Below, in pieces: positions 1 through 64,000 of a stretch of DNA of 64,000 nt (positions are counted from its first letter, which is position 1; every line of letters starts with the position of its first letter). The stretch comes from Candidatus Competibacteraceae bacterium (GTDB lineage Bacteria; Bacteroidota; Bacteroidia; CAIKAF01). Both the position numbers and the translations under genes were made by a program. The notes beneath the pieces were generated by a model. It had not been told where the DNA came from, made no database searches, and was given only the letters and a program-made list of their open reading frames with translations. The stretch spans positions 82,757 through 146,756 of the forward strand of contig JACSSC010000039.1 of the NCBI GenBank assembly GCA_014879445.1. The letters run 5' to 3'.

Positions 1-256
1 ATACAAGATATTGTTGAGCACCAAGTATAGTACCCGATGGAACTAAATAAAGCCCCGTAGCGCTGCTGTCTCTAATTCTGAAAAGAGATATGTCAATATC
101 AGCCGAGCCATAATTGTAAAGCTCAAACCAATCTCCTGTATTTCTTGTTGAGTCGGAGTTGTAATGAATTTCAGTGATGGTAAGCGTATGCTGACTATTA
201 AGTTTTTGAGTATATGTCAAGCATAGTACACAAAATAATCCAGCCATGTATTTCAT
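1..256 (-). CDS. Partial protein, signal peptide followed by a lamin-tail-domain-like segment (truncated by window edge)
   Basis: Reverse-strand translation from ATG at 256: MKYMAGLFCVLCLTYTQKLNSQHTLTITEIHYNSDSTRNTGDWFELYNYGSADIDISLFRIRDSSATGLYLVPSGTIL..., LTD-type 'ITEIHYN...DWFELYN'. Not in supplied ORF list because it runs off the window. Confidence 0.6.
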   Translation of the reverse strand, partial: MKYMAGLFCVLCLTYTQKLNSQHTLTITEIHYNSDSTRNTGDWFELYNYGSADIDISLFRIRDSSATGLYLVPSGTILGAQQYLV

Positions 257-366
257 TTTCAAACGGGAAATTTAAAATAAATTTAATACAAACTTTTTAA
301 TTACCAAACATCCATGACAATTAATCTTAAAAAAGATAGGTTTAATAAAAAAAGGATTGTTATATA

Positions 367-2388
367 TTAAAACTGAAAATAGATAAATGCCTGCAAGTCG
401 GATGTGATAAACTGATAAATGAGGAAAACGGTTGCCGTTACGCAGAGCACTTTAAAAGCTGGATGGGAGCGGATAAAGTAATTTCTATATACTTGTTTTA
501 TGCTTACAGGCAGCCAGTGGATAATCATTCCAATCAGAAAGATTACAAATACCCCCCAGTGATTTGCTAAAATCTTAATGGCGGCATCTGCACTCCAGTT
601 GTGAAGCAATTGTTGCATCATTCTATCCACCAGTTCCATCCCATTTCCTGTGTTTTTGATATCTCCGGCTCTAAAGAATAATCGTGTAAAGGAAATAAAT
701 GTGAAAGTGAAGAATACTTTCCAGCCGGTACTCAGCCAGTGATAGTTTTTCTCATAGGGAGATATTTTCTTCCATTCTTTGTATATAACCAATGCAATAC
801 CGTTTAGTGCGCCCCATATTACAAAATTCCAGCTGGCTCCATGCCATAGCCCTCCTATCACCATTGTAATCATCAGATTAATATTTGTAATAATAGCATT
901 TTTCATCGGCTTGTACACTAGAGATAACAATAATGAAAGTAAGGTGAGTGATGAAAAAATAATGAGAGATGCGAGCCAGTAACTTCCCGAAATCAGTATT
1001 ACAAACAACATAATCACCAAGGCCCAAAAGTATGTACCGAATGTGCTTTTGCGATTCCCACCTAAAGGAATGTACAGATAATCTTTTAGCCATGTACTGA
1101 GCGACATATGCCATCTTTTCCAAAATTCAGCTACGCTGCGTGCTTTGTACGGAGAGTTGAAATTGGTTGGCAGCCGGAAACCCATCCATAACGATACGCC
1201 AATGGCTATATCTGTATATCCTGAAAAATCGGCATACACCTGTAATGAATAAGTGAAAAGGGCCATTAATACTCCAAATCCGGTATAGTTCTCGGGATAA
1301 TCAAAAACCCTGTCAATGAAATTTACAGCCATATAGTCGCCGATAATCATTTTTTTTATTAATCCGTTGAGTATCCAAAACAAGGCCATCCCAAATTCGT
1401 AATGTGTAAGTTTGTATGGCTTGTAAATTTGGGGAACAAATTCGTTGGCTCGAACGATGGGGCCGGCAACAAGTTGAGGAAAGTATGATACATAAAATGC
1501 GAAATCACTGATTTTTTCTACAGGTTTAATCAATCGTCTATATACATCAACCGAATAACTTATGGTTTGAAATGTAAAAAACGAAACACCAACAGGGAGC
1601 AAAATTTCATCTATGTCAAAGTGCGTGCCTGCATATCCGTTACTCCAATGTGCCAGCCAGTTTATAACATGAAAGTCGGTTTGAAATATTTGATTATAGG
1701 CATCCGTGAAAAAATATGCATATTTGAAATAGATGAGTGTGCCCAAATTGAGAAAGATACTGGTGGCTACCAATATGTTTCGCTTTACCTGTTTTTCGGT
1801 TTTGCCAAGGCCTCTTCCTATCCAGTAATCAGTAATGGTGCTAAATATGAGTAGCAGAAAAAACAGTCCGCTTGTTTTGTAGTAAAAAAACAAACTGACA
1901 ATACCCAGAAAGGCATTTCGAATACCAATTTTTTGATAAATGCTGCTGTATAGGGTGAGCACAATGGCAAAGAATGCCCAAAAGAAAAATTTTGTAAATA
2001 TGAGTGGAGATGCGGGATTGAATGAGAAGATATCGCCTAATCCCTGAAAAATAAACGGGAGTAGTTGGTGAATGATGACAATAGTCAATCCTGTGAGAGC
2101 ATTAATGAGATAGCGTTGCAGCGATGTAAGGTGTTGGGAAATGTATGCTTGTTTGTAATGGTGCAATAGCATGCCAATAATGATAGCAGGAAATATAAGT
2201 CCGAGTGATTCAAATAGTGTTCCTGCAGCTGATATCGTATAGAAAATGGAAGAAGCCCAGTTTCGTTTTTCTGCGAATGTGTAAAACAACACCAGAACAA
2301 TGTGTAAAACAATAAATGATACATTGAGCCATGTATCGGGTTGTGTTGGATTGAGTCGTAAGATATCAGCCAGTTGCGACAGATACAT
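367..2388 (-). CDS. MBOAT family membrane-bound O-acyltransferase (AlgI/DltB-like)
   Basis: 673 aa, multi-TM; 'LPVGVSFFTFQTISYSVDVYRR', 'FPQLVAGPIVRANEFVPQ', 'DFSGYTDIAIGVSLWMGFRLPTNFNSPYKARSVAEFWKRWHMSLSTWLKDYLYIPLGGNRK', 'GGLWHGASWNFVIWGALNG' are hallmark MBOAT motifs. Confidence 0.95.
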   Translation of the reverse strand: MYLSQLADILRLNPTQPDTWLNVSFIVLHIVLVLFYTFAEKRNWASSIFYTISAAGTLFESLGLIFPAIIIGMLLHHYKQAYISQHLTSLQRYLINALTGLTIVIIHQLLPFIFQGLGDIFSFNPASPLIFTKFFFWAFFAIVLTLYSSIYQKIGIRNAFLGIVSLFFYYKTSGLFFLLLIFSTITDYWIGRGLGKTEKQVKRNILVATSIFLNLGTLIYFKYAYFFTDAYNQIFQTDFHVINWLAHWSNGYAGTHFDIDEILLPVGVSFFTFQTISYSVDVYRRLIKPVEKISDFAFYVSYFPQLVAGPIVRANEFVPQIYKPYKLTHYEFGMALFWILNGLIKKMIIGDYMAVNFIDRVFDYPENYTGFGVLMALFTYSLQVYADFSGYTDIAIGVSLWMGFRLPTNFNSPYKARSVAEFWKRWHMSLSTWLKDYLYIPLGGNRKSTFGTYFWALVIMLFVILISGSYWLASLIIFSSLTLLSLLLSLVYKPMKNAIITNINLMITMVIGGLWHGASWNFVIWGALNGIALVIYKEWKKISPYEKNYHWLSTGWKVFFTFTFISFTRLFFRAGDIKNTGNGMELVDRMMQQLLHNWSADAAIKILANHWGVFVIFLIGMIIHWLPVSIKQVYRNYFIRSHPAFKVLCVTATVFLIYQFITSDLQAFIYFQF

Positions 2389-2398
2389 AAATGAAGGA

Positions 2399-3667
2399 TT
2401 ATTTCTGTTTGTTATAAGTATGCATTAAGTATATCTCGTATTCTTTCAGGATGGCTTCAAACAATAAGTCGCCCATGAGTTTATAACCGGGCGTAGAAAA
2501 GTGTACCCTGTCTTTTTTCCCTAGTCCGTTGTTCATCCATGTTTCCATACTGCCCAATCCTCCCATGATGGAGAAAAAATCCCAAACGCTAATATTTTTT
2601 TCCTTGGCTATTTGTAACATGATACGTTGTACGGATTCCCCATTTTTGTTTACATAATACTTTTTTTTGTATTTTCTGAAGCTGTCATTATTAGTAATTA
2701 AAATGATGGCGGCATCCGGATTGGCTATTAAAACTGAGTCAATCAGCTTCCTGTAGTTTCTTTCAAATACACTACCGTCAAAATCTTTCGAGGCCGCATC
2801 GTTGATGCCTAATCCAAAAATTACAAGGTCGGGTTTGAGAATTCGTAATTGTGATGTAAGTAAAACACAGCGAATAAATGAATATGTGCCAGCTCCATTT
2901 ACTCCGGCAGCATGATAGGTTATTCCGGGGTCGTTGTTTTCGAGTTGTAGTCCATATAACGTAAATCCCCATTGTAGCGAATCGGTTTGTTTGAATCCTA
3001 ATGTGATGCTATGATAATATCCGGTGAAAAGGATATCAGTGTATCCATTAGGCATATTATTTACTATTCGGTAAAAATTAGTATCAACATCAACCGGATA
3101 TATCGAAAATTGATTTGAATCGTTTTTGTGAAATACTCGAATGCGATTGAAGTCGTAGGATTGGTAATAGTCGGTTTTCAGCGATAAACTTATACTGGCT
3201 GTTGTGTCTTTTGTGGTTGCTGAGATTCCTGTTATGCCTAATTCGCAGAATGTGCCGTGCTGTGTGTTTTTACATGATTCCCATTTGCCGGTGTAGCCGG
3301 CTACATAGTTGTATGGATTGTTGGTATTGGCAATGCGGTATGGGAAAACTAATCCCCGACTGCCTTTGTTGCCCGGGAAAAATGTACTGAAACGCTCACG
3401 AATGCGACCTGAAAAAATATCGGCTTGTACATGCGATCCTCCAATATGCAGAATATGGATATTCCCTTTACCGGAGAAAATCAGTTGGTCGAGTTTTTTG
3501 AAAAATGGAAGAAATCTGTGATTGTTGTTCGGAGAAATCAAATGGTTTTTTTCATATTGAATGAAAGGATAGGTATTGTACATATATGGATATTGACCAT
3601 ACGAAAGTGTGAATGATGCTTGCATGCACATTAGTAGCGATAGTAAAATATGTTGAATAAACTTCAT
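2399..3667 (-). CDS. SGNH/GDSL-hydrolase-fold secreted protein
   Basis: Signal peptide; 'LHIGGSHVQAD' (Ser block), 'LVIFGLGINDA' (block III), 'KDRVHFSTPGYKLMGDLLFEAIL' (DxxH block). Confidence 0.75.
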   Translation of the reverse strand: MKFIQHILLSLLMCMQASFTLSYGQYPYMYNTYPFIQYEKNHLISPNNNHRFLPFFKKLDQLIFSGKGNIHILHIGGSHVQADIFSGRIRERFSTFFPGNKGSRGLVFPYRIANTNNPYNYVAGYTGKWESCKNTQHGTFCELGITGISATTKDTTASISLSLKTDYYQSYDFNRIRVFHKNDSNQFSIYPVDVDTNFYRIVNNMPNGYTDILFTGYYHSITLGFKQTDSLQWGFTLYGLQLENNDPGITYHAAGVNGAGTYSFIRCVLLTSQLRILKPDLVIFGLGINDAASKDFDGSVFERNYRKLIDSVLIANPDAAIILITNNDSFRKYKKKYYVNKNGESVQRIMLQIAKEKNISVWDFFSIMGGLGSMETWMNNGLGKKDRVHFSTPGYKLMGDLLFEAILKEYEIYLMHTYNKQK

Positions 3668-3672
3668 TAATT

Positions 3673-5133
3673 TTACGGCTGTTGTTTTAAATCATGAATT
3701 GCTTCGATTCGTTTTTCAATTCTGTATTCATTATAGTCATTCATCAATGCCTCAAAAAACAGTTCGGCAATTTTTTGTGCACCTTTGTTAGTAAAATGAA
3801 TATAATCTTTCCCGGCTAGACCTTGCTCTACCCAAGCAGGCATGGAGTTTATGCCTCCCATAACATCCAGCATATCCCAGTAAGCACCCTTCGCATCAAA
3901 TGTTGCCTTCTTTAAGTTGTTACGCACATCTTCTATGTATGGATAGGATTGCATTTGCCCGTCAATGCGTTTCGACATATCAGCTAATCCAATAACCAGT
4001 ATTGATAAATCTTTCTTTAAACTTCTCAAATACATGATTTGATCATAGAATTTCCGACCGTAATCTGCTGCATTCTTTTCACCTTTGATGGATGGCATCA
4101 TGTTACCGCCAAATTGAAGTATAAGTAGTTTTACATTTAATGCTTCAAAACTTTCTTTTAGCAATGCCGAATCGGCACGGGTAAAGATGGTGCCTGAGCA
4201 TCCACGCATAGGTAAATTATCAACCGAAACACCTGATTTCCCATCTAATGCTATGCCATATACTTCCGGCGAACCTCCGCCAGAGAACTGTAGAGTGATG
4301 GTTTTGGGAAAGGTGTCTAACTCCCATTCTAATATATGAAGTGCTTTGCCGGGTGTTGCTTGCTGTGTGCCGTATGTTTTGCCATGTGCAGAAAGCGAAA
4401 CTGTAGCAACCGATTCAAGATTTCCAATGAGAACCTTCACTCGATTAATCATCTTGGCTCGTTCGTATGATTGATGGCTGAGTGTAAATGTAATGTTGGC
4501 ATGATCGGTATATTCTGACATATTGAGCATCAATCCGTATCTTTTATGATTAGCACGCAAATCAGTATCCATTCCCCAGCATGCATATCGCCGCCACGAA
4601 CCTCCCGACGATTGCCTGATGGATGTGGATGGAATCACTTGAACGGGTGGATGCAGCCCCGGCCCACTTCCTCCAAAACGTATCTGAAGCTGCTCCCTTA
4701 CATATCCGGTAATGCGATCCATCTCAATCTGTGAATCGCCATAATGCATGATGCGTAACGTGCCTTGCCTTTCTTCTACATTCTCTAGTGCATCAAAGAA
4801 ATTATGCAGAATACGCTTGTTTGATTTTGGATAATGTATGCGGCTAGGATTGGATAAGCTGATTTCGCGAAATGCTCGTAAGCTGTCATCTAACGAATGT
4901 AACTCTCTAAGCAATGTGCTGTCCTTTTTTCGATTCAATACGTCATCTATGTTCGCATAATTAATCCCTTTGTTGTTAAACATGTCAGAAACAGATGGAA
5001 ACCTAAGAGAAAATGATGGTGAAAATTGAATGCCTTTCGGAAATAGATAGGTAAATAAAATCATGATAACAGAAAGCGAAATGAATACAAGCATCATGAA
5101 TCCCAATATGCGAAATGGCGTAATCTTTTTCAT
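3673..5133 (-). CDS. SGNH/GDSL-hydrolase-fold protein with N-terminal TM/signal anchor
   Basis: 'IMHYGDSQIEMDRITGYVREQLQIRFGGSGPG', 'LLILQFGGNMMPS', 'KDYIHFTNKGAQKIAELFFEAL'; paralogous in layout to the downstream gene. Confidence 0.75.
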   Translation of the reverse strand: MKKITPFRILGFMMLVFISLSVIMILFTYLFPKGIQFSPSFSLRFPSVSDMFNNKGINYANIDDVLNRKKDSTLLRELHSLDDSLRAFREISLSNPSRIHYPKSNKRILHNFFDALENVEERQGTLRIMHYGDSQIEMDRITGYVREQLQIRFGGSGPGLHPPVQVIPSTSIRQSSGGSWRRYACWGMDTDLRANHKRYGLMLNMSEYTDHANITFTLSHQSYERAKMINRVKVLIGNLESVATVSLSAHGKTYGTQQATPGKALHILEWELDTFPKTITLQFSGGGSPEVYGIALDGKSGVSVDNLPMRGCSGTIFTRADSALLKESFEALNVKLLILQFGGNMMPSIKGEKNAADYGRKFYDQIMYLRSLKKDLSILVIGLADMSKRIDGQMQSYPYIEDVRNNLKKATFDAKGAYWDMLDVMGGINSMPAWVEQGLAGKDYIHFTNKGAQKIAELFFEALMNDYNEYRIEKRIEAIHDLKQQP

Positions 5134-5136
5134 CAG

Positions 5137-6519
5137 TTATTTTCTTTTGATCTTGAGCCGTTGTCCCGGATAAATCAGATTGTTTTTTATGTTATTATTT
5201 TGAATGATATCCGACTCTGATATCCCGTGTTTGTTGGCTATGCGCCATACCGAATCACCCGACTTTACTGTGTAATATATCCATTCTGTTTTGGTTGCAG
5301 TATTGGGTTTGTTCTCGGTTTCTTTTATCGTGGATTCTGTTTCTTTCTCGTTTTTCTCTGTTTGTGATTTATCGGTTACGCCTTCGTGAATAATAAGCGT
5401 CTGACCTACATAAATTACATCTGATTTTAGATTATTTAACCGTTTCAACTGCTCAATACTGACACGGTATTTTTGTGCAATTTGCCCAAGATTATCTCCT
5501 TTCTCAACACGGTATGTAACTTTTTTTTCAGTTTTTGTTGCAGTATGCTCTGTCTTTGTTTCCTGATTTGATATGTTTTTTTCTATATGGACGGGCACAC
5601 TCTGTTTCTGAATTATATTAGAATCTGCCGGCTCTTTGTATCCCTTGTATTTTTCAATAAGTTCAACAGGTATTTTGATTTGATATGTAGGCGATTGTGG
5701 TACGATGCCTCGAATAAATATGGAATTCCAATGTTGCAAATCCTGTGTTGAAATTTGTAAGTATGTGGCTAAATTTTCAAATTTCAAAAACTGATTACAT
5801 TCTACGGGTTGTAATACTGGTGTGGGGGGGAGTTTCTTAGGGGTAAGTTCATATTCGGAATAATAATTTGTTAGATAAATTGCAGACACGTATGCGCCAT
5901 ACATTTTTTGTATTACCGGATGCATTGATTCAAGTAAAATACCAAAATTTGTATTTCCATGATTGCGACTTATGGCTGCATTGACCTCGGAAGGGCTTGA
6001 GATAAATGAAAGCAAAGCTAATCCCCAATCGCCATATAGTTGGTGTAATGACTCTAGATATTCGATGGCTGCATTTGTTGATTTTTGCAAATCCATTCTT
6101 TCATCTATCCAGTACGTTATTTTTAGTCCATATCTAATGGCTGTAATATATTGCAGATTCCAGTATCCTGCTCCGCCTATTTTGCTATTTTCCGTTGGTG
6201 AGTATGCAGATAATGAAAGCGGCAAATGCGATAACTCTTCGGGCATGTTTTTTTTACGTAATTCCTCTTCAATCCTTTGTGTATGAAAGGCCGAAAGGGT
6301 TAATAATACCTGCGATTCGGTTCTGTTTTGATACATGCGTTCTCGAATGGATTGAAGTGCATCAACCGTAGGTTCTAGCGGGATTTTCTTTTCTACTTTT
6401 TTTAGTCGCCGGTAAATCACCGAATCTACATCATGCCATGCAAAAACCTGCGTAGTCGTTAATATAGTGACGACTATGACTAGCAATATGCATTTATTTG
6501 TGTAAGCGACGATTTGCAT
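5137..6519 (-). CDS. LysM-domain protein with lytic-transglycosylase-like (MltD-type) domain
   Basis: Two LysM repeats ('VTYRVEKGDNLGQIAQKYRVSIEQLKRLNNLKSDVIYVGQTLII', 'IYYTVKSGDSVWRIANKHGISESDIIQNNNIKNNLIYPGQRLKI'); N-terminal SLT-like segment 'LSHLPLSLSAYSPTENSKIGGAGYWNLQYITAIRYGLKITYWIDERMDLQKSTNAAIEYL'. Confidence 0.8.
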   Translation of the reverse strand: MQIVAYTNKCILLVIVVTILTTTQVFAWHDVDSVIYRRLKKVEKKIPLEPTVDALQSIRERMYQNRTESQVLLTLSAFHTQRIEEELRKKNMPEELSHLPLSLSAYSPTENSKIGGAGYWNLQYITAIRYGLKITYWIDERMDLQKSTNAAIEYLESLHQLYGDWGLALLSFISSPSEVNAAISRNHGNTNFGILLESMHPVIQKMYGAYVSAIYLTNYYSEYELTPKKLPPTPVLQPVECNQFLKFENLATYLQISTQDLQHWNSIFIRGIVPQSPTYQIKIPVELIEKYKGYKEPADSNIIQKQSVPVHIEKNISNQETKTEHTATKTEKKVTYRVEKGDNLGQIAQKYRVSIEQLKRLNNLKSDVIYVGQTLIIHEGVTDKSQTEKNEKETESTIKETENKPNTATKTEWIYYTVKSGDSVWRIANKHGISESDIIQNNNIKNNLIYPGQRLKIKRK

Positions 6520-6599
6520 TCTTCAAAGATTGTACATTATAACACAAATTGAGGACGGTGATTTGAAAACTTTTCAACCGGATATTGTGGGTTGATTGC

Positions 6600-7325
6600 T
6601 TATTTCATATATGGATGTATAATCTCGGCCCATTTGCTGTAAACCGTACTTCGAATATGTATCCCATCACTTAAAAATTGTACTGAATCAACTATCCCCG
6701 ATGATTTAAGCAGAGTTTGGGTTAAGTCAATATATGTTAGTCGCTCTGTTTCGCGTTGTTGAATATATTTTTTTATAAGTTGATTGGCCGTCTGAATTTT
6801 AGGCCAATAATTCCAGCTTTTGGGGCAGGGTTTGATAGATAAATAGTATATTTTTGTTTGTGGCAAATGTGTTTGTATCAGTGTGTCGAATTGTGCAAAT
6901 GAGTACCATACATCGCCGGGTAAGGTGTAGGGTAGTGTCATGTCGTTTTCGCCACAATACACAAATATACGACTAGGGGCATATGCTAATACCAATCGTT
7001 TTGCATAGTGCAATAACTCCACAAATGTGGAACCTCCAAATCCTCTTCCTAATACAGGGTGTTCTTTGAAATCAGTTTTGAGTGTTTTCCACCCTCGTAT
7101 GGATGAACTGCCAACAAATAAATAGCCACCGGCTTGTGGAGGGGTTAGTGAGTCCTGTTTTTCAAATTGCCTTACTTGTTTTTCAAATCTATGGATAACC
7201 TTATTTACCGAATCTCGAATAGAGCTCCTTCGGTACAGCGTGTCTGACGTAGATTGCGCACAACACATCCGGCCTGAAACGGATAGCGAAATTACAAAAC
7301 ATACAATGATTATTCTATGCATCAT
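6600..7325 (-). CDS. SGNH/GDSL family lipase/acylhydrolase
   Basis: 'GGYLFVGSSSIRGWKTLKTDFKEHPVLGRGFGGSTFVELLHY', 'IFVYCGENDMTLP', 'FLSDGIHI'. Confidence 0.85.
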   Translation of the reverse strand: MMHRIIIVCFVISLSVSGRMCCAQSTSDTLYRRSSIRDSVNKVIHRFEKQVRQFEKQDSLTPPQAGGYLFVGSSSIRGWKTLKTDFKEHPVLGRGFGGSTFVELLHYAKRLVLAYAPSRIFVYCGENDMTLPYTLPGDVWYSFAQFDTLIQTHLPQTKIYYLSIKPCPKSWNYWPKIQTANQLIKKYIQQRETERLTYIDLTQTLLKSSGIVDSVQFLSDGIHIRSTVYSKWAEIIHPYMK

Positions 7326-7351
7326 TCACTATAACCTGACTTCCTTTTTTA

Positions 7352-10300
7352 TTATTGCTTAACAATCTTCCAAACCCCTAATTTTTGTTTTAGCTGATAT
7401 ATATTCAGCCAATACATTCCCGATGCAAATGATTGTATATCTATTGGTATCTGCATCCAGTCAGTCACGGATTTCTCTATATGCCAACGTCGAACAACTC
7501 GTCCTAATGCATCAGTAATCTCAAAATCAAGATTGTTTTGCTGAGATAGTGAAATGTTTACATACACTTTGTCGGTTGATGGATTCGGGTAAATCGAAAC
7601 AGATGTAGTGGCGGTTGCATTACCATCAATGCCTGATTCAAACAATATGATATCTGAGTAGATGGTATCTGTACAGCCGATACCGTTTGCAATGTGCCTA
7701 ATATTGTATGTGCCCCAGGTAGGAAAAGTGTGGGTTGGATTTTGTACTGTTGATGAAAATGATGGTCCGTCCCATATCCATGAGGTTGCATTCGTAGCTG
7801 TTGAGTAGAAGTCAACTTGCAAGCCATTGATATTGGTTGTGAATCCGGCAATAATGTTGCCGATGATGGCTTCAATGGGTACTCTTGGTGATACGCAATC
7901 TTCTTCTTGTATTTCCCAGTCATAAAAATAATAATAGTACTGGCTGCCGGCTGATGATCCTGTGATGCTGATTAGGCCTGCAATAGCATATGGATAGGTG
8001 GGGCCGGTGTTGTTTCGGTATAAGTTCATTTCAGAACCTCCCAATCTGTAGTTGGTACCTGGTAGTAAATCAAAGTTAAGCGATATTCGGCTTTGTCCCG
8101 AAGGGATATAGACATACCTTGTGTCAATAATGTTTCCGGCGTTATCCCATAATGTAACAGTACGGTTTCCGGCACTGCCTGAATTAACCCATACTGATAG
8201 TAATGTAAGTGGTTTGTTCACAGTAAAAGTGAGATATTGTGTTGATGTGTTATTGTGCATGCCTCCTGAGCCAAATGATGAATTGACAGGGCCGACATAT
8301 TGCAGAGGGGCACTTACAACCTGCTCTACATAATAGGTAGTGCTGTTGTTTAGCAAAGGAGTAGTAAAGCTACTGCCTGAATGAAACGGGTTATTGTCAC
8401 TTAATTGGTAGTACCAGTTGATTAGCCCTGTTGCGGATGCATTGAGTGTGAAACTGGAACTGTCGCATGCACCCTGATTGAATACAATGGGCGCATCAGG
8501 TCGGTCAATGGTAATGTAAGCGGGTTTTATGATGGTGTTTGAGCCAATGTTATTGGTTACGGTCAATGTTACATCATACACCCCATCATTTAGGTATGTA
8601 TGTGATGGGTTTTGAATATTGGCTTGGTTGCCATCGCCAAAGTCCCAAAGCCATGTATTGGCACCTTGTGTGGTTAGGTCAATAAACTGAACAAATCCAT
8701 TGCAGGATGTTAAGGCAGTTGCATTAAAATCGGGTGAGGGTGGTGTAGTAGGAAGTGTGCATTGCCAGTGACATATGAATCCTTGGTCAGTTACGCTTAC
8801 ATCTGAATATTGACGTAGGGTGATGCTGCCACCTGAAGAAACGATAGTACCGCCGTTGGGTAATGACGTGCCGGAATATTGACCGATTAAAGGACTGGTT
8901 ATATCTGGTCCGTCGTAAATATAGAGGTAATCATAATCTTGTTCGAATCCAAATTGGGTAAATTGCAGCGTAATATATGATGCACCATTGGGGGCAATGG
9001 TAATCACGGCATTGGAATTGTCTTGATAATTGCCGTTTAGTCCACCCGAATCATATAATGTGCCTGAACAACTGGTTTGTGTTTGGCTGGCGCCTGTAGG
9101 ATTTAATGTGATAGCACAGGGGATGCTGTCGTGTATGATGATATATTGGGTTTGTATAATGCTGTCGAGCCCGCATGCGCCACCGTTGGCTACTAGCTTA
9201 ACATTATATGCGCCGGGATTCATGTATATATGGTTGGGATTGATGGATGTACTGGTATTTCCATCTCCAAAGTTCCAAAGAAATGAGCCCGCATTGGTAC
9301 TTTGATTATAAAACTGAACGCTGACTGGCGCTGCACAAAACAGCGTGGAAGGGGTTGAAAATCCGGCTGCAACGGTAGGCGAATAAGGCATGCCAACTCC
9401 TACGGCATACCATGCATTTGTAACGGCTTCTACTTGTGGCGTGCATGGCCCGTACAGATCAATCGCTGATTGTATGGCGTAGTATCTTGCATCGGCATAA
9501 TTGCTGTTGGGTGTCAGATATACACTGAGATTACGGTAAGCCACAGCTGATGCTATACCAAATCCTTGACCGGTAACATTGAATGAATTGCTTAAGTCAT
9601 TGGTGCCTGATCCTCCCATCACCAATAAATAAAACCAATAATTTTGTACGCCTGAGTTGGTATGCACACCTCCATTATCTGCTGTGCCGGTGTACCAGTG
9701 CGTGCCTGTATAAGTATCGGGATCGCTGAAGAGATTGGGATTGTTCATGCTCCGAATTCCATTTCCGCTCGGCGTGGCTTCTTCTCCTATTCTCCAAATA
9801 GGGTTTTGATTCAGATTGCCTCCTCTGGCAAAATAATCAACACATACTCCAAATATATCACTGAATGATTCGTTTAATGCCCCTGATTCATTCTGATATA
9901 TTAGCCCGGCAGTATATTCGGTTAATCCATGTGTGATTTCATGTCCTGTGATATCAATGGATGTGAGTGGGTAAAATGTTGTACCGTTCCCATCTCCGTA
10001 TGTCATGCGCTGCCCATCCCAATAGGCATTATTATAATTTACATCGTAATGTACATAGCTTCGAAGCTTAAACCCATTATTATCTATACTGTTTCTGCTG
10101 AATGTGAGAAAAAAATAATCGTATGACATTTCTGCACCCCAATGTGCATCTCCTGCATATTGGTCAAGCTGTGCATTTACATTATTCCAATTATTGTCGC
10201 TGTCTGTAAAGTCAACAGCGCTTCCATAATTGGTGCCTTGGTTCATATTATAGGTTTCTATCCCATTTCCTCGGCCTGTTTCTCTGAGTCGGTATATGCT

Positions 10301-11077
10301 GCCTGTAAAATCGGCCACAATGTTTCTGGCTCCACTGTAAACGGTTTGTGCTGTGCCCGGCACATCTGCCGTATGTATGCGGTTCAATGAAACCAGCACT
10401 TCTCCATTTTCTGCGTCTATATATAACCATTGCCTTTGCATTGGTTGATGTGCATATATATCCATTTTCCATGCCAGTCGAAATCTCGGTTGATTTTCAT
10501 AATTTGCATCTTTTGCTACAATCACCAACTGTGGCGCAGGATAGTAGGTGGCCTGCGGATTCATGGTTTCCTGACGTAATAAATTTTCTTCTGTTTCAAT
10601 CTCCCATTTGTATTGCTGTGCACCTACATACATTAAGGCACGCTGAATCGCAAAATCCTTGCTTATGGTCGGATTGGTATTTGTTATATCTGTGGCGTAT
10701 GCTTCTCCATTCATGGATACTATCTTCCCATCGGAACCTATATGTATGTGATACATAGCAAATTCAACAGGTATATGATGAAAATATTGCTGAAATGTGA
10801 TGTGATGCATCCCAAGCATATCGGTTTGTTGTTTCATCATCTTCCAGTCGGATGCATCTTTGTCTTTTGTTAGTTTCTTCAATATTGTGGGTGTATGAAT
10901 GGCATCTACCGGAGTGTTGAATATAATATGTTGCGGTATGGGATTGTCTGATTTTAGACGTATAAGCGATGCATTGCTGAAATATTTATCGGCTTCTGAA
11001 CCGGTAAGAATGCGCTGCGATAATCCAGAAAGAAATGTTAGCGAGATAATACAAAGCAGAAGGTAAATGCGATTCAT
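7352..11077 (-). CDS. Secreted M4 (thermolysin-like) metallopeptidase with PKD, CUB-like domains and T9SS type A C-terminal sorting domain
   Basis: '[36 protein letters not shown]' (HExxH + Glu); PKD '[31 protein letters not shown]' and '[33 protein letters not shown]'; CUB-like '[22 protein letters not shown]'; C-term '[15 protein letters not shown]...[22 protein letters not shown]'. Confidence 0.93.
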   Translation of the reverse strand: [1241 protein letters not shown]

Positions 11078-11138
11078 GTTTTAAAATTTATTTAAAGATA
11101 GTGATTTTTAGTGTAGGAGAATGAAAAATAACGGTGTG

Positions 11139-13169
11139 TTATTTCTCAATTCTAATTTCTACACGTCTATTTTTTTGCCGGTTGTTGGGATTGTCTGTTC
11201 CATCAACATTCGTGTTTTCTACTGCCGGTTTGGATTTTCCATACCATTTTTTCTGAATCCTACCGGCATTTATTCCATTTCGTATGAGCCAATTAGCGGC
11301 AGCGTTTACACGATTTTTTGATAATGTTATGTTAAATCCGTCTGAGCTGATATGGTCGGTATGTCCTTCCAAATATACTTTATAATCAGGATTACGCTTG
11401 AGGTAATCTCTTACTTGTTCTAATACACGAATGGACTCTTCTCGCAGGTCGTACACATGATAATCAAAATAGATATTGGATGGCGTAAACGAATCTGCTG
11501 TCTTGGTTTCACTTGCGTCGGCTATGACAGGAGCAGGTTCCAGATAAATGTCCAACTCAATGGATGCTTTAAGCGGATTCTCAAAACGAGAATGAAATGA
11601 TTGCTGATGACTTTTGTATCCGGTGGCTGTGACATCTAGCTTGAAATTTTTTGAAAATGGTACTTCTCCTTTAAAAACCCCAGTAGCTGATTCTTCTACC
11701 TGAATCATTGCATCAATACCACTTTGTAAAATTTCTGTATTTGCAGATATCGGCTGTTTGGTTGTTGCGTCATATACGCTAATAGTTAACGGAATTTTTA
11801 CATCATCCAGTAATGTGAGTTTGTAAATATCTTTTTCACCCTCTCCTCCCTTCCGGTCTGAATCAAAGTATGCAGTTTTTTCGTCTGCTGTGAAGAAAAT
11901 GAATACATCATTGGATGGCGTGTTAATCGGGTATCCAAAATTAATCGGTGTGCTCCATGCTCCATTCTCCCATTTGGATTTGAAAAAATCGAATCCCCCC
12001 ATCGAATTATGCCCTTGTGAGCTGAAGTAAAGTGTTTTTCCGTCTGCACTTATGAATACGCAATCTTCGTCATAGGGTGTATTAATGGTGGACCCTATAT
12101 TACTGGGTTGAGACCATTTTTTGGTTGATGAATTGTACTCGGTTTTGAATATATCCATGCTGCCATTTGTGGTGAGCTTCTCATGATTGCTGGTGAAATA
12201 AATGGTCTTTCCATCTGCCGTCATCGAGGCGTGTGTCTCCCTGTATTTGGTGCTTACGGCGCTTAGTTTCTTGGGAGCGCTCCATTCTTTTCCGTCATAG
12301 TTCGACTCGTATATATCACCCTTCCCCTTGTAGCGATAGATAAAAAGTTTCTTGCCATCTGCCGAAAGCCATACCGGCGCTTCGTGATCGGAAGTGTTGA
12401 TTTTCCCTTTGATCTTCTTTGCTGCCGACCATTCCCCATTTTTGGCCTTTTGCGAAAAATAAATGTCTTCGTATTGATATACATCGCCCGTTGGCGTTTT
12501 GCCACCGGTATTGCCCGACCTGCGTGATGTGAATACCAAAAGTGTTTCGTCGGCATTTACTACAGCGGTGTAATCAGGGTATTTGGAATTTATTTTCTTT
12601 CCTAAGTTTTCAAACACAACCACCATCGTGTCGCGTGTTAGATTAATACCGTTCTCACATTGCGCAATCCGTAGTTCGCACAACGATATATCATCCCTCA
12701 ATTCTTGCTTGTTTTTCTTTTTCGCTTTTTCTAATCCTTGTTGCGCCAAGATGATTACTTCTCTATATTTTGTAATGGCCTTATGAAACATCCCGGCTTG
12801 ATGTAGGGCTTCGGCTAACTGAAAAAGCGTGGTTTCTTTATATGTAGGGTCTAGTTCAATCGCTTTCTCTAAGTAGGTTGTTGACTGCATCTTGTTGTTC
12901 ATTGTGAAATAGATATTGCCAATCTGATAATTAAGTCGGGCATGGTTGGGATTAAAGTCGTGTGCTTTCAGATACAGGTCTAACGCCTTTTCGTAATACG
13001 ATGGTCCTTGATCATAATATTTATTTGCCCTGTCGTAATTCGCAACGGCTTTCTTAAGCAATTGTTTGTTGAATGGAAAATTCTCTTCCTTAAATTCAAC
13101 ATGCTGTGCAAATGAATATAGCGTGCCGGTTATAATTAGTATGCCGGTAAGAATGTTTTTTGTTTTCAT
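11139..13169 (-). CDS. OmpA-family protein with TPR, PD40 beta-propeller and CRD-like domains (PorE-like)
   Basis: TPR N-terminus, repeated 'SADGKTLYFSSQGHNSMGGFDFFKS'-type PD40 units, CRD-like 'ISVYDATTKQPISANTEI', C-terminal OmpA 'YKVYLEGHTDHISSDGFNITLSKNRVNAAANWLIRNGI'. Start moved from 13205 to the internal ATG at 13169 (MKTKNILTGILIITG signal peptide); a TATATTTG -7-like element (13189-13196, minus) lies inside the longer ORF. Confidence 0.85.
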   Translation of the reverse strand: MKTKNILTGILIITGTLYSFAQHVEFKEENFPFNKQLLKKAVANYDRANKYYDQGPSYYEKALDLYLKAHDFNPNHARLNYQIGNIYFTMNNKMQSTTYLEKAIELDPTYKETTLFQLAEALHQAGMFHKAITKYREVIILAQQGLEKAKKKNKQELRDDISLCELRIAQCENGINLTRDTMVVVFENLGKKINSKYPDYTAVVNADETLLVFTSRRSGNTGGKTPTGDVYQYEDIYFSQKAKNGEWSAAKKIKGKINTSDHEAPVWLSADGKKLFIYRYKGKGDIYESNYDGKEWSAPKKLSAVSTKYRETHASMTADGKTIYFTSNHEKLTTNGSMDIFKTEYNSSTKKWSQPSNIGSTINTPYDEDCVFISADGKTLYFSSQGHNSMGGFDFFKSKWENGAWSTPINFGYPINTPSNDVFIFFTADEKTAYFDSDRKGGEGEKDIYKLTLLDDVKIPLTISVYDATTKQPISANTEILQSGIDAMIQVEESATGVFKGEVPFSKNFKLDVTATGYKSHQQSFHSRFENPLKASIELDIYLEPAPVIADASETKTADSFTPSNIYFDYHVYDLREESIRVLEQVRDYLKRNPDYKVYLEGHTDHISSDGFNITLSKNRVNAAANWLIRNGINAGRIQKKWYGKSKPAVENTNVDGTDNPNNRQKNRRVEIRIEK

Positions 13170-13240
13170 GAAGCGGTAATTTGTGTACCAAATATAATAA
13201 TTCAATCTATTTGGATACTTTCTAACTCAAATTACTCCCT

Positions 13241-16200
13241 TTATGATTTGCCTTTTCTTCTTTCTTTGATGCCATCTACAATCGAATACACTACGGGTAC
13301 AAGATATACCGTTAGTATCAGCGATGATATCAGTCCGCCAATGATTACCCATGCCAATCCGTTTTTCCATTCGCTCGCTGTTCCTTTTGCCATGGCGATA
13401 GGCAACATCCCAAAGGCCATGGCTAATGTCGTCATCAGTATGGGGCGCATCCTACCCTTACCGGCTTTTATCAATGCTTCTCGGTAATGCATGCCGCCTG
13501 CCTTGAGTTGATTAGTGAAGTCAACTATTAAAATGGCATTTTTGGCTACCAATCCCATCAACATAATCATGCCAAGTAAGGCAAATAAACTGATGTTGCT
13601 TAATGAAAGATTTAAGGCCAAAAATGCGCCAATAACGGCTACCGGTATGGAGAATAAAACTACAAACGGATATATGAAACTATCATATAGCGCTACCATG
13701 ATGAGATAAATTAGAATAAAGGATATAAGCAATACCGAACCTAATGCGCCAAAACTATCATTCTGTCGCTTAATGTCACTGCCCCATGCCATCGTGATTT
13801 CTTCAGGCAACGGATGCTGTGTCATATAGCTTTTTACATCGTCGGCTACCGTGCCTGATGGTCGCCCTAATGCCTCGGCTGTTAGTGTTACCGATGATTG
13901 CCTGTCTTTGCGTTCTAGCAATGATGGTGAACTGGCCTGCACTACTTCGGCAAATTGCCCAACTTCTATAGCTATACCCATCGGATTGACGATAACAAGA
14001 TGCTGAACATCTTCATAGTGGGCGCGGCTAAATTCATCCAACCATATCCTGATTGGATATTCAGTACCACCCTCTGTGATACTCGCCTCGTCGTTGCCTG
14101 CATATGCTGTTCGCAAATTTATCCCCGTTAATGATGCATTTAGCCCCAGCCGCTGCATCTTGTCATAATCGGGTATAACCTGATACTCCGGACTCCCTTC
14201 TTCAACTGATAATCTCACATTATCAGCCCCGGGTATTTCACTTATCACCTCTTTTAAATGATGTGCTGTGCGCATTACCAAATTCAAATCTGCACCGCTT
14301 AATGTAATCTCAATCGGCGCTGATCGGGGTATTAATCCTAATGTGGCAATGGAATAGTTGATACCCGGATATTTCTCCGATAGGTCGCTGCGCAATTCTT
14401 GCATGTAGGCTTCTGTTGATATATATTTTTTCTTTTCCGACGACTTGAGCTGTATGGTAAATTCCGTTTTGTATGACAACCCTACACCCAAACTGCCTAT
14501 CCCTGTGCCCGGCCCGCCTACATTACTGAAAACGGACTCCACATAGGGCGACGACAGTATGTATTGCTCAATTTCATTTGAAATCTGATTGTTTTTCGAT
14601 AGGGGAGTGGTTTTGTCAAATTCCATGCTCATGCGAAATTTTCCCTGATCTCCGGTCGAAATCAATTCTTTACCAATAATTCCCTGCTTCATCATGATGC
14701 CGGTAAGTGCAAACAGAAAAATTACTATGCCCCCAAATATGAGTTTATGATTCAAAACCCATTGCAGTTGCCTTCCGTATGCTTCTGTAAAACGGTTAAG
14801 CTGATGCTCAAACCACAATAAAAATCGATTGAAAAAATTTGTGGGCTGCAAATCTTCCTTCTTCCCAATTCGTGAAGCCATCCAAGGGGTAAGCGTAAAT
14901 CCTACTAATAAGCTAGTAAGCGTGGATGTAATCACAACCACCGAAAATTGCCTGAGCATATCGGCTACAAATACTTCAAGAAATAGAATCGGGAAAAATA
15001 CGACTACGTCAACCAATGTAATGGATAAGGCCGAAAATCCAATCTCCATCCTGCCATCCATGGCTGCTTTTTTCTTCTCTTTTCCCATGTCTAAATGCCG
15101 CTGTATATTCTCCAATACTACTGTAGCATCGTCAACAAGTATTCCTATGATTAACGACATGGCCAATAGCGTCATCAGGTTGAGGGTGTATCCAAGTAAC
15201 CACATTACGGCAAATGCGGTAACCAGTGATGTGGGTATAGCAACCAATACAATGAGTGAGTTTCTGAAGCTGCGAAGAAACAATAGCATCACAATGGATA
15301 CTAATATGACAGCTAAAATCAAATCAAATACAACCGAATTTACGGCCGCTATCGTGTTGTCCGTACTGTCATCTGCTATGATGAATTTTACTTCCTGTTC
15401 TGCATGCTGATTTTCTATCTTGCTGAGGGTTTTTCTTACTTCTTTTGATACATCTACGGCATTCGCATCACCTTGCTTTTTTATCAGCAATCCAATCCCA
15501 TCTTTGCCGTTGTATCTGCTGTACGACCCAACCTCTCGGATGGTGTCGGTTACTGTTGCTACATCTTTTACATATATCGGGCTGCCCGGCACAGGCATGC
15601 CTATTTGTACATGCTCGATATCATATACCGAGGTGTATTTTCCTGTTAATCGAACCGAATTACGCTCGTCTGAGGTTTGCACCTTGCCTGATGGTATATC
15701 CATGCCCGAACGCTTAATGGATTCGGTCAGTTGAAGCATGGATACTTTGTAATGTCGTAGCTTGTCAGGGTCTGCTTTTACCTGTATTTCGCGTTCATTC
15801 CCTCCCAACATGGTAATCTCTGCCACACCTTTGATTTGTTGTATCTGTGGCAAAAAATCGTCTTTCATGCGCTGGTAAAATTCTTTGGCCGGCATGTTGC
15901 CGGTGGCGCTCACCGACATGATGGGCAAATCGTTGGGCGATACTTTGCTCATTACTGGATTCTGAATGTCTGCCGGCAAATCTTTGCGTATGTTGTCAAT
16001 GTAACGCTGCGCATCCTGCATCGTCTTGTCTAAGTCGGTACCATATTTCAAATTGGCTATGACTACCGACGCATTCGGCAGCGATTTGGTTACGATATAA
16101 TCTACTCCCTCCAAATTCGCCAACGCATCTTCTATCTTTCTCGATACTGATGTCTCTACTTCCTGAGGGTCAGCCCCAGGATATCCCGTTTTTATTACTA

Positions 16201-16333
16201 CCACCGGCTGATTAAAGTCGGGCATGAGTTCATAACTCAGATTCTTGTACCCTATATACCCCAATAGGATAAAGATACTGAATAATACAATGATGAGTGA
16301 GGGTCGCCTGATAGATATTTCGGTTATGTTCAT
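13241..16333 (-). CDS. RND efflux transporter permease (AcrB/MMPL-type HAE family)
   Basis: 1030 aa; 'SIRRPSLIIVLFSIFILLGYIGYKNLSYELMPDFNQPVVVIKTGYPGADPQEVE', 'LMTLLAMSLIIGILVDDATVVLENIQRHL', 'GRMRPILMTTLAMAFGMLPIA'. Confidence 0.97.
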   Translation of the reverse strand: MNITEISIRRPSLIIVLFSIFILLGYIGYKNLSYELMPDFNQPVVVIKTGYPGADPQEVETSVSRKIEDALANLEGVDYIVTKSLPNASVVIANLKYGTDLDKTMQDAQRYIDNIRKDLPADIQNPVMSKVSPNDLPIMSVSATGNMPAKEFYQRMKDDFLPQIQQIKGVAEITMLGGNEREIQVKADPDKLRHYKVSMLQLTESIKRSGMDIPSGKVQTSDERNSVRLTGKYTSVYDIEHVQIGMPVPGSPIYVKDVATVTDTIREVGSYSRYNGKDGIGLLIKKQGDANAVDVSKEVRKTLSKIENQHAEQEVKFIIADDSTDNTIAAVNSVVFDLILAVILVSIVMLLFLRSFRNSLIVLVAIPTSLVTAFAVMWLLGYTLNLMTLLAMSLIIGILVDDATVVLENIQRHLDMGKEKKKAAMDGRMEIGFSALSITLVDVVVFFPILFLEVFVADMLRQFSVVVITSTLTSLLVGFTLTPWMASRIGKKEDLQPTNFFNRFLLWFEHQLNRFTEAYGRQLQWVLNHKLIFGGIVIFLFALTGIMMKQGIIGKELISTGDQGKFRMSMEFDKTTPLSKNNQISNEIEQYILSSPYVESVFSNVGGPGTGIGSLGVGLSYKTEFTIQLKSSEKKKYISTEAYMQELRSDLSEKYPGINYSIATLGLIPRSAPIEITLSGADLNLVMRTAHHLKEVISEIPGADNVRLSVEEGSPEYQVIPDYDKMQRLGLNASLTGINLRTAYAGNDEASITEGGTEYPIRIWLDEFSRAHYEDVQHLVIVNPMGIAIEVGQFAEVVQASSPSLLERKDRQSSVTLTAEALGRPSGTVADDVKSYMTQHPLPEEITMAWGSDIKRQNDSFGALGSVLLISFILIYLIMVALYDSFIYPFVVLFSIPVAVIGAFLALNLSLSNISLFALLGMIMLMGLVAKNAILIVDFTNQLKAGGMHYREALIKAGKGRMRPILMTTLAMAFGMLPIAMAKGTASEWKNGLAWVIIGGLISSLILTVYLVPVVYSIVDGIKERRKGKS

Positions 16334-16365
16334 ATTCCTTTTTTTGAGTGCATCTTCGTTTATTC

Positions 16366-17445
16366 TTAATTTCTTTCGGCAGGTCTAACGGATGCGCCTT
16401 CATACAGATTCATATATCCTCCTGTTATGATGATGTCACCCGACGATAATCCTGATGATATGATAACCTGGTTTTTGATTCGCTGCTCTATTCGAACCAT
16501 TCGCAATACGGCCTTCCCGTTTTCTATAACATACACCTGAGTACTCGAACCACTACCCGATATGCTTGATGCCGGTATGCTGATCTTCTTTTCTGTTGAC
16601 GATATTCCCGTATGCACAGTCCCAAACATGCCTGCTTTTATTTCCATCTCTTTAGTGTTGGCTACTCTAAACTGCACCGGAAAACTATTGCCCTGATTCG
16701 ATTTGCTGCCTGTCATGCTTACTTTGCCCTCTAACTTCCAATCCGGATATACATCAGCTGTTATTTGATGCAAATCGCCTACGTGGAACTGTGTTATCTT
16801 TTTCTCTGGTACCCATATGGTAAATCGCAAATGACTTATATCCGTAATCTGCATCACCGGTACGCCAGGCGCTGCATATGCACCAACTTCTGTTAGCTTT
16901 TGTGTTACAATACCCGAAAATGGTGCCGTAATCGTGGTCTTAGCTATTTGTTCGCGTAATGTGTTGCGCTGTACAATGGCAGTGGCTAACCCCAACTCCG
17001 CCTTCTCTAATTGAACGCCTTGTATAGCGTCTGCTGCCGCTAATATTTTGTATCGCTTTACATCGGCTTCTAATGATGCAATCTGTAATTCTACACTCTC
17101 TAACTGAAGTTTGAGCAGTGTGTTGTCGAGCTGAACCAACGGCTTGCCCTTCTCTACACGGTCGCCGAATTCTGCATATACGGCTGTTACTTTTCCCTGT
17201 ACCTCTGCGCTAATCTTACTTTCTCTATCGGGCTCAAATGTGCCACTGTAATCATGCGCATGCAGCACATCTCGCATCCTTACGGTATCTACCGGCACTA
17301 TCATCTCCTGCGCCTTGTCGTATTGATAAACTCTCGATACCGTTTTTTCTTTGTTCATCTTCAATCGCAATACAATCCCTATTATCATTACGACCGGAAT
17401 AATAAGCCATAAAATTTTTCTATTTATTCTTCTTTTGGTTTTCAT
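16366..17445 (-). CDS. RND efflux periplasmic adaptor (membrane fusion) subunit
   Basis: 'YSGTFEPDRESKISAEVQGKVTAVYAEFGDRVEKGKPLVQLDNTLLKLQLES', 'TITAPFSGIVTQKLTEVGAYAAPGVPVMQI'. Confidence 0.95.
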   Translation of the reverse strand: MKTKRRINRKILWLIIPVVMIIGIVLRLKMNKEKTVSRVYQYDKAQEMIVPVDTVRMRDVLHAHDYSGTFEPDRESKISAEVQGKVTAVYAEFGDRVEKGKPLVQLDNTLLKLQLESVELQIASLEADVKRYKILAAADAIQGVQLEKAELGLATAIVQRNTLREQIAKTTITAPFSGIVTQKLTEVGAYAAPGVPVMQITDISHLRFTIWVPEKKITQFHVGDLHQITADVYPDWKLEGKVSMTGSKSNQGNSFPVQFRVANTKEMEIKAGMFGTVHTGISSTEKKISIPASSISGSGSSTQVYVIENGKAVLRMVRIEQRIKNQVIISSGLSSGDIIITGGYMNLYEGASVRPAERN

Positions 17446-17447
17446 GT

Positions 17448-18779
17448 TTACTTGTTTTGATTGTACAATTTATTTCCTGTTAATCTCTTGAGTTCTATGT
17501 CTGATTTTAAGTATTCTATTACTGCATTTACATACGTTTGTTCGGCTTCTCGTAAACTATTGTCGGACATCAATACATCATTGAGTGATGCCAGCCCTTG
17601 TCTGTGTTGTAATAAAACCTGATCGTATAGGGTGGTCGCTAATTGTATTTGCTTCTTCGCATTCTCCACCGTTTGATATGCTTGCTTGCGCTGCCTTATT
17701 GCATTTCCGGTTAGCATTTCATTCTGTTCTATTGATAGCTCAGTTTGTAGCTTACTGTTCTTTATTTCTGTTTTCTTTTGCTTGATCTTTCGTAGCGTTA
17801 TCGTGCCATCAAATAAGGGATAGCTAAACTGAACACCGGCAAATCCCATTGGGTAAAAGTTGATGAACTCATTCGGCGCTTTATCATATCCCAATCCCAT
17901 TGCTCCATACGTGGCATACATGGATAGCGATGGCAAATATGATAGCTTCAATGCCTTTAGTTCTGTTTGCAATCGCTTCTCCAGTATCTTGGCTATTTGT
18001 ATTTCGGTTGTTTCATGCCTCGAATAATCACCCGACTCAAATACGCTACCTAACTTTTCTACTTTTATCTCCCGACTCATCTCTATGCCCATCGTAAATA
18101 GCATAGCCGATATTACTTGCTCATATCTGTTTGATACGATTTCCTTCTGGGTGTTTAGTTGCGATATTTGTAATTCAATCTTCCCTACATCGCTTCTCTT
18201 AGCCATCTGCTGCGCTTGCAAACTACTCACAATTGTCAATAACTTCTTCATGTTTGCTATGCTGCTGTCTATATACCCAACCTGATATTCCAATGCTTGT
18301 GCATTGTAATACAATTGATGCATGTCGAACAAAAGTTGCTCCTCTGATTTTTGATATTGCAGCTTGCTGAGATCTATCCCTACTCTACTTCCCTCTATGC
18401 CACCAATCAGTTGCGGATTGAAGATCGGCATCGCTATCTGCCCATTGAAATTTAGGTTGTGCTGTACCCCAAACTGTACTTCTTTAAATTGCCCATCAGG
18501 CCCGCCAAATACTGATAACGGCATGAGCTGATAGGGCAAATCAATATAATATTTGTAATCAGCATTCCCCTGTATCTTAGGTATGAAACCGGCCTTCGCT
18601 TCTTTGTTCTTTTGCTCGCTAATCTCTATCCCGTTTCTCGATATTTCTAATGGCTTGTTATGCGCTATTGCTGTGTCCAAACATTGTTTTAAACTCCAGC
18701 TTTGCGACCATACTGATTGCCCACTCCATGCTATTAGCATGATGAGAATTTTTGCTTGTTTGTGAGTATTTACTAACAT
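17448..18779 (-). CDS. TolC family outer-membrane efflux protein
   Basis: 'SLKQCLDTAIAHNKPLEISRNGIEISEQKNKEAKAGFIPKIQGNADY...', 'LRQAYQ...LYDQVLLQHRQGLASLNDVLMSDNSLREAEQTYVNAVIEYLKSDIELKRLTG'. Confidence 0.95.
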   Translation of the reverse strand: MLVNTHKQAKILIMLIAWSGQSVWSQSWSLKQCLDTAIAHNKPLEISRNGIEISEQKNKEAKAGFIPKIQGNADYKYYIDLPYQLMPLSVFGGPDGQFKEVQFGVQHNLNFNGQIAMPIFNPQLIGGIEGSRVGIDLSKLQYQKSEEQLLFDMHQLYYNAQALEYQVGYIDSSIANMKKLLTIVSSLQAQQMAKRSDVGKIELQISQLNTQKEIVSNRYEQVISAMLFTMGIEMSREIKVEKLGSVFESGDYSRHETTEIQIAKILEKRLQTELKALKLSYLPSLSMYATYGAMGLGYDKAPNEFINFYPMGFAGVQFSYPLFDGTITLRKIKQKKTEIKNSKLQTELSIEQNEMLTGNAIRQRKQAYQTVENAKKQIQLATTLYDQVLLQHRQGLASLNDVLMSDNSLREAEQTYVNAVIEYLKSDIELKRLTGNKLYNQNK

Positions 18780-18799
18780 AATGATATAAATTTTTTTAA

Positions 18800-19285
18800 T
18801 TAATCGTCATCCGTTTCTTGTGTCGTATGCCCGCCTGATTGCACTTGACTGCTCTTTTCCGGATGCCTTATATGCCCACCTGTATTTCCTACATAATAAC
18901 TAAGCAATACACTCAGCAGCGAGATAAATATAACAGCCCAAACGGTATATCTAGCCACTTTCCATTTTAGCCAATGTGCGGTTAGCGTAAATGCTGCAAC
19001 AAGCAACAGCGCCATTTGAATCATAAAATAGGGCTTGGCGGCTTCTTCATGGGCCTCAATGTCAGATTCTGATATGCCCGCTATCTGCGCTACTGTATCT
19101 TCTGATAATTCGCCCGAAAATAATACAGGAACTGTTGTCATGGCCGAAATCAGAAGTATAATCAATGCTGCAACTTTAACTCCTTGACTTCTAAATAGCA
19201 CACTGCCCACAAGTGTCAAAAATCCTATAAAGGTGCCAACAATGGGCACGTGGGTCAACATTAAATGTACTTGTACAGGGTTCAT
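18800..19285 (-). CDS. Small polytopic membrane protein (four predicted hydrophobic helices; DUF2231-like at best)
   Basis: 'MNPVQVHLMLTHVPIVGTFIGFLTLVGSVLFRSQGVKVAALIILLISAMTTVPVLF...' and C-terminal 'GNTGGHIRHPEKSSQ'; family assignment uncertain. Confidence 0.6.
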   Translation of the reverse strand: MNPVQVHLMLTHVPIVGTFIGFLTLVGSVLFRSQGVKVAALIILLISAMTTVPVLFSGELSEDTVAQIAGISESDIEAHEEAAKPYFMIQMALLLVAAFTLTAHWLKWKVARYTVWAVIFISLLSVLLSYYVGNTGGHIRHPEKSSQVQSGGHTTQETDDD

Positions 19286-19291
19286 CGTTTG

Positions 19292-20302
19292 CTATTTTTT
19301 CATTTCTACTACAAAAATTCCTCGTATCTGATTTTCTCCATACCCATACGCTTTATCATGCGGATACAATCGCTTCAAATTTGTCCATGTCGCCGGCAAT
19401 ATGTCTTTGTCGGGCTGACCGTGACACTGCAAACACATCTTGTTTGTTTCTATGCCATAATATGCCAAAACTTTATTCCCTTTGTCGGTAATCAGAGGTG
19501 CCGGCTTTTCGCCTTTGGCATAAGCTTCTTTCAATGTGCGTATGTATGCAAGCTCTTCTTCATTGGCCTGATTCTGCTGATTGCGCGGATTGTCACTCAC
19601 CCTCTTTACCGTTGCGTTGAAACGATTCGCCATGCTATCTGTTAAGTGTAATGCTCTTGTATTGCAAAATTCTACAGCCCCGGGCGCTCCCCTCTCTTGT
19701 ATCGCCGCCAACAGATTCTTTCCTAATTCAGATTTGGTGCCATTCGCTATGTTTCTTCCTATATCTTCATAATTGATTTCTCCTTCTTCCGTTTGTGGCA
19801 AATTCTTATACGCATCCCATGTATCATACCATGCATCTGATGCCAAATCGTTTTCATATATGTATTCAGCCATCAACGCCAAATCCTCTTGCTTAAAACT
19901 TAGCTTTGGCATAACCCCAAAATTGCGCACAGCCCCCGGCATAATGGATAATTCTTCCGATGGATTGTTTACATAGGCAACAATGCGACCTATAAAATCT
20001 TCTCGCTTCACATCATCTGTATAATAATGTTGGCGTATCTTAAACATGGGCGGTGCTACTCTTACTTCGCTCTGCATGTCGGGATTGTGACACGAAAAAC
20101 AGTTGCTTTGCAACAACGCCAACGCCTTGTTGTTTTCTGTTGCACTCAACTTCTTCTCCATACCTGCCGGCTTTTGTTCTTCTATTGCATGATGTTGGCA
20201 ATCGTGTGGCCGGCTCGTTCGGCATCCATCTATCAATATAACTACCATCAACACCATGAATATTAGGCCTGCTATGCGTGTATGTTTCTGTGCTGTATTC
20301 AT
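19292..20302 (-). CDS. Cytochrome c domain + DUF3365 (Tll0287-like) heme-binding protein
   Basis: Two CxxCH motifs: 'LLQSNCFSCHNPDM' and 'NKMCLQCHGQ'; C-terminal 'GAVEFCNTRALHLTDSMANRFNATVKRVSDNPRNQQNQANEEE' is typical DUF3365; lipobox-like 'VILIDGC'. Confidence 0.85.
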   Translation of the reverse strand: MNTAQKHTRIAGLIFMVLMVVILIDGCRTSRPHDCQHHAIEEQKPAGMEKKLSATENNKALALLQSNCFSCHNPDMQSEVRVAPPMFKIRQHYYTDDVKREDFIGRIVAYVNNPSEELSIMPGAVRNFGVMPKLSFKQEDLALMAEYIYENDLASDAWYDTWDAYKNLPQTEEGEINYEDIGRNIANGTKSELGKNLLAAIQERGAPGAVEFCNTRALHLTDSMANRFNATVKRVSDNPRNQQNQANEEELAYIRTLKEAYAKGEKPAPLITDKGNKVLAYYGIETNKMCLQCHGQPDKDILPATWTNLKRLYPHDKAYGYGENQIRGIFVVEMKK

Positions 20303-20778
20303 TATTCAAAATAGGTGTTAAATCGCTCAAATGATGCTTTCAATTCTTTTACATGTTCTCCTTTTTCTTCTACGCTTGATGCATGGGCAAAGGCATCTAC
20401 CAAATCAATGTAGGGCAGCAGCCATTTATGCAATTCATCGTGGGCCTGCCCCTCCATGGTGCAGTTCGATGTCAGTAAATCCAAATGTTGTTTTAGCGAG
20501 GTGGCCAATGCATTGTATTCATTATCTCTATGCCCCGAAAATGCCTGTAGCTCTTTTTCCATGTTGCGTATATGCACCATCATTGGCGCATCTACTACCC
20601 ATTTCTTTCCATCCAACAATACAATTTCTTCATGCTCATGGTCGTGATCATGCATGGCTTGTTGCTCTACTTGCATCGTGTCTAATTTGTCCTTGTCTTC
20701 AACCGAACCTCCTGTTCTGCCACACGAAAACAGGGTGTAGGCAATAAGTGCGGTGGCTGCCAATCGTGTTTTATTCAT
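20302..20778 (-). CDS. Small putative lipoprotein, unknown function
   Basis: 'MNKTRLAATALIAYTLFSCGRTGG' lipobox; tightly packed within operon. Confidence 0.6.
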   Translation of the reverse strand: MNKTRLAATALIAYTLFSCGRTGGSVEDKDKLDTMQVEQQAMHDHDHEHEEIVLLDGKKWVVDAPMMVHIRNMEKELQAFSGHRDNEYNALATSLKQHLDLLTSNCTMEGQAHDELHKWLLPYIDLVDAFAHASSVEEKGEHVKELKASFERFNTYFE

Positions 20779-21160
20779 GCTTTTTTCTTTTTAATGTAAT
20801 GTAGGTTGATAGGGTCATAATCGAACTAAATACCATCCTGAATATCATGGCCCGAATGGTCTCTTCTTCATATAGCCCCCCACGTCCTATATGTATCTGC
20901 AACGCAACAAAGGCAAGTACTAAAACCAATGTGATAAAGGCAAGCAACTTGTATGTCCATGGCTCATTACGATTATATCCGTATGCTGCTATAATGTAAA
21001 GTACCCCACATATCAAATTGGTGATGACAATAAATTGTACATTATTGGCATCTTCTCCATGCAACTGAAATAAATCAAGCAATACCCCCGAAGTAAGTAT
21101 TACCGATAACAAGCCAAATGCGGTAAGAAGTGTTATTAATATGATTCGAAAAGTTTTCAT
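20771..21160 (-). CDS. Small integral membrane protein, unknown function
   Basis: 129 aa with four hydrophobic segments; overlaps the next gene by 8 nt. Confidence 0.6.
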   Translation of the reverse strand: MKTFRIILITLLTAFGLLSVILTSGVLLDLFQLHGEDANNVQFIVITNLICGVLYIIAAYGYNRNEPWTYKLLAFITLVLVLAFVALQIHIGRGGLYEEETIRAMIFRMVFSSIMTLSTYITLKRKKHE

Positions 21161-21165
21161 GCAAT

Positions 21166-21825
21166 TTATTCTGTCTTGTTTATGTATTTCTTCAATATAT
21201 ATTGTTTCATCTTCTCCGGCAATACTGAATCTTGTATGGCTTTTTGTATCATCTCCTCGTCCGCCTGCTCAGCATATAACAACGCAAAGATAGCTGCTAC
21301 ACTCAGCCCGCTTGCTCCTTGTTCCAGCATCTGCATCTTGTCGCCCGGTTTTACATGCCCCGCTTCAAGCACTTTTACATATATACCCGGATATCTGCTG
21401 CGCCTAAATTGATCGGGCATTCCATCATCGTTAAATCGTATGCCCATCTTGTAGCACGGCTGCCTTGGCTGCGTAACCTGTACCTTGGCATCTCCTATGC
21501 GATAGATGTCTCCAATCCATATCTCCGACTCTTTCAGTCCATCCACCGTCAGGTTTTCGCCAAACATACCCGGCTCAAATTTTAGTGCCGGAAATCGCGA
21601 CTCCCAATAGGCATAGTTTTCCGTACCATATAGATAACAACTTTTATTCTCTCCCCCATGATGAACCTTGTCATATACCGTATCGCCAATTACTCCATCG
21701 GCACTAAGCCATATACCATCCGCTTGCGGCTCTTTGTAATACCCCGTAGTCTCCTCCTTCCCCGCATACTCGATGCTGCGTGGCCGCGACTTGTTGGTAT
21801 ATCGTATGGTGTATATCATACTCAT
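21166..21825 (-). CDS. MOSC domain protein (YiiM-like)
   Basis: 'GDTVYDKVHHGGENKSCYLYGTENYAYWESRFP...FEPGMFGENLTVDGLKESEIWIGDIYRIGDAKVQVTQPRQPCYKMGIRF' with conserved Cys. Confidence 0.92.
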   Translation of the reverse strand: MSMIYTIRYTNKSRPRSIEYAGKEETTGYYKEPQADGIWLSADGVIGDTVYDKVHHGGENKSCYLYGTENYAYWESRFPALKFEPGMFGENLTVDGLKESEIWIGDIYRIGDAKVQVTQPRQPCYKMGIRFNDDGMPDQFRRSRYPGIYVKVLEAGHVKPGDKMQMLEQGASGLSVAAIFALLYAEQADEEMIQKAIQDSVLPEKMKQYILKKYINKTE

Positions 21826-22415
21826 CCCTTTGGCGAAATTAATATAATAAGAGATTCTAACATATGGTTGCCCTGCCTCACAATGTCAAACTGAAACGAC
21901 GATAGTCGCCACTTAAACATCTGTAGCCGAAATGCACCCATCACAAAATGTAACATCTCATCTGCCGTTATCTGATTGGTGAATATACCACTACGCTGCC
22001 CCTCCATTATCACCGGCATCATGTGCTTCATCTTAATGGCCATAATCCGCAATATCGCCTCATTCACCCGCTGGTTGTCTTCTATCAACCCATCGCTGAA
22101 TACCGCTACCACAAACTGTGGATTCTGCTTGAAAAACTCAAACTGACGCTGAAATATCTGCAAAAATTTATCCCCCGAATCTATTTTATCATCTCTCGTT
22201 ATCTCGCTTAAATACATATCCATCCGCCTAGCCAAATAGTTCAACATCCCAACCACTATATCTTCCTTCGAGGCAAAATGCCGGTATATAGCACTCTCCG
22301 AAAACTTCATCTCCTTCGCCAAGTTTTTTATCGTGAGCCCACTCACACCCGATTGCGTAAGGATCTTACCCGCCGCTTCTATAATCTCTAATTGCCTGTC
22401 CGATATCTCTACCAT
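21822..22415 (-). CDS. TetR/AcrR family transcriptional regulator
   Basis: 'ISDRQLEIIEAAGKILTQSGVSGLTIKNLAKEMKFSESAIYRHFASKEDIVVGML' HTH. Start revised from 22448 to ATG at 22415 because a promoter-like element occupies the longer ORF's 5' end; ATGA overlap with MOSC gene. Confidence 0.93.
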   Translation of the reverse strand: MVEISDRQLEIIEAAGKILTQSGVSGLTIKNLAKEMKFSESAIYRHFASKEDIVVGMLNYLARRMDMYLSEITRDDKIDSGDKFLQIFQRQFEFFKQNPQFVVAVFSDGLIEDNQRVNEAILRIMAIKMKHMMPVIMEGQRSGIFTNQITADEMLHFVMGAFRLQMFKWRLSSFQFDIVRQGNHMLESLIILISPKG

Positions 22416-22432
22416 ATCTCTATTTTCTTTCA

Positions 22433-22465
22433 CAAATATAAAATTCATACAATATTATTATTCAA
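22433..22465 (-). promoter_or_regulatory. Candidate Bacteroidota primary-sigma promoter of the tetR operon
   Basis: Minus strand: TTG (22465-22463) - N22 - TATATTTG (22440-22433), matching TTG-N17-23-TAnnTTTG; about 17 nt upstream of ATG 22415. Confidence 0.5.
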
Positions 22466-22477
22466 TCTTTTTTTACG

Positions 22478-22495
22478 TATGTGAATATTCACTCA
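22478..22495. promoter_or_regulatory. Candidate TetR operator palindrome
   Basis: TATGTGAATATTCACTCA containing perfect 12-bp palindrome GTGAATATTCAC (22481-22492), just upstream of the candidate -33 box. Confidence 0.45.
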
Positions 22496-22593
22496 CAAAG
22501 TTAACTGCTTTATTCTAAATCGCCATATTCTCAACACGAAAAAATGTTAATATCAAGTCAATGTCCTGTATTCGAGTATGTTGTAATATGTAT

Positions 22594-22707
22594 TGGGCGC
22601 CCGCCCCGCACTTGCAGCTGCGGGTCGCCGGGCTATCCAGGGCTTCGCTTTGCTACGGTGCTACGCACCGCTGCCTGTAGGCAGCGCCCTTCCTATCCCT
22701 GCCGCTA
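22594..22707 (+). repeat. GC-rich intergenic structured element A (candidate Bacteroidota dispersed non-coding repeat)
   Basis: GGGCGCCCGCCCCGCA...GGGTCGCCGGGCTATCCAGGG...GCTACGGTGCTACGCACCG...CCCTTCCTATCCCTGCCGC with three perfect hairpins: CCCGCA/TGCGGG (22605-22624), CGGTGC/GCACCG (22656-22670), GCTGCCT/AGGCAGC (22670-22685); GC-rich island in an AT-rich spacer. Confidence 0.6.
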
Positions 22708-22891
22708 AACAGCCCACAGAGTTCCCACAACCTCCAACAGCCCAAAATTTCATTCGCAATCAATTTTTTTTAGCCCAAGCGCATCCACAAGAATTCGTCT
22801 TTCCGCCTCATAACATTTGCTCGAACTTATTGAGTTGAAAGAGGAATTGCAGGCAATAATGTTTGGGTGAATTAGCAAATCATGATAGATA

Positions 22892-24118
22892 TTAAAAAGG
22901 CCAAAGGATGCGGAGGTATAGTAGGGGGTTGAGCCATTGTGATTTGTTGGCTGGTTCTTCTATCATTTGTCGCAGTAGGTCTTTGAAGGCGGGGCTTCGG
23001 TTGGCTTTTTGTACCACCCTATCGAAGAGGCGTGGGTATTGGAGTAGTTGTTGGAGGCGATAGCTGGTTTTCATTTCGGAGCCGATGGCTTGATGTAGGA
23101 GATGGTTGTAGGCATGCAGGTGAAGCATGGGGTTGGGTGAATGTAAAGCATGTATGATTGATTGAGCGGCGATTCGGCCGGAGGTCATGGCATATCCTAT
23201 ACCTTCGCCGGTGAAGGGGTCGATGCAAGCGGCGGCATCGCCGGTGAGCAAGATGGGGCCATGCACCAATGGGCGACGGAGAGAACCGAGTGGCAAAGGG
23301 AATCCGCGAGGAGGTTCGAGGGCTGAGGCATATTTGAAGCGTGGAGAGAGGTGAGGGTGATGGTGGATGATATGTTGGAAGAGGTGGCGCAGGGATATTT
23401 TTTTTTGAATCACCACATCAGATCGCATGCCCATACCAACATTTGCTAATCCGTTGGGGAGCGGAAAAATCCATACATATCCGGGGAGGGTTTCGGGCAG
23501 AAAATGAAGTTCGATGAGGGTGGGTGATGGGAGCCCTGTTACGCCTGTAAAATATTGTCTGACACCTGCGCTAAGGTGAGGGTGTTGATGTTGGATACCG
23601 CAGTGTCGGGCGATGATAGATTGAGCGCCATCGGCAGCGATGATGAAGCGTGAAGAGAAATGCCCCTGAGAGGTTTGAAGAGTTACATGCTGTTTTGAGG
23701 TATTGATGGATTGGACGGTACACTGGGAGATGGTTTGGATGTGAGGGTGATTGGATGCGAGGTTGAAAAGAAACTGGTCGAAGTGGATACGGGGGAAAAG
23801 GTATCCGGGTGCTGAGAGGCCGGGTCGTACTTTGCGCAGGATGATATCGAGAGTATGCAGGTTGGGTGATACGAATCGGATGCCTGAGGTAGCGATTTTG
23901 GGTTCGGCTTGCATGAATGCTTGCATAACTTGTGGGCCAAGTTTATGCAGTTCGTATCCGACAGTACCGCTAAGGGCATCGCCACATATTTTGTCGCGTG
24001 GGAAAGTGGCTTTATCCATGAGGCATACCCTTAGTCCACTGTTTTGCAGGTGCAGTGCGGCGGTGCTTCCGGCGGGTCCGGCGCCAACGATAACGACATC
24101 GAATTGTGGATGAGACAT
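22892..24118 (-). CDS. Geranylgeranyl reductase family FAD-dependent oxidoreductase
   Basis: 'FDVVIVGAGPAGSTAALHLQNSGLRVCLMDKATFPRDKICGDALSG', 'LLTGDAAACIDPFTGEGIGYAMTSGRIAAQ'. Start revised from 24313 to ATG 24118 (MSHPQFDVVIVGAG). Confidence 0.92.
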   Translation of the reverse strand: MSHPQFDVVIVGAGPAGSTAALHLQNSGLRVCLMDKATFPRDKICGDALSGTVGYELHKLGPQVMQAFMQAEPKIATSGIRFVSPNLHTLDIILRKVRPGLSAPGYLFPRIHFDQFLFNLASNHPHIQTISQCTVQSINTSKQHVTLQTSQGHFSSRFIIAADGAQSIIARHCGIQHQHPHLSAGVRQYFTGVTGLPSPTLIELHFLPETLPGYVWIFPLPNGLANVGMGMRSDVVIQKKISLRHLFQHIIHHHPHLSPRFKYASALEPPRGFPLPLGSLRRPLVHGPILLTGDAAACIDPFTGEGIGYAMTSGRIAAQSIIHALHSPNPMLHLHAYNHLLHQAIGSEMKTSYRLQQLLQYPRLFDRVVQKANRSPAFKDLLRQMIEEPANKSQWLNPLLYLRILWPF

Positions 24119-24160
24119 ATGGGGCGAACATACGTTTTTTTTGTTGAACGACGAAAGTAT

Positions 24161-24306
24161 GCGGCCGCGATTGCAGCGAAAAGCCCGGAATGCCGGTGGC
24201 CTGTCAGCGTAGGCGTGGCAGGGGCTGATGGAGGAAGCCCCCTGCCACGGCATTACGATGCGGATGCCGGCATGAGGACTTGTAGCGGAAAGCGCGAAAT
24301 GCCGCC
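24161..24306 (+). repeat. GC-rich intergenic structured element B
   Basis: Imperfect direct repeats TTGCAGCGAAAAGCCCGGAATGCCGG (24171-24196) and TTGTAGCGGAAAGCGCGAAATGCCGC (24280-24305), 21/26 identical, flanking a long hairpin CGTGGCAGGGGCT (24214-24226)/AGCCCCCTGCCACG (24236-24249). Confidence 0.6.
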
Positions 24307-24437
24307 CAAGCATAAAAAATACATTGGGTGGGGGAGGGGGTTATTAACACTCGTTTATGAATACTGTGTGTGGGTGTATGAAAAATGATGTTGCTAAAGC
24401 TGTACATTTGATTTCGTAAAAGAAAAAAAATCGTTGT

Positions 24438-25415
24438 ATGATACAAGTTGCTGTGGTATGTGGTGGATACTCGGGAGAGTATGATATTTCGCTAAAAAGT
24501 GCGGATTGCGTGATGGCTGAGTTGCGCAAAAAGAGGTATGCCTGTTACAAGATAGTGATAGGTCGAGATGGATGGATGCTGTGGGAGGGGAAGAAAAAGT
24601 ATGAGGTGAACCGTCATGATTTTAGTGTGCAGAGGGGTAAAGACAAATTGACGTTTGATGTGGTGTATAACATTGTGCATGGCACGCCGGGAGAAGATGG
24701 CAAATTGCAGGGATACTGGGATATGTTGGGATTGCCTTACACATCGCCCGGAGTGATGGTGAGTGCGTTGACGATGAATAAATATATAACGAAGCTGGTG
24801 TGTAAATCGAAGGGTATGAAAGTGGCAAAGGGAGTGTTACTGAAGGATACGGATAAGGTGGTGAATGTGGACAAGCTGGCAGAGAAGTTGAATTTTCCAT
24901 TTTTTGTGAAACCCAATCATGGAGGGAGCAGTGTAGCAACGGTGAAGTGCTATAGCAAAGAGGAGGCGGTGGCAGCGATAGAAGCGGCATTTGGGCATGA
25001 TAGGGAGGTGATTGTGGAGCAGTATGTGAAAGGTAGGGAGTTGACCTGCGGGGTGTATAAAGACGAAAAGGGCGAAGTGCAGGCATTGCCTGTAACGGAG
25101 ATTGTACCACATAATGATTTTTTTGATTATGAGGCCAAATACGAGGGCAAGTCGGATGAAATTACACCGGCGCGAATAGGGAAAAAGTGGTACAAAAAAA
25201 CGCAGGAATCTGCCTGTAAAATATATGAGTTGCTACACATAGACGGGTTGGTTCGGATTGACTTTATATTGCGGGCTGATGATTTGTATTTTATGGAGGT
25301 GAATACGATACCCGGGTTTTCGAAAGCCAGCATAGTGCCACAGCAGATACGAGCTGCCGGCAAGAAAGAATCGGACATACTGGATATGCTGATAAGGCAG
25401 GCCCTTCAGGGATAA
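24438..25415 (+). CDS. ddl: D-alanine--D-alanine ligase
   Basis: 'VAVVCGGYSGEYDISLKSA', 'LQGYWDMLGLPYTSPGVMVSALTMNKYITK', 'FFVKPNHGGSSVATVK', 'DGLVRIDFILRADDLYFMEVNTIPGFSKASIVPQQ'. Confidence 0.95.
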   Translation: MIQVAVVCGGYSGEYDISLKSADCVMAELRKKRYACYKIVIGRDGWMLWEGKKKYEVNRHDFSVQRGKDKLTFDVVYNIVHGTPGEDGKLQGYWDMLGLPYTSPGVMVSALTMNKYITKLVCKSKGMKVAKGVLLKDTDKVVNVDKLAEKLNFPFFVKPNHGGSSVATVKCYSKEEAVAAIEAAFGHDREVIVEQYVKGRELTCGVYKDEKGEVQALPVTEIVPHNDFFDYEAKYEGKSDEITPARIGKKWYKKTQESACKIYELLHIDGLVRIDFILRADDLYFMEVNTIPGFSKASIVPQQIRAAGKKESDILDMLIRQALQG

Positions 25416-25423
25416 GATGTGCG

Positions 25424-26269
25424 ATGTATAAAAAGCATGAATATGTGGAGGAGGCATGGAATGCAGCGATTGGCGCGTCGGCCTTGATTATGCGTTATGT
25501 GAAATCGGGATTTGATGTGAAGATGAAGGCCGATGGATCGCCTGTAACGCAGGCCGACATGGAGTCGGGGCGTATGATATCGGATTGGCTTAAGGCAAGC
25601 GGCATGATGGTGCTATCGGAAGAAGAGGAGCCGGAGGGGTATGAGCGGCGTAGAAGTGAGGAATGGATATGGATTGTGGACCCGCTAGACGGAACAAAAG
25701 AATTTGCCCGTGGGGGTACAGATTATACGGTAAATATTGGGTTGGTGTATGGTCAGCGTCCGGTGATGGGTGTGATTGTGTCGCCGGCAACGAATGAGGG
25801 CTGGTGGGGCTGCGAAGGCATGGGAGCTTGGTTTGTGCAAGCAGTGCAGGAGGTAGATTCGATGGCATCGTTACAAAAGATGAGCAGGGCAATCATTCCG
25901 ACAGCAGAGGTGGGTGATGCATTGCGGATAACAGGCACGCGGTCGCATCAGACAGAAGAGACGCTGCGCTTGTATGAGATAGTGCGCAGGCATTATCCGC
26001 AGTCGCAATTTGGCAGTATGGGAAGTTCGCTCAAGTTTTGTGAAGTAGCATCAGGTAATGCCGATGTATATATACGCACATCAGGCATACATGAGTGGGA
26101 TACGGCAGCAGGCGACGCCATAGTGCGTGCAAGCGGAGGCGCGGTGGTTTCGTTGTCAGACGGGCTACCGTTGTTGTATAACAAGGAATGTTTGCGTCAA
26201 CCTTCGTTTGTGGCAGCCGGGCTGTCAACTTACGAAAAATTGTCGGCGCTGTGGCCTGAACTGAAGTGA
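25424..26269 (+). CDS. cysQ: 3'(2'),5'-bisphosphate nucleotidase CysQ (inositol monophosphatase superfamily)
   Basis: 'MKADGSPVTQADMESGRMI', 'EEWIWIVDPLDGTKEFARGGTDYTVNIGLV', 'GIHEWDTAAGDAIVRASGG'. Confidence 0.9.
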   Translation: MYKKHEYVEEAWNAAIGASALIMRYVKSGFDVKMKADGSPVTQADMESGRMISDWLKASGMMVLSEEEEPEGYERRRSEEWIWIVDPLDGTKEFARGGTDYTVNIGLVYGQRPVMGVIVSPATNEGWWGCEGMGAWFVQAVQEVDSMASLQKMSRAIIPTAEVGDALRITGTRSHQTEETLRLYEIVRRHYPQSQFGSMGSSLKFCEVASGNADVYIRTSGIHEWDTAAGDAIVRASGGAVVSLSDGLPLLYNKECLRQPSFVAAGLSTYEKLSALWPELK

Positions 26270-26363
26270 AGCAATGGGCAGTTGGCGAATAAAAAAATCA
26301 AAGAGATATTGAGAAGTTGGAGGGATTTGTTAAACTTGTACGCAATATGAAAAGTAAGCGTAG

Positions 26364-27149
26364 ATGAAAGATTTGATATTATTTCCGATTCGGTTGATAT
26401 ATACCCTCTATTTCGTGATTTTGTATTTTTTGGGTTTGACATTGAGTTTTAGTGGCACATTATTGCTAACGATGATGATGGGGAAGAAGGCGCATATGCC
26501 GATATATCGTTTTTATAAGGCGTGGATGGCTGTATTTTTTACGATTTCGGGCGTTAGGATGAAGGTGTATGGAAAGGAGATACGCGATGCGTGCCCGCCG
26601 TGTATTGTAGTAAGCAATCACTCCACCAACATTGATTTGATAACGGCGCCACGCATGTTGCCATTGGGAGCAAAGCCCTTAGCCAAGGCAGAAATATTAA
26701 AAATGCCGATACTTGGATATCAGTTTAGGGTGATGTCGGTAACGGTTGATCGCAAGAGTAAGGAGAGTAGAGAGCGGAGCATGAAGAAGCTACGCGATAC
26801 CTTGGAGACGGGTATTCATATATTTATTTATCCGGAAGGGACTCGAAATCGGACATCGGCGCCGCTTAAAGAGTTTTATGATGGGGCATTTCGTATAGCC
26901 ATTGAAACGCAAAAGCCGATATTGCCGGCAGTAACGGTGAATTCGCGATATATTTGGCCGATGGGTCGCTGGTATGTGAATCCTGGCATGGTGAAAGGCA
27001 TATATTTGCCGGCCATAGACACTCGTGGTATGACGGAGGCCGATGTGCCTGCCTTGAAGCAGCGTGTGTATGATCTTATGGATGCGTGCATACGCGAACA
27101 CGATGTGTTATTCTCCGGTCGCCGTTTGGGGGAAAACCCAGACAAATGA
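26364..27149 (+). CDS. 1-acyl-sn-glycerol-3-phosphate acyltransferase (PlsC-like)
   Basis: 'CIVVSNHSTNIDLITA' (HX4D-type NHS), 'IFIYPEGTRNRTSAPLKEFYDGAFRIA'. Confidence 0.92.
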   Translation: MKDLILFPIRLIYTLYFVILYFLGLTLSFSGTLLLTMMMGKKAHMPIYRFYKAWMAVFFTISGVRMKVYGKEIRDACPPCIVVSNHSTNIDLITAPRMLPLGAKPLAKAEILKMPILGYQFRVMSVTVDRKSKESRERSMKKLRDTLETGIHIFIYPEGTRNRTSAPLKEFYDGAFRIAIETQKPILPAVTVNSRYIWPMGRWYVNPGMVKGIYLPAIDTRGMTEADVPALKQRVYDLMDACIREHDVLFSGRRLGENPDK

Positions 27150-27295
27150 AATGAATTGACTATCTTTACCCTCAAATTTTTGATACAATAAAGAGTAAAT
27201 TCCGGATTATGAATTTTTTTTTTGGGAGTGATATACTAAAATCAGGAAAAAGGAGTTTATACGCCGAACCAGGTTTGATAAATGTGTTGAAAGAC

Positions 27296-30200
27296 ATGCC
27301 GCGAAGATTGATTTTATGGATTGTATGTGTTGTGATTGGCTCGTTACAGCTTGTGGCACAGTCGCAACGCGAAGTTTCGTTTGAGATATTTTGGCAAACA
27401 CCCCAATATCAGCACAGCGAGTTGGGGAATAGAATGGCATTGCATGCGCCACATCTTTCGATAGATGAACAGGGTAGGCCTGTTTACATGATTGAGTTGG
27501 GGGTGGGTTATCCGGTAAAGCAGGTGCAATGGAGAAATATACAAACGATGGTATTGCCTGAGAGTTGGCTGCCTGCGTTGGAAATGGTAGTGATGTGGCC
27601 TGATGCTTTTTCGTTGGAGCCGGTGCGCTACGAGATACGCAGAGAAGAGTTCAATGGGCTGTTGGTGTATCCGTTGCGCAAACAGGCAAATGGTGAGATT
27701 GAAATTTTGATTTCCGGAACGGTAGAAATTATATATGCTGATAAACCTATTATTTCCGGCGAATCGGTTGCCGAAAAGTCAACATCTCAGTCGGTACTTT
27801 CGTCGGGCAGTTGGCAAAAATTGGGAGTTGCACAAGATGGGGTTTACAGGGTAACATACGAAAGCATGTTGTCGAGTGGATTGTTGTCGGGGCCAGTGGC
27901 ATCTGCATCGGTTAAGTTATATGGCAATGGAGGCCGGATGTTGCCTGAGCCGAATGCACAGTTTCGTTACGATGATCTTTTTGAAAATGCCATTCAGGTG
28001 GAGGATGGAGGCGACAATCAATTTGGTCCGGGTGATTATTTTCTTTTTTATGGGCAGTCGCCACACCGTTGGAGCAGAGACCTGACCGACGGCAAATATA
28101 AATATACCCATCATCTGTATGCCGATACAGCATGTTATTTTCTTACGGTGCAGGGTTCTGGAGGCAAACGCATCTCGTTGAAGAATGAAGAGCCCGGTAT
28201 AGCGACATACAGCACAACCTCATCAGATGGTTTTTTTGTGATAAATCAGGAGCGCACCAATTTGATAAAATCAGGTCGCGCTTGGTTTGGCGATTATTTT
28301 AATTTCACGACCTCATTTACTTACAATTTGTCGTTACCCGGTGCTATCAATGGCAGTTTGGCATCGGTCAAAACCCAGCTGGCATCGCGTTGTGTATCCT
28401 GTGGTACCAATATGCTGGTTAAATATAACGGGGTTTCGGCATATTCCTTTTCTATTACGGCTGTGGGGTCATCTTACAATGCTCCGTACGCCAATTATGG
28501 TAGCAGTTCAGGGAATATAACATTGAGTGGTTCACAGCATACGGTTGAAATTATCAGGCAATCGGGGCAGGAGGTATGGTTTGATTTTTTGGAGGTGAAT
28601 TATCGAAAAAGCATTCAGATTTCGTCGGGTCAATTGGATTTTCGCGATTCTACTACCATAGGAAAGGGATTGGTAAGCTATAATGTACAGTCGCCATCGG
28701 GCTCAACGATATGGGATGTAACGCATCCGCTTGAGCCAATGCGTCAGCAGGCCACGTATGGAGGAAGTGGTTATACATTTCAGGTTACGGCAGATACCCT
28801 TCGAGAATATATTGTTTTTGCTCAGGGCGCTTATTATTCACCAACATTTTTGGGTGCAGTAACCAATCAAAATCTACATGGATTGACAAGCGAGTCGTTG
28901 GCGCCCGACCTGATTATCGTTACACATCCGCTGTTTCAGGCACAAGCACTACAGCTGGCCGAATGGCATATAGTGCAAGACGGGATGAAAGTGCATACGG
29001 TGTCGGTAGATCAGATATACAATGAGTATTCATCCGGTATGCAAGATATTACGGCCATTCGCGATTATGTGAAGATGTATATGGACAACCATGCACCCGG
29101 TACAGGTCCTCGATATCTGCTTTTATTTGGCGATGGCTCATTCGATTACAAAACCTATCTGAATCGTACGCAAAACAACACGAATTTTGTGCCCTGTTTT
29201 CAATCAACCGAATCATTTGATCGTGGGGGGCAATCATATACATCCGACGATTTTTTTGGATTGCTTGGTAATAATGAGGGTATAACCGGTAAAATTCAAC
29301 TGAGTTTAACGAATACCATAGATATTGGAATAGGCCGGATACCTGTACGCACGGCTACCGAAGCACAAGGAGTAGTGGATAAGATTATTCACTATGATTC
29401 GAATAAAGCGTGTTATCGCGATTGGCGTAATGTGGTTACACTGATTGCAGATGATATGGAGGCCGGATGGGAAGCCGCATTTTTCTCCAACAGTCAGGCC
29501 ATCGCCTCTCAAATGCAAAATAATTTTCCGGTATGGAATATAGATAAACTATACCTTGATGCCTTTCAACAGGTTACCAATGCCGGTCAGCGATATCCTG
29601 AAGCCGAGCGTTATTTAGCCAACCGGATTCACAATGGCACATTGCTGATTAATTATATTGGACATGGCGGAGAGGCCGGACTTACCAGCGAACGCTTGTT
29701 GGGAATAAATGATGTGAATGAATGGGACAATTTCAACAAATTACCTGCATTTACTACGGCAACCTGCACCTTTACCCGATTTGATAATCCCGAATATCTT
29801 TCGGCGGGCGAATTGATACTGTTGCGACCCGACGGTGGTGGTATTGCGCTTTTTTCAACCGTTCGCGCCATTTCGGTAGTGCCCAATTTCAATTATAAAT
29901 TTTTTCAGGCCGCCTTCAGCTCTATGTCGGATGGCAGCATGCCACGCATGGGCGATGTGATACGTATGGCCAAACAACCGACCAATGATTGGGGCGAACA
30001 AAACATCTTGCTGTTTGGCGACCCTGCATTGGCCTTGGCTTATCCTCGATTTAGGGTGATTACCGATGAAATCAATGGATTGGCTACCGATACAGGTGTT
30101 GGCGCGCCGGCAACAGATACGCTAAGTGCTTCTCAAATGGTTGTTATCAAAGGTCATATTGAAGATACAGATGGAAATTTGATGACGGATTTTAATGGTG

Positions 30201-31147
30201 TGCTATATACAACCGTTTTTGACAAACCCTCCCAATTGGTAACTTTAGCTAATGATCCACAGGCCCAATCCTATAATTTTACTTTACAAAAAAACACTCT
30301 GTTTAGAGGAAAATCATCCGTTAAGGACGGAGAATTTACGGTTAGTTTTAAAGTGCCATTAGATATTAATTATATGACAGGCACCGGAAAGATTAGCTAT
30401 TATGCCCAAAATGAAATATTTGATGCGCAGGGGTATTACAACAACTTTATAGTAGGCGGAGCCGAAGAAAATTGTGATGATGATACCCAGGGACCTCAAT
30501 TACAAATCTTTATGAATGATACCCTTTTTGTGAATGGGGGTATTTGTCATGCCAATCCTGATCTGTTGATTTTGATGCACGACGAAAGTGGAATGAATAT
30601 GACAGGCAACGGCATCGGGCACGATATGATGGCATACATTGATGGAGATTTGAGCAAAGCCCACCGGCTGAACGATTTTTATGAAGCCAACCTGGATGAT
30701 TTTACACGAGGTGTGATACGTTATCCGCTTACCGGGTTAAGTGCAGGTTATCATTATGTAGTGGTACAAATTTGGGACGGATGTAATAATTTTTCGTTTG
30801 ACACCTTGCATTTTGCTGTTACCAATAGCGATCCAGCATTGATTAATGTCATGGCATATCCCAATCCATTTACCACGCAAACCACTATATCTTTTGAGCA
30901 TAATCAAGCGGGGAGTGCAGTATCTTTTGATATTTTAATAACCGATTTGTCGGGCAGATTGGTGAAGCGATGGCAGATAGATGAAGTGCCCGACGGTTTT
31001 CGTCAGATCAATGTAACCTGGGATGGTACGGGTGTGCATGGACCGAGCCGTGCTGCCGGCATGTATGTTTGCAAAGTGTATATGACTACCTCTCAAGGAA
31101 CCGTGTTGACAGGTAGTTGTAAAATAATATTAATCAGAGATAAATAA
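27296..31147 (+). CDS. porU: Type IX secretion system sortase PorU (C25 gingipain-like fold)
   Basis: 'YLLLFGDGSFDYKTYLNRTQNNTNFVPCFQS', 'LLINYIGHGGEAGLTSERLLG' (His), 'PAFTTATCTFTRFDNPEYLSAGELILLRPDGGGIALFSTVRA' (Cys), C-terminal 'AYPNPFTTQTTISFEHN...' CTD. Start revised to ATG 27296 (MPRRLILWIVCVVIGSLQLVAQ signal peptide). Confidence 0.93.
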   Translation: MPRRLILWIVCVVIGSLQLVAQSQREVSFEIFWQTPQYQHSELGNRMALHAPHLSIDEQGRPVYMIELGVGYPVKQVQWRNIQTMVLPESWLPALEMVVMWPDAFSLEPVRYEIRREEFNGLLVYPLRKQANGEIEILISGTVEIIYADKPIISGESVAEKSTSQSVLSSGSWQKLGVAQDGVYRVTYESMLSSGLLSGPVASASVKLYGNGGRMLPEPNAQFRYDDLFENAIQVEDGGDNQFGPGDYFLFYGQSPHRWSRDLTDGKYKYTHHLYADTACYFLTVQGSGGKRISLKNEEPGIATYSTTSSDGFFVINQERTNLIKSGRAWFGDYFNFTTSFTYNLSLPGAINGSLASVKTQLASRCVSCGTNMLVKYNGVSAYSFSITAVGSSYNAPYANYGSSSGNITLSGSQHTVEIIRQSGQEVWFDFLEVNYRKSIQISSGQLDFRDSTTIGKGLVSYNVQSPSGSTIWDVTHPLEPMRQQATYGGSGYTFQVTADTLREYIVFAQGAYYSPTFLGAVTNQNLHGLTSESLAPDLIIVTHPLFQAQALQLAEWHIVQDGMKVHTVSVDQIYNEYSSGMQDITAIRDYVKMYMDNHAPGTGPRYLLLFGDGSFDYKTYLNRTQNNTNFVPCFQSTESFDRGGQSYTSDDFFGLLGNNEGITGKIQLSLTNTIDIGIGRIPVRTATEAQGVVDKIIHYDSNKACYRDWRNVVTLIADDMEAGWEAAFFSNSQAIASQMQNNFPVWNIDKLYLDAFQQVTNAGQRYPEAERYLANRIHNGTLLINYIGHGGEAGLTSERLLGINDVNEWDNFNKLPAFTTATCTFTRFDNPEYLSAGELILLRPDGGGIALFSTVRAISVVPNFNYKFFQAAFSSMSDGSMPRMGDVIRMAKQPTNDWGEQNILLFGDPALALAYPRFRVITDEINGLATDTGVGAPATDTLSASQMVVIKGHIEDTDGNLMTDFNGVLYTTVFDKPSQLVTLANDPQAQSYNFTLQKNTLFRGKSSVKDGEFTVSFKVPLDINYMTGTGKISYYAQNEIFDAQGYYNNFIVGGAEENCDDDTQGPQLQIFMNDTLFVNGGICHANPDLLILMHDESGMNMTGNGIGHDMMAYIDGDLSKAHRLNDFYEANLDDFTRGVIRYPLTGLSAGYHYVVVQIWDGCNNFSFDTLHFAVTNSDPALINVMAYPNPFTTQTTISFEHNQAGSAVSFDILITDLSGRLVKRWQIDEVPDGFRQINVTWDGTGVHGPSRAAGMYVCKVYMTTSQGTVLTGSCKIILIRDK

Positions 31148-31158
31148 AACCAGATTCC

Positions 31159-32484
31159 ATGAATACAATTAAATCAAGTGAGATTACTATATTTGCCTTT
31201 CGAATGAATACTATGTTTTTAAATAGAATACAAACCGGCTTGTTGCTAGCTCTAACATCAGGGCTGGCATTAGCACAACCCTCCGAGCAGGATTTATCAA
31301 ATCTTGGAAGTCGAACCATCACGACAGCAGTACCTTTTTTGATGATTTCGCCTGATGCCAAAGCAGGTGGTTATGCCGATCAGGGTGTATCTACCGAGCC
31401 GGATGCTAACTCCATGCACTGGAACGTGGGAAAATTGGCCTTGGCTGATAAAGACATGAGCATAGCGGTATCATACACACCTTGGTTGCGCCAATTGGTG
31501 CCGGATATCAACTTAGCTTATTTGGGTTTTTATAAAAAAATTGGCGGAAGAACATGCATAGGAGCATCCATTCGATATTTTTCGTTGGGAGATATCACTT
31601 TTACCGACAACAATGGGAATACCATCGGGCAATACAACCCCAACGAGTTTGCCATTGATGCCGGTGCCTCTCTTAAACTCAGCGATCACTGGAGCGGAGG
31701 TATTGCTTTTCGCTTTATCTATTCCAACCTTACCTTAGGGCAAAATGTGCAGGGTGCTGCTACCAATCCCGGATTGGCCGGTGCAGGTGATTTGGGTTTC
31801 TTTTATCAGAATCCCGACAAAAAACTGTTCAAACGCCCTGTTACTTGGCGCTTCGGCTTTTCGATAACCAATATCGGTAATAAAATTAAATATTCAGAAA
31901 CGCAACCCGATGGAGATTATATTCCGATTAATTTGCGATTTGGAACCAGCAATACCTTGCAAATAGACAAATTCAATAAAATTACGATTTCGTTGGAGTT
32001 GTCTAAATTAATGGTGCCTTCTAATCCAGTATATGAGCGCGATTCGGTTACAAATAATGTGGTGTATGGCCCCGATGGCAAGCCGGTTATTTTGGCAGGC
32101 ATGGATCCTAATCGTAATGTGATTGCCGGTATGTTCTCTTCTTTATGGGATTCGCCAGCCGGATTTGAGGGCGAAATGTCGGAGTTTACGATTTCTTCTG
32201 GTGCCGAATATTGGTACAACAATTTGTTTCGTGCCGCTTTTGGCTTCTTTTACGAACCTAGAGTGAGTGGCAATCGTCAGTACTTTACTTTGGGCGCAGG
32301 TGTGCGTTACAAAATTTTTGGATTGGATTTTTCTTATCTAATCCCAACAGTGCAACGTAATCCGTTGGAGCATACCGTTCGATTTACGCTTTCATTCAAC
32401 TTCAACAGCTTGAAGAAAAAGACATCCGACGGTGAATCAACACCCAAAAAAGGGAAAAACAAAGCGCCAATAAACGCAAACTAA
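31159..32484 (+). CDS. porV: Type IX secretion system outer-membrane protein PorV (LptO)
   Basis: 'RTITTAVPFLMISPDAKAGGYADQGVSTEPDANSMHWNVGKLALADKDMSIAVSYTPWLRQLVPDINLAYLGFYKKI' characteristic; directly downstream of porU. A later in-frame ATG (31201) may be the true start. Confidence 0.95.
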   Translation: MNTIKSSEITIFAFRMNTMFLNRIQTGLLLALTSGLALAQPSEQDLSNLGSRTITTAVPFLMISPDAKAGGYADQGVSTEPDANSMHWNVGKLALADKDMSIAVSYTPWLRQLVPDINLAYLGFYKKIGGRTCIGASIRYFSLGDITFTDNNGNTIGQYNPNEFAIDAGASLKLSDHWSGGIAFRFIYSNLTLGQNVQGAATNPGLAGAGDLGFFYQNPDKKLFKRPVTWRFGFSITNIGNKIKYSETQPDGDYIPINLRFGTSNTLQIDKFNKITISLELSKLMVPSNPVYERDSVTNNVVYGPDGKPVILAGMDPNRNVIAGMFSSLWDSPAGFEGEMSEFTISSGAEYWYNNLFRAAFGFFYEPRVSGNRQYFTLGAGVRYKIFGLDFSYLIPTVQRNPLEHTVRFTLSFNFNSLKKKTSDGESTPKKGKNKAPINAN

Positions 32485-32486
32485 TA

Positions 32487-33362
32487 TTATTTTTTTACAA
32501 ACATCCCTTTCAGGGTATCGCCTTTCTTGAATAATGTTAGGATACCATTCGCTGTATCTTTTAGCATTCGCATATACCATTTATTTTCGGCCATTTGTCT
32601 GATTTTTTCATCATCACTTTCTCTGCTAACAGGTTTAGCTGAGGCAATATGATGACTGATTTTAATTCGGCTGATGCTGATGCCGGTTGTTTGCAAATGC
32701 ATGACGTCAAATCCATGTTTCTGAAACAAAAACCGGAGCGTGCGTGGTGTATAATAGCAAAGATGCTCGGGATAAGTTACAACATTCCATTTGTTGCCAG
32801 TAATAATTCGGCTCAGCGAATTGAAGTTGGGTGTGGTAATATACACCAAACCGCCTGCTCTGAGCAGCGTAGCAAAGTGCTGTATATCTGTATGAGGGTT
32901 ATTGATATGTTCAATCACCTCAAAAGAGGTAATCACATCAAAAGATTGTGGATTGTAAAGATTAGGATTCAGCGGCCCTTGCTTCATAGATATACCTTTT
33001 TGGGTACAAATTTCCATAGCGCGATCTGTAAATTCGGTACCATGCACCTCCCATCCGCGTTTTGCTGCTTCTTCCAAAAAATATCCGATACCACAACCGA
33101 CATCCAATATTTTTCCGGTTTTTCTGAACGGTTCAAAACGATCGAGTAGCTCATGATAGCGTTTTATGGTAATCGGGCTTAAAAAATCGTTTCGGCCATA
33201 TCCCTGATAGTGCTTCATTAAGGTAGATTCGTCGGGAATAAGTCGTGCAAAAATAAAAGAGCAAGCTTTGCATCGAGCCAAGTGCGCTCTTTCCCATCCT
33301 TTGATATCAACAGGATGTGGATGATTACATAACGGACAATATGTAAATGAATGAGAATGCAT
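32487..33362 (-). CDS. Class I SAM-dependent methyltransferase with N-terminal zinc-binding motif
   Basis: 'CPLCNHPHPVDIKGWERAHLARCKACSFIFA', 'GKILDVGCGIGYFLEEAAKRGWEVHGTEFTDRAMEI', 'FDVITSFEVIEHINNP'. Confidence 0.9.
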   Translation of the reverse strand: MHSHSFTYCPLCNHPHPVDIKGWERAHLARCKACSFIFARLIPDESTLMKHYQGYGRNDFLSPITIKRYHELLDRFEPFRKTGKILDVGCGIGYFLEEAAKRGWEVHGTEFTDRAMEICTQKGISMKQGPLNPNLYNPQSFDVITSFEVIEHINNPHTDIQHFATLLRAGGLVYITTPNFNSLSRIITGNKWNVVTYPEHLCYYTPRTLRFLFQKHGFDVMHLQTTGISISRIKISHHIASAKPVSRESDDEKIRQMAENKWYMRMLKDTANGILTLFKKGDTLKGMFVKK

Positions 33363-33367
33363 GAATA

Positions 33368-34744
33368 TTAGTGAAAGTATTGCGGCTGAATATTAGCTTG
33401 CTTTTTCTTAATTACTATATGGTTGAGTATCATAAAGAAAATGATAAAAAAAGGCAGCATTTGTATTTTGTAACGCACCAAAGCACCAAAGTTGGCAGTA
33501 GTTAGACCAATGATAAATGCAATAAGAATGCTGAATATAAGGCAAAAGCTGAGAATCGGATTGCGGAACGGTTCTGTGAACAATCGAAAGCGCAATTTGG
33601 CTAACGAATACAAAGTAAAAAGTAATAAAGCCAGATTTTCCAGCCCTGAGATTAATACAACCGGGCTTCGGGCTTCCCATATATAAGGCCTGAACAATCC
33701 GGCATTGATGGCTGCCGGTGCTTTTTTCAAAATGCCGGGTATGGTAGGTTCGAAAGTTCCGATATTGAAATTGTTTTTTCCGTATGCATCTTCGCGAAGC
33801 AAATCTTGCTGAATGATGCTGGCTTGATTTAGTACCCTGTCGGCACTGTAATATCCTAAATTAGTAGAAGACCTGATATATACAACTAACATAAGCATAA
33901 CCATGATAGACAACGCTAAAGGAAGCGCCATGATGCGAAAAAACCAGATGCGAATACGCTGCACGCGTTCAAAAGTAAACCAAATAATGAGGCCGGGCAT
34001 GAGTGCCAAAAACAAATAGGGTTTGATGCGAAGTAGCAGTAATGAAAATAAAATCATCCACATGATAGTAGAAAAACTGCCGCTTCTTTCCATAAATATA
34101 CGATGAGCATATACAATAACTAAACTGATACTAAAGATAGAAATGGTATCTTTCATAATGCCCGAACCCCAAAAGAAAAATGAAGGTGTGTAGAATAAAG
34201 CCCAGGCAAACTGCTTGTATAAGTCAGGAAATAATTGAACGAACAGATTGTATAATCGCCATATTCCAAAATAACTAAAAAATGACATCAGGATGGTAGA
34301 AGTAAGAAAATTACCACCGGTAAGAATGGCAAGCACACTGGCTATACGAATAACATTGAAGTTTTCGGTTTTAGTTATCAGATGATAGGGAGGCCAGTAA
34401 GTGTGATTGTTGAAATAGGAAAAATATTTTTCGGGTGTAATTTTAAAAATCATAAGTTCGAAAAAGCGTTCAGGATTATAGTAAAACAGGTTTTTCATGC
34501 AGGTCGCACCCGAATAATAATCAATCGTGTCGCCTCCTTTATAATAGTATAGATACACCATACCGAATGCCACTCCGCCAAAAATCTTAACGAATAATCC
34601 TTTGGCAAAGTAGGAATAGTGAATAAGCGATTCTTTTTTTTGCGATTGAATAATCAATCCATATATCATTAAAAGAATAATAATAATACCTGAGAGGGCA
34701 TAATCAATGGGCGCCAGTGAGAGAAAATAATATTCTTTAGCCAT
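33368..34744 (-). CDS. Polytopic membrane protein (possible polysaccharide polymerase/glycosyltransferase-like)
   Basis: 458 aa, about 10 hydrophobic helices; genomic neighbours are surface-glycan genes; no diagnostic motif. Confidence 0.5.
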   Translation of the reverse strand: MAKEYYFLSLAPIDYALSGIIIILLMIYGLIIQSQKKESLIHYSYFAKGLFVKIFGGVAFGMVYLYYYKGGDTIDYYSGATCMKNLFYYNPERFFELMIFKITPEKYFSYFNNHTYWPPYHLITKTENFNVIRIASVLAILTGGNFLTSTILMSFFSYFGIWRLYNLFVQLFPDLYKQFAWALFYTPSFFFWGSGIMKDTISIFSISLVIVYAHRIFMERSGSFSTIMWMILFSLLLLRIKPYLFLALMPGLIIWFTFERVQRIRIWFFRIMALPLALSIMVMLMLVVYIRSSTNLGYYSADRVLNQASIIQQDLLREDAYGKNNFNIGTFEPTIPGILKKAPAAINAGLFRPYIWEARSPVVLISGLENLALLLFTLYSLAKLRFRLFTEPFRNPILSFCLIFSILIAFIIGLTTANFGALVRYKIQMLPFFIIFFMILNHIVIKKKQANIQPQYFH

Positions 34745-34795
34745 CCATTTAGTTTCTGTTAAACGCTTTCATTGGTTACATAAAGATAATGGATG

Positions 34796-35914
34796 TTACG
34801 ATATTTTTTTTAATTTACGGTAGGTTTTGTAAAGAAATTCTAAGAATCGCTGATTGTTTGGATAATCTTGATGTGATAGAGGGGGGGCGGACATGATTTT
34901 ATTTAAGTCATCTTCAGAAATATCTAATTTTTTGCAGATATATGCTTTATCAGCGGAGGCCCGTTCTGAATCATAGATGGGTTTGGAAAGTTCATTTAAA
35001 GCTTGTTCACGACTAATTTTTCCATTACAAATTTGTGTAGAAAGCGTAGCCCTGCGGTAGTCAATGTTGAATTTATTCGGAAGAATATAAGATTGAACAA
35101 AACGCGTATAAATAGATTCGTAATGTTTGCCACCGTAATATTGCCAGCCGAGTTGATCTATCAAAAGTTTCATGGCTTTTTCTTTATCATAATCCACAAG
35201 GTTCAGCAGATAAATGATACGAATTCGTTTGAAATATTTATAATACAACTCTTGTAAAAATCCAAAGAGCGGAATACGTATGCGTTTGGATTTGCCATAT
35301 TTACGTTGAATGGATTTGATATATCGCAAATCTTTGGCATCATAATGCCAACTTTTAGGCAAAATTCCTTCGGTGGCGAAGTTGCCACCACTGATGATGT
35401 ATTTCACACCGTATCGAGCGGCGACCTGATGCATTGCACCCAAAATAGCAATGTCGGTAGGCGTTTCGAGTTCGGGTACTGATGCCTTGAGAAAGGAGAG
35501 TTGCAGGTCGCGAAAACTTTCCCAATCCAAAACAAAGCTCTCATAATCAAAGCCCAGTTTTTCAACGATGTTGCGTATGTTCTTTACAGAGATGTCGGAG
35601 TTCCATCCATTGTCCATGTGCACACTTAATACACGCAATCCGGCCTCTTTGCAAACATAAGCAGCATAGCAGCTGTCAACGCCACCACTGATTCCAAGCA
35701 CACAATCGTATTGCGCATTTTGGGATGTTGATTTGATTTCATGCACCAATGCCAAAAATTGTTTGTTGCTTTCCTCGCCTCTGTATGTGCGGTGTGACGT
35801 GTTCTGAAAATAGTCGGTGCAATGATTGCAATAGCCATTTTCGTCAAAAGTGATGAAAGCATCGCTGGTATCCATCACACATCTTCTGCATTGTTGATAA
35901 GGATGTCGGGTCAT
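34796..35914 (-). CDS. N-acetyl sugar amidotransferase (WbpG/PseA-like)
   Basis: 'CRRCVMDTSDAFITFDENGYCNHCTDYF', PP-loop 'YDCVLGISGGVDSCYAAYVCKEAGLRVLSVHMDNGWNSDISVKNIRNIVEKLGFDYE', 'KYIISGGNFATEGILPKSWHY'. Confidence 0.93.
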   Translation of the reverse strand: MTRHPYQQCRRCVMDTSDAFITFDENGYCNHCTDYFQNTSHRTYRGEESNKQFLALVHEIKSTSQNAQYDCVLGISGGVDSCYAAYVCKEAGLRVLSVHMDNGWNSDISVKNIRNIVEKLGFDYESFVLDWESFRDLQLSFLKASVPELETPTDIAILGAMHQVAARYGVKYIISGGNFATEGILPKSWHYDAKDLRYIKSIQRKYGKSKRIRIPLFGFLQELYYKYFKRIRIIYLLNLVDYDKEKAMKLLIDQLGWQYYGGKHYESIYTRFVQSYILPNKFNIDYRRATLSTQICNGKISREQALNELSKPIYDSERASADKAYICKKLDISEDDLNKIMSAPPLSHQDYPNNQRFLEFLYKTYRKLKKIS

Positions 35915-35981
35915 AAGGTTTAAATTTCTGCTTAATGAGAAATTTGCATAAAAGTAATGCGAAAAAAATAAATATGCATCA

Positions 35982-36734
35982 TTAGATAGAAAAAAGTGAT
36001 CGTGTATTTGTGGGATAAGTAATCAGAACACCATTTCCTTTTAAGACGAATAAACTACCGGCGGCCAAACCATTTACGGGCACCTGATGGTAAGTATCAA
36101 TCAGGTGATGGATAGTACCCGCTCCGCCTAGTGCCACAATGGGTGTTTGAACGGATAGAGCAACCGACTGAAGGAGTGACAGGTCGTATCCGGTTCGCAT
36201 TCCGTCTCTGGTTACGGATTGAATGATGATTTCTCCTGCACCCATAGATTCGATGAGTTGTGCGTATTGAACAGGGTCTTGTGGTATGATCTTGTTTGCA
36301 TTCAGATAGCAAACTTTTTGCTTCCCACTCCAAGTTTGTTTCACATCCATGCAAACCACGATGGATGATGAACCGTATGTTTCGGTGCAAGCTCTGATAA
36401 ATTCAGGATTCGTTGCGGCTTCTTTACCAATCACTACTTTCTCTGCGCCTGCCTGCAGGAGGGATTTGATGGCTGAGATTGAGTTAATCCCTCCGCCAAC
36501 AGCAAAAGGCATACGAGCTTCTTCACCTACTTTTTTTACAAATTGAGGCGAAATGCTTCGCTTTTCCCTGCTGGCATCTATATCAAGAAATACCAATTCG
36601 TCGGCCATTAGTTCATTAAATATGTGCACTGCGTTGATGGGGTCGCCGATATAAATTGATTTTCCGAATTGCTTGGTTTTTACAAGCGCTTGTTTTTTTA
36701 GCAGCAATACCGGAATGATGCGTGGCCTGTACAT
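35982..36734 (-). CDS. HisF2/AglZ-type imidazole-glycerol-phosphate-synthase-like acetamidino modification protein
   Basis: 'MYRPRIIPVLLLKKQALVKTKQFGKSIYIGDPINAVHIFNELMADELVFLDIDASREKRSI...MPFAVGGGINSISAIKSLLQAGAEKVVIG' ; sits next to WbpG-like gene. TATCTTTG -7-like motif at 36753-36760 (minus). Confidence 0.9.
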   Translation of the reverse strand: MYRPRIIPVLLLKKQALVKTKQFGKSIYIGDPINAVHIFNELMADELVFLDIDASREKRSISPQFVKKVGEEARMPFAVGGGINSISAIKSLLQAGAEKVVIGKEAATNPEFIRACTETYGSSSIVVCMDVKQTWSGKQKVCYLNANKIIPQDPVQYAQLIESMGAGEIIIQSVTRDGMRTGYDLSLLQSVALSVQTPIVALGGAGTIHHLIDTYHQVPVNGLAAGSLFVLKGNGVLITYPTNTRSLFSI

Positions 36735-36783
36735 GGTTTTTTGATATGATTACAAAGATAAGCGGATGAAATGAATATCGCAG

Positions 36784-38049
36784 TTAGATACTATCTAATG
36801 TATGTATAATGGCATCATATACTTGGTCTAATTCATCGTCTGTGATACAATAGGGAGGCAAAATATACAGCACGTTTCCTAATGGTCGCATAAGCACTCC
36901 TTGATTCATCATCTTGTCGTAAAGCAAATCTTTGATAGGGTGTGTGTAAAAATATCCGTCATGTGGTGTACTTACATCAAAGGCAAGAATGACTCCTTTT
37001 TGTCGAGCATCCTTCACATTTCGGTGTTTAGAAATTCGTGGTAGGAACATTTGGTGTCGTGCTTCAATATGACGTATTTTCTCCTTCGTTTCGGGCATTA
37101 GAAGTAAGTCCAAACTAGCCAAAGCGGCTGTGCATGAAAGCGGATTGGCTGTAAACGAATGTCCGTGATAGAATGTATGTGAAGGTAATGTTGAACGAAA
37201 AACGGCAGCTATTTTTTCGGTATAGCTTGTTACACCTAAAGGGAAGTAGCCACCGGTCAATCCTTTTGATAAAACAATAAAATCTGGGTTATGTATGAGT
37301 TGATGCACGGCAAACAGTGTTCCTGTGCGATAAAATCCTGTCATTACTTCATCGGCAATGGTAAGTACACCATGCGACTGGCAGAGTGATAGAATATGGT
37401 CAAGTTGTGCTGCATCATACATACGCATACCACCAGCACCTTGCACCAATGGCTCAAAAATAAAAGCAGCTACTGTTTGTGATTCGAGAATATTGCGGAG
37501 TTGATAAAAGTCGGTTTCGGGAGGTAAGTCAATGTATTCAACATAAAAAAGATGTTCATTGAATGCTTGTGTAAACACATCTCTTTCACTTACCGACATA
37601 GCGCCAAAGGTATCACCGTGATACCCGTTTTTGAAGGCCAAAATTTTTGTGCGTCGTTCACCCAGATTTGACCAATACTGTATGCTCATTTTAAGCGCTA
37701 CTTCGATGGCTGTACTTCCATTATCGGAAAAGAAAATTTGGGAGTATGGCTTACCTAAATGCTCAATTAATTTTTCGGCCAAATTTACGGCAGGGGCATG
37801 GGTAAATCCGGCAAAAATAACGTGTTCGAGTTCTTCCATCTGCTGTGCAATGCGTTTGTTGATATAGGGATTTGAATGTCCATGCAGATTTACCCACCAC
37901 GAACCGATTGCGTCTATGTAGCTCTTGCCTTGGTCGTCATATAACTGTGTGCCTTTTCCTCCCGTTAGTGCAATATTATGCTTGTCATGACGGTATGGAC
38001 TGAAAGGATGTAAAATGTATCTATGGTCTTTTTCGTGCAAACTACTCAT
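36784..38049 (-). CDS. bioA: Adenosylmethionine-8-amino-7-oxononanoate aminotransferase
   Basis: 'SYIDAIGSWWVNLHGHSNPYINKRIAQQMEELEHVIFAGFTHAPAVNLAEKL', 'GYHGDTFGAMSVSERDVFTQAFNEHLF', 'IADEVMTGFYRTGTLFA', 'LSKGLTGGYFPLGVT'. Confidence 0.93.
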   Translation of the reverse strand: MSSLHEKDHRYILHPFSPYRHDKHNIALTGGKGTQLYDDQGKSYIDAIGSWWVNLHGHSNPYINKRIAQQMEELEHVIFAGFTHAPAVNLAEKLIEHLGKPYSQIFFSDNGSTAIEVALKMSIQYWSNLGERRTKILAFKNGYHGDTFGAMSVSERDVFTQAFNEHLFYVEYIDLPPETDFYQLRNILESQTVAAFIFEPLVQGAGGMRMYDAAQLDHILSLCQSHGVLTIADEVMTGFYRTGTLFAVHQLIHNPDFIVLSKGLTGGYFPLGVTSYTEKIAAVFRSTLPSHTFYHGHSFTANPLSCTAALASLDLLLMPETKEKIRHIEARHQMFLPRISKHRNVKDARQKGVILAFDVSTPHDGYFYTHPIKDLLYDKMMNQGVLMRPLGNVLYILPPYCITDDELDQVYDAIIHTLDSI

Positions 38050-38119
38050 ACTGCAAAGGTCGGATATTTTCTCTAATGCAAATTCACGTAAAATAATGTA
38101 TGTTTTGTTATTTTGCAGA

Positions 38120-39310
38120 ATGATTTCACTTCGTACACTTTTTTTATCCCATCAGGCACAAACCAGTGCGGCGCCCATGATGCTTGAGATTGTCAAAGCC
38201 CGTGGTATTATGCTCACGGATTACAAACGCAAGCGCTATATGGATTTAATTTCGGGTATTGCCGTGAGCAATCTCGGACATGGATATGCGTCTGTTAATC
38301 GAGCAATTCAGAAACAGTTGCGACAATACACTCACCTGATGGTGTATGGAGAACTCATTCAGTCGCCTCAAGTGCGTTTGGCCGAGCTACTTTGCTCTCA
38401 GTTGCCTTCTGCACTACAGTCGGTTTTTTATGTGAATAGTGGTAGTGAAGCCATTGAGGGTGCGTTGAAGTTGAGCAAACGTATTACCGGTCGCAGAGAA
38501 GTAGTTGCTTTTTCCCATGCATATCATGGTAGTACGCATGGCGCTTTAAGTATTCAGGGTGACGAGTTTTTTAAGCAGGCCTTTCGTCCTTTGGTGCCTG
38601 GCCATCGGATGTTACAATATAATCATTGTGATGATTTGGAGCAAATAACTGACCATACGGCCTGCGTGGTGGTTGAACCGATACAGGGCGAGGCCGGTTG
38701 TTTGCCGGCTGATGCAGATTGGCTCAGCGCTCTGCGAAAACGATGTACTCAAACTGGTGCATTGTTGATTTTTGATGAAGTACAGACCGGATACGGAAGA
38801 ACCGGCACTTTGTTTTCTTTTCAGCATTATGGCGTAATACCTGATATTTTAGTGCTGGCTAAAGGATTTGGAGGAGGATTGCCTCTTGGTGCTTTTATCA
38901 GCTCACAGGCGAATATGCTTGCATTAACTCAAAATCCCGTATTGGGCCATATCACCACTTTTGGAGGGCATCCGCTTAGTTGTTCGGCATCCTTGCAAAC
39001 TTTAAAGGAATTACTATTTTCATCATACATACATGATGTTTCCGAAAAAGAACAATTGTTCAGAAATGAGCTTCAACATTCAGCAATATTGAGTATTACA
39101 GGTAAGGGCTTGATGCTGGCTGTTGAATTTGAAAGTGCTGCATTGAATATGCGAGTTATTGAGCGCTGTATTCAAAACGGTATCATTACCGATTGGTTTT
39201 TGTTTAATGATAGGAAAATGAGAATAACACCTCCTTTAATCATTTCAAAAAAACAAATTATACAAGCCTGTAAAAAAATAAAGAAGAGTATTGAGGAAGC
39301 GTTGTGTTAA
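38120..39310 (+). CDS. Class III (acetylornithine/GABA-like) aminotransferase
   Basis: 'YMDLISGIAVSNLGHGYASVNRAIQKQLRQYTHLMVYGE', 'LIFDEVQTGYGRTGTLFSFQHYGVIPDILVLAKGFGGGLPLGAFIS'. Start revised from 38015 to ATG 38120 (MISLRTLFLSHQAQTS). Confidence 0.92.
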   Translation: MISLRTLFLSHQAQTSAAPMMLEIVKARGIMLTDYKRKRYMDLISGIAVSNLGHGYASVNRAIQKQLRQYTHLMVYGELIQSPQVRLAELLCSQLPSALQSVFYVNSGSEAIEGALKLSKRITGRREVVAFSHAYHGSTHGALSIQGDEFFKQAFRPLVPGHRMLQYNHCDDLEQITDHTACVVVEPIQGEAGCLPADADWLSALRKRCTQTGALLIFDEVQTGYGRTGTLFSFQHYGVIPDILVLAKGFGGGLPLGAFISSQANMLALTQNPVLGHITTFGGHPLSCSASLQTLKELLFSSYIHDVSEKEQLFRNELQHSAILSITGKGLMLAVEFESAALNMRVIERCIQNGIITDWFLFNDRKMRITPPLIISKKQIIQACKKIKKSIEEALC

Positions 39311-39328
39311 GCTGAATTTGGTATATAC

Positions 39329-39366
39329 AAAAAAGTCGAAGAGAGGACCGAAGCCCTCTCCCCGAC
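39329..39366 (-). terminator. Strong intrinsic terminator with UUCG tetraloop, downstream of clpB
   Basis: Minus strand GTCGGGGAGAGGGC-TTCG-GTCCTCTCTTCGAC-TTTTTT: 14-bp stem (allowing three G.U), UUCG loop, T6 tract. Confidence 0.8.
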
Positions 39367-39465
39367 AACCAACCTACTATGAAAAAAACTAATTACGTTT
39401 TCGTTTTGCAAATATATCAGGGTAACATCTGAAACAAAAATTTGTTGTACACGCTTAACACTTTT

Positions 39466-42069
39466 TTATTTTTTATACTCATTTCTGAAAATGATTTTTT
39501 GCTCTATTTCATCAACAATGATTTTTTGATTTTTGTTCACGGCGCCTGATAAAATCATTTTAGAGAGTTCGTTCAACACTTGGCGTTGAATGATTCTTTT
39601 GAGTGGCCTGGCGCCAAATTGAGGGTCATATCCTAACTGGCTAATCCATGCCAGCGCTTCAGGTGTCGTCTCAATCTCAATATCGTTGTGTTCTCTCATC
39701 ATATCGGCTACTTGTTGCATTTGTATGGTAGCAATATTCAGCACATCATTTCTGTCGAGTGGAAGAAACATGATGGTTTCGTCTATTCGATTCAAAAATT
39801 CAGGTCGCATGGTTTTTCTCAATACATCATATACACTATTTTTTGTCTTCGCTATTACACTATCTCGGTCTTTTAAATCAAGGTCTTCAAAGTTCTCCTG
39901 AATGATGTGTGAACCTAAGTTGGATGTGAGAATGATGATGGTGTTTTTAAAGTTGGCAACCCTTCCTTTGTTGTCAGTCAGTCGTCCATCATCGAGTACT
40001 TGCAGCAGAATGTTGAATACATCTGGATGCGCTTTTTCGATTTCGTCTAATAGAATAACGGAATAAGGTTTTCGTCTAACCGCTTCTGTTAATTGTCCGC
40101 CTTCATCATACCCGACATAGCCGGGAGGTGCGCCAACCAATCTCGAAACAGAATGTTTCTCCTGATATTCACTCATGTCAATTCGGGTCATTGCATTTTC
40201 ATTGTCAAACAAAAATTCAGCTAATGCTTTGGCTAATTCTGTTTTTCCAACACCGGTGGTTCCTAAAAAGATGAATGAACCGATGGGCCTTTTTGGATCT
40301 TGCAGTCCGGCACGGTTGCGTCTAACGGCGTCTGAAACGGCTTCGATGGCTTCGTGTTGCCCGACTACTCTTTTGTGTAATTCGTCTTCCAAATGCAGCA
40401 GCTTTTCCCTTTCAGTTTGCAACATCTTGTTAATGGGAATGCCGGTCCAGCGTGAAACAATATCTGCGATATCTTCAGGCGCAACCTCTTCTTTAATCAT
40501 TGCATTTTCGGCCTGAGCTGCATGTAGCTTTTCCTGTTGAGATGCAAGTTCATTTTCTTTTTCTTTGATGCGACCGTACCTGATTTCGGCTACTTTCCCG
40601 TAGTCGGCTTGTCGCTCGGCCTGCTCGGCTTCAAATTTCAATGATTCAATATCTTGCTTTATTTTTTGAATGGACTCAACGATTTCTTTTTCTTCTTTCC
40701 ATTTGGCCATCAACGAAGATTTTTCTTCATTCAAATTGGCAAGTTCTTCGTGAATTTTTTCAAGTTTGGTTTCATTGCCTTCTCTTTTGATGGCTTCTCT
40801 TTCAATTTCAAGCTGCATAACTTTTCGTTCAATCATTTCCAGCTCTTCGGGTTTGGAATTGATTTCTAATCGAAGCTTGGCTGCTGCTTCATCCACAAGG
40901 TCTATGGCTTTGTCGGGCAAAAAGCGATCTGTAATATAGCGCTGCGATAATTCTACTGCGGCAATGATGGCATCGTCTTTTATTCTGACTTTATGATGGG
41001 TTTCATATTTTTCTTTAATCCCTCTAAGTATTGAGATGGCATCTTCCACACCCGGTTCATCCACATAAACTTTCTGAAATCTGCGTTCAAGCGCCTTATC
41101 ATTTTCAAAAAACTTTTGGTACTCATTGAGTGTTGTTGCACCAATTGCTCGTAGTTCGCCTCTGGCCAGGGCGGGCTTCATGATGTTGGCTGCATCCATG
41201 GCGCCTTGACCGCCACCGGCTCCAACTAAAGTATGTATTTCGTCAATAAATAGTATGATTTCACCTTCCGAAGATTGCACTTCCTGCACGACGGCTTTGA
41301 GCCGTTCTTCAAATTCTCCTTTGTATTTGGCTCCTGCTATGAGTGCCCCCATGTCTAATGAGAATATGATTTTGCTTTTGAGATTTTCGGGCACATCTCC
41401 ATTGATGATGCGGTGTGCCAATCCCTCGGCAATGGCTGTTTTCCCTACGCCCGGCTCCCCAATTAGAATGGGATTGTTTTTGGTGCGTCGCGATAATATA
41501 TGCAGCACACGCCGTATTTCTTCATCTCGCCCTATCACAGGGTCGAGCTTTCCTGTTTGCGCCAATTGGTTCAGGTTTTTGGCGTATTTTGCTAATGCAT
41601 TATAGGTTTCTTCGGCGCTGTGACTCGTAACTCTACTGCCTTTGCGCAGCTCCTGAATGCCGGATTTGAGGGCTTTTTCGCTTACGCCTTTGTCTTTCAA
41701 CATCCGGGCTATAGCATCTTTCCCGCTTAATAATGCCAGAACCAAATGCTCTAATGATACATATTCGTCTTGATATTCGCTTAATAACGAAATGGCTTTT
41801 TGCAATACATGGTTACTGTCATTGCTCAGATACGGTTGCCCGCCTGATACCGATGGATAGGTCTTAATAATCTGATCTGTTGAAAGAGAAATCTCTTCGG
41901 GATTCAGATTCATTTTTCTAAACAGAAAGGCAAGAACATGTTCATCCACATTGAGCATACCTCGTAAGATATGCCCCGGCTCTATGGCTTGATGATTGTG
42001 CTGAAATGCAACCTGTGTGGCTTGCTCTATGGCTTCCTGCGATTTGATAGTAAACTGGCTTAGGTTCAT
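39466..42069 (-). CDS. clpB: ATP-dependent chaperone ClpB
   Basis: Two AAA+ domains: 'NNPILIGEPGVGKTAIAEGLAHRI' and 'GSFIFLGTTGVGKTELAKALAEFLFDNENAMTRIDMSEYQEKHSVSRLVGAPPGYVGYDEGGQLTEAVRR'; M-domain coiled coil. Confidence 0.98.
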   Translation of the reverse strand: MNLSQFTIKSQEAIEQATQVAFQHNHQAIEPGHILRGMLNVDEHVLAFLFRKMNLNPEEISLSTDQIIKTYPSVSGGQPYLSNDSNHVLQKAISLLSEYQDEYVSLEHLVLALLSGKDAIARMLKDKGVSEKALKSGIQELRKGSRVTSHSAEETYNALAKYAKNLNQLAQTGKLDPVIGRDEEIRRVLHILSRRTKNNPILIGEPGVGKTAIAEGLAHRIINGDVPENLKSKIIFSLDMGALIAGAKYKGEFEERLKAVVQEVQSSEGEIILFIDEIHTLVGAGGGQGAMDAANIMKPALARGELRAIGATTLNEYQKFFENDKALERRFQKVYVDEPGVEDAISILRGIKEKYETHHKVRIKDDAIIAAVELSQRYITDRFLPDKAIDLVDEAAAKLRLEINSKPEELEMIERKVMQLEIEREAIKREGNETKLEKIHEELANLNEEKSSLMAKWKEEKEIVESIQKIKQDIESLKFEAEQAERQADYGKVAEIRYGRIKEKENELASQQEKLHAAQAENAMIKEEVAPEDIADIVSRWTGIPINKMLQTEREKLLHLEDELHKRVVGQHEAIEAVSDAVRRNRAGLQDPKRPIGSFIFLGTTGVGKTELAKALAEFLFDNENAMTRIDMSEYQEKHSVSRLVGAPPGYVGYDEGGQLTEAVRRKPYSVILLDEIEKAHPDVFNILLQVLDDGRLTDNKGRVANFKNTIIILTSNLGSHIIQENFEDLDLKDRDSVIAKTKNSVYDVLRKTMRPEFLNRIDETIMFLPLDRNDVLNIATIQMQQVADMMREHNDIEIETTPEALAWISQLGYDPQFGARPLKRIIQRQVLNELSKMILSGAVNKNQKIIVDEIEQKIIFRNEYKK

Positions 42070-42205
42070 AATCTTTTCTAATTTTTGACTTCTCCATCCT
42101 CAAATTGTTTACCACCTTATGAAATGGTGCTTTTTACAGCCAAATGGGCAGTTTAAATCACTTACTGCTGTCAAAATGGCTTATAGAATATGTCTTTCCG
42201 TCGTT

Positions 42206-42934
42206 TTATTTTTCGGAAATGATAATTTGTTCTTGCTTCAAAATGGGTACAACGGGCGCGGTGTCGCGGGTAAGGCAGTATGCCACATCATCGTCGAGTT
42301 GTAGTCGGCTGAGACGTTGGTGATGTGAGGATTGTTTGAGGAACTGGCTGATGTTATTGGCCGATTGTTGGTATAGTGAAAGTGCTGTTATGCCGGCATC
42401 GCTGTCAATATCCATGTTGTATCCACGATTGAGCAACAAGTGAAGCAAAGCCCCCGAAAAAATAGTATCCTCGAGATTAATACGGTTTTTCCATCCTGCA
42501 CAAAGTATCATGACGTGCTGATTGCGTTGTGCAATCCAAGAGGCAAGGGTGCTGATATTGCTAAATGCGCCAATAACAAGGGTGTGGCTTTCACTAGCAA
42601 CTTCAATGGCTTGTGTGCCATTGGTTGTAGTGAGCACAAGATGACGACCGACAGTTGCAGGATTGTTGATGTAAGAGAGGGGAGAGTTGCCATAAGCAAA
42701 CCCGTCAACAATTTCGCCTCCACGCTCGGCAGCAATGATGTATTCATCACCCGAATATTGCTTTGCTTGCTCAATACTCGACACAGGTATAACGCTTTTC
42801 ATGCCATGATGCAATGCCGTGCAGATGGCCGAGGTGGCACGAAGTATGTCCACAACTACTACGATGCTTTCGTTGCTGTGGTATATGGGATAAAGAGCTG
42901 GGCTTAGACAAATATGTACTGTTGGTTGTGGCAT
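42206..42934 (-). CDS. comB: 2-phosphosulfolactate phosphatase family (ComB)
   Basis: 'VVVVDILRATSAICTALHHGMKSVIPVSSIEQAK', 'AAERGGEIVDGFAYGNSPLSY', 'LVLTTTNGTQAIE', 'ILCAGWKNRINLEDTIFSGALL'. Confidence 0.93.
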   Translation of the reverse strand: MPQPTVHICLSPALYPIYHSNESIVVVVDILRATSAICTALHHGMKSVIPVSSIEQAKQYSGDEYIIAAERGGEIVDGFAYGNSPLSYINNPATVGRHLVLTTTNGTQAIEVASESHTLVIGAFSNISTLASWIAQRNQHVMILCAGWKNRINLEDTIFSGALLHLLLNRGYNMDIDSDAGITALSLYQQSANNISQFLKQSSHHQRLSRLQLDDDVAYCLTRDTAPVVPILKQEQIIISEK

Positions 42935-42966
42935 GCAAACTCCATATATTGGTAAAAAATAAGGAG

Positions 42967-42995
42967 CAAAGGTAGCCCTTTTTTATCATCATCAA
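42967..42995 (-). promoter_or_regulatory. Candidate Bacteroidota promoter upstream of comB
   Basis: Minus strand TTG (42995-42993) - N18 - TACCTTTG (42974-42967), matching TTG-N17-23-TAnnTTTG; about 32 nt upstream of ATG 42934. Confidence 0.55.
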
Positions 42996-43056
42996 AATAA
43001 GCTAACTGCATTCCCATGCTTGCAGTAGCTATGCAGTTGTACTTATTTATATCAGG

Positions 43057-46000
43057 TTATTTTCCGGTTTTTACTAGAATACCTTCGGAGTGTGATGAGA
43101 ATTCGGGCGCATACATACATTGGAGTGTTGTGATTCCATTAGAGAAGATACCTTCGTGTGTAACCCTGACAGGATATTCAAATACATACGTGCCACGAGG
43201 AAGATATTCAATAAAAATATGGGTGGCAGCATCTTTTGTTGCTTCGTAATAGCCGAATCCATCTTGCCATTTATATCCCGAAAATACGTTTTCGGGTTCA
43301 AATGCCGATGCACGCATATCTTTCATATGCACATACTCTAAATGCCTGTCGGTACTGAGCTCGATACGTACTTTGATTTTGTCGCCGGGTAGCAGCACGG
43401 TTTTATCTGTAACCGGTTTGATCACCGGACCACGGTCTGAATGTTCTTGCTTGAAAAGTTTCTTGCTAATCTTAATTTGGGTGGAAGCAGAAGTGATTTT
43501 ATCTAAGTTCTCGAAGTATTGCCAGTACACAGCGCCCCATGCCGGTCCTTCTGTATTTTTCTTTACGGTAATATGCCCCATTCCCGGTTTGATATCTTTT
43601 CCACTCCATGATGTTTTGATATATCCTGTTCCGGATTCTTGCTGTATATCGGTTTTTTGATTGGGGTTTACAGTGATATCTCCCAATTCAATCACAGCCA
43701 ACTCAGTTTCTGTAAGCCAGTTGCTTCCATTAATAAGCAACGCATAGCAGGCATCGGCTGTGGCTTTTGTGGTTTTCCAATCATTAGTTTGTTTGTTTTT
43801 TAGCAACCAAAGTTTAAGATCGTCAACAATTGACACGTCGCCCTCAATCTCTGCAAATGCTTCAATCATAAGCGCCTGCATTTCTATTGGTGCTTCGTAC
43901 CAGTACATAGCTTGGTTTTGTTTCCAGTACATACCTAATTCGTCATGTCGTATGGCATTTTCTTTCAGCGATTGAAGAATGAGTTTGGGGGTGCTTTTAT
44001 CCGTATTTCTATGAAGCGATATTGCTATCATGGCTTTCATAAACATGCTTTCAGTATTCCAGTATGTTTGTGCTTGTTGCATGTAGTATTTCCATGCTTC
44101 TTTGTGTCGTGCATTGAGTTCAACATGATTGAAGAAACTCCTGGCATATAAATATTGTATCTGATGATAACCAATCTGTTTCTTGGTTAAATCTACTTTG
44201 TAGCGAAGCAAATACTGATAATCTTCCAGAATGCGTTCGTCGAGATACACAATCGCTTTTTGCAATGCTGATGTTAGTGAATGATGATTATCTGTAATGC
44301 CTGTTTTGTGCAGTTTCCCAAATCCGGTTACAATATATTGGGTGATAAATCTGTTGTCGGGGCCTCCTTCAAACCAAGGCCAACCACCGTTTGGCGATTG
44401 CATGCGAATGAGCTTCTGAACTGTGCGCTGTTTTTCATTAGCCATTCTATTGAAATCAAATAATAATGCGATACGTTGTTTTCTTTCTGATTCGTTTTTC
44501 GCATCCATTACCCAAGGTGTTTCTTGCAGAATCACTTCTTTCAACTCTTGATTCTTTTCTAAGTTTGATAGCAATGCGTTGGGCTGTTGTTTGCTCCAAA
44601 TCTCAAATACATTTTTGATTCTGGGATGTGACTCTACAATGTGATGTGCCAGCGTATTGGCATAAAGTCGGTTGAAAGTTTGTTCGCTGCATTCATACGG
44701 AAATTCCATCATGTAAGGTAAAGCTTGTATCGCATACCAAACTGGGTGTGAGGTGAATTCTAGTGTAACGCGATGATGAGCAAGCGTTGAGGAAGATCCT
44801 GAACGTGTAAGTTTTTCAAAAGTGAATTTTTTCTCCCCTTTTCCTTTGATGTGTAGTGGCTGCGATTCGGTTACCAGCATACGGTTGGATAGTACGGGTA
44901 TTGTCATTTCTTCTCCATCGCTATGTTCGCCTCCTTGGGCTACAATGCGGTATGTGATGGCATACACACCTTCTGGTATTTTAATTTCCCACATAAAGGG
45001 CTCGCTCTTATCCTTTTTGATTGATTTTGTTAAAGCAACTGATGATACTCCACATACCGAATTCAAATCTTTTCCTGTTAAGGCATCGGTTAGTACCAAT
45101 GTTGTTTTTACTTGCAAATCGCTTCCTGAGATATTGGTAACTTTTGTGGAGAAAATAATTTTGTCACCTTCACGGAAAAATCGTGGCGCAAATGAGTTGA
45201 CCATCAGTTTCTTTTTGGTTACTACTTTTTCCGACAGCGTTCCTGATTTCAAATCCTTTGTATGAGCAAATGCATTGAAGTTCCATTCAGTAATGGATTC
45301 TGGCATTTTGAAAGAAAATACAACTTCTCCTTCTTCATTGGTTTGTAAATGTGGATAGAAAAATGCGGTTTCATTGAAATTTGACCTGATTTGTACTTGC
45401 TGATCTTGGCCATTCAATTTTCGTGTATCGGTAGTCCTGTAATCTTCATCTTTTGACTTCTCTAATAAACCGCCTGATTTGTCCGATGATTCTTGTTCTT
45501 CGGCTCGGGCCTCTCCTTTTTTGCCAGGCGATTGGGCAATGGTGGTTTCGGAAACATTTCCTGTTACAGCCATAAATTCACCATCCATTAATACAATGTC
45601 ATCAAACTCGCTACCCCAATATCCATAATAATCACTCATCATTCTGAATCCGAATGTGTGTAGGTATTCATACATAGGTGCTCGCATTCGGAAACGATTG
45701 TGCCAGCGGTGTGTTAATAGCGACGAATACGCCATGTGCAGATGGTCGTTGCTGTTCCATTGCTTGTTGGTATAATGCCATTTTTCTGCACTAAACCACC
45801 AATTGTTTGGAACAAATGCATCTAAGCTGGCATCATACATCGAAACCAGCATTTCAGCGGCTGCTTTCCCACCTTGATAATCAGCAACGGTTATTTTCCA
45901 TTCTTCTTGACTGCCAGGCAACATCTCGTTTCTGAAAGTAGCAAACTTGAGCTTGAGCATTTTGTTGGTATATGGCACATGTACGGATTCAGATTGTGTG

Positions 46001-49000
46001 TATAAACGATTGTCTTTAATGGTTGTGAAATGAATGCTGAAGTTGCCCCTATGCTCTTCTTTAACCGGAATAGTAATGACTTTTTGTGATTGATTGAGCG
46101 AAATAATTTCTGTATGAATCATGTTGTTTTTATGCTCTACCTCCATTAATATTCTTATATCTTTTGCATTTGACGATATGAGATAAGATGCATTATCGCC
46201 CGGCTCACAATAATTCTTAAGTGGCACTACCTGAAAATATCCTGTGCTAAATGTGCTGCTCTTTTTCTCATCATATACGGTAATGAGTTTTTTGAAATTT
46301 GATGATTTGCCATATTTGTCTGAAACAACGGCTTCCAGCAAATAGATGCCCGGCTCTAAATTTGCAATCTTACTGGGGCGAAGTATGTTGTTTTTAATAC
46401 TGAATCCGGATTGCAGTATTGTAATTTCGCGTTTCCAGTTCACCGGATTTTCTTCATCGGCATAGGATAAGTTGGGGAAGCGTGATTGGAAGGTTTTTTC
46501 ATCCATTACGGGCTGGTCAACACGTGTCCAACCTTTTTGCTTTATCAAACGGGATGTTGGACTGAGGCGTGTAATGCTAAACTGCCCTTCATTGTGTTGA
46601 GGGAAATATTCGTGATTGAGCACTTCCAGTTTGTATGCATTTGTATCATGCCTGCTGATGCGCTCAGGCAGTGTGGAAGATATGTATAATGATGAATAAC
46701 CGGCTCGGATGTATTTAAATCCAGAACGTGTTTCACCATTGATGTCGGTTACATTCACTTCTACCGTATAGTCAAAAAATGGCTCCCATTCGGTATTTAC
46801 ACGTTTGTCGGGGATGGCTTCAAATTCAAAACGAAATTTTCCTTTCTCATCGGTTGCCGAAGTGCCGTGTGTGATTTCCATTTGTGAACTTTTCCAATAA
46901 AATCCAGGTCTCCACCAATATATCCAGTCAGGAAATCGCACATTGCGATATACCCGATAGCTAACATTGGCACCGTCTATCGGATATCCTGCCAATGCGT
47001 TTGCATATCCTTCAATTGAAATTTTATCTCCCAGCTTGTATTCTGTTTTTACCGTATCGAATTTGACATCAAATTTAGGTCGCTTGTATTCTTCAACCGA
47101 AAAATACGCCGTTCCACCATTATTGCCTAAATGCCACTGGCCTGTTAACCGCCCCTGTGGTATCACAAAACTTCCTGAAAAAGTGCCGTATTCATTGCTT
47201 TCAACATTTATCTTATCCACTTCTTCGTAGTTGGGGTCAACTATGGATACTTTTGTTTTATAGTGAGTTACGATTTTTGATATATCGTTTTGTGTATTGA
47301 TGACAATGCCTTTGAAGTGTACGGTTTGCCCCGGACGATAAATGCCACGATCTAAAAAATAATGTACCGAAATACCTTTGTCTTGATAATATCCGTACCA
47401 ATCTTTATACTGATATAACTGGCTATTGGAAACGTATCGATCATTCCCCTTTCTAAACTCAATGTGAAAGTAGGAATAACTGTCTTTGCCTATATACGGA
47501 ATGCGAACATCGCCATTTTTGCCGGTTTTAAATGTGCGTACTTTTTTTCTGAAATATCTTCTTTGTGAATAGTTATACTCTTCTTGAAAAATATTTACAT
47601 CTGCTTTTGCAACAGGTGTGCCTGTCTTTCGATTCATGATGAGCAATGTGTTTTCTGAGTAATTATTTTCCTGTCGGCTTATATGCATTAAGTCGCTTAC
47701 CCAAAATGTAGAATAGGTAAGTGCATTGTTTTGAAATGAAAATTCAGCTCCATCCGATGCCATGAGTATGTAAAAACCATAGGATTGTGGCTGTATTGAA
47801 ATCTCAGTTGTATGATGATGATAATCTTCGGCACCTGTGAGCTTTTGATCCCATTGTTGAATAAGTGGCTGTTGAGTGATGAAGAAATAAATGCTGTCGT
47901 ATCGGTTTCTTTCGTTTTGATAAATCCAGTTGTAGTAATTATCGTAATCTACTTTGTATAATCTAAAATGAAGTTGTTTGAGATTGCGATATTTGATAAG
48001 TGCAGGAATAAATTCAGATGAAGGATTTCCGTTTTCTGTCTGAATCGAAACAGACGGCATTTTGATTTGTGTAGCCAGATATCTTGCATTGTTGGCGCCT
48101 AACGTTTTGTTATATTTTTCATCGGCTTGTTGACAATAGTTAAATGCTGTGATATAATCGGTTTTGTGTTGGGAGGTTGTTTCCTGAAACGGATTATATT
48201 TTTCTGCTCGGCCATGATAATACAACGCCAACTGATACAGCACTTCTGCACAAACATCAGAGCCGGAATAAGTATGAACAAGACCTTCAAGTCGTCTGAG
48301 ATATAAACTGTCTTTTTCTGTATTTACGGCATTTGAATGTAAAAATGATAACCTGTCTGATTCAATATACACAATGGCATCAGTGTTTTGCTTTTTGAGA
48401 TGGAATGACAAAAGTTTTTGATAGGTAATGAGCGCATGATAAAAATGGCTAAGGGTGTCACGTGTTTCAATCGGCAGAAGCACAAAAGCATCGCTTTTGT
48501 CGAAGAATCGCGAATCGTTCAGTTCAAATTCATAAGCGGGTTTGGTTAATCCCGATTCATTATTTTTATAAAAGCTCAGAGCACGGTGTGCCAGGAAATC
48601 ATATAACGTGGGGCGTCGTTGCCTTAATGAATCATCTCCTGTCAGTATGGCATCATATCGGTCTATAGGAATGTTTTGCAGTAAATTTTCCTGAGTAATC
48701 GACTGCTTGTATGAGTTAAATGTTTCTGAAATAATTTTATTTAAATCCCATGTTAGCACATCATCCTGATCGAATGATGTGGTTTGAGTTCGTTCATAAA
48801 ATCGCCAACGGTTTTGTTGATAAAATGTCCATAGCATTTGCGCCCTGATGGAGTGTAAAATCTGGAGATACGGACTTTCTGCTTGTTTGATTTCTTTGTT
48901 TACATTTTCAAAATTTATACGAAAGGCATCTTCCTGAAGTGTTTCGTTATATTTCAACAGATGTAATAATGATTTGATACGCTGAGGATGATTTTTTTCG

Positions 49001-49224
49001 CCTGATGCCAGCGTGAAAATTTCGTCAACAACTTTTTTCGACGATTCGGTAAGTCCTAATGCTTCCAGCGAGTCCACTTTTTTCCATAATGAATCGTATG
49101 GGTTGATAACAAACAATCGCTTCATCGGATTCCATTCCGGATTGATTAAACTCATAGAATATAGGGCGATTGCGCTTCCGGCAACGATGATGAGCAGCAG
49201 GCGGAGAGATTTTACTTTATTCAT
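43057..49224 (-). CDS. Alpha-2-macroglobulin family protein (MG2/A2M domains), 2055 aa
   Basis: 'KGIVINTQNDISKIVTHYKTKVSIVDPNYEEVDKINVESNEYGTFSGSFVIPQGRLTGQWHL' MG2; 'SITEWNFNAFAHTKDLKSG' A2M; thioester motif 'PYECSEQTFNRLYAN' (codons at 44680-44691). Confidence 0.95.
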   Translation of the reverse strand: MNKVKSLRLLLIIVAGSAIALYSMSLINPEWNPMKRLFVINPYDSLWKKVDSLEALGLTESSKKVVDEIFTLASGEKNHPQRIKSLLHLLKYNETLQEDAFRINFENVNKEIKQAESPYLQILHSIRAQMLWTFYQQNRWRFYERTQTTSFDQDDVLTWDLNKIISETFNSYKQSITQENLLQNIPIDRYDAILTGDDSLRQRRPTLYDFLAHRALSFYKNNESGLTKPAYEFELNDSRFFDKSDAFVLLPIETRDTLSHFYHALITYQKLLSFHLKKQNTDAIVYIESDRLSFLHSNAVNTEKDSLYLRRLEGLVHTYSGSDVCAEVLYQLALYYHGRAEKYNPFQETTSQHKTDYITAFNYCQQADEKYNKTLGANNARYLATQIKMPSVSIQTENGNPSSEFIPALIKYRNLKQLHFRLYKVDYDNYYNWIYQNERNRYDSIYFFITQQPLIQQWDQKLTGAEDYHHHTTEISIQPQSYGFYILMASDGAEFSFQNNALTYSTFWVSDLMHISRQENNYSENTLLIMNRKTGTPVAKADVNIFQEEYNYSQRRYFRKKVRTFKTGKNGDVRIPYIGKDSYSYFHIEFRKGNDRYVSNSQLYQYKDWYGYYQDKGISVHYFLDRGIYRPGQTVHFKGIVINTQNDISKIVTHYKTKVSIVDPNYEEVDKINVESNEYGTFSGSFVIPQGRLTGQWHLGNNGGTAYFSVEEYKRPKFDVKFDTVKTEYKLGDKISIEGYANALAGYPIDGANVSYRVYRNVRFPDWIYWWRPGFYWKSSQMEITHGTSATDEKGKFRFEFEAIPDKRVNTEWEPFFDYTVEVNVTDINGETRSGFKYIRAGYSSLYISSTLPERISRHDTNAYKLEVLNHEYFPQHNEGQFSITRLSPTSRLIKQKGWTRVDQPVMDEKTFQSRFPNLSYADEENPVNWKREITILQSGFSIKNNILRPSKIANLEPGIYLLEAVVSDKYGKSSNFKKLITVYDEKKSSTFSTGYFQVVPLKNYCEPGDNASYLISSNAKDIRILMEVEHKNNMIHTEIISLNQSQKVITIPVKEEHRGNFSIHFTTIKDNRLYTQSESVHVPYTNKMLKLKFATFRNEMLPGSQEEWKITVADYQGGKAAAEMLVSMYDASLDAFVPNNWWFSAEKWHYTNKQWNSNDHLHMAYSSLLTHRWHNRFRMRAPMYEYLHTFGFRMMSDYYGYWGSEFDDIVLMDGEFMAVTGNVSETTIAQSPGKKGEARAEEQESSDKSGGLLEKSKDEDYRTTDTRKLNGQDQQVQIRSNFNETAFFYPHLQTNEEGEVVFSFKMPESITEWNFNAFAHTKDLKSGTLSEKVVTKKKLMVNSFAPRFFREGDKIIFSTKVTNISGSDLQVKTTLVLTDALTGKDLNSVCGVSSVALTKSIKKDKSEPFMWEIKIPEGVYAITYRIVAQGGEHSDGEEMTIPVLSNRMLVTESQPLHIKGKGEKKFTFEKLTRSGSSSTLAHHRVTLEFTSHPVWYAIQALPYMMEFPYECSEQTFNRLYANTLAHHIVESHPRIKNVFEIWSKQQPNALLSNLEKNQELKEVILQETPWVMDAKNESERKQRIALLFDFNRMANEKQRTVQKLIRMQSPNGGWPWFEGGPDNRFITQYIVTGFGKLHKTGITDNHHSLTSALQKAIVYLDERILEDYQYLLRYKVDLTKKQIGYHQIQYLYARSFFNHVELNARHKEAWKYYMQQAQTYWNTESMFMKAMIAISLHRNTDKSTPKLILQSLKENAIRHDELGMYWKQNQAMYWYEAPIEMQALMIEAFAEIEGDVSIVDDLKLWLLKNKQTNDWKTTKATADACYALLINGSNWLTETELAVIELGDITVNPNQKTDIQQESGTGYIKTSWSGKDIKPGMGHITVKKNTEGPAWGAVYWQYFENLDKITSASTQIKISKKLFKQEHSDRGPVIKPVTDKTVLLPGDKIKVRIELSTDRHLEYVHMKDMRASAFEPENVFSGYKWQDGFGYYEATKDAATHIFIEYLPRGTYVFEYPVRVTHEGIFSNGITTLQCMYAPEFSSHSEGILVKTGK

Positions 49225-49331
49225 TTTTGCAAAGATTTGGTTCTATTACACCTTATGATGTTGTTGGTTCATTTGCTAGTAAAAGTAAAATGAATTACAC
49301 ATTTAGGCGTATATTCGTAAAAAATTAACAC

Positions 49332-50564
49332 GTGAGCTTACTGCTAACCAATACGTATTTTGGGGGTAACAACCGAAAACTGATTGAAACCATTCGTCTT
49401 CCTTTACCCCGCGAAATGGCTATTTATTCGGCAGCGATGAATCAGTCGGGTATTCGTCATACTTTGTATGATACCCTCCTGGTTGATTGGGTTTCTTTTA
49501 AGCAATATTTATTTACACAACGCTTTGAGCGAATATGTTTATTCCTGCCCAAAGGTACGGTAGAAATGGCCGTTGAAATGATTCGATATGTTCGTGCCGA
49601 AGAGGAATTGAAGAATACATCGTTTGTCGTAATGGGGCCGGGCGCTGTTGGTTATGAAGACGACTTGTTTGATGCCAGCGTTTCAGTTATTCTTTATGAG
49701 TCCAACGAGCATACCTTGGTATCTTTGATTCAGATATTACAAACGCCTTTTAATCCTTTTCTAGACCAAGCCAAAGGGATTAAGTTTCGTAATATCTTGG
49801 GCAAAATGATTACGCAGCCCGTTGGCGAAAGAGTAATGCGTGATTATCCACCCGATTTTCAAGGTATTTCGATCAAAAAATATCTTAAGGGTTCTTTGGA
49901 TTATTTGATACATATTTCAGGGCCTCAGGTTTTGCTTTCCACATCTCCGGAAGAAGCATTGATTGAGAAACATTATGTAGAGAAAGTTTTGGGCCTCAAT
50001 GCTTGGATTAGCATTGACGATACCAATGATTTTCTTTCCCGTTTGTCGTATGTTCCAGCTACCCATGCTCAAATTTTTTCTCATATTATGTTGCGTGTTG
50101 ATGACAAACCAAATTTGTCGCCACTTGCTAAAATTAATTGTACAGCTCTTGCTCTTCGATGCAATGTAAACCGATTTTTTGAAATGCTGTCCGAACTTGG
50201 ATATCTATCAGAATCTATACAGATGTTTTCAGCATCAACCACTACATTGCGATTTATGCCTGAAATTGCCTACGAATGGCCTGCTTCAATTACATTAAAA
50301 ACTTTGTACGGTTTTTGTAAGCAACACCCCGAAATAAGTATTCAACTGGTATCGAGTGAGCAATGTTTGGCAGAATTGTGGGAGACATCCGACCGAAATA
50401 CCTTAAAAAAGTATCTGCGCTTGTCGCGAAAAATTGAAAAAATGAATCAATATATACAAACCTTGCAGCTTATAGCTTCAGAAAATAGCAAGTGGAAATG
50501 GATTAAACCATCCTACTATATGGCTCATATTCGTGGCTTTTATCAATCACTAACTACTTCATGA
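49332..50564 (+). CDS. Protein resembling B12-binding/radical SAM architecture but lacking a CxxxCxxC motif
   Basis: GTG start; N-terminal Rossmann-like 'TSFVVMGPGAVGYEDDLFDASVSVILYESNEHTLVSLIQIL', then 'GIKFRNILGKMITQPVG', 'SPEEALIEKHYVEKVLGLNAWISIDDTNDFLSRL' resembling rSAM segments; only two Cys pairs far apart, no CX3CX2C. Confidence 0.5.
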   Translation: MSLLLTNTYFGGNNRKLIETIRLPLPREMAIYSAAMNQSGIRHTLYDTLLVDWVSFKQYLFTQRFERICLFLPKGTVEMAVEMIRYVRAEEELKNTSFVVMGPGAVGYEDDLFDASVSVILYESNEHTLVSLIQILQTPFNPFLDQAKGIKFRNILGKMITQPVGERVMRDYPPDFQGISIKKYLKGSLDYLIHISGPQVLLSTSPEEALIEKHYVEKVLGLNAWISIDDTNDFLSRLSYVPATHAQIFSHIMLRVDDKPNLSPLAKINCTALALRCNVNRFFEMLSELGYLSESIQMFSASTTTLRFMPEIAYEWPASITLKTLYGFCKQHPEISIQLVSSEQCLAELWETSDRNTLKKYLRLSRKIEKMNQYIQTLQLIASENSKWKWIKPSYYMAHIRGFYQSLTTS

Positions 50565-51319
50565 TGATTAAATGTGTATCTTTCATTATTTTATTTGTTA
50601 TTTCATCTTATTTGATGGGGCAAACATCTGAAGTGCCAAAGGGATACAAATACAATAATTACTTTTCATTGGCCGGCATGGCGGGTAGCGATATGTATGG
50701 TGGGACGGCAGCATGGACACATTTTCATCGTGTATCAAAAAATCGTAGTCAACTTAAATTAGGTTATGGTATCAGGTTGCATGCTCTTTTCGGTGTAAAT
50801 AGAAAATTAGTGACGGCACCTGCCAAACTTACACGAGGGGTTACCGGCCCAATTGCTATCTTCTCTGATAAACAGAAAAATAATTATGACACGATATCAG
50901 TGTCTCGGCCACAAACCAATGCTATCAATGTTTTTTTTACCATTCAATATACATTTGCACGAAGATGGGATTTGGGTTTTGTGCTTGATTTGGCCGGTAT
51001 GAGCTTCGGCCCCAAGCAGGTTGCAACATATGTTTCTTCACAAAACCAACCCGGTGATTATACCCAGGCGCAGAATGCCTATCCATCAGGATTTAATCTC
51101 TTGCTCTTAGGTGATAATAATATAGGCACACTGAGTACGGATTTATATCTTCGATTTTGGATTACCAATAAGTGGGCTGTAACCGGGAGTGTTCAATATG
51201 TGTATAACGAATTTACTACTGTTAATTTACTGCGTTTGGATAATGACCGTTTTCGCGACCAGCTTTTTATGGGTAGTTTGGGGGTTACGTTTTGCCCCTG
51301 GCGCTCGGAGACATTCTGA
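50561..51319 (+). CDS. Secreted/outer-membrane protein of unknown function
   Basis: Signal peptide 'MMIKCVSFIILFVISSYLMGQ'; beta-rich sequence with C-terminal aromatic 'FMGSLGVTFCPWRSETF'; 4-nt overlap with upstream gene. Confidence 0.65.
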   Translation: MMIKCVSFIILFVISSYLMGQTSEVPKGYKYNNYFSLAGMAGSDMYGGTAAWTHFHRVSKNRSQLKLGYGIRLHALFGVNRKLVTAPAKLTRGVTGPIAIFSDKQKNNYDTISVSRPQTNAINVFFTIQYTFARRWDLGFVLDLAGMSFGPKQVATYVSSQNQPGDYTQAQNAYPSGFNLLLLGDNNIGTLSTDLYLRFWITNKWAVTGSVQYVYNEFTTVNLLRLDNDRFRDQLFMGSLGVTFCPWRSETF

Positions 51320-51373
51320 TAAAATGAACATGTTTCATTTTGGATTGTTTGGTATTCAAAATAAATTCTTGCC

Positions 51374-51919
51374 ATGAATATAAAATCATATTACGCTTTT
51401 GTACTCTTTCTGCTTGTCTCTTTTAATAATTCTATAGCCCAGGATGAGTGGATGGTGAAATCAGGAGATGAAGAAATCCGATTTAAAATTAAAAACATGG
51501 GTTTTTGGGTAAAAGGAAGCTTTACCGGTCTTCAGGCCACTATTCGTTTTAATCCAAACAATTTATCTCAGGCATATATGGAAGCACATTTGGGAGCAGC
51601 TTCAGTTAATACCGGCATGGGCGCACGTGATAAACATTTACGCGAAGCTGATTTTTTTGATGTGGCACAATACCCATTTATAGTTTTTACATCTAAAAAA
51701 ATTTCTTCTTCAGGTAAAGGTTATCAGATGGAAGGAGAGCTTACCATGAAAGGACAAAGTCAACCTTTATCATTCGGATTTGTTTTTGCAGGTGATGCAC
51801 ACAGAGGTGTGTTGCGTGCTTCTTTTGAAGTTGACAGAACGGCATTTGGAATAGGTAGTTCTTCCGGCAGCATGGGCAAAATGGTGAAAGTGGAGGTTTC
51901 TGTTCCTGTGCTGAACTGA
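51374..51919 (+). CDS. YceI family protein
   Basis: 'VKGSFTGLQATIRFNPNNLSQAYMEAHLGAASVNTGMGARDKHLREADFFDVAQYPFIVFTSKKIS...YQMEGELTMKGQSQPLSFGFVF'. Confidence 0.93.
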   Translation: MNIKSYYAFVLFLLVSFNNSIAQDEWMVKSGDEEIRFKIKNMGFWVKGSFTGLQATIRFNPNNLSQAYMEAHLGAASVNTGMGARDKHLREADFFDVAQYPFIVFTSKKISSSGKGYQMEGELTMKGQSQPLSFGFVFAGDAHRGVLRASFEVDRTAFGIGSSSGSMGKMVKVEVSVPVLN

Positions 51920-51924
51920 TTTTA

Positions 51925-52428
51925 TTAAGAAATTCGACTTATTTTTCTGTCTAAATAGAATAAATATCCGATTACCACAGTAAACAAAATGGCAACAACA
52001 GCAATTACTACCCATATTTTTCCATTTTTTCGCCAAAATGTTGCCATCTCAATCTTATCTGCACTTGCATAAATAACAATCTGTTTCTCTTTATTCTCAA
52101 TTCTAATGGTATTGATGAACCATTCGTTATCAGAAGCAAAGGTTTTTATTTCTACCAATAATGATGAAGTAAGTAATAAAGGGTTTTCAGAAATCAATAC
52201 GGCATTGTCGGTGAATAATAATCCGTTGGAAGATAGAATGCTCTTGTTTTCATCAGTAATCTGAAATTTGACAATGCCTCCATTGAGTTTATTGAGATTA
52301 ATTAATGTGTCGCCTGGTTGTAGTACAGTTGTACTTGTTTGAGATACAGATAATGAGTCGTTTGTTTGTGCCAATGCAATTTTAAGCCCAAACAGTGAAA
52401 TGATACATACAGCGAGATATGATTTCAT
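51925..52428 (-). CDS. CcmD-like protein with N-terminal signal peptide and extracytoplasmic extension
   Basis: C-terminal 'TFWRKNGKIWVVIAVVAILFTVVIGYLFYLDRKISRIS' is CcmD-like; N-terminal MKSYLAVCIISLFGLKIALAQ + about 110 aa. Start revised from 52497 to 52428. Directly downstream of ccmC. Confidence 0.65.
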   Translation of the reverse strand: MKSYLAVCIISLFGLKIALAQTNDSLSVSQTSTTVLQPGDTLINLNKLNGGIVKFQITDENKSILSSNGLLFTDNAVLISENPLLLTSSLLVEIKTFASDNEWFINTIRIENKEKQIVIYASADKIEMATFWRKNGKIWVVIAVVAILFTVVIGYLFYLDRKISRIS

Positions 52429-52438
52429 GGAAATGAAT

Positions 52439-53095
52439 TTATTGTTTTTTTGATTGAATACGTAAAATGCGAATTTGAATTTGAGAAATCCAAACACCGA
52501 TTAGCGTCCATGACAAAATGGATAAATAAAAAACGGTCCGCATGGCTGGAGCCAGGTCATATTTCCCAAATCCGGGATTGCCTCCTTTGCCTGGATGCAG
52601 CGAGTCGTTGATGCGAGGGAGGATGCCAAGCAGCACAAACATGAGGGCAAATGCAAAAATGTTGTAAACAGCTGAAAGTCGTGCTTTTTTTTGCTCATCT
52701 TTAACAGAGTTGCGAAGGATGAAATATGCCAGATAACTCAAGATGGTTATGGCTGCACCGTTAAGTTGTGGATCGTTTACCCACGGTGTACCCCATGTAT
52801 TATTGGCCCAAACCATACCGGTAAATATGCCGATAAATCCAAACATCAGTGCTGTTTTGGCATACATTGCCGCTCTGTAGTCATGCAGCAACTGATTGCT
52901 TCCTAAATATCGAATGGAATTTACAAACGAAACAATAAATAATATCATCATGCTAAACCACATGGTAACATGAAAATATAGATTGCGGATGGTTTCGTGC
53001 AGAATGGTTTGAACAGATACTTCACCCAAAAAGGCAAATGGTATGGCGTAAGCCATGGCAAACAAAGGGATGAATTTCCACCAATTCTTTTTCAT
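52439..53095 (-). CDS. ccmC: Cytochrome c biogenesis protein CcmC/CcsA (WWD family)
   Basis: 'FIGIFTGMVWANNTWGTPWVNDPQLNGAAITILSYLAYFILR' WWD-type motif. Start revised from 53149 to ATG 53095. Confidence 0.88.
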   Translation of the reverse strand: MKKNWWKFIPLFAMAYAIPFAFLGEVSVQTILHETIRNLYFHVTMWFSMMILFIVSFVNSIRYLGSNQLLHDYRAAMYAKTALMFGFIGIFTGMVWANNTWGTPWVNDPQLNGAAITILSYLAYFILRNSVKDEQKKARLSAVYNIFAFALMFVLLGILPRINDSLHPGKGGNPGFGKYDLAPAMRTVFYLSILSWTLIGVWISQIQIRILRIQSKKQ

Positions 53096-53105
53096 GTATG
53101 CTACA

Positions 53106-53798
53106 TTATTCGCGCCAAAGGTAGGGAAATAAAATGACTGAAAGAGCAATAATCATCAGGTCTATTCCTCCAATGGCATAAACGTATTTGGCATACTGAT
53201 TCCAGCTTAATCCATCGGCAATAAGCTTGCTGGCTCTTATAACAGTAATTAATAATGGAATCATGATGGGGAAGCCCAATACTGAAATAAGCCCCATGGA
53301 ATTTCCAGTTCGGGATGCAATGGCCGAAACCATTGTAAAAAGAGAAGAAATACCGATACTGCCTATACTCAATACCAACATGAACGAAGAAAGTTGAGTT
53401 AATGGAATATGATTGCCCAATACAATGCTATAAACCCCAAAACTCAATGAGGATAATGCCAGCAAAAAAAAAGCATTGTATAAGATTTTTGCTGAAATAA
53501 TGGCTACAGGATCGGCCAATTGATAATAATAATACTGACGGGCAGGCGGCTCAGAATTGAATGTTCGGCTAACGGCATTAACAGACGAAAATATAATGAT
53601 AATCCACAATAAAGCATTCCAAACTGAAATTTCGGGTATGGATGTGAAAGATTGATAGCAGATAAATACAGTAGAAAAAACATAAAGAAGTACACTGTTG
53701 AGTGCATTCATGTTTCTAAATTCTAATGTGGTTTCTTTCCACAGCAGAATAGAAATCTGTTTGAATAGTGATTTGATATCCGAATTCATCTTGCTCAT
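53106..53798 (-). CDS. ccmB: Heme exporter protein B (CcmB)
   Basis: 'LLWKETTLEFRNMNALNSVLLYVFSTVFICY', 'FPIMIPLLITVIRASKLIADG'; adjacent to ccmC. Confidence 0.88.
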   Translation of the reverse strand: MSKMNSDIKSLFKQISILLWKETTLEFRNMNALNSVLLYVFSTVFICYQSFTSIPEISVWNALLWIIIIFSSVNAVSRTFNSEPPARQYYYYQLADPVAIISAKILYNAFFLLALSSLSFGVYSIVLGNHIPLTQLSSFMLVLSIGSIGISSLFTMVSAIASRTGNSMGLISVLGFPIMIPLLITVIRASKLIADGLSWNQYAKYVYAIGGIDLMIIALSVILFPYLWRE

Positions 53799-53841
53799 AT
53801 ACCCGTTAACGGGTCAAAGATAATCAATCTGTTGGATGGTT

Positions 53842-55116
53842 TTAGGGCGAAACTACCAACCTCACGGTATGGCTGTTTTTTTGTTCGACCAATAGCTCCT
53901 TACCCTTCATAAGTCGCTCTACTGTAGCTTGATTATAATGCCTGACGGTTATCAACTCTAAGCCAGTGCGATGCTCAGTAATAAAGTTTTTTCCTAATGC
54001 TTCCAGCAAAGGCGTGGTTTTGCTTTCATCGGCATCTACACAAACTTGAAAACTAAGCGCTGAGTGTTGCATAAGGTTAACCTTTATGCGATAGCTTGCC
54101 AATAAGCTGAAAATTTCGCTAAGATTCTCTTCAACAATGAATGAAAAATCTTTGGGAGAGATCGAAATTAATAATTGTTCGATTTTAAAAATGAAACTTG
54201 GTATAACAGCAAGTGGTTCTTTAGAATCAACTAAAGTGCCGGCAGCATCGGGTTGTACAAATGATTTTACTCGTAGTGGAATATTCTTATTTTGTAGCGG
54301 TTTCATGGTCTTGGGGTGAATTACTGTAGCACCGTAATATGATAGCTCGATAGCATCCTGATAAGACAAATGAGGCAATAACTGTGCATCTGTAAAAAAT
54401 TTGGGGTCGGCATTCAGCACACCGGGCACATCTTTCCAAATAGTTACACATGCAGCATCTGTTGAATGAGCTAAAATGGCTGCCGAGTAATCCGAACCCT
54501 CCCTGCCAAGTGTTGTGCTCTGCCCTTCAGTACTTTTTCCAATAAAACCCTGCGTGATAATAACAGGTGGTTGAGCTTCATTTAGTAATGGTTGCAGTTC
54601 ACGACTAATTAAGTATCCTGTCATATCCCAATCCACCTTCGCCTCGCGATAGGTAGTATCGGTTCGTATAAGTCCACGGGCATCTTTAAATACAGTACGT
54701 ATGCCCGACAGTTGTAAATATGCATTTACAATTCGTGTAGAAAGAATTTCGCCCTGACATACGATTTGATCATAAACATAATTATATGATTCGTTATGCA
54801 GGTGATTGAGACGCATGGAAATCTCTTGTATCACGTCATCCATTTCTTGATACACTGTCGTAGGGCTGGGAAATAATTCATCAATAATTTGGCTGTGAAA
54901 CAATCGTAGCTTATTTAATTCGTCGCATACATCTTTTCTTTCAAAAGCGTATGTTACAATCCGTTCTAATGCATTAGTGGTTTTGCCCATGGCGCTCACC
55001 ACAACGATTAAAGCATCCTCTCCTTTGAATCGCTGAATGATGTTTGAAACATTTCGTACTGCATCAGCATTTGAAACAGAAGCACCGCCAAATTTATATA
55101 CCTGTATTGCCCGCAT
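53842..55116 (-). CDS. Aspartate kinase
   Basis: 'VYKFGGASVSNADAVRNVSNIIQRF', 'VVSAMGKTTNALERI', 'TTLGREGSDYSAAILAHSTDAACVTIWKDVPGVLNADP', C-terminal ACT-like region. Confidence 0.95.
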   Translation of the reverse strand: MRAIQVYKFGGASVSNADAVRNVSNIIQRFKGEDALIVVVSAMGKTTNALERIVTYAFERKDVCDELNKLRLFHSQIIDELFPSPTTVYQEMDDVIQEISMRLNHLHNESYNYVYDQIVCQGEILSTRIVNAYLQLSGIRTVFKDARGLIRTDTTYREAKVDWDMTGYLISRELQPLLNEAQPPVIITQGFIGKSTEGQSTTLGREGSDYSAAILAHSTDAACVTIWKDVPGVLNADPKFFTDAQLLPHLSYQDAIELSYYGATVIHPKTMKPLQNKNIPLRVKSFVQPDAAGTLVDSKEPLAVIPSFIFKIEQLLISISPKDFSFIVEENLSEIFSLLASYRIKVNLMQHSALSFQVCVDADESKTTPLLEALGKNFITEHRTGLELITVRHYNQATVERLMKGKELLVEQKNSHTVRLVVSP

Positions 55117-55125
55117 AATTTATTG

Positions 55126-55629
55126 CTATGTGTGGTTTAGAATTGAATGGACGAATGATTGGATAAATTCTTCAGATAGTTTACAGTTTAACCATTCATC
55201 ATCTATGCTGCATGGATATTTTCGATAAAAATCTATGGCTGGTTGGTTCCAATCCAATACCTGCCATGTCATTCCTTTTACTTGCATACGCTGTGCCGCC
55301 TTAATGGTTTCTTCAAACAATCTTTTTCCAATGCCTTTTCGCCTGTATGATGCATGAACGATAATATCTTCCAAATACAAAGATTTTCCTTTCCATGTGG
55401 AGTAGCGAATATAATACAATGAAAGCCCTATGATCTGTTGTTGATGTTCGGCAACAATGGCCCAAAATATAGGATTTTCACCAAACCCATCTGCTTCCAT
55501 CATAAATACAGTATTGGATACTTCATGGGATGCCCTTTCATAAGCAGCCAACTCTTTTACCAATGCTAATATTGATGGCACATCTTCTTTGAGTGCTGCT
55601 CTAATTTGTATTTGTTCGATATCCTGCAT
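55126..55629 (-). CDS. GNAT family N-acetyltransferase
   Basis: 'IQIRAALKEDVPSILALVKELAAYERA', 'SLYLEDIIVHASYRRKGIGKRLFEETIKAAQ', 'WQVLDWNQPAIDFYRKY'. Confidence 0.93.
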   Translation of the reverse strand: MQDIEQIQIRAALKEDVPSILALVKELAAYERASHEVSNTVFMMEADGFGENPIFWAIVAEHQQQIIGLSLYYIRYSTWKGKSLYLEDIIVHASYRRKGIGKRLFEETIKAAQRMQVKGMTWQVLDWNQPAIDFYRKYPCSIDDEWLNCKLSEEFIQSFVHSILNHT

Positions 55630-55750
55630 TTACTACAAAAGTAATGCTTTTGTCAGGTTATGAAATAATGAAATTGATAAAATGTGATTAAGTGTTGGAT
55701 ATCTTAAAAAGAATCTATTTATTTGCATAAATCATTAATTTAAATCAAAA

Positions 55751-56002
55751 ATGAAAAAAGTATTATTATCAGTTGCTGCTCTTTTTGCAGGTGCTATGCT
55801 TATGAGTTCATGTAAAGCTGCTGGTTGCAGAACATGTACTATGTCTTCGATTAGTGCTGAAGTTACTCTATGTCCTGATGGTAGTGTAGAAACCTGTGTT
55901 TTGGGAACTTGCCAAACAGATAATTCAGGTAGTGCTATGACTACTGAAGAAATTAATGCATGGGCTGACGGTATGGAATCAGCAGGATATAACTGCAACT
56001 AA
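55751..56002 (+). CDS. Small Cys-rich putative lipoprotein (copy 1)
   Basis: 'MKKVLLSVAALFAGAMLMSSCKAAGCRTCTMSSISAEVTLCPDGSVETCVLGTCQTDNSGSAMTTEEINAWADGMESAGYNCN': lipobox + 6 further Cys. Confidence 0.8.
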   Translation: MKKVLLSVAALFAGAMLMSSCKAAGCRTCTMSSISAEVTLCPDGSVETCVLGTCQTDNSGSAMTTEEINAWADGMESAGYNCN

Positions 56003-56024
56003 GCGTTTTATCTTAATGTACTTA

Positions 56025-56057
56025 GGGGAGATACATTATCTCCCCTTTTTTTTTTTT
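56025..56057 (+). terminator. Intrinsic terminator, copy 1
   Basis: GGGGAGAT-ACATT-ATCTCCCC + T12; perfect 8-bp stem. Confidence 0.9.
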
Positions 56058-56206
56058 GTAAATTAAGTTAATAATGGATAACTTAATTATTAATAATATA
56101 CTTGTAATGAGCATATTTCTTTGAATCTATTGGAATAATCATGGTTGTAGGGTTGGTGGTGTATATAAAAAGTAGTATGTTCGCAAAAATCTTAAAATTA
56201 ATCAAC

Positions 56207-56452
56207 ATGAAGAATGTATTATTATCAGTTGCTGCTCTTTTTTCCGGTATTGTGTTATTGAGCTCTTGCGCTGCTCCTGGATGTAGGGTTTGCTCAATGT
56301 CAGTTATCGAAATCACGGCATGTCCCGATGGTACTGTTAAAACCTGCTTTTCGGGGAATTGTTCAACCGTAGATAATGGAGTTGAAGGAACAACTGAAGG
56401 ATTGAATGATTGGGCCAATGCCATGCAAACAGGTGGTTATAACTGCAACTAA
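56207..56452 (+). CDS. Small Cys-rich putative lipoprotein (copy 2, paralog of 55751..56002)
   Basis: 'MKNVLLSVAALFSGIVLLSSCAAPGCRVCSMSVIEITACPDGTVKTCFSGNCSTVDNGVEGTTEGLNDWANAMQTGGYNCN', same Cys spacing pattern. Start revised from 56141 to 56207. Confidence 0.8.
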   Translation: MKNVLLSVAALFSGIVLLSSCAAPGCRVCSMSVIEITACPDGTVKTCFSGNCSTVDNGVEGTTEGLNDWANAMQTGGYNCN

Positions 56453-56474
56453 GCGTATTATCTCAATGTACTTA

Positions 56475-56501
56475 GGGGAGATACATTATCTCCCCTTTTT
56501 T
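56475..56501 (+). terminator. Intrinsic terminator, copy 2
   Basis: Identical GGGGAGATACATTATCTCCCC followed by T6; its T-tract abuts the stop codon of the convergent gene. Confidence 0.88.
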
Positions 56502-57561
56502 ATTGAATTAAAATCCGACTCGTTTTGTTCGGGTTACTGAACAGGTACATCCCTTTAGGCCAGATGCTACAATCAATTGCTTGCTTTGATTGTGGGCACA
56601 GGTTAATACGCATGATACGTAAACCTTGCAGCGTCGTAATTTCCAAAACCACATCTTCATTACCCAAATTTTCTACTTGCAACCAATCTGTTACAGGATT
56701 GGGGAATGCATTCCATGTAATGAACACATCATTATCATTCATCCCCAAATCCTGAATGATAAAGGGTAAAGAATTTGTTTCGCATTGATTGTTATCAATC
56801 AATGAAACTGTATAACTGCCATTCTGAGTGGGTGTATAGCTATTAGATACTGCTCCACTAATGGCTATTCCATTCAGATACCATTGAAAAGTACCTGTGC
56901 CGCTTGAGATTAGCTCACCGCCTGCAAACGATATGGTTGGCGTAACAGGTGAAGGGAATATGACATCAATGGGAATACCCATATAAGATATATCATTGGG
57001 GCAAACATTGGTTGCGCCAGCGCATGTGAACTGTCCGGTTTGGGTAACCCATAAAGTATCATTATCCCCATTCGGTATGATGGGTGAACCGAAGTTATAC
57101 CATTGTATATTCTCGACATATGGTGGGAGTAAAATCAATAACATTGTATCATCGCAATTCATCATGCTTTCACCCCATGGGCCGGGTGTGCCAAGATCAC
57201 CTGAGTGCATCACAACAGGCGGAATGAATACCCATCCGTCAACTAAAACGTGTGCAGAAGTATCTATACATATTCCATCAGAAACAACCACAAAAACATA
57301 GTATCCGGAAAATGAATAGTAATCAACCAATAATGATTGTTGTGTTTCTCCTGAAAGTAAATGATTGGTCAAGGAATAGGGGTCGTGAGTGTACCACTGA
57401 TAACTAAGAAAGGTTTGTGTACTAAGTGAACTTGTTTCACTCGGGCAAAGCATGATTGAAGATGGTGAAACAACCGGATTCAAATCACACTGACCCAAAA
57501 CACTAATGGGAATAGATAGCATGTATGCTAATACGAATAATGTAGTTCTAAATTTCTTCAT
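56500..57561 (-). CDS. Secreted T9SS type A sorting domain protein
   Basis: Signal peptide [25 protein letters not shown]-term '[39 protein letters not shown]...[20 protein letters not shown]'. Start revised from 57648. Confidence 0.85.
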
Positions 57562-57671
57562 GAGAATTAAATTTTTTACTTTAGACAGCTTTAATACAAA
57601 AACGCTGCATTGAATATTTTCTAAAATTTCAAAAATAAGGACATGCATTTTTTTAATTGTACATTTGGATT

Positions 57672-58724
57672 ATGAAAAGAGGTAATGAATCAAAAATTGC
57701 GGCCTTTAGAGAACAAATAACTAAAATAAAAGAGGATATAGCTCAAAAGAAAACTAAACCTGTTTATATTCTTATGGGCGAAGAGTCGTATTTTATTGAT
57801 GTTGTGACTAAAGAGTTTGAGGATAATTTCATTGGAGAAGATGGCTTTCGTGAATTCAATCAAACTGTTTTGTATGGAAAAGAAACCAGTGTTGAAGACA
57901 TTATATCTGTTGCCCGCTCATATCCGATGATGGCCGAAAGACGCTTGGTGATTTTAAAAGAAGCCCAACAATTCAAAGATTTGGAATTGCTTGAAACATA
58001 CATTTCCAAGCCGGTATCATCAACGGTGCTTGTGATTTGCTATATGCACAAAAAACTAGAAGCCAAAAAAACGGCTATTAAGAAGATGCTTTCATCAAAG
58101 AATGTTTACACATTTGTTGCCGAACGCCTGAATGAGGATGATATCATCAACTGGATTTCCATTAGTTTCAAAAGAAAACAAATTCAGATTGATTTGAAAG
58201 CATCCATTGTGTTACATGAGTTGATTGGTAACGATATGTCGCGATTGCATAGCGAGATTGAAAAAATGTCTTTATCTCTTGAGCCTGGCAGCGAAGTAAA
58301 AGTGGAGGAAGTGTCGGGAAGTGTTTTTATGAGTAAAGAGTATGGGCCTTTTGACTTGCAATCTGCATTGTCAAAAAACAATCGAGAACGCGCCTATAAG
58401 ATTATGCATTACTTTTCACAACCTCGAAATATTGATATGCTTCCTGTTATCCTTTCCAGCTTATACAGTTTTATCTGCAAAATCATGATCTATCATACAG
58501 AAGCTAGTCGCCAAAACATTAAAAAACCGGCTGATATTTATAACTATACGAAGGTTTTTGATTTGAATGAATTTTCTAACGCTGTTCGTGTTTATTCTTT
58601 TGATCGTTGCAAGAAAATCATTCGTGTATTACACGAAACCGATTTAAAACTTAAAGGTGTGGATATGGCTGGCACAGACAAAACCGGATTGATGAAAGAA
58701 CTGGTTTATCATTTGTTGAACTAA
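57672..58724 (+). CDS. holA: DNA polymerase III subunit delta
   Basis: 'KPVYILMGEESYFIDVVTKEFEDN', 'FNQTVLYGKETSVEDIISVARSYPMMAERRLVILKEAQQFKDLELLETYI', 'GNDMSRLHSEIEKMSL'. Start revised to ATG 57672 (MKRGNESK). Confidence 0.92.
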   Translation: MKRGNESKIAAFREQITKIKEDIAQKKTKPVYILMGEESYFIDVVTKEFEDNFIGEDGFREFNQTVLYGKETSVEDIISVARSYPMMAERRLVILKEAQQFKDLELLETYISKPVSSTVLVICYMHKKLEAKKTAIKKMLSSKNVYTFVAERLNEDDIINWISISFKRKQIQIDLKASIVLHELIGNDMSRLHSEIEKMSLSLEPGSEVKVEEVSGSVFMSKEYGPFDLQSALSKNNRERAYKIMHYFSQPRNIDMLPVILSSLYSFICKIMIYHTEASRQNIKKPADIYNYTKVFDLNEFSNAVRVYSFDRCKKIIRVLHETDLKLKGVDMAGTDKTGLMKELVYHLLN

Positions 58725-58735
58725 TTATTTTTCAG

Positions 58736-59149
58736 ATGAATTATTGGTTGGTAAAGTCGGAACCATCTGTTTATAGCTGGACGCAACTTGAAGAAGATGG
58801 AAATGTGGTTTGGGATGGTGTGAGAAATTTTTCGGCACGCAATCATCTACGAGCAATGAAAAAAGGCGATCGTGTGCTTTTTTATCATAGCAATGAGGGA
58901 ATGGCTGTTATGGGTGTTGCTATTGTGAGTAGCGAAGCATATCAAGATCCAACAGATGATTCAAGCACATGGTCGTCGGTTGATCTGATTCCCGAAACTC
59001 GATTTAATACGCCTGTTTTATTAAAAATGATAAAGACGGATTCATTACTATCTCAAATGCAGTTTGTAAAACAATCACGTCTTTCTGTTTCAGCTGTCAC
59101 CTCGAAAGAGTTTGATTTGATTTGTGAATTAGGGAACTCGTCATCTTAA
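58736..59149 (+). CDS. EVE domain-containing protein
   Basis: 'NYWLVKSEPSVYSWTQLEEDGNVVWDGVRNFSARNHLRAMKKGDRVLFYHSNEGMAVMGVAIV'. Confidence 0.95.
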   Translation: MNYWLVKSEPSVYSWTQLEEDGNVVWDGVRNFSARNHLRAMKKGDRVLFYHSNEGMAVMGVAIVSSEAYQDPTDDSSTWSSVDLIPETRFNTPVLLKMIKTDSLLSQMQFVKQSRLSVSAVTSKEFDLICELGNSSS

Positions 59150-59226
59150 TTCATATAATCATAGTTTTTGTTATCTTTACATCCCTTAAGAAATGGTAAC
59201 GTGTTGAATTATTATTTTTCGTTAAG

Positions 59227-60429
59227 ATGAAGATTGGAATTATTCGTGAAAGAAAGAATCCCCCTGATTTTAGAGTGCCATTGATACCGGATCATTGTGC
59301 AGAAGTTTTGACAAAATACAATAATCTTCAAATTTGTGTAGAACCGTCACCGACTCGATCTTATTCCGATCAGGAATATAATAGTGTTGATATTCACCTT
59401 GCCGAATCCCTAAATGATTGTGATGTGCTGATGGGTGTTAAAGAAGTTCCACCGAATATGCTTATCCCGAATAAAACCTATCTTTTTTTTTCACATACCA
59501 TTAAAAAACAACCTGCCAATAAATTATTGCTTCAAGAAGTAATTAGAAAAAAAATCAGATTGATTGATTATGAATGTTTGAAAGATGAGCATGGTCAACG
59601 ACTTATTGGTTTTGGTAGATTTGCAGGCATCGTAGGTGCATACAATGCAATCAGGGGATGGGGGTTGCGAACTGAAAATTATCAACTACCTCCTGCTCAT
59701 ACTTGTTATGACAAAAATGATTTGTTTTCACATTTTCAGAATAAAAATTTTGGCAACACCCGTATATTATTGACAGGTGGCGGTAAGGTCGGAAACGGGG
59801 CGTTAGAAACATTGCATGCAGCAGGTTTTACACAAATGGACTGGAAATCTTTTATTACAGAGAAAAATACAGCAGGCCCTGTTTTTACACAAATTGAATT
59901 TCCGGTTTACAACAAAAGGAAAGATGGAAAAGCATTTACCTCTGATGAGTTTTTTTCCAATCCCGGAGATTTTGAATCTGATTTTGTTCGTTTCATGCCT
60001 TATGCCGATATTTATATTGCCGGACATTTTTGGTCAGCGGGTTCACCACATTTTTTTACTTCAGATGACCTTGCGTCTCCTCACAATCGAATTAAACTTA
60101 TTGCAGATATCAGTTGCGATATTGGTGGTCCAATTCCCAGCACCATTCGTTCATCAACTATTGCATCACCATTTTACGGATACAATCCCCATTCGCAACA
60201 AGAATCATCACCCTTTGATTTGACTTCGATAACCGTAATGGCTGTTGATAATCTCCCTTGCGAATTGCCTCGTGATGCTTCTGCTGATTTCAGTCAAACA
60301 CTTTCATCTACCATCATTCCTCTGATCATTCAGAATCCCAATCATCCTATACTCGCTAAGGCCACTATTGCTGAGAATGGAAAACTTACATCCTATTTTC
60401 GGTATTTGTCTGACTATATTTCTGAGTAA
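59227..60429 (+). CDS. Alanine dehydrogenase/saccharopine dehydrogenase-like NAD(P)-binding protein
   Basis: 'MKIGIIRERKNPPDFRVPLIPDHCAEVL', 'GVKEVPPNMLIPNKTYLFFSHTIKKQPANKLLLQEVIRKKIRLIDYECLKDEHGQRLIGFGRFAGIVGAYNAIRGWG', 'ILLTGGGKVGNGALETLHAAGF'. Confidence 0.88.
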   Translation: MKIGIIRERKNPPDFRVPLIPDHCAEVLTKYNNLQICVEPSPTRSYSDQEYNSVDIHLAESLNDCDVLMGVKEVPPNMLIPNKTYLFFSHTIKKQPANKLLLQEVIRKKIRLIDYECLKDEHGQRLIGFGRFAGIVGAYNAIRGWGLRTENYQLPPAHTCYDKNDLFSHFQNKNFGNTRILLTGGGKVGNGALETLHAAGFTQMDWKSFITEKNTAGPVFTQIEFPVYNKRKDGKAFTSDEFFSNPGDFESDFVRFMPYADIYIAGHFWSAGSPHFFTSDDLASPHNRIKLIADISCDIGGPIPSTIRSSTIASPFYGYNPHSQQESSPFDLTSITVMAVDNLPCELPRDASADFSQTLSSTIIPLIIQNPNHPILAKATIAENGKLTSYFRYLSDYISE

Positions 60430-60479
60430 TTTTATTTCTTTTTTTGATGTATTATTCTACCTTTGAAAAAAGTAGTAGT

Positions 60480-61505
60480 ATGAAATCACATGTATTTTTG
60501 TTTGTATTCTTTGTAATGATTAGTTCTGCAATGGCTCAGGATACTTTGTATTTTGAGAATTTCGAATCAGAAACACTTGATTATATTTTTGAAGATATCC
60601 CATCAGGTACTGTTGGCGATATTTATGCTTATAACTATGATGAAGATCAGTTGATGGATGGCAGCCCTTCTAACAGACCCGGTGTTTGGTTTTTGGCTTG
60701 GGGGTTTGCAGATGTGGATTCAACCAATACAGTTTTGGCAGCTAATTCATGGACGAATACAACAGACCCTGTTAAGAATTGGTTTATAACACCTGCCATT
60801 CAAATAACAGATGGGCCTTCTGCGGTATTGTCATGGAAGTCGGCTCCTTATCAAACCCCGTATTATTGCGATGGATACAAAGTATTGATATCCACAACAA
60901 CCAACGATCCTCAATCTTTTACTGATACCGTTTTTGTTGCAGCTGAATATCTTTCCGGCCCATTTACAAATGGAGGCAATTACTCTCTGTATTCTTTTTC
61001 TGCCGGTTTTGTACATGGAATGGATGGAATGTATGTGGAATTTAATCCAGACGGTGATGGCGATCCTGGAACTGACAGCCCGGGCGATACAGCTCGATTA
61101 ACAGGCGTTCTAAGACCCTTCTCAGTTTCTTTGGCAGCTTATCACTACCAGTTGATTTATGTTGCATTTCTTCATGAAACAGTTGATGATAATCTGATTT
61201 CGATTGATGATATTCTTGTTACAGAAACAACAGATATTTATTTCAGTACTCAAGACCTGTCCAATGAGAAGGTTTTGTCTGTTTACCCAAATCCGGCAAG
61301 TGATTATGTGATGATTGCATGGGATATTGCGGATGTCGAACCTAAGCAAATTACTTGTTTTGATCAGTCGGGAAGAAAAGTTTACGAACAGTTGTCAAGC
61401 CAATATCTTCGCATGCCTGTTCACTCATTATCTAATGGCGTTTATTTAATCAGAATATCAGATTCAACAGGACATTCGGTTAAAAAACTGATTGTTGCAC
61501 ATTAA
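60480..61505 (+). CDS. Secreted choice-of-anchor J/cleaved-adhesin-like protein with T9SS type A sorting domain
   Basis: 'QDTLYFENFESETLDY...NWFITPAIQITDGPSAVLSWKSAPYQTPYYCDGYKVLIST...'; C-term 'SVYPNPASDYVMIAWDIADVEPKQITCFDQSGRKVYEQL...GVYLIRISDSTGHSVKKLIVAH'. Start revised to 60480. Confidence 0.88.
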   Translation: MKSHVFLFVFFVMISSAMAQDTLYFENFESETLDYIFEDIPSGTVGDIYAYNYDEDQLMDGSPSNRPGVWFLAWGFADVDSTNTVLAANSWTNTTDPVKNWFITPAIQITDGPSAVLSWKSAPYQTPYYCDGYKVLISTTTNDPQSFTDTVFVAAEYLSGPFTNGGNYSLYSFSAGFVHGMDGMYVEFNPDGDGDPGTDSPGDTARLTGVLRPFSVSLAAYHYQLIYVAFLHETVDDNLISIDDILVTETTDIYFSTQDLSNEKVLSVYPNPASDYVMIAWDIADVEPKQITCFDQSGRKVYEQLSSQYLRMPVHSLSNGVYLIRISDSTGHSVKKLIVAH

Positions 61506-61506
61506 G

Positions 61507-62301
61507 ATGTTATACAAACAAGAGAAATTCAGTCCTTACCCATTACTTGTTTGTTTTTTTATTCTATATTCTGTTTCAACCCATCTCTCAGCTCAGTCAT
61601 CATTGTTGATGGGAGAATTTGTATTCGAAGGAGATACGCTCAGATATCAATATCGTTTACCAAGAGATGACGGGAATAAGAAACCACTTCTTATTTGGCT
61701 GCATGGGAAAGGCGAAAGAGGTCGAGATAATAAAAAACCTTTTGCTAATGGAGCGCCTGCTATTTATGATTCTATTCAGTCGAATCCTGATTATGATTGT
61801 TTCTTTATTATTCCACAGTGCCCACTTAATCAATATTGGAGTTTTTATGATAAATCCCAACCGCGTATCAAGCAGTCAGAAGACACACCGGTTGTGCAAC
61901 ATATGCTCATGCAATTTCTTAAAGATTGGCTTGTATCATATCCGAATGCCGATAAAAACAGAGTTTATGGGATGGGAATATCCATGGGAGGGTTTGGCAT
62001 ATGGGATATAGCCATTAGAAATCCAGGATTTTTTGCGGCCATTATTCCTGTATGCGGTGGTGCCGATCCCACTTTGGCACCGACATTACAATACACACCT
62101 GTTTGGGCATGGCATGGCGAAAAGGATAAAGTTGTGAATCCTGTTTTTACTTTGCAAATGATGCATGAACTTTTTGATTTGCAGCAGCCTGACATGGACT
62201 CACGATTGAACGTGTTGCAGGGTGTGGGGCATAATGCATGGGATTATCTAAGCCAAGAACCTACATTATTAAAGTGGCTTTTTGAAAAAAAGAATAAGTA
62301 A
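61507..62301 (+). CDS. Alpha/beta hydrolase (esterase/phospholipase-carboxylesterase-like)
   Basis: 'KKPLLIWLHGKGERGRDNKKPF', 'NRVYGMGISMGGFGIWDIAIRNPGFFAAIIPVCGGAD' (GxSxG), 'VWAWHGEKDKVV', 'GVGHNAWDYLS'. Start probably 61507. Confidence 0.88.
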   Translation: MLYKQEKFSPYPLLVCFFILYSVSTHLSAQSSLLMGEFVFEGDTLRYQYRLPRDDGNKKPLLIWLHGKGERGRDNKKPFANGAPAIYDSIQSNPDYDCFFIIPQCPLNQYWSFYDKSQPRIKQSEDTPVVQHMLMQFLKDWLVSYPNADKNRVYGMGISMGGFGIWDIAIRNPGFFAAIIPVCGGADPTLAPTLQYTPVWAWHGEKDKVVNPVFTLQMMHELFDLQQPDMDSRLNVLQGVGHNAWDYLSQEPTLLKWLFEKKNK

Positions 62302-62309
62302 TTCGATAA

Positions 62310-63092
62310 TTATTTACCTGTAAATACCGGTTTTCTTTTTTCCATGAATGCTGATGTACCTTCTTTAAAATCCTCTGAATCGAAACAGTTGCCAAACCCA
62401 TTAATCTCTGATTCAAACCCTGATTTTTGATGAGCATATCCGGCGTTAACGGCTTGTATGGCTTGCCGAATGGCTGAGGGTGAATTTTTAATGATTTTGC
62501 CGGCCAATTCCATGCAGGCACCTAATAGTTCGGATTGTGGCGTTACTTTATTAACTAATCCGTACAAGAGGGCATCTTGAGCCGATATCATACCTGCCGT
62601 TACAATCAATTCCATTGCCCTGCCTCTTCCAATTAATAGTGGAAGACGTTGTGTGCCTCCATATCCCGGAATAACACCTAACGACACTTCGGGTAAGCCC
62701 ATTCGTGCATTATCTGAACAATATCGAATATGACAAGCAAGCGCCAATTCCAATCCCCCGCCTAATGCAAAACCGTTTATGGCAGCAATAACTGGCTTGG
62801 TAGTTTGTTCAATCAAATCAAATAATTTGGCTTGACCCTCAGCGCTCAAATCACGCCCTTCTTCTTTATTGAAATGTGCAAATTCACTGATATCAGCTCC
62901 CGCCACAAATGCTTTTTCTCCGGAACCGGTGATAATCATTGCACGAATGGCAGAGTCAGCACCACATTGACTCACACATGCACTTATTTCAGCGATTGTT
63001 TCTTTGTTTAATGCATTGAGTTTGTCAGGACGATTGATGGTAATTAGGCATATGCCGTCCTTTTTGTCGGAAATGATATTACGGTATGACAT
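62310..63092 (-). CDS. Enoyl-CoA hydratase/isomerase
   Basis: 'ICLITINRPDKLNALNKETIAEI', 'AFVAGADISEF', 'VIAAINGFALGGGLELALACHIRYCSDNARMGLPEVSLGVIPGYGGTQRLPLLIGRGRAMELI'. Confidence 0.95.
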   Translation of the reverse strand: MSYRNIISDKKDGICLITINRPDKLNALNKETIAEISACVSQCGADSAIRAMIITGSGEKAFVAGADISEFAHFNKEEGRDLSAEGQAKLFDLIEQTTKPVIAAINGFALGGGLELALACHIRYCSDNARMGLPEVSLGVIPGYGGTQRLPLLIGRGRAMELIVTAGMISAQDALLYGLVNKVTPQSELLGACMELAGKIIKNSPSAIRQAIQAVNAGYAHQKSGFESEINGFGNCFDSEDFKEGTSAFMEKRKPVFTGK

Positions 63093-63160
63093 AGAAAATA
63101 TATTTTCGCAATGTTACGAAAAATGATGGATAGAAGAGAATGAAATCAAAAAATGGACGC

Positions 63161-63928
63161 TTAGCGAGCTATCACAATACGTTTGGTTGATAACGCTTTA
63201 CCTCTAACATAAAATGTATAAAAGTAAACACCGGGCTTCAATGCACTCAAATCAGTTTTTAAAGAGCCGGATAAAGATGTAAACCGTATATCTTTAACCT
63301 TGCTCCCCGTTAAATCAAAAATGCTGAGATAGGCATCATGGGTATTTTCAATCTGATAGTTAAAGGTTACTACATCGCGTGCTGGATTGGGGTAAAATCC
63401 GGTTATCTTATTGTTCTCTTTAATGTTCTCAACTGAAGCCAATGTTGAAAAATGCACATCAATGTATGCAGAATCATTCGGATTACCGTCCACATAAGCT
63501 ACATATCTGATGGATGCCGTACCGGCAAAATCTGAAACAGATGAATTAATTTTTGAGAAAAACTGGGGCTTCAGAACATCCGCATAACTCGTGGTATCAT
63601 TTGCTCCTATCAGTTGCGAATTGGTCGAAATAAAAGTGTTGGGATTATAGCATAATGAAGCCCAACAAAACTGATTCTCAGTAGTTGCCGGTACATTCAA
63701 ATAAATCTTTTTTACATATACATTGATGGTTGATGAGGTGGTATTAACTACATAAAATTTGGGTTCAACCGGCTGGTCCAATGGCCATGTAATAGTGGGA
63801 TCTACGTCGTATATCGAATACGATCCGTTGGTCAAATTATTCAAACTTTCATCTAATATCTGCAATGATTGGGCAGATAGACCTTCATAACAAAGAATGC
63901 CAACTAAAAATAAGTAAATCTTTTTCAT
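63161..63928 (-). CDS. Secreted T9SS type A sorting domain protein
   Basis: Signal peptide MKKIYLFLVGILCYEGLSAQ; C-term 'GFYPNPARDVVTFNYQIENTHDAYLSIFDLTGSKVKDIRFTSLSGSLKTDLSALKPGVYFYTFYVRGKALSTKRIVIAR'. Confidence 0.88.
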   Translation of the reverse strand: MKKIYLFLVGILCYEGLSAQSLQILDESLNNLTNGSYSIYDVDPTITWPLDQPVEPKFYVVNTTSSTINVYVKKIYLNVPATTENQFCWASLCYNPNTFISTNSQLIGANDTTSYADVLKPQFFSKINSSVSDFAGTASIRYVAYVDGNPNDSAYIDVHFSTLASVENIKENNKITGFYPNPARDVVTFNYQIENTHDAYLSIFDLTGSKVKDIRFTSLSGSLKTDLSALKPGVYFYTFYVRGKALSTKRIVIAR

Positions 63929-64000
63929 ATCATCTTATGATTATAACTGCCAAATATAATGTTTTCTTTCGATTCTCATGCTTTTTTAAAAATTTTACTT

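Follow-up and report, generated by a model that had tools for sequence, protein, structure and literature searches.

The window, the whole 64,000-nucleotide stretch of contig JACSSC010000039.1 that was analysed, carries a 111-bp GC-rich island (22595-22705) in an AT-rich spacer, between a TetR gene (21822-22448, minus strand) and a FAD-dependent oxidoreductase-like gene (ending at 22892, minus strand). The preliminary description had placed this island at 22594-22707 and suggested that a spurious ORF concealed it; the edges used here were set by an alignment of 20 copies and by a covariance model. Two plus-strand ORFs (22544-22708 and 22593-22838) cross the island and do look spurious, since the repeat does not code for protein and its covariation is that of a structure. 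Relatives of the TetR gene with 53-67% identity are present in many Bacteroidota families, and no ortholog was found in the three congeners searched, on which grounds the stretch around this gene was likely acquired horizontally; the scan made with the TetR gene brought up no relatives of the element. The features discussed below are the following:

22544-22838, plus strand: two apparently spurious ORFs crossing the element (22544-22708, 22593-22838)
22592-22594, no strand: left flank; across copies, T predominates strongly in the three bases that precede GGGCG
22595-22705, minus strand: complete element, the window copy of the genome's subfamily of about 20 copies (repeat edges, covariance-model match, strand preference)
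22597-22601, no strand: P0 5′ arm, GCGCC on the plus strand, pairing with 22701-22705 (GCCGC) with one mismatch (22600 x 22702)
22602-22627, no strand: P1, variable hairpin (arms 22602-22609 and 22620-22627)
22630-22635, no strand: P2 5′ arm, GGGCTA on the plus strand, part of the first linker of the preliminary description; pairs with 22694-22699
22639-22690, no strand: P3, AGGGC (22639-22643) with GCCCT (22686-22690), from the minus-strand fold and pair counts in own copies
22657-22669, no strand: hairpin GGTGC-TAC-GCACC within P3, same evidence
22670-22685, no strand: hairpin GCTGCC-TGTA-GGCAGC within P3, same evidence
22694-22699, no strand: P2 3′ arm, TATCCC on the plus strand, part of the third linker of the preliminary description (pair counts, covariation)
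24161-24307, plus strand: second, diverged copy of the superfamily with a long apical hairpin and no P1 (match to covariance model R1, 32.3 bits, E 1.8e-5)

A DNA search of the organism's own genome (2.69 Mb in 62 contigs, the basis of the count of about 20 copies) matched the element at 20 places, with 81-100% identity and E values from 3e-13 to 3e-59. The element is thus repeated far beyond chance, and the alignment of the 20 copies shows sharp edges common to all of them. Several copies lie at contig ends, as expected because repeats break assemblies. At an E value of 0.001 the same type of search found the element in none of three congeners and twelve other genomes of the same family, and matched Hymenobacter plasmids and more distant members of the class (G036, G053). 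Aligning these two genomes with the own copies yielded a core pattern, CGGGCTWTNC ... YNATCCCTNNCGC, which is present in 106 of 395 Bacteroidia genomes with a maximum of 51 copies in one genome (G284), while the reversed pattern, used as a control, had no match over the same 395 genomes. This general form was also present in some members of the organism's own family that the DNA search had missed, and the proposal of a dispersed intergenic repeat with relatives in other Bacteroidota is borne out. About 126 distinct copies were parsed from the fetched loci; typical members are 60-150 bp long with common ends (TTT preceding GGGCG on the left, CGC followed by RR on the right). These comparisons place the window element in a large superfamily, as a divergent subfamily specific to its lineage. 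Some copies occupy orthologous sites in different genomes (L135/L136 and L235/L237), indicating long retention.

The element folds as a three-way junction composed of an outer helix (P0), a variable hairpin (P1) and a long arm (P2/P3). Read on the minus strand, the order is P0 (GCGXY/Y′X′CGC), P2, an internal loop, P3 with its apical hairpin or hairpins, and P1, which is of very variable length and closes the junction. P2 on this strand consists of GGG, a constant A.G mismatch, a T-A pair and a W-W′ pair; in the window, this mismatch within P2 reads C.T on the plus strand. All 126 copies share the mismatch, the letters of which were part of the search pattern. The W-W′ pairing, unlike the mismatch letters, was not forced by the pattern, and is A-T in 84 of the 126 copies, T-A in 38 and another combination in 4. 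P0 covaries across species (GCGTG/CACGC, GCGTT/AACGC, GCGCA/TGCGC, GCGGC/GCCGC), with the P0 counts biased upward by a pairing-favouring score used to pick its 5′ site, and it is partly degenerate in the organism's own subfamily, where one pair is often lost. Four P1 pairs are changed on both sides among own copies, and P1 is compensated across species.

Covariation is strong: the score for 44 trimmed sequences was 0.251, compared with 0.080 after shuffling and at most 0.056 with slid partners, and for 38 full elements it was 0.279 compared with 0.084 after shuffling; none of 500 shuffles reached the observed score, and compensatory changes are found in P0, P1 and P2. The evidence for structure comes from comparison; the single-sequence fold of the window copy is unremarkable (z of -0.57 on the plus strand and -1.77 on the minus strand). 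These results support the earlier picture of variable stems on a constant scaffold, as the stems change by compensation, and the hairpins recognised in it (GGTGC/GCACC, GCTGCC/GGCAGC and CCCGC/GCGGG) are real. The constant linkers were misread as spacers: TCGCCGGGCTATCC and CCCTTCCTATCCCTGCCGC are not unpaired but pair with each other, and GCTACG, also proposed as a constant linker, shows no conservation across species.

Part of this structure has been described as Flavo-1 RNA (Rfam RF01705; Weinberg et al. 2010, PMC2864571). The RF01705 model matched eleven chromosomal and phage relatives of the element at or above its gathering threshold (L116, L114, L113, L139, L120, L450, L447, L467, L421, L405 and L411), in each case at the exact place of the element and on the minus strand, and further relatives below the threshold. 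The window copy itself gave no match to RF01705, either at the gathering threshold (42 bits) or at an E value of 10. A covariance model (R1) built from 38 elements of other genomes only, including sequences that pass RF01705, matched the window at 22595-22705 on the minus strand (30.9 bits, E 3.9e-5) and matched all own copies tested. By the Rfam criterion the window element is not a member of RF01705; it falls within a larger superfamily, and Flavo-1 is one arm of it. The shared features are the GGGATW...WAGCCC helix with its A.G mismatch, the internal loop and the apical helix; Flavo-1 is this element's P2/P3 arm, taken from the opposite strand. The 76-position Rfam model lacks P0 and P1, and with them the three-way junction and the ends of the element. 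Rfam files Flavo-1 as an sRNA gene ('Gene; sRNA'), whereas the copy number and spread seen here resemble those of a mobile repeat. The preliminary description knew of no assigned function for such sequences; the family had, however, already been described in part.

The second copy in the window (24161-24307) has P2 as GCG/CGC in place of GGG/CCC, a compensatory change, and folds with a z of -3.06; it is an independent witness for the fold within the window. The first ~50 codons of the minus-strand ORF at 22892-24313 cross this copy. Because the 5′ end of the ORF runs over the repeat, the start of the oxidoreductase is probably MSHPQFDVVIVGAG, a short way downstream of it.

Copies are also found on plasmids of Hymenobacter, Bacteroides, Phocaeicola and Moraxella catarrhalis, where they are matched by the covariance model; a Vibrio plasmid gave a partial match only, which the covariance model did not confirm. 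The Moraxella catarrhalis copy (L511, 1506-1655) is on NZ_CP018060.1, a gammaproteobacterial MOBF plasmid, and has a long apical hairpin. This copy represents transfer beyond the Bacteroidota.

In the flanks of the 126 copies, T is present at positions -3, -2 and -1 in 83%, 79% and 68%, respectively, and the first two bases on the right are mostly A or G. No target duplication was detected (mean direct-repeat length 0.67, compared with 0.58 for shuffled flanks). Chromosomal copies have no consistent orientation relative to the genes around them (++ 39, -- 30, -+ 28, +- 22), and the 51 copies of G284 show no replication-strand bias (23 of 48 by 20-kb GC skew, a weak proxy in a draft genome). 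A clean pair of filled and empty insertion sites was not found: the neighbouring sequence also differed in every comparison, and for this reason transposition itself was not seen. No empty site was found for the window locus, the TetR ortholog being absent from the congeners, nor for two other own loci with conserved neighbours, where synteny was lost, nor behind terL (L505/L507), where another sequence of similar length takes the place of the element. Among 15 species of one genus the same locus is present with or without the element, and the downstream gene changes as well. In genus g14 of family f9 (L263-L277), a conserved gene has a different downstream neighbour in nearly every species. 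The boundary is occupied by the element in some species and by GATCAGA-type repeats in others, and is a hotspot of gene turnover.

Within family f33, the element lies inside a composite repeat of ~400 bp that is common to several genera and is arranged as TTAAGGCAAAGTT, a Flavo-1-like element, and CATTATARGACA (L246, L239, L252, L242, L244, L245, L236 and L238). Among the several hairpins of the composite is one in which GTAAAGC/GCTTTAC is exchanged for GCCCCGC/GCGGGGC, and its copies are often spaced at 5-23 kb and point the same way. Tracing the composite for its 3′ end and for a gene-bearing version gave only a few copies and no autonomous form. Its tail, TAACATAACGCAGTACATTATAGGACA, also occurs by itself in different genera, with a conserved stretch after it (L313, G151:C23:8025; L315, G209:C18:436609), and there looks like a recombination site.

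Several known classes of mobile or structured sequence were compared with the element. Like REP, BIME and REPIN sequences, it is short, structured, extragenic, dispersed and without coding capacity, and falls into lineage-specific families; it differs from them in being a three-way junction of 60-150 bp rather than a palindrome of 20-40 bp with a GTAG foot, and in showing no association with RAYT genes in the genomes tested. The 5′ GTAG/GGAG foot at a short hairpin is absent from the ends (TTT before GGGCG, RR after CGC). No match to PF01797 (Y1_Tnp) was found in the organism's own genome or in the element-rich G053, and the Y1/RAYT loci examined (L143-L154 and L155-L174) are all without the element. 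The earlier suggestion of a mobile or REP-like sequence accordingly holds for its behaviour and fails for REP in the strict sense. The element could also be an atypical REP moved by a Bacteroidota RAYT of TnpA_REP subclass 2.6: flanking 'atypical secondary structures' have been reported for Bacteroidota genes of this subclass, with further copies at other genomic sites (PMC6006769). The lack of Y1_Tnp and of element-bearing RAYT loci largely refutes this, and we give it scarcely any credence.

Resemblance to derivatives of IS200/IS605-type (HuH Y1) elements lies in the absence of target duplication, structured ends on one strand and a fixed short flank on one side (WTTT); it is a resemblance only and does not amount to membership, as the own genome has no Y1 gene and the lagging-strand template bias of such elements is not seen in G284 by the GC-skew proxy. 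MITEs are likewise non-autonomous dispersed repeats, but the terminal inverted repeats of the element amount to no more than the 3-5 bp of P0, and without a target site duplication an origin from a DDE transposon was rejected. Integron attC sites were rejected in the absence of RYYYAAC ... GTTRRRY cores, the ends of the parsed copies being GGGCG (or close variants) and CGC. An association with a resident reverse transcriptase was not supported, as no RVT_1 match was found in G053, G284, G159, G079, G201, G258 or G129; the own genome has one RVT_1 gene.

The strand on which the structure acts bears on whether the element is an RNA gene, which is what the Rfam label implies: a trans-acting or cis-regulatory structured RNA transcribed from the minus strand. 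Of 124 distinct elements, 109 have the more stable fold on the minus strand (mean z of -1.87 compared with -0.79 for the plus strand), one-sided changes in paired columns of the own copies are G-U compatible on the minus strand, and the covariation described above would suit an RNA. Across species, however, P1 contains 561 Watson-Crick, 4 G-T and 7 A-C pairs and hence little wobble on either strand, which is weak evidence that would favour constraint on DNA over constraint on RNA; the GTCC/GGGC subtype departs from this in P3, which has a T.G on the plus strand. The element is also multi-copy, patchy and inconsistent in orientation, and in the transcriptome of F. psychrophilum Flavo-1 matches are found sense or antisense indistinctly, many of them outside transcribed regions (PMC9723704). 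We therefore regard an RNA gene as improbable.

Chromosomal copies prefer the 3′ ends of genes: among the 61 that have a sense gene upstream, 23 lie within 25 bp behind its stop, compared with 12 of 52 at antisense 3′ ends and 9 of 125 at gene starts, figures that are approximate because genes were called by simple ORF choices. In viral contigs, the core pattern was found in 92 stretches (84 distinct places without duplicates), and in at least 20 of these contigs 0-18 bp separate the element from the stop of a preceding gene of 490-583 aa; the element is then always in the sense orientation and sometimes abuts the stop directly (TAG followed by GGGCG). Twenty-one of the upstream genes form one alignable family, two of its members being 98% identical, with Walker A and B motifs and C-terminal acidic motifs. 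A profile of this family matched solved structures of the phage large terminase TerL (E 1e-4), PHROG 2 matched three members, and tblastn led to annotated terminases of Bacteroidota phages; Pfam and PHROG searches and isolated phages gave little for these terL genes. Most of the terminases share no more than 23-33% identity with the first sequence of the alignment, so that the position behind terL would be either very old or repeatedly regained. Copy C6 of G284 has exactly the sequence of a copy behind terL in a viral contig, and probably lies in a prophage.

This recurrent position can be read in two further ways. First, the element may act on RNA at the 3′ end of the upstream gene, terminating its transcription or shielding the mRNA from 3′ exonucleases, as REP and BIME sequences can, and be kept where it is useful, most clearly behind phage terL. 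Besides the excess behind sense stops and the uniformly sense terL copies, a pair of close relatives speaks for this: the terL slot of one (L505) holds the element, and that of the other (L507; 79% identical terL) holds instead a terminator-like hairpin and T run. The position behind terL suggests that, at least there, the element does or replaces something at the transcript 3′ end. Against a 3′-end role, the element is not followed by a T-tract, many copies on chromosomes lie upstream of genes or antisense to them, the sense strand is the worse-folding one in most copies, at least two own copies come after a hairpin with a T run of its own, and the published Flavo-1 matches are untied to transcript ends (PMC9723704). 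An intrinsic terminator in the narrow sense was rejected for the window copy, with no terminator-like site in 22300-23000 and mostly purines as the first downstream bases. As a general account of the element, a 3′-end role is unlikely.

Second, the element could be a phage-derived signal for packaging or for the genome end, or belong to a phage packaging RNA, with the chromosomal and plasmid copies as strays. Its tight, sense and recurrent place behind terL in diverse phages would fit, as would the next 300-700 bp, which are non-coding and contain further inverted repeats in several phages. Yet most copies are chromosomal, up to 51 in one genome, and the element is missing from isolated phages with a related TerL (Leef_1, Ingeline, FPSV-F7, Mea-Yong924-1 and P. 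gingivalis phage022a) and from several TerL relatives in viral contigs; this explanation is very improbable. The non-coding stretch behind terL (L417 3095-3734, L421 3730-4456, L470 7741-8567 and similar) is possibly a longer structured RNA of Bacteroidota phages in its own right.

The reading that we favour, with moderate confidence, is that the element is a structured DNA repeat of the Flavo-1 superfamily that is non-autonomous and spreads horizontally. A mobile structured repeat fits best with the patchy distribution, the lineage-specific amplification, the presence on several types of replicon, and the fixed T-rich flank without duplication or orientation relative to genes or replication. 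The folded single strand, the minus strand in the window, would serve as the recognition signal for a mobility enzyme acting in trans. Insertion would take place next to a T-rich triplet, without duplicating the target and often just behind genes, where it would do little harm. Phages and plasmids may carry the element between cells, and the copies within one genome would stem from recent local amplification. In the terL slot of phages the element may be kept, perhaps for work at the 3′ end of the terL transcript such as termination or RNA protection. Weighing against a mobile repeat are its constant sense placement behind terL across diverse phages, which looks like function rather than pure parasitism, the copies at orthologous sites, the missing filled and empty pair and the missing mobility enzyme.

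The core arm, Flavo-1, was already known. What is new, as far as the literature searched shows (few subscription papers or preprints were covered), is the complete element with both its ends and its junction, the divergent subfamily of this genome, the range of replicons and taxa, the tests of RAYT, reverse transcriptase and orientation, and the association with terL. A bolder possibility, which we put forward only tentatively, is a new class of structured mobile DNA in which an enzyme that leaves no duplication recognises the three-way junction, with the terL slot and plasmids as vehicles and the Flavo-1 sRNA as one arm. If this is true, the 'Flavo-1 sRNA' of Rfam would be an arm of a mobile element common to hosts, plasmids and phages. 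For annotation, the repeat is a warning, as it makes false ORFs and false protein starts such as the 5′ end of the 22892-24313 ORF. Flavo-1, filed since 2010 as a structured RNA, gains full boundaries and a complete three-way-junction fold, and its range widens to about a quarter of the sampled Bacteroidia genomes, to phages, and to plasmids reaching the Gammaproteobacteria; to this is added its striking, fixed place behind terL. The question of what Flavo-1 is thereby becomes testable, through movement of the element, a protein that binds the junction and a role behind terL.
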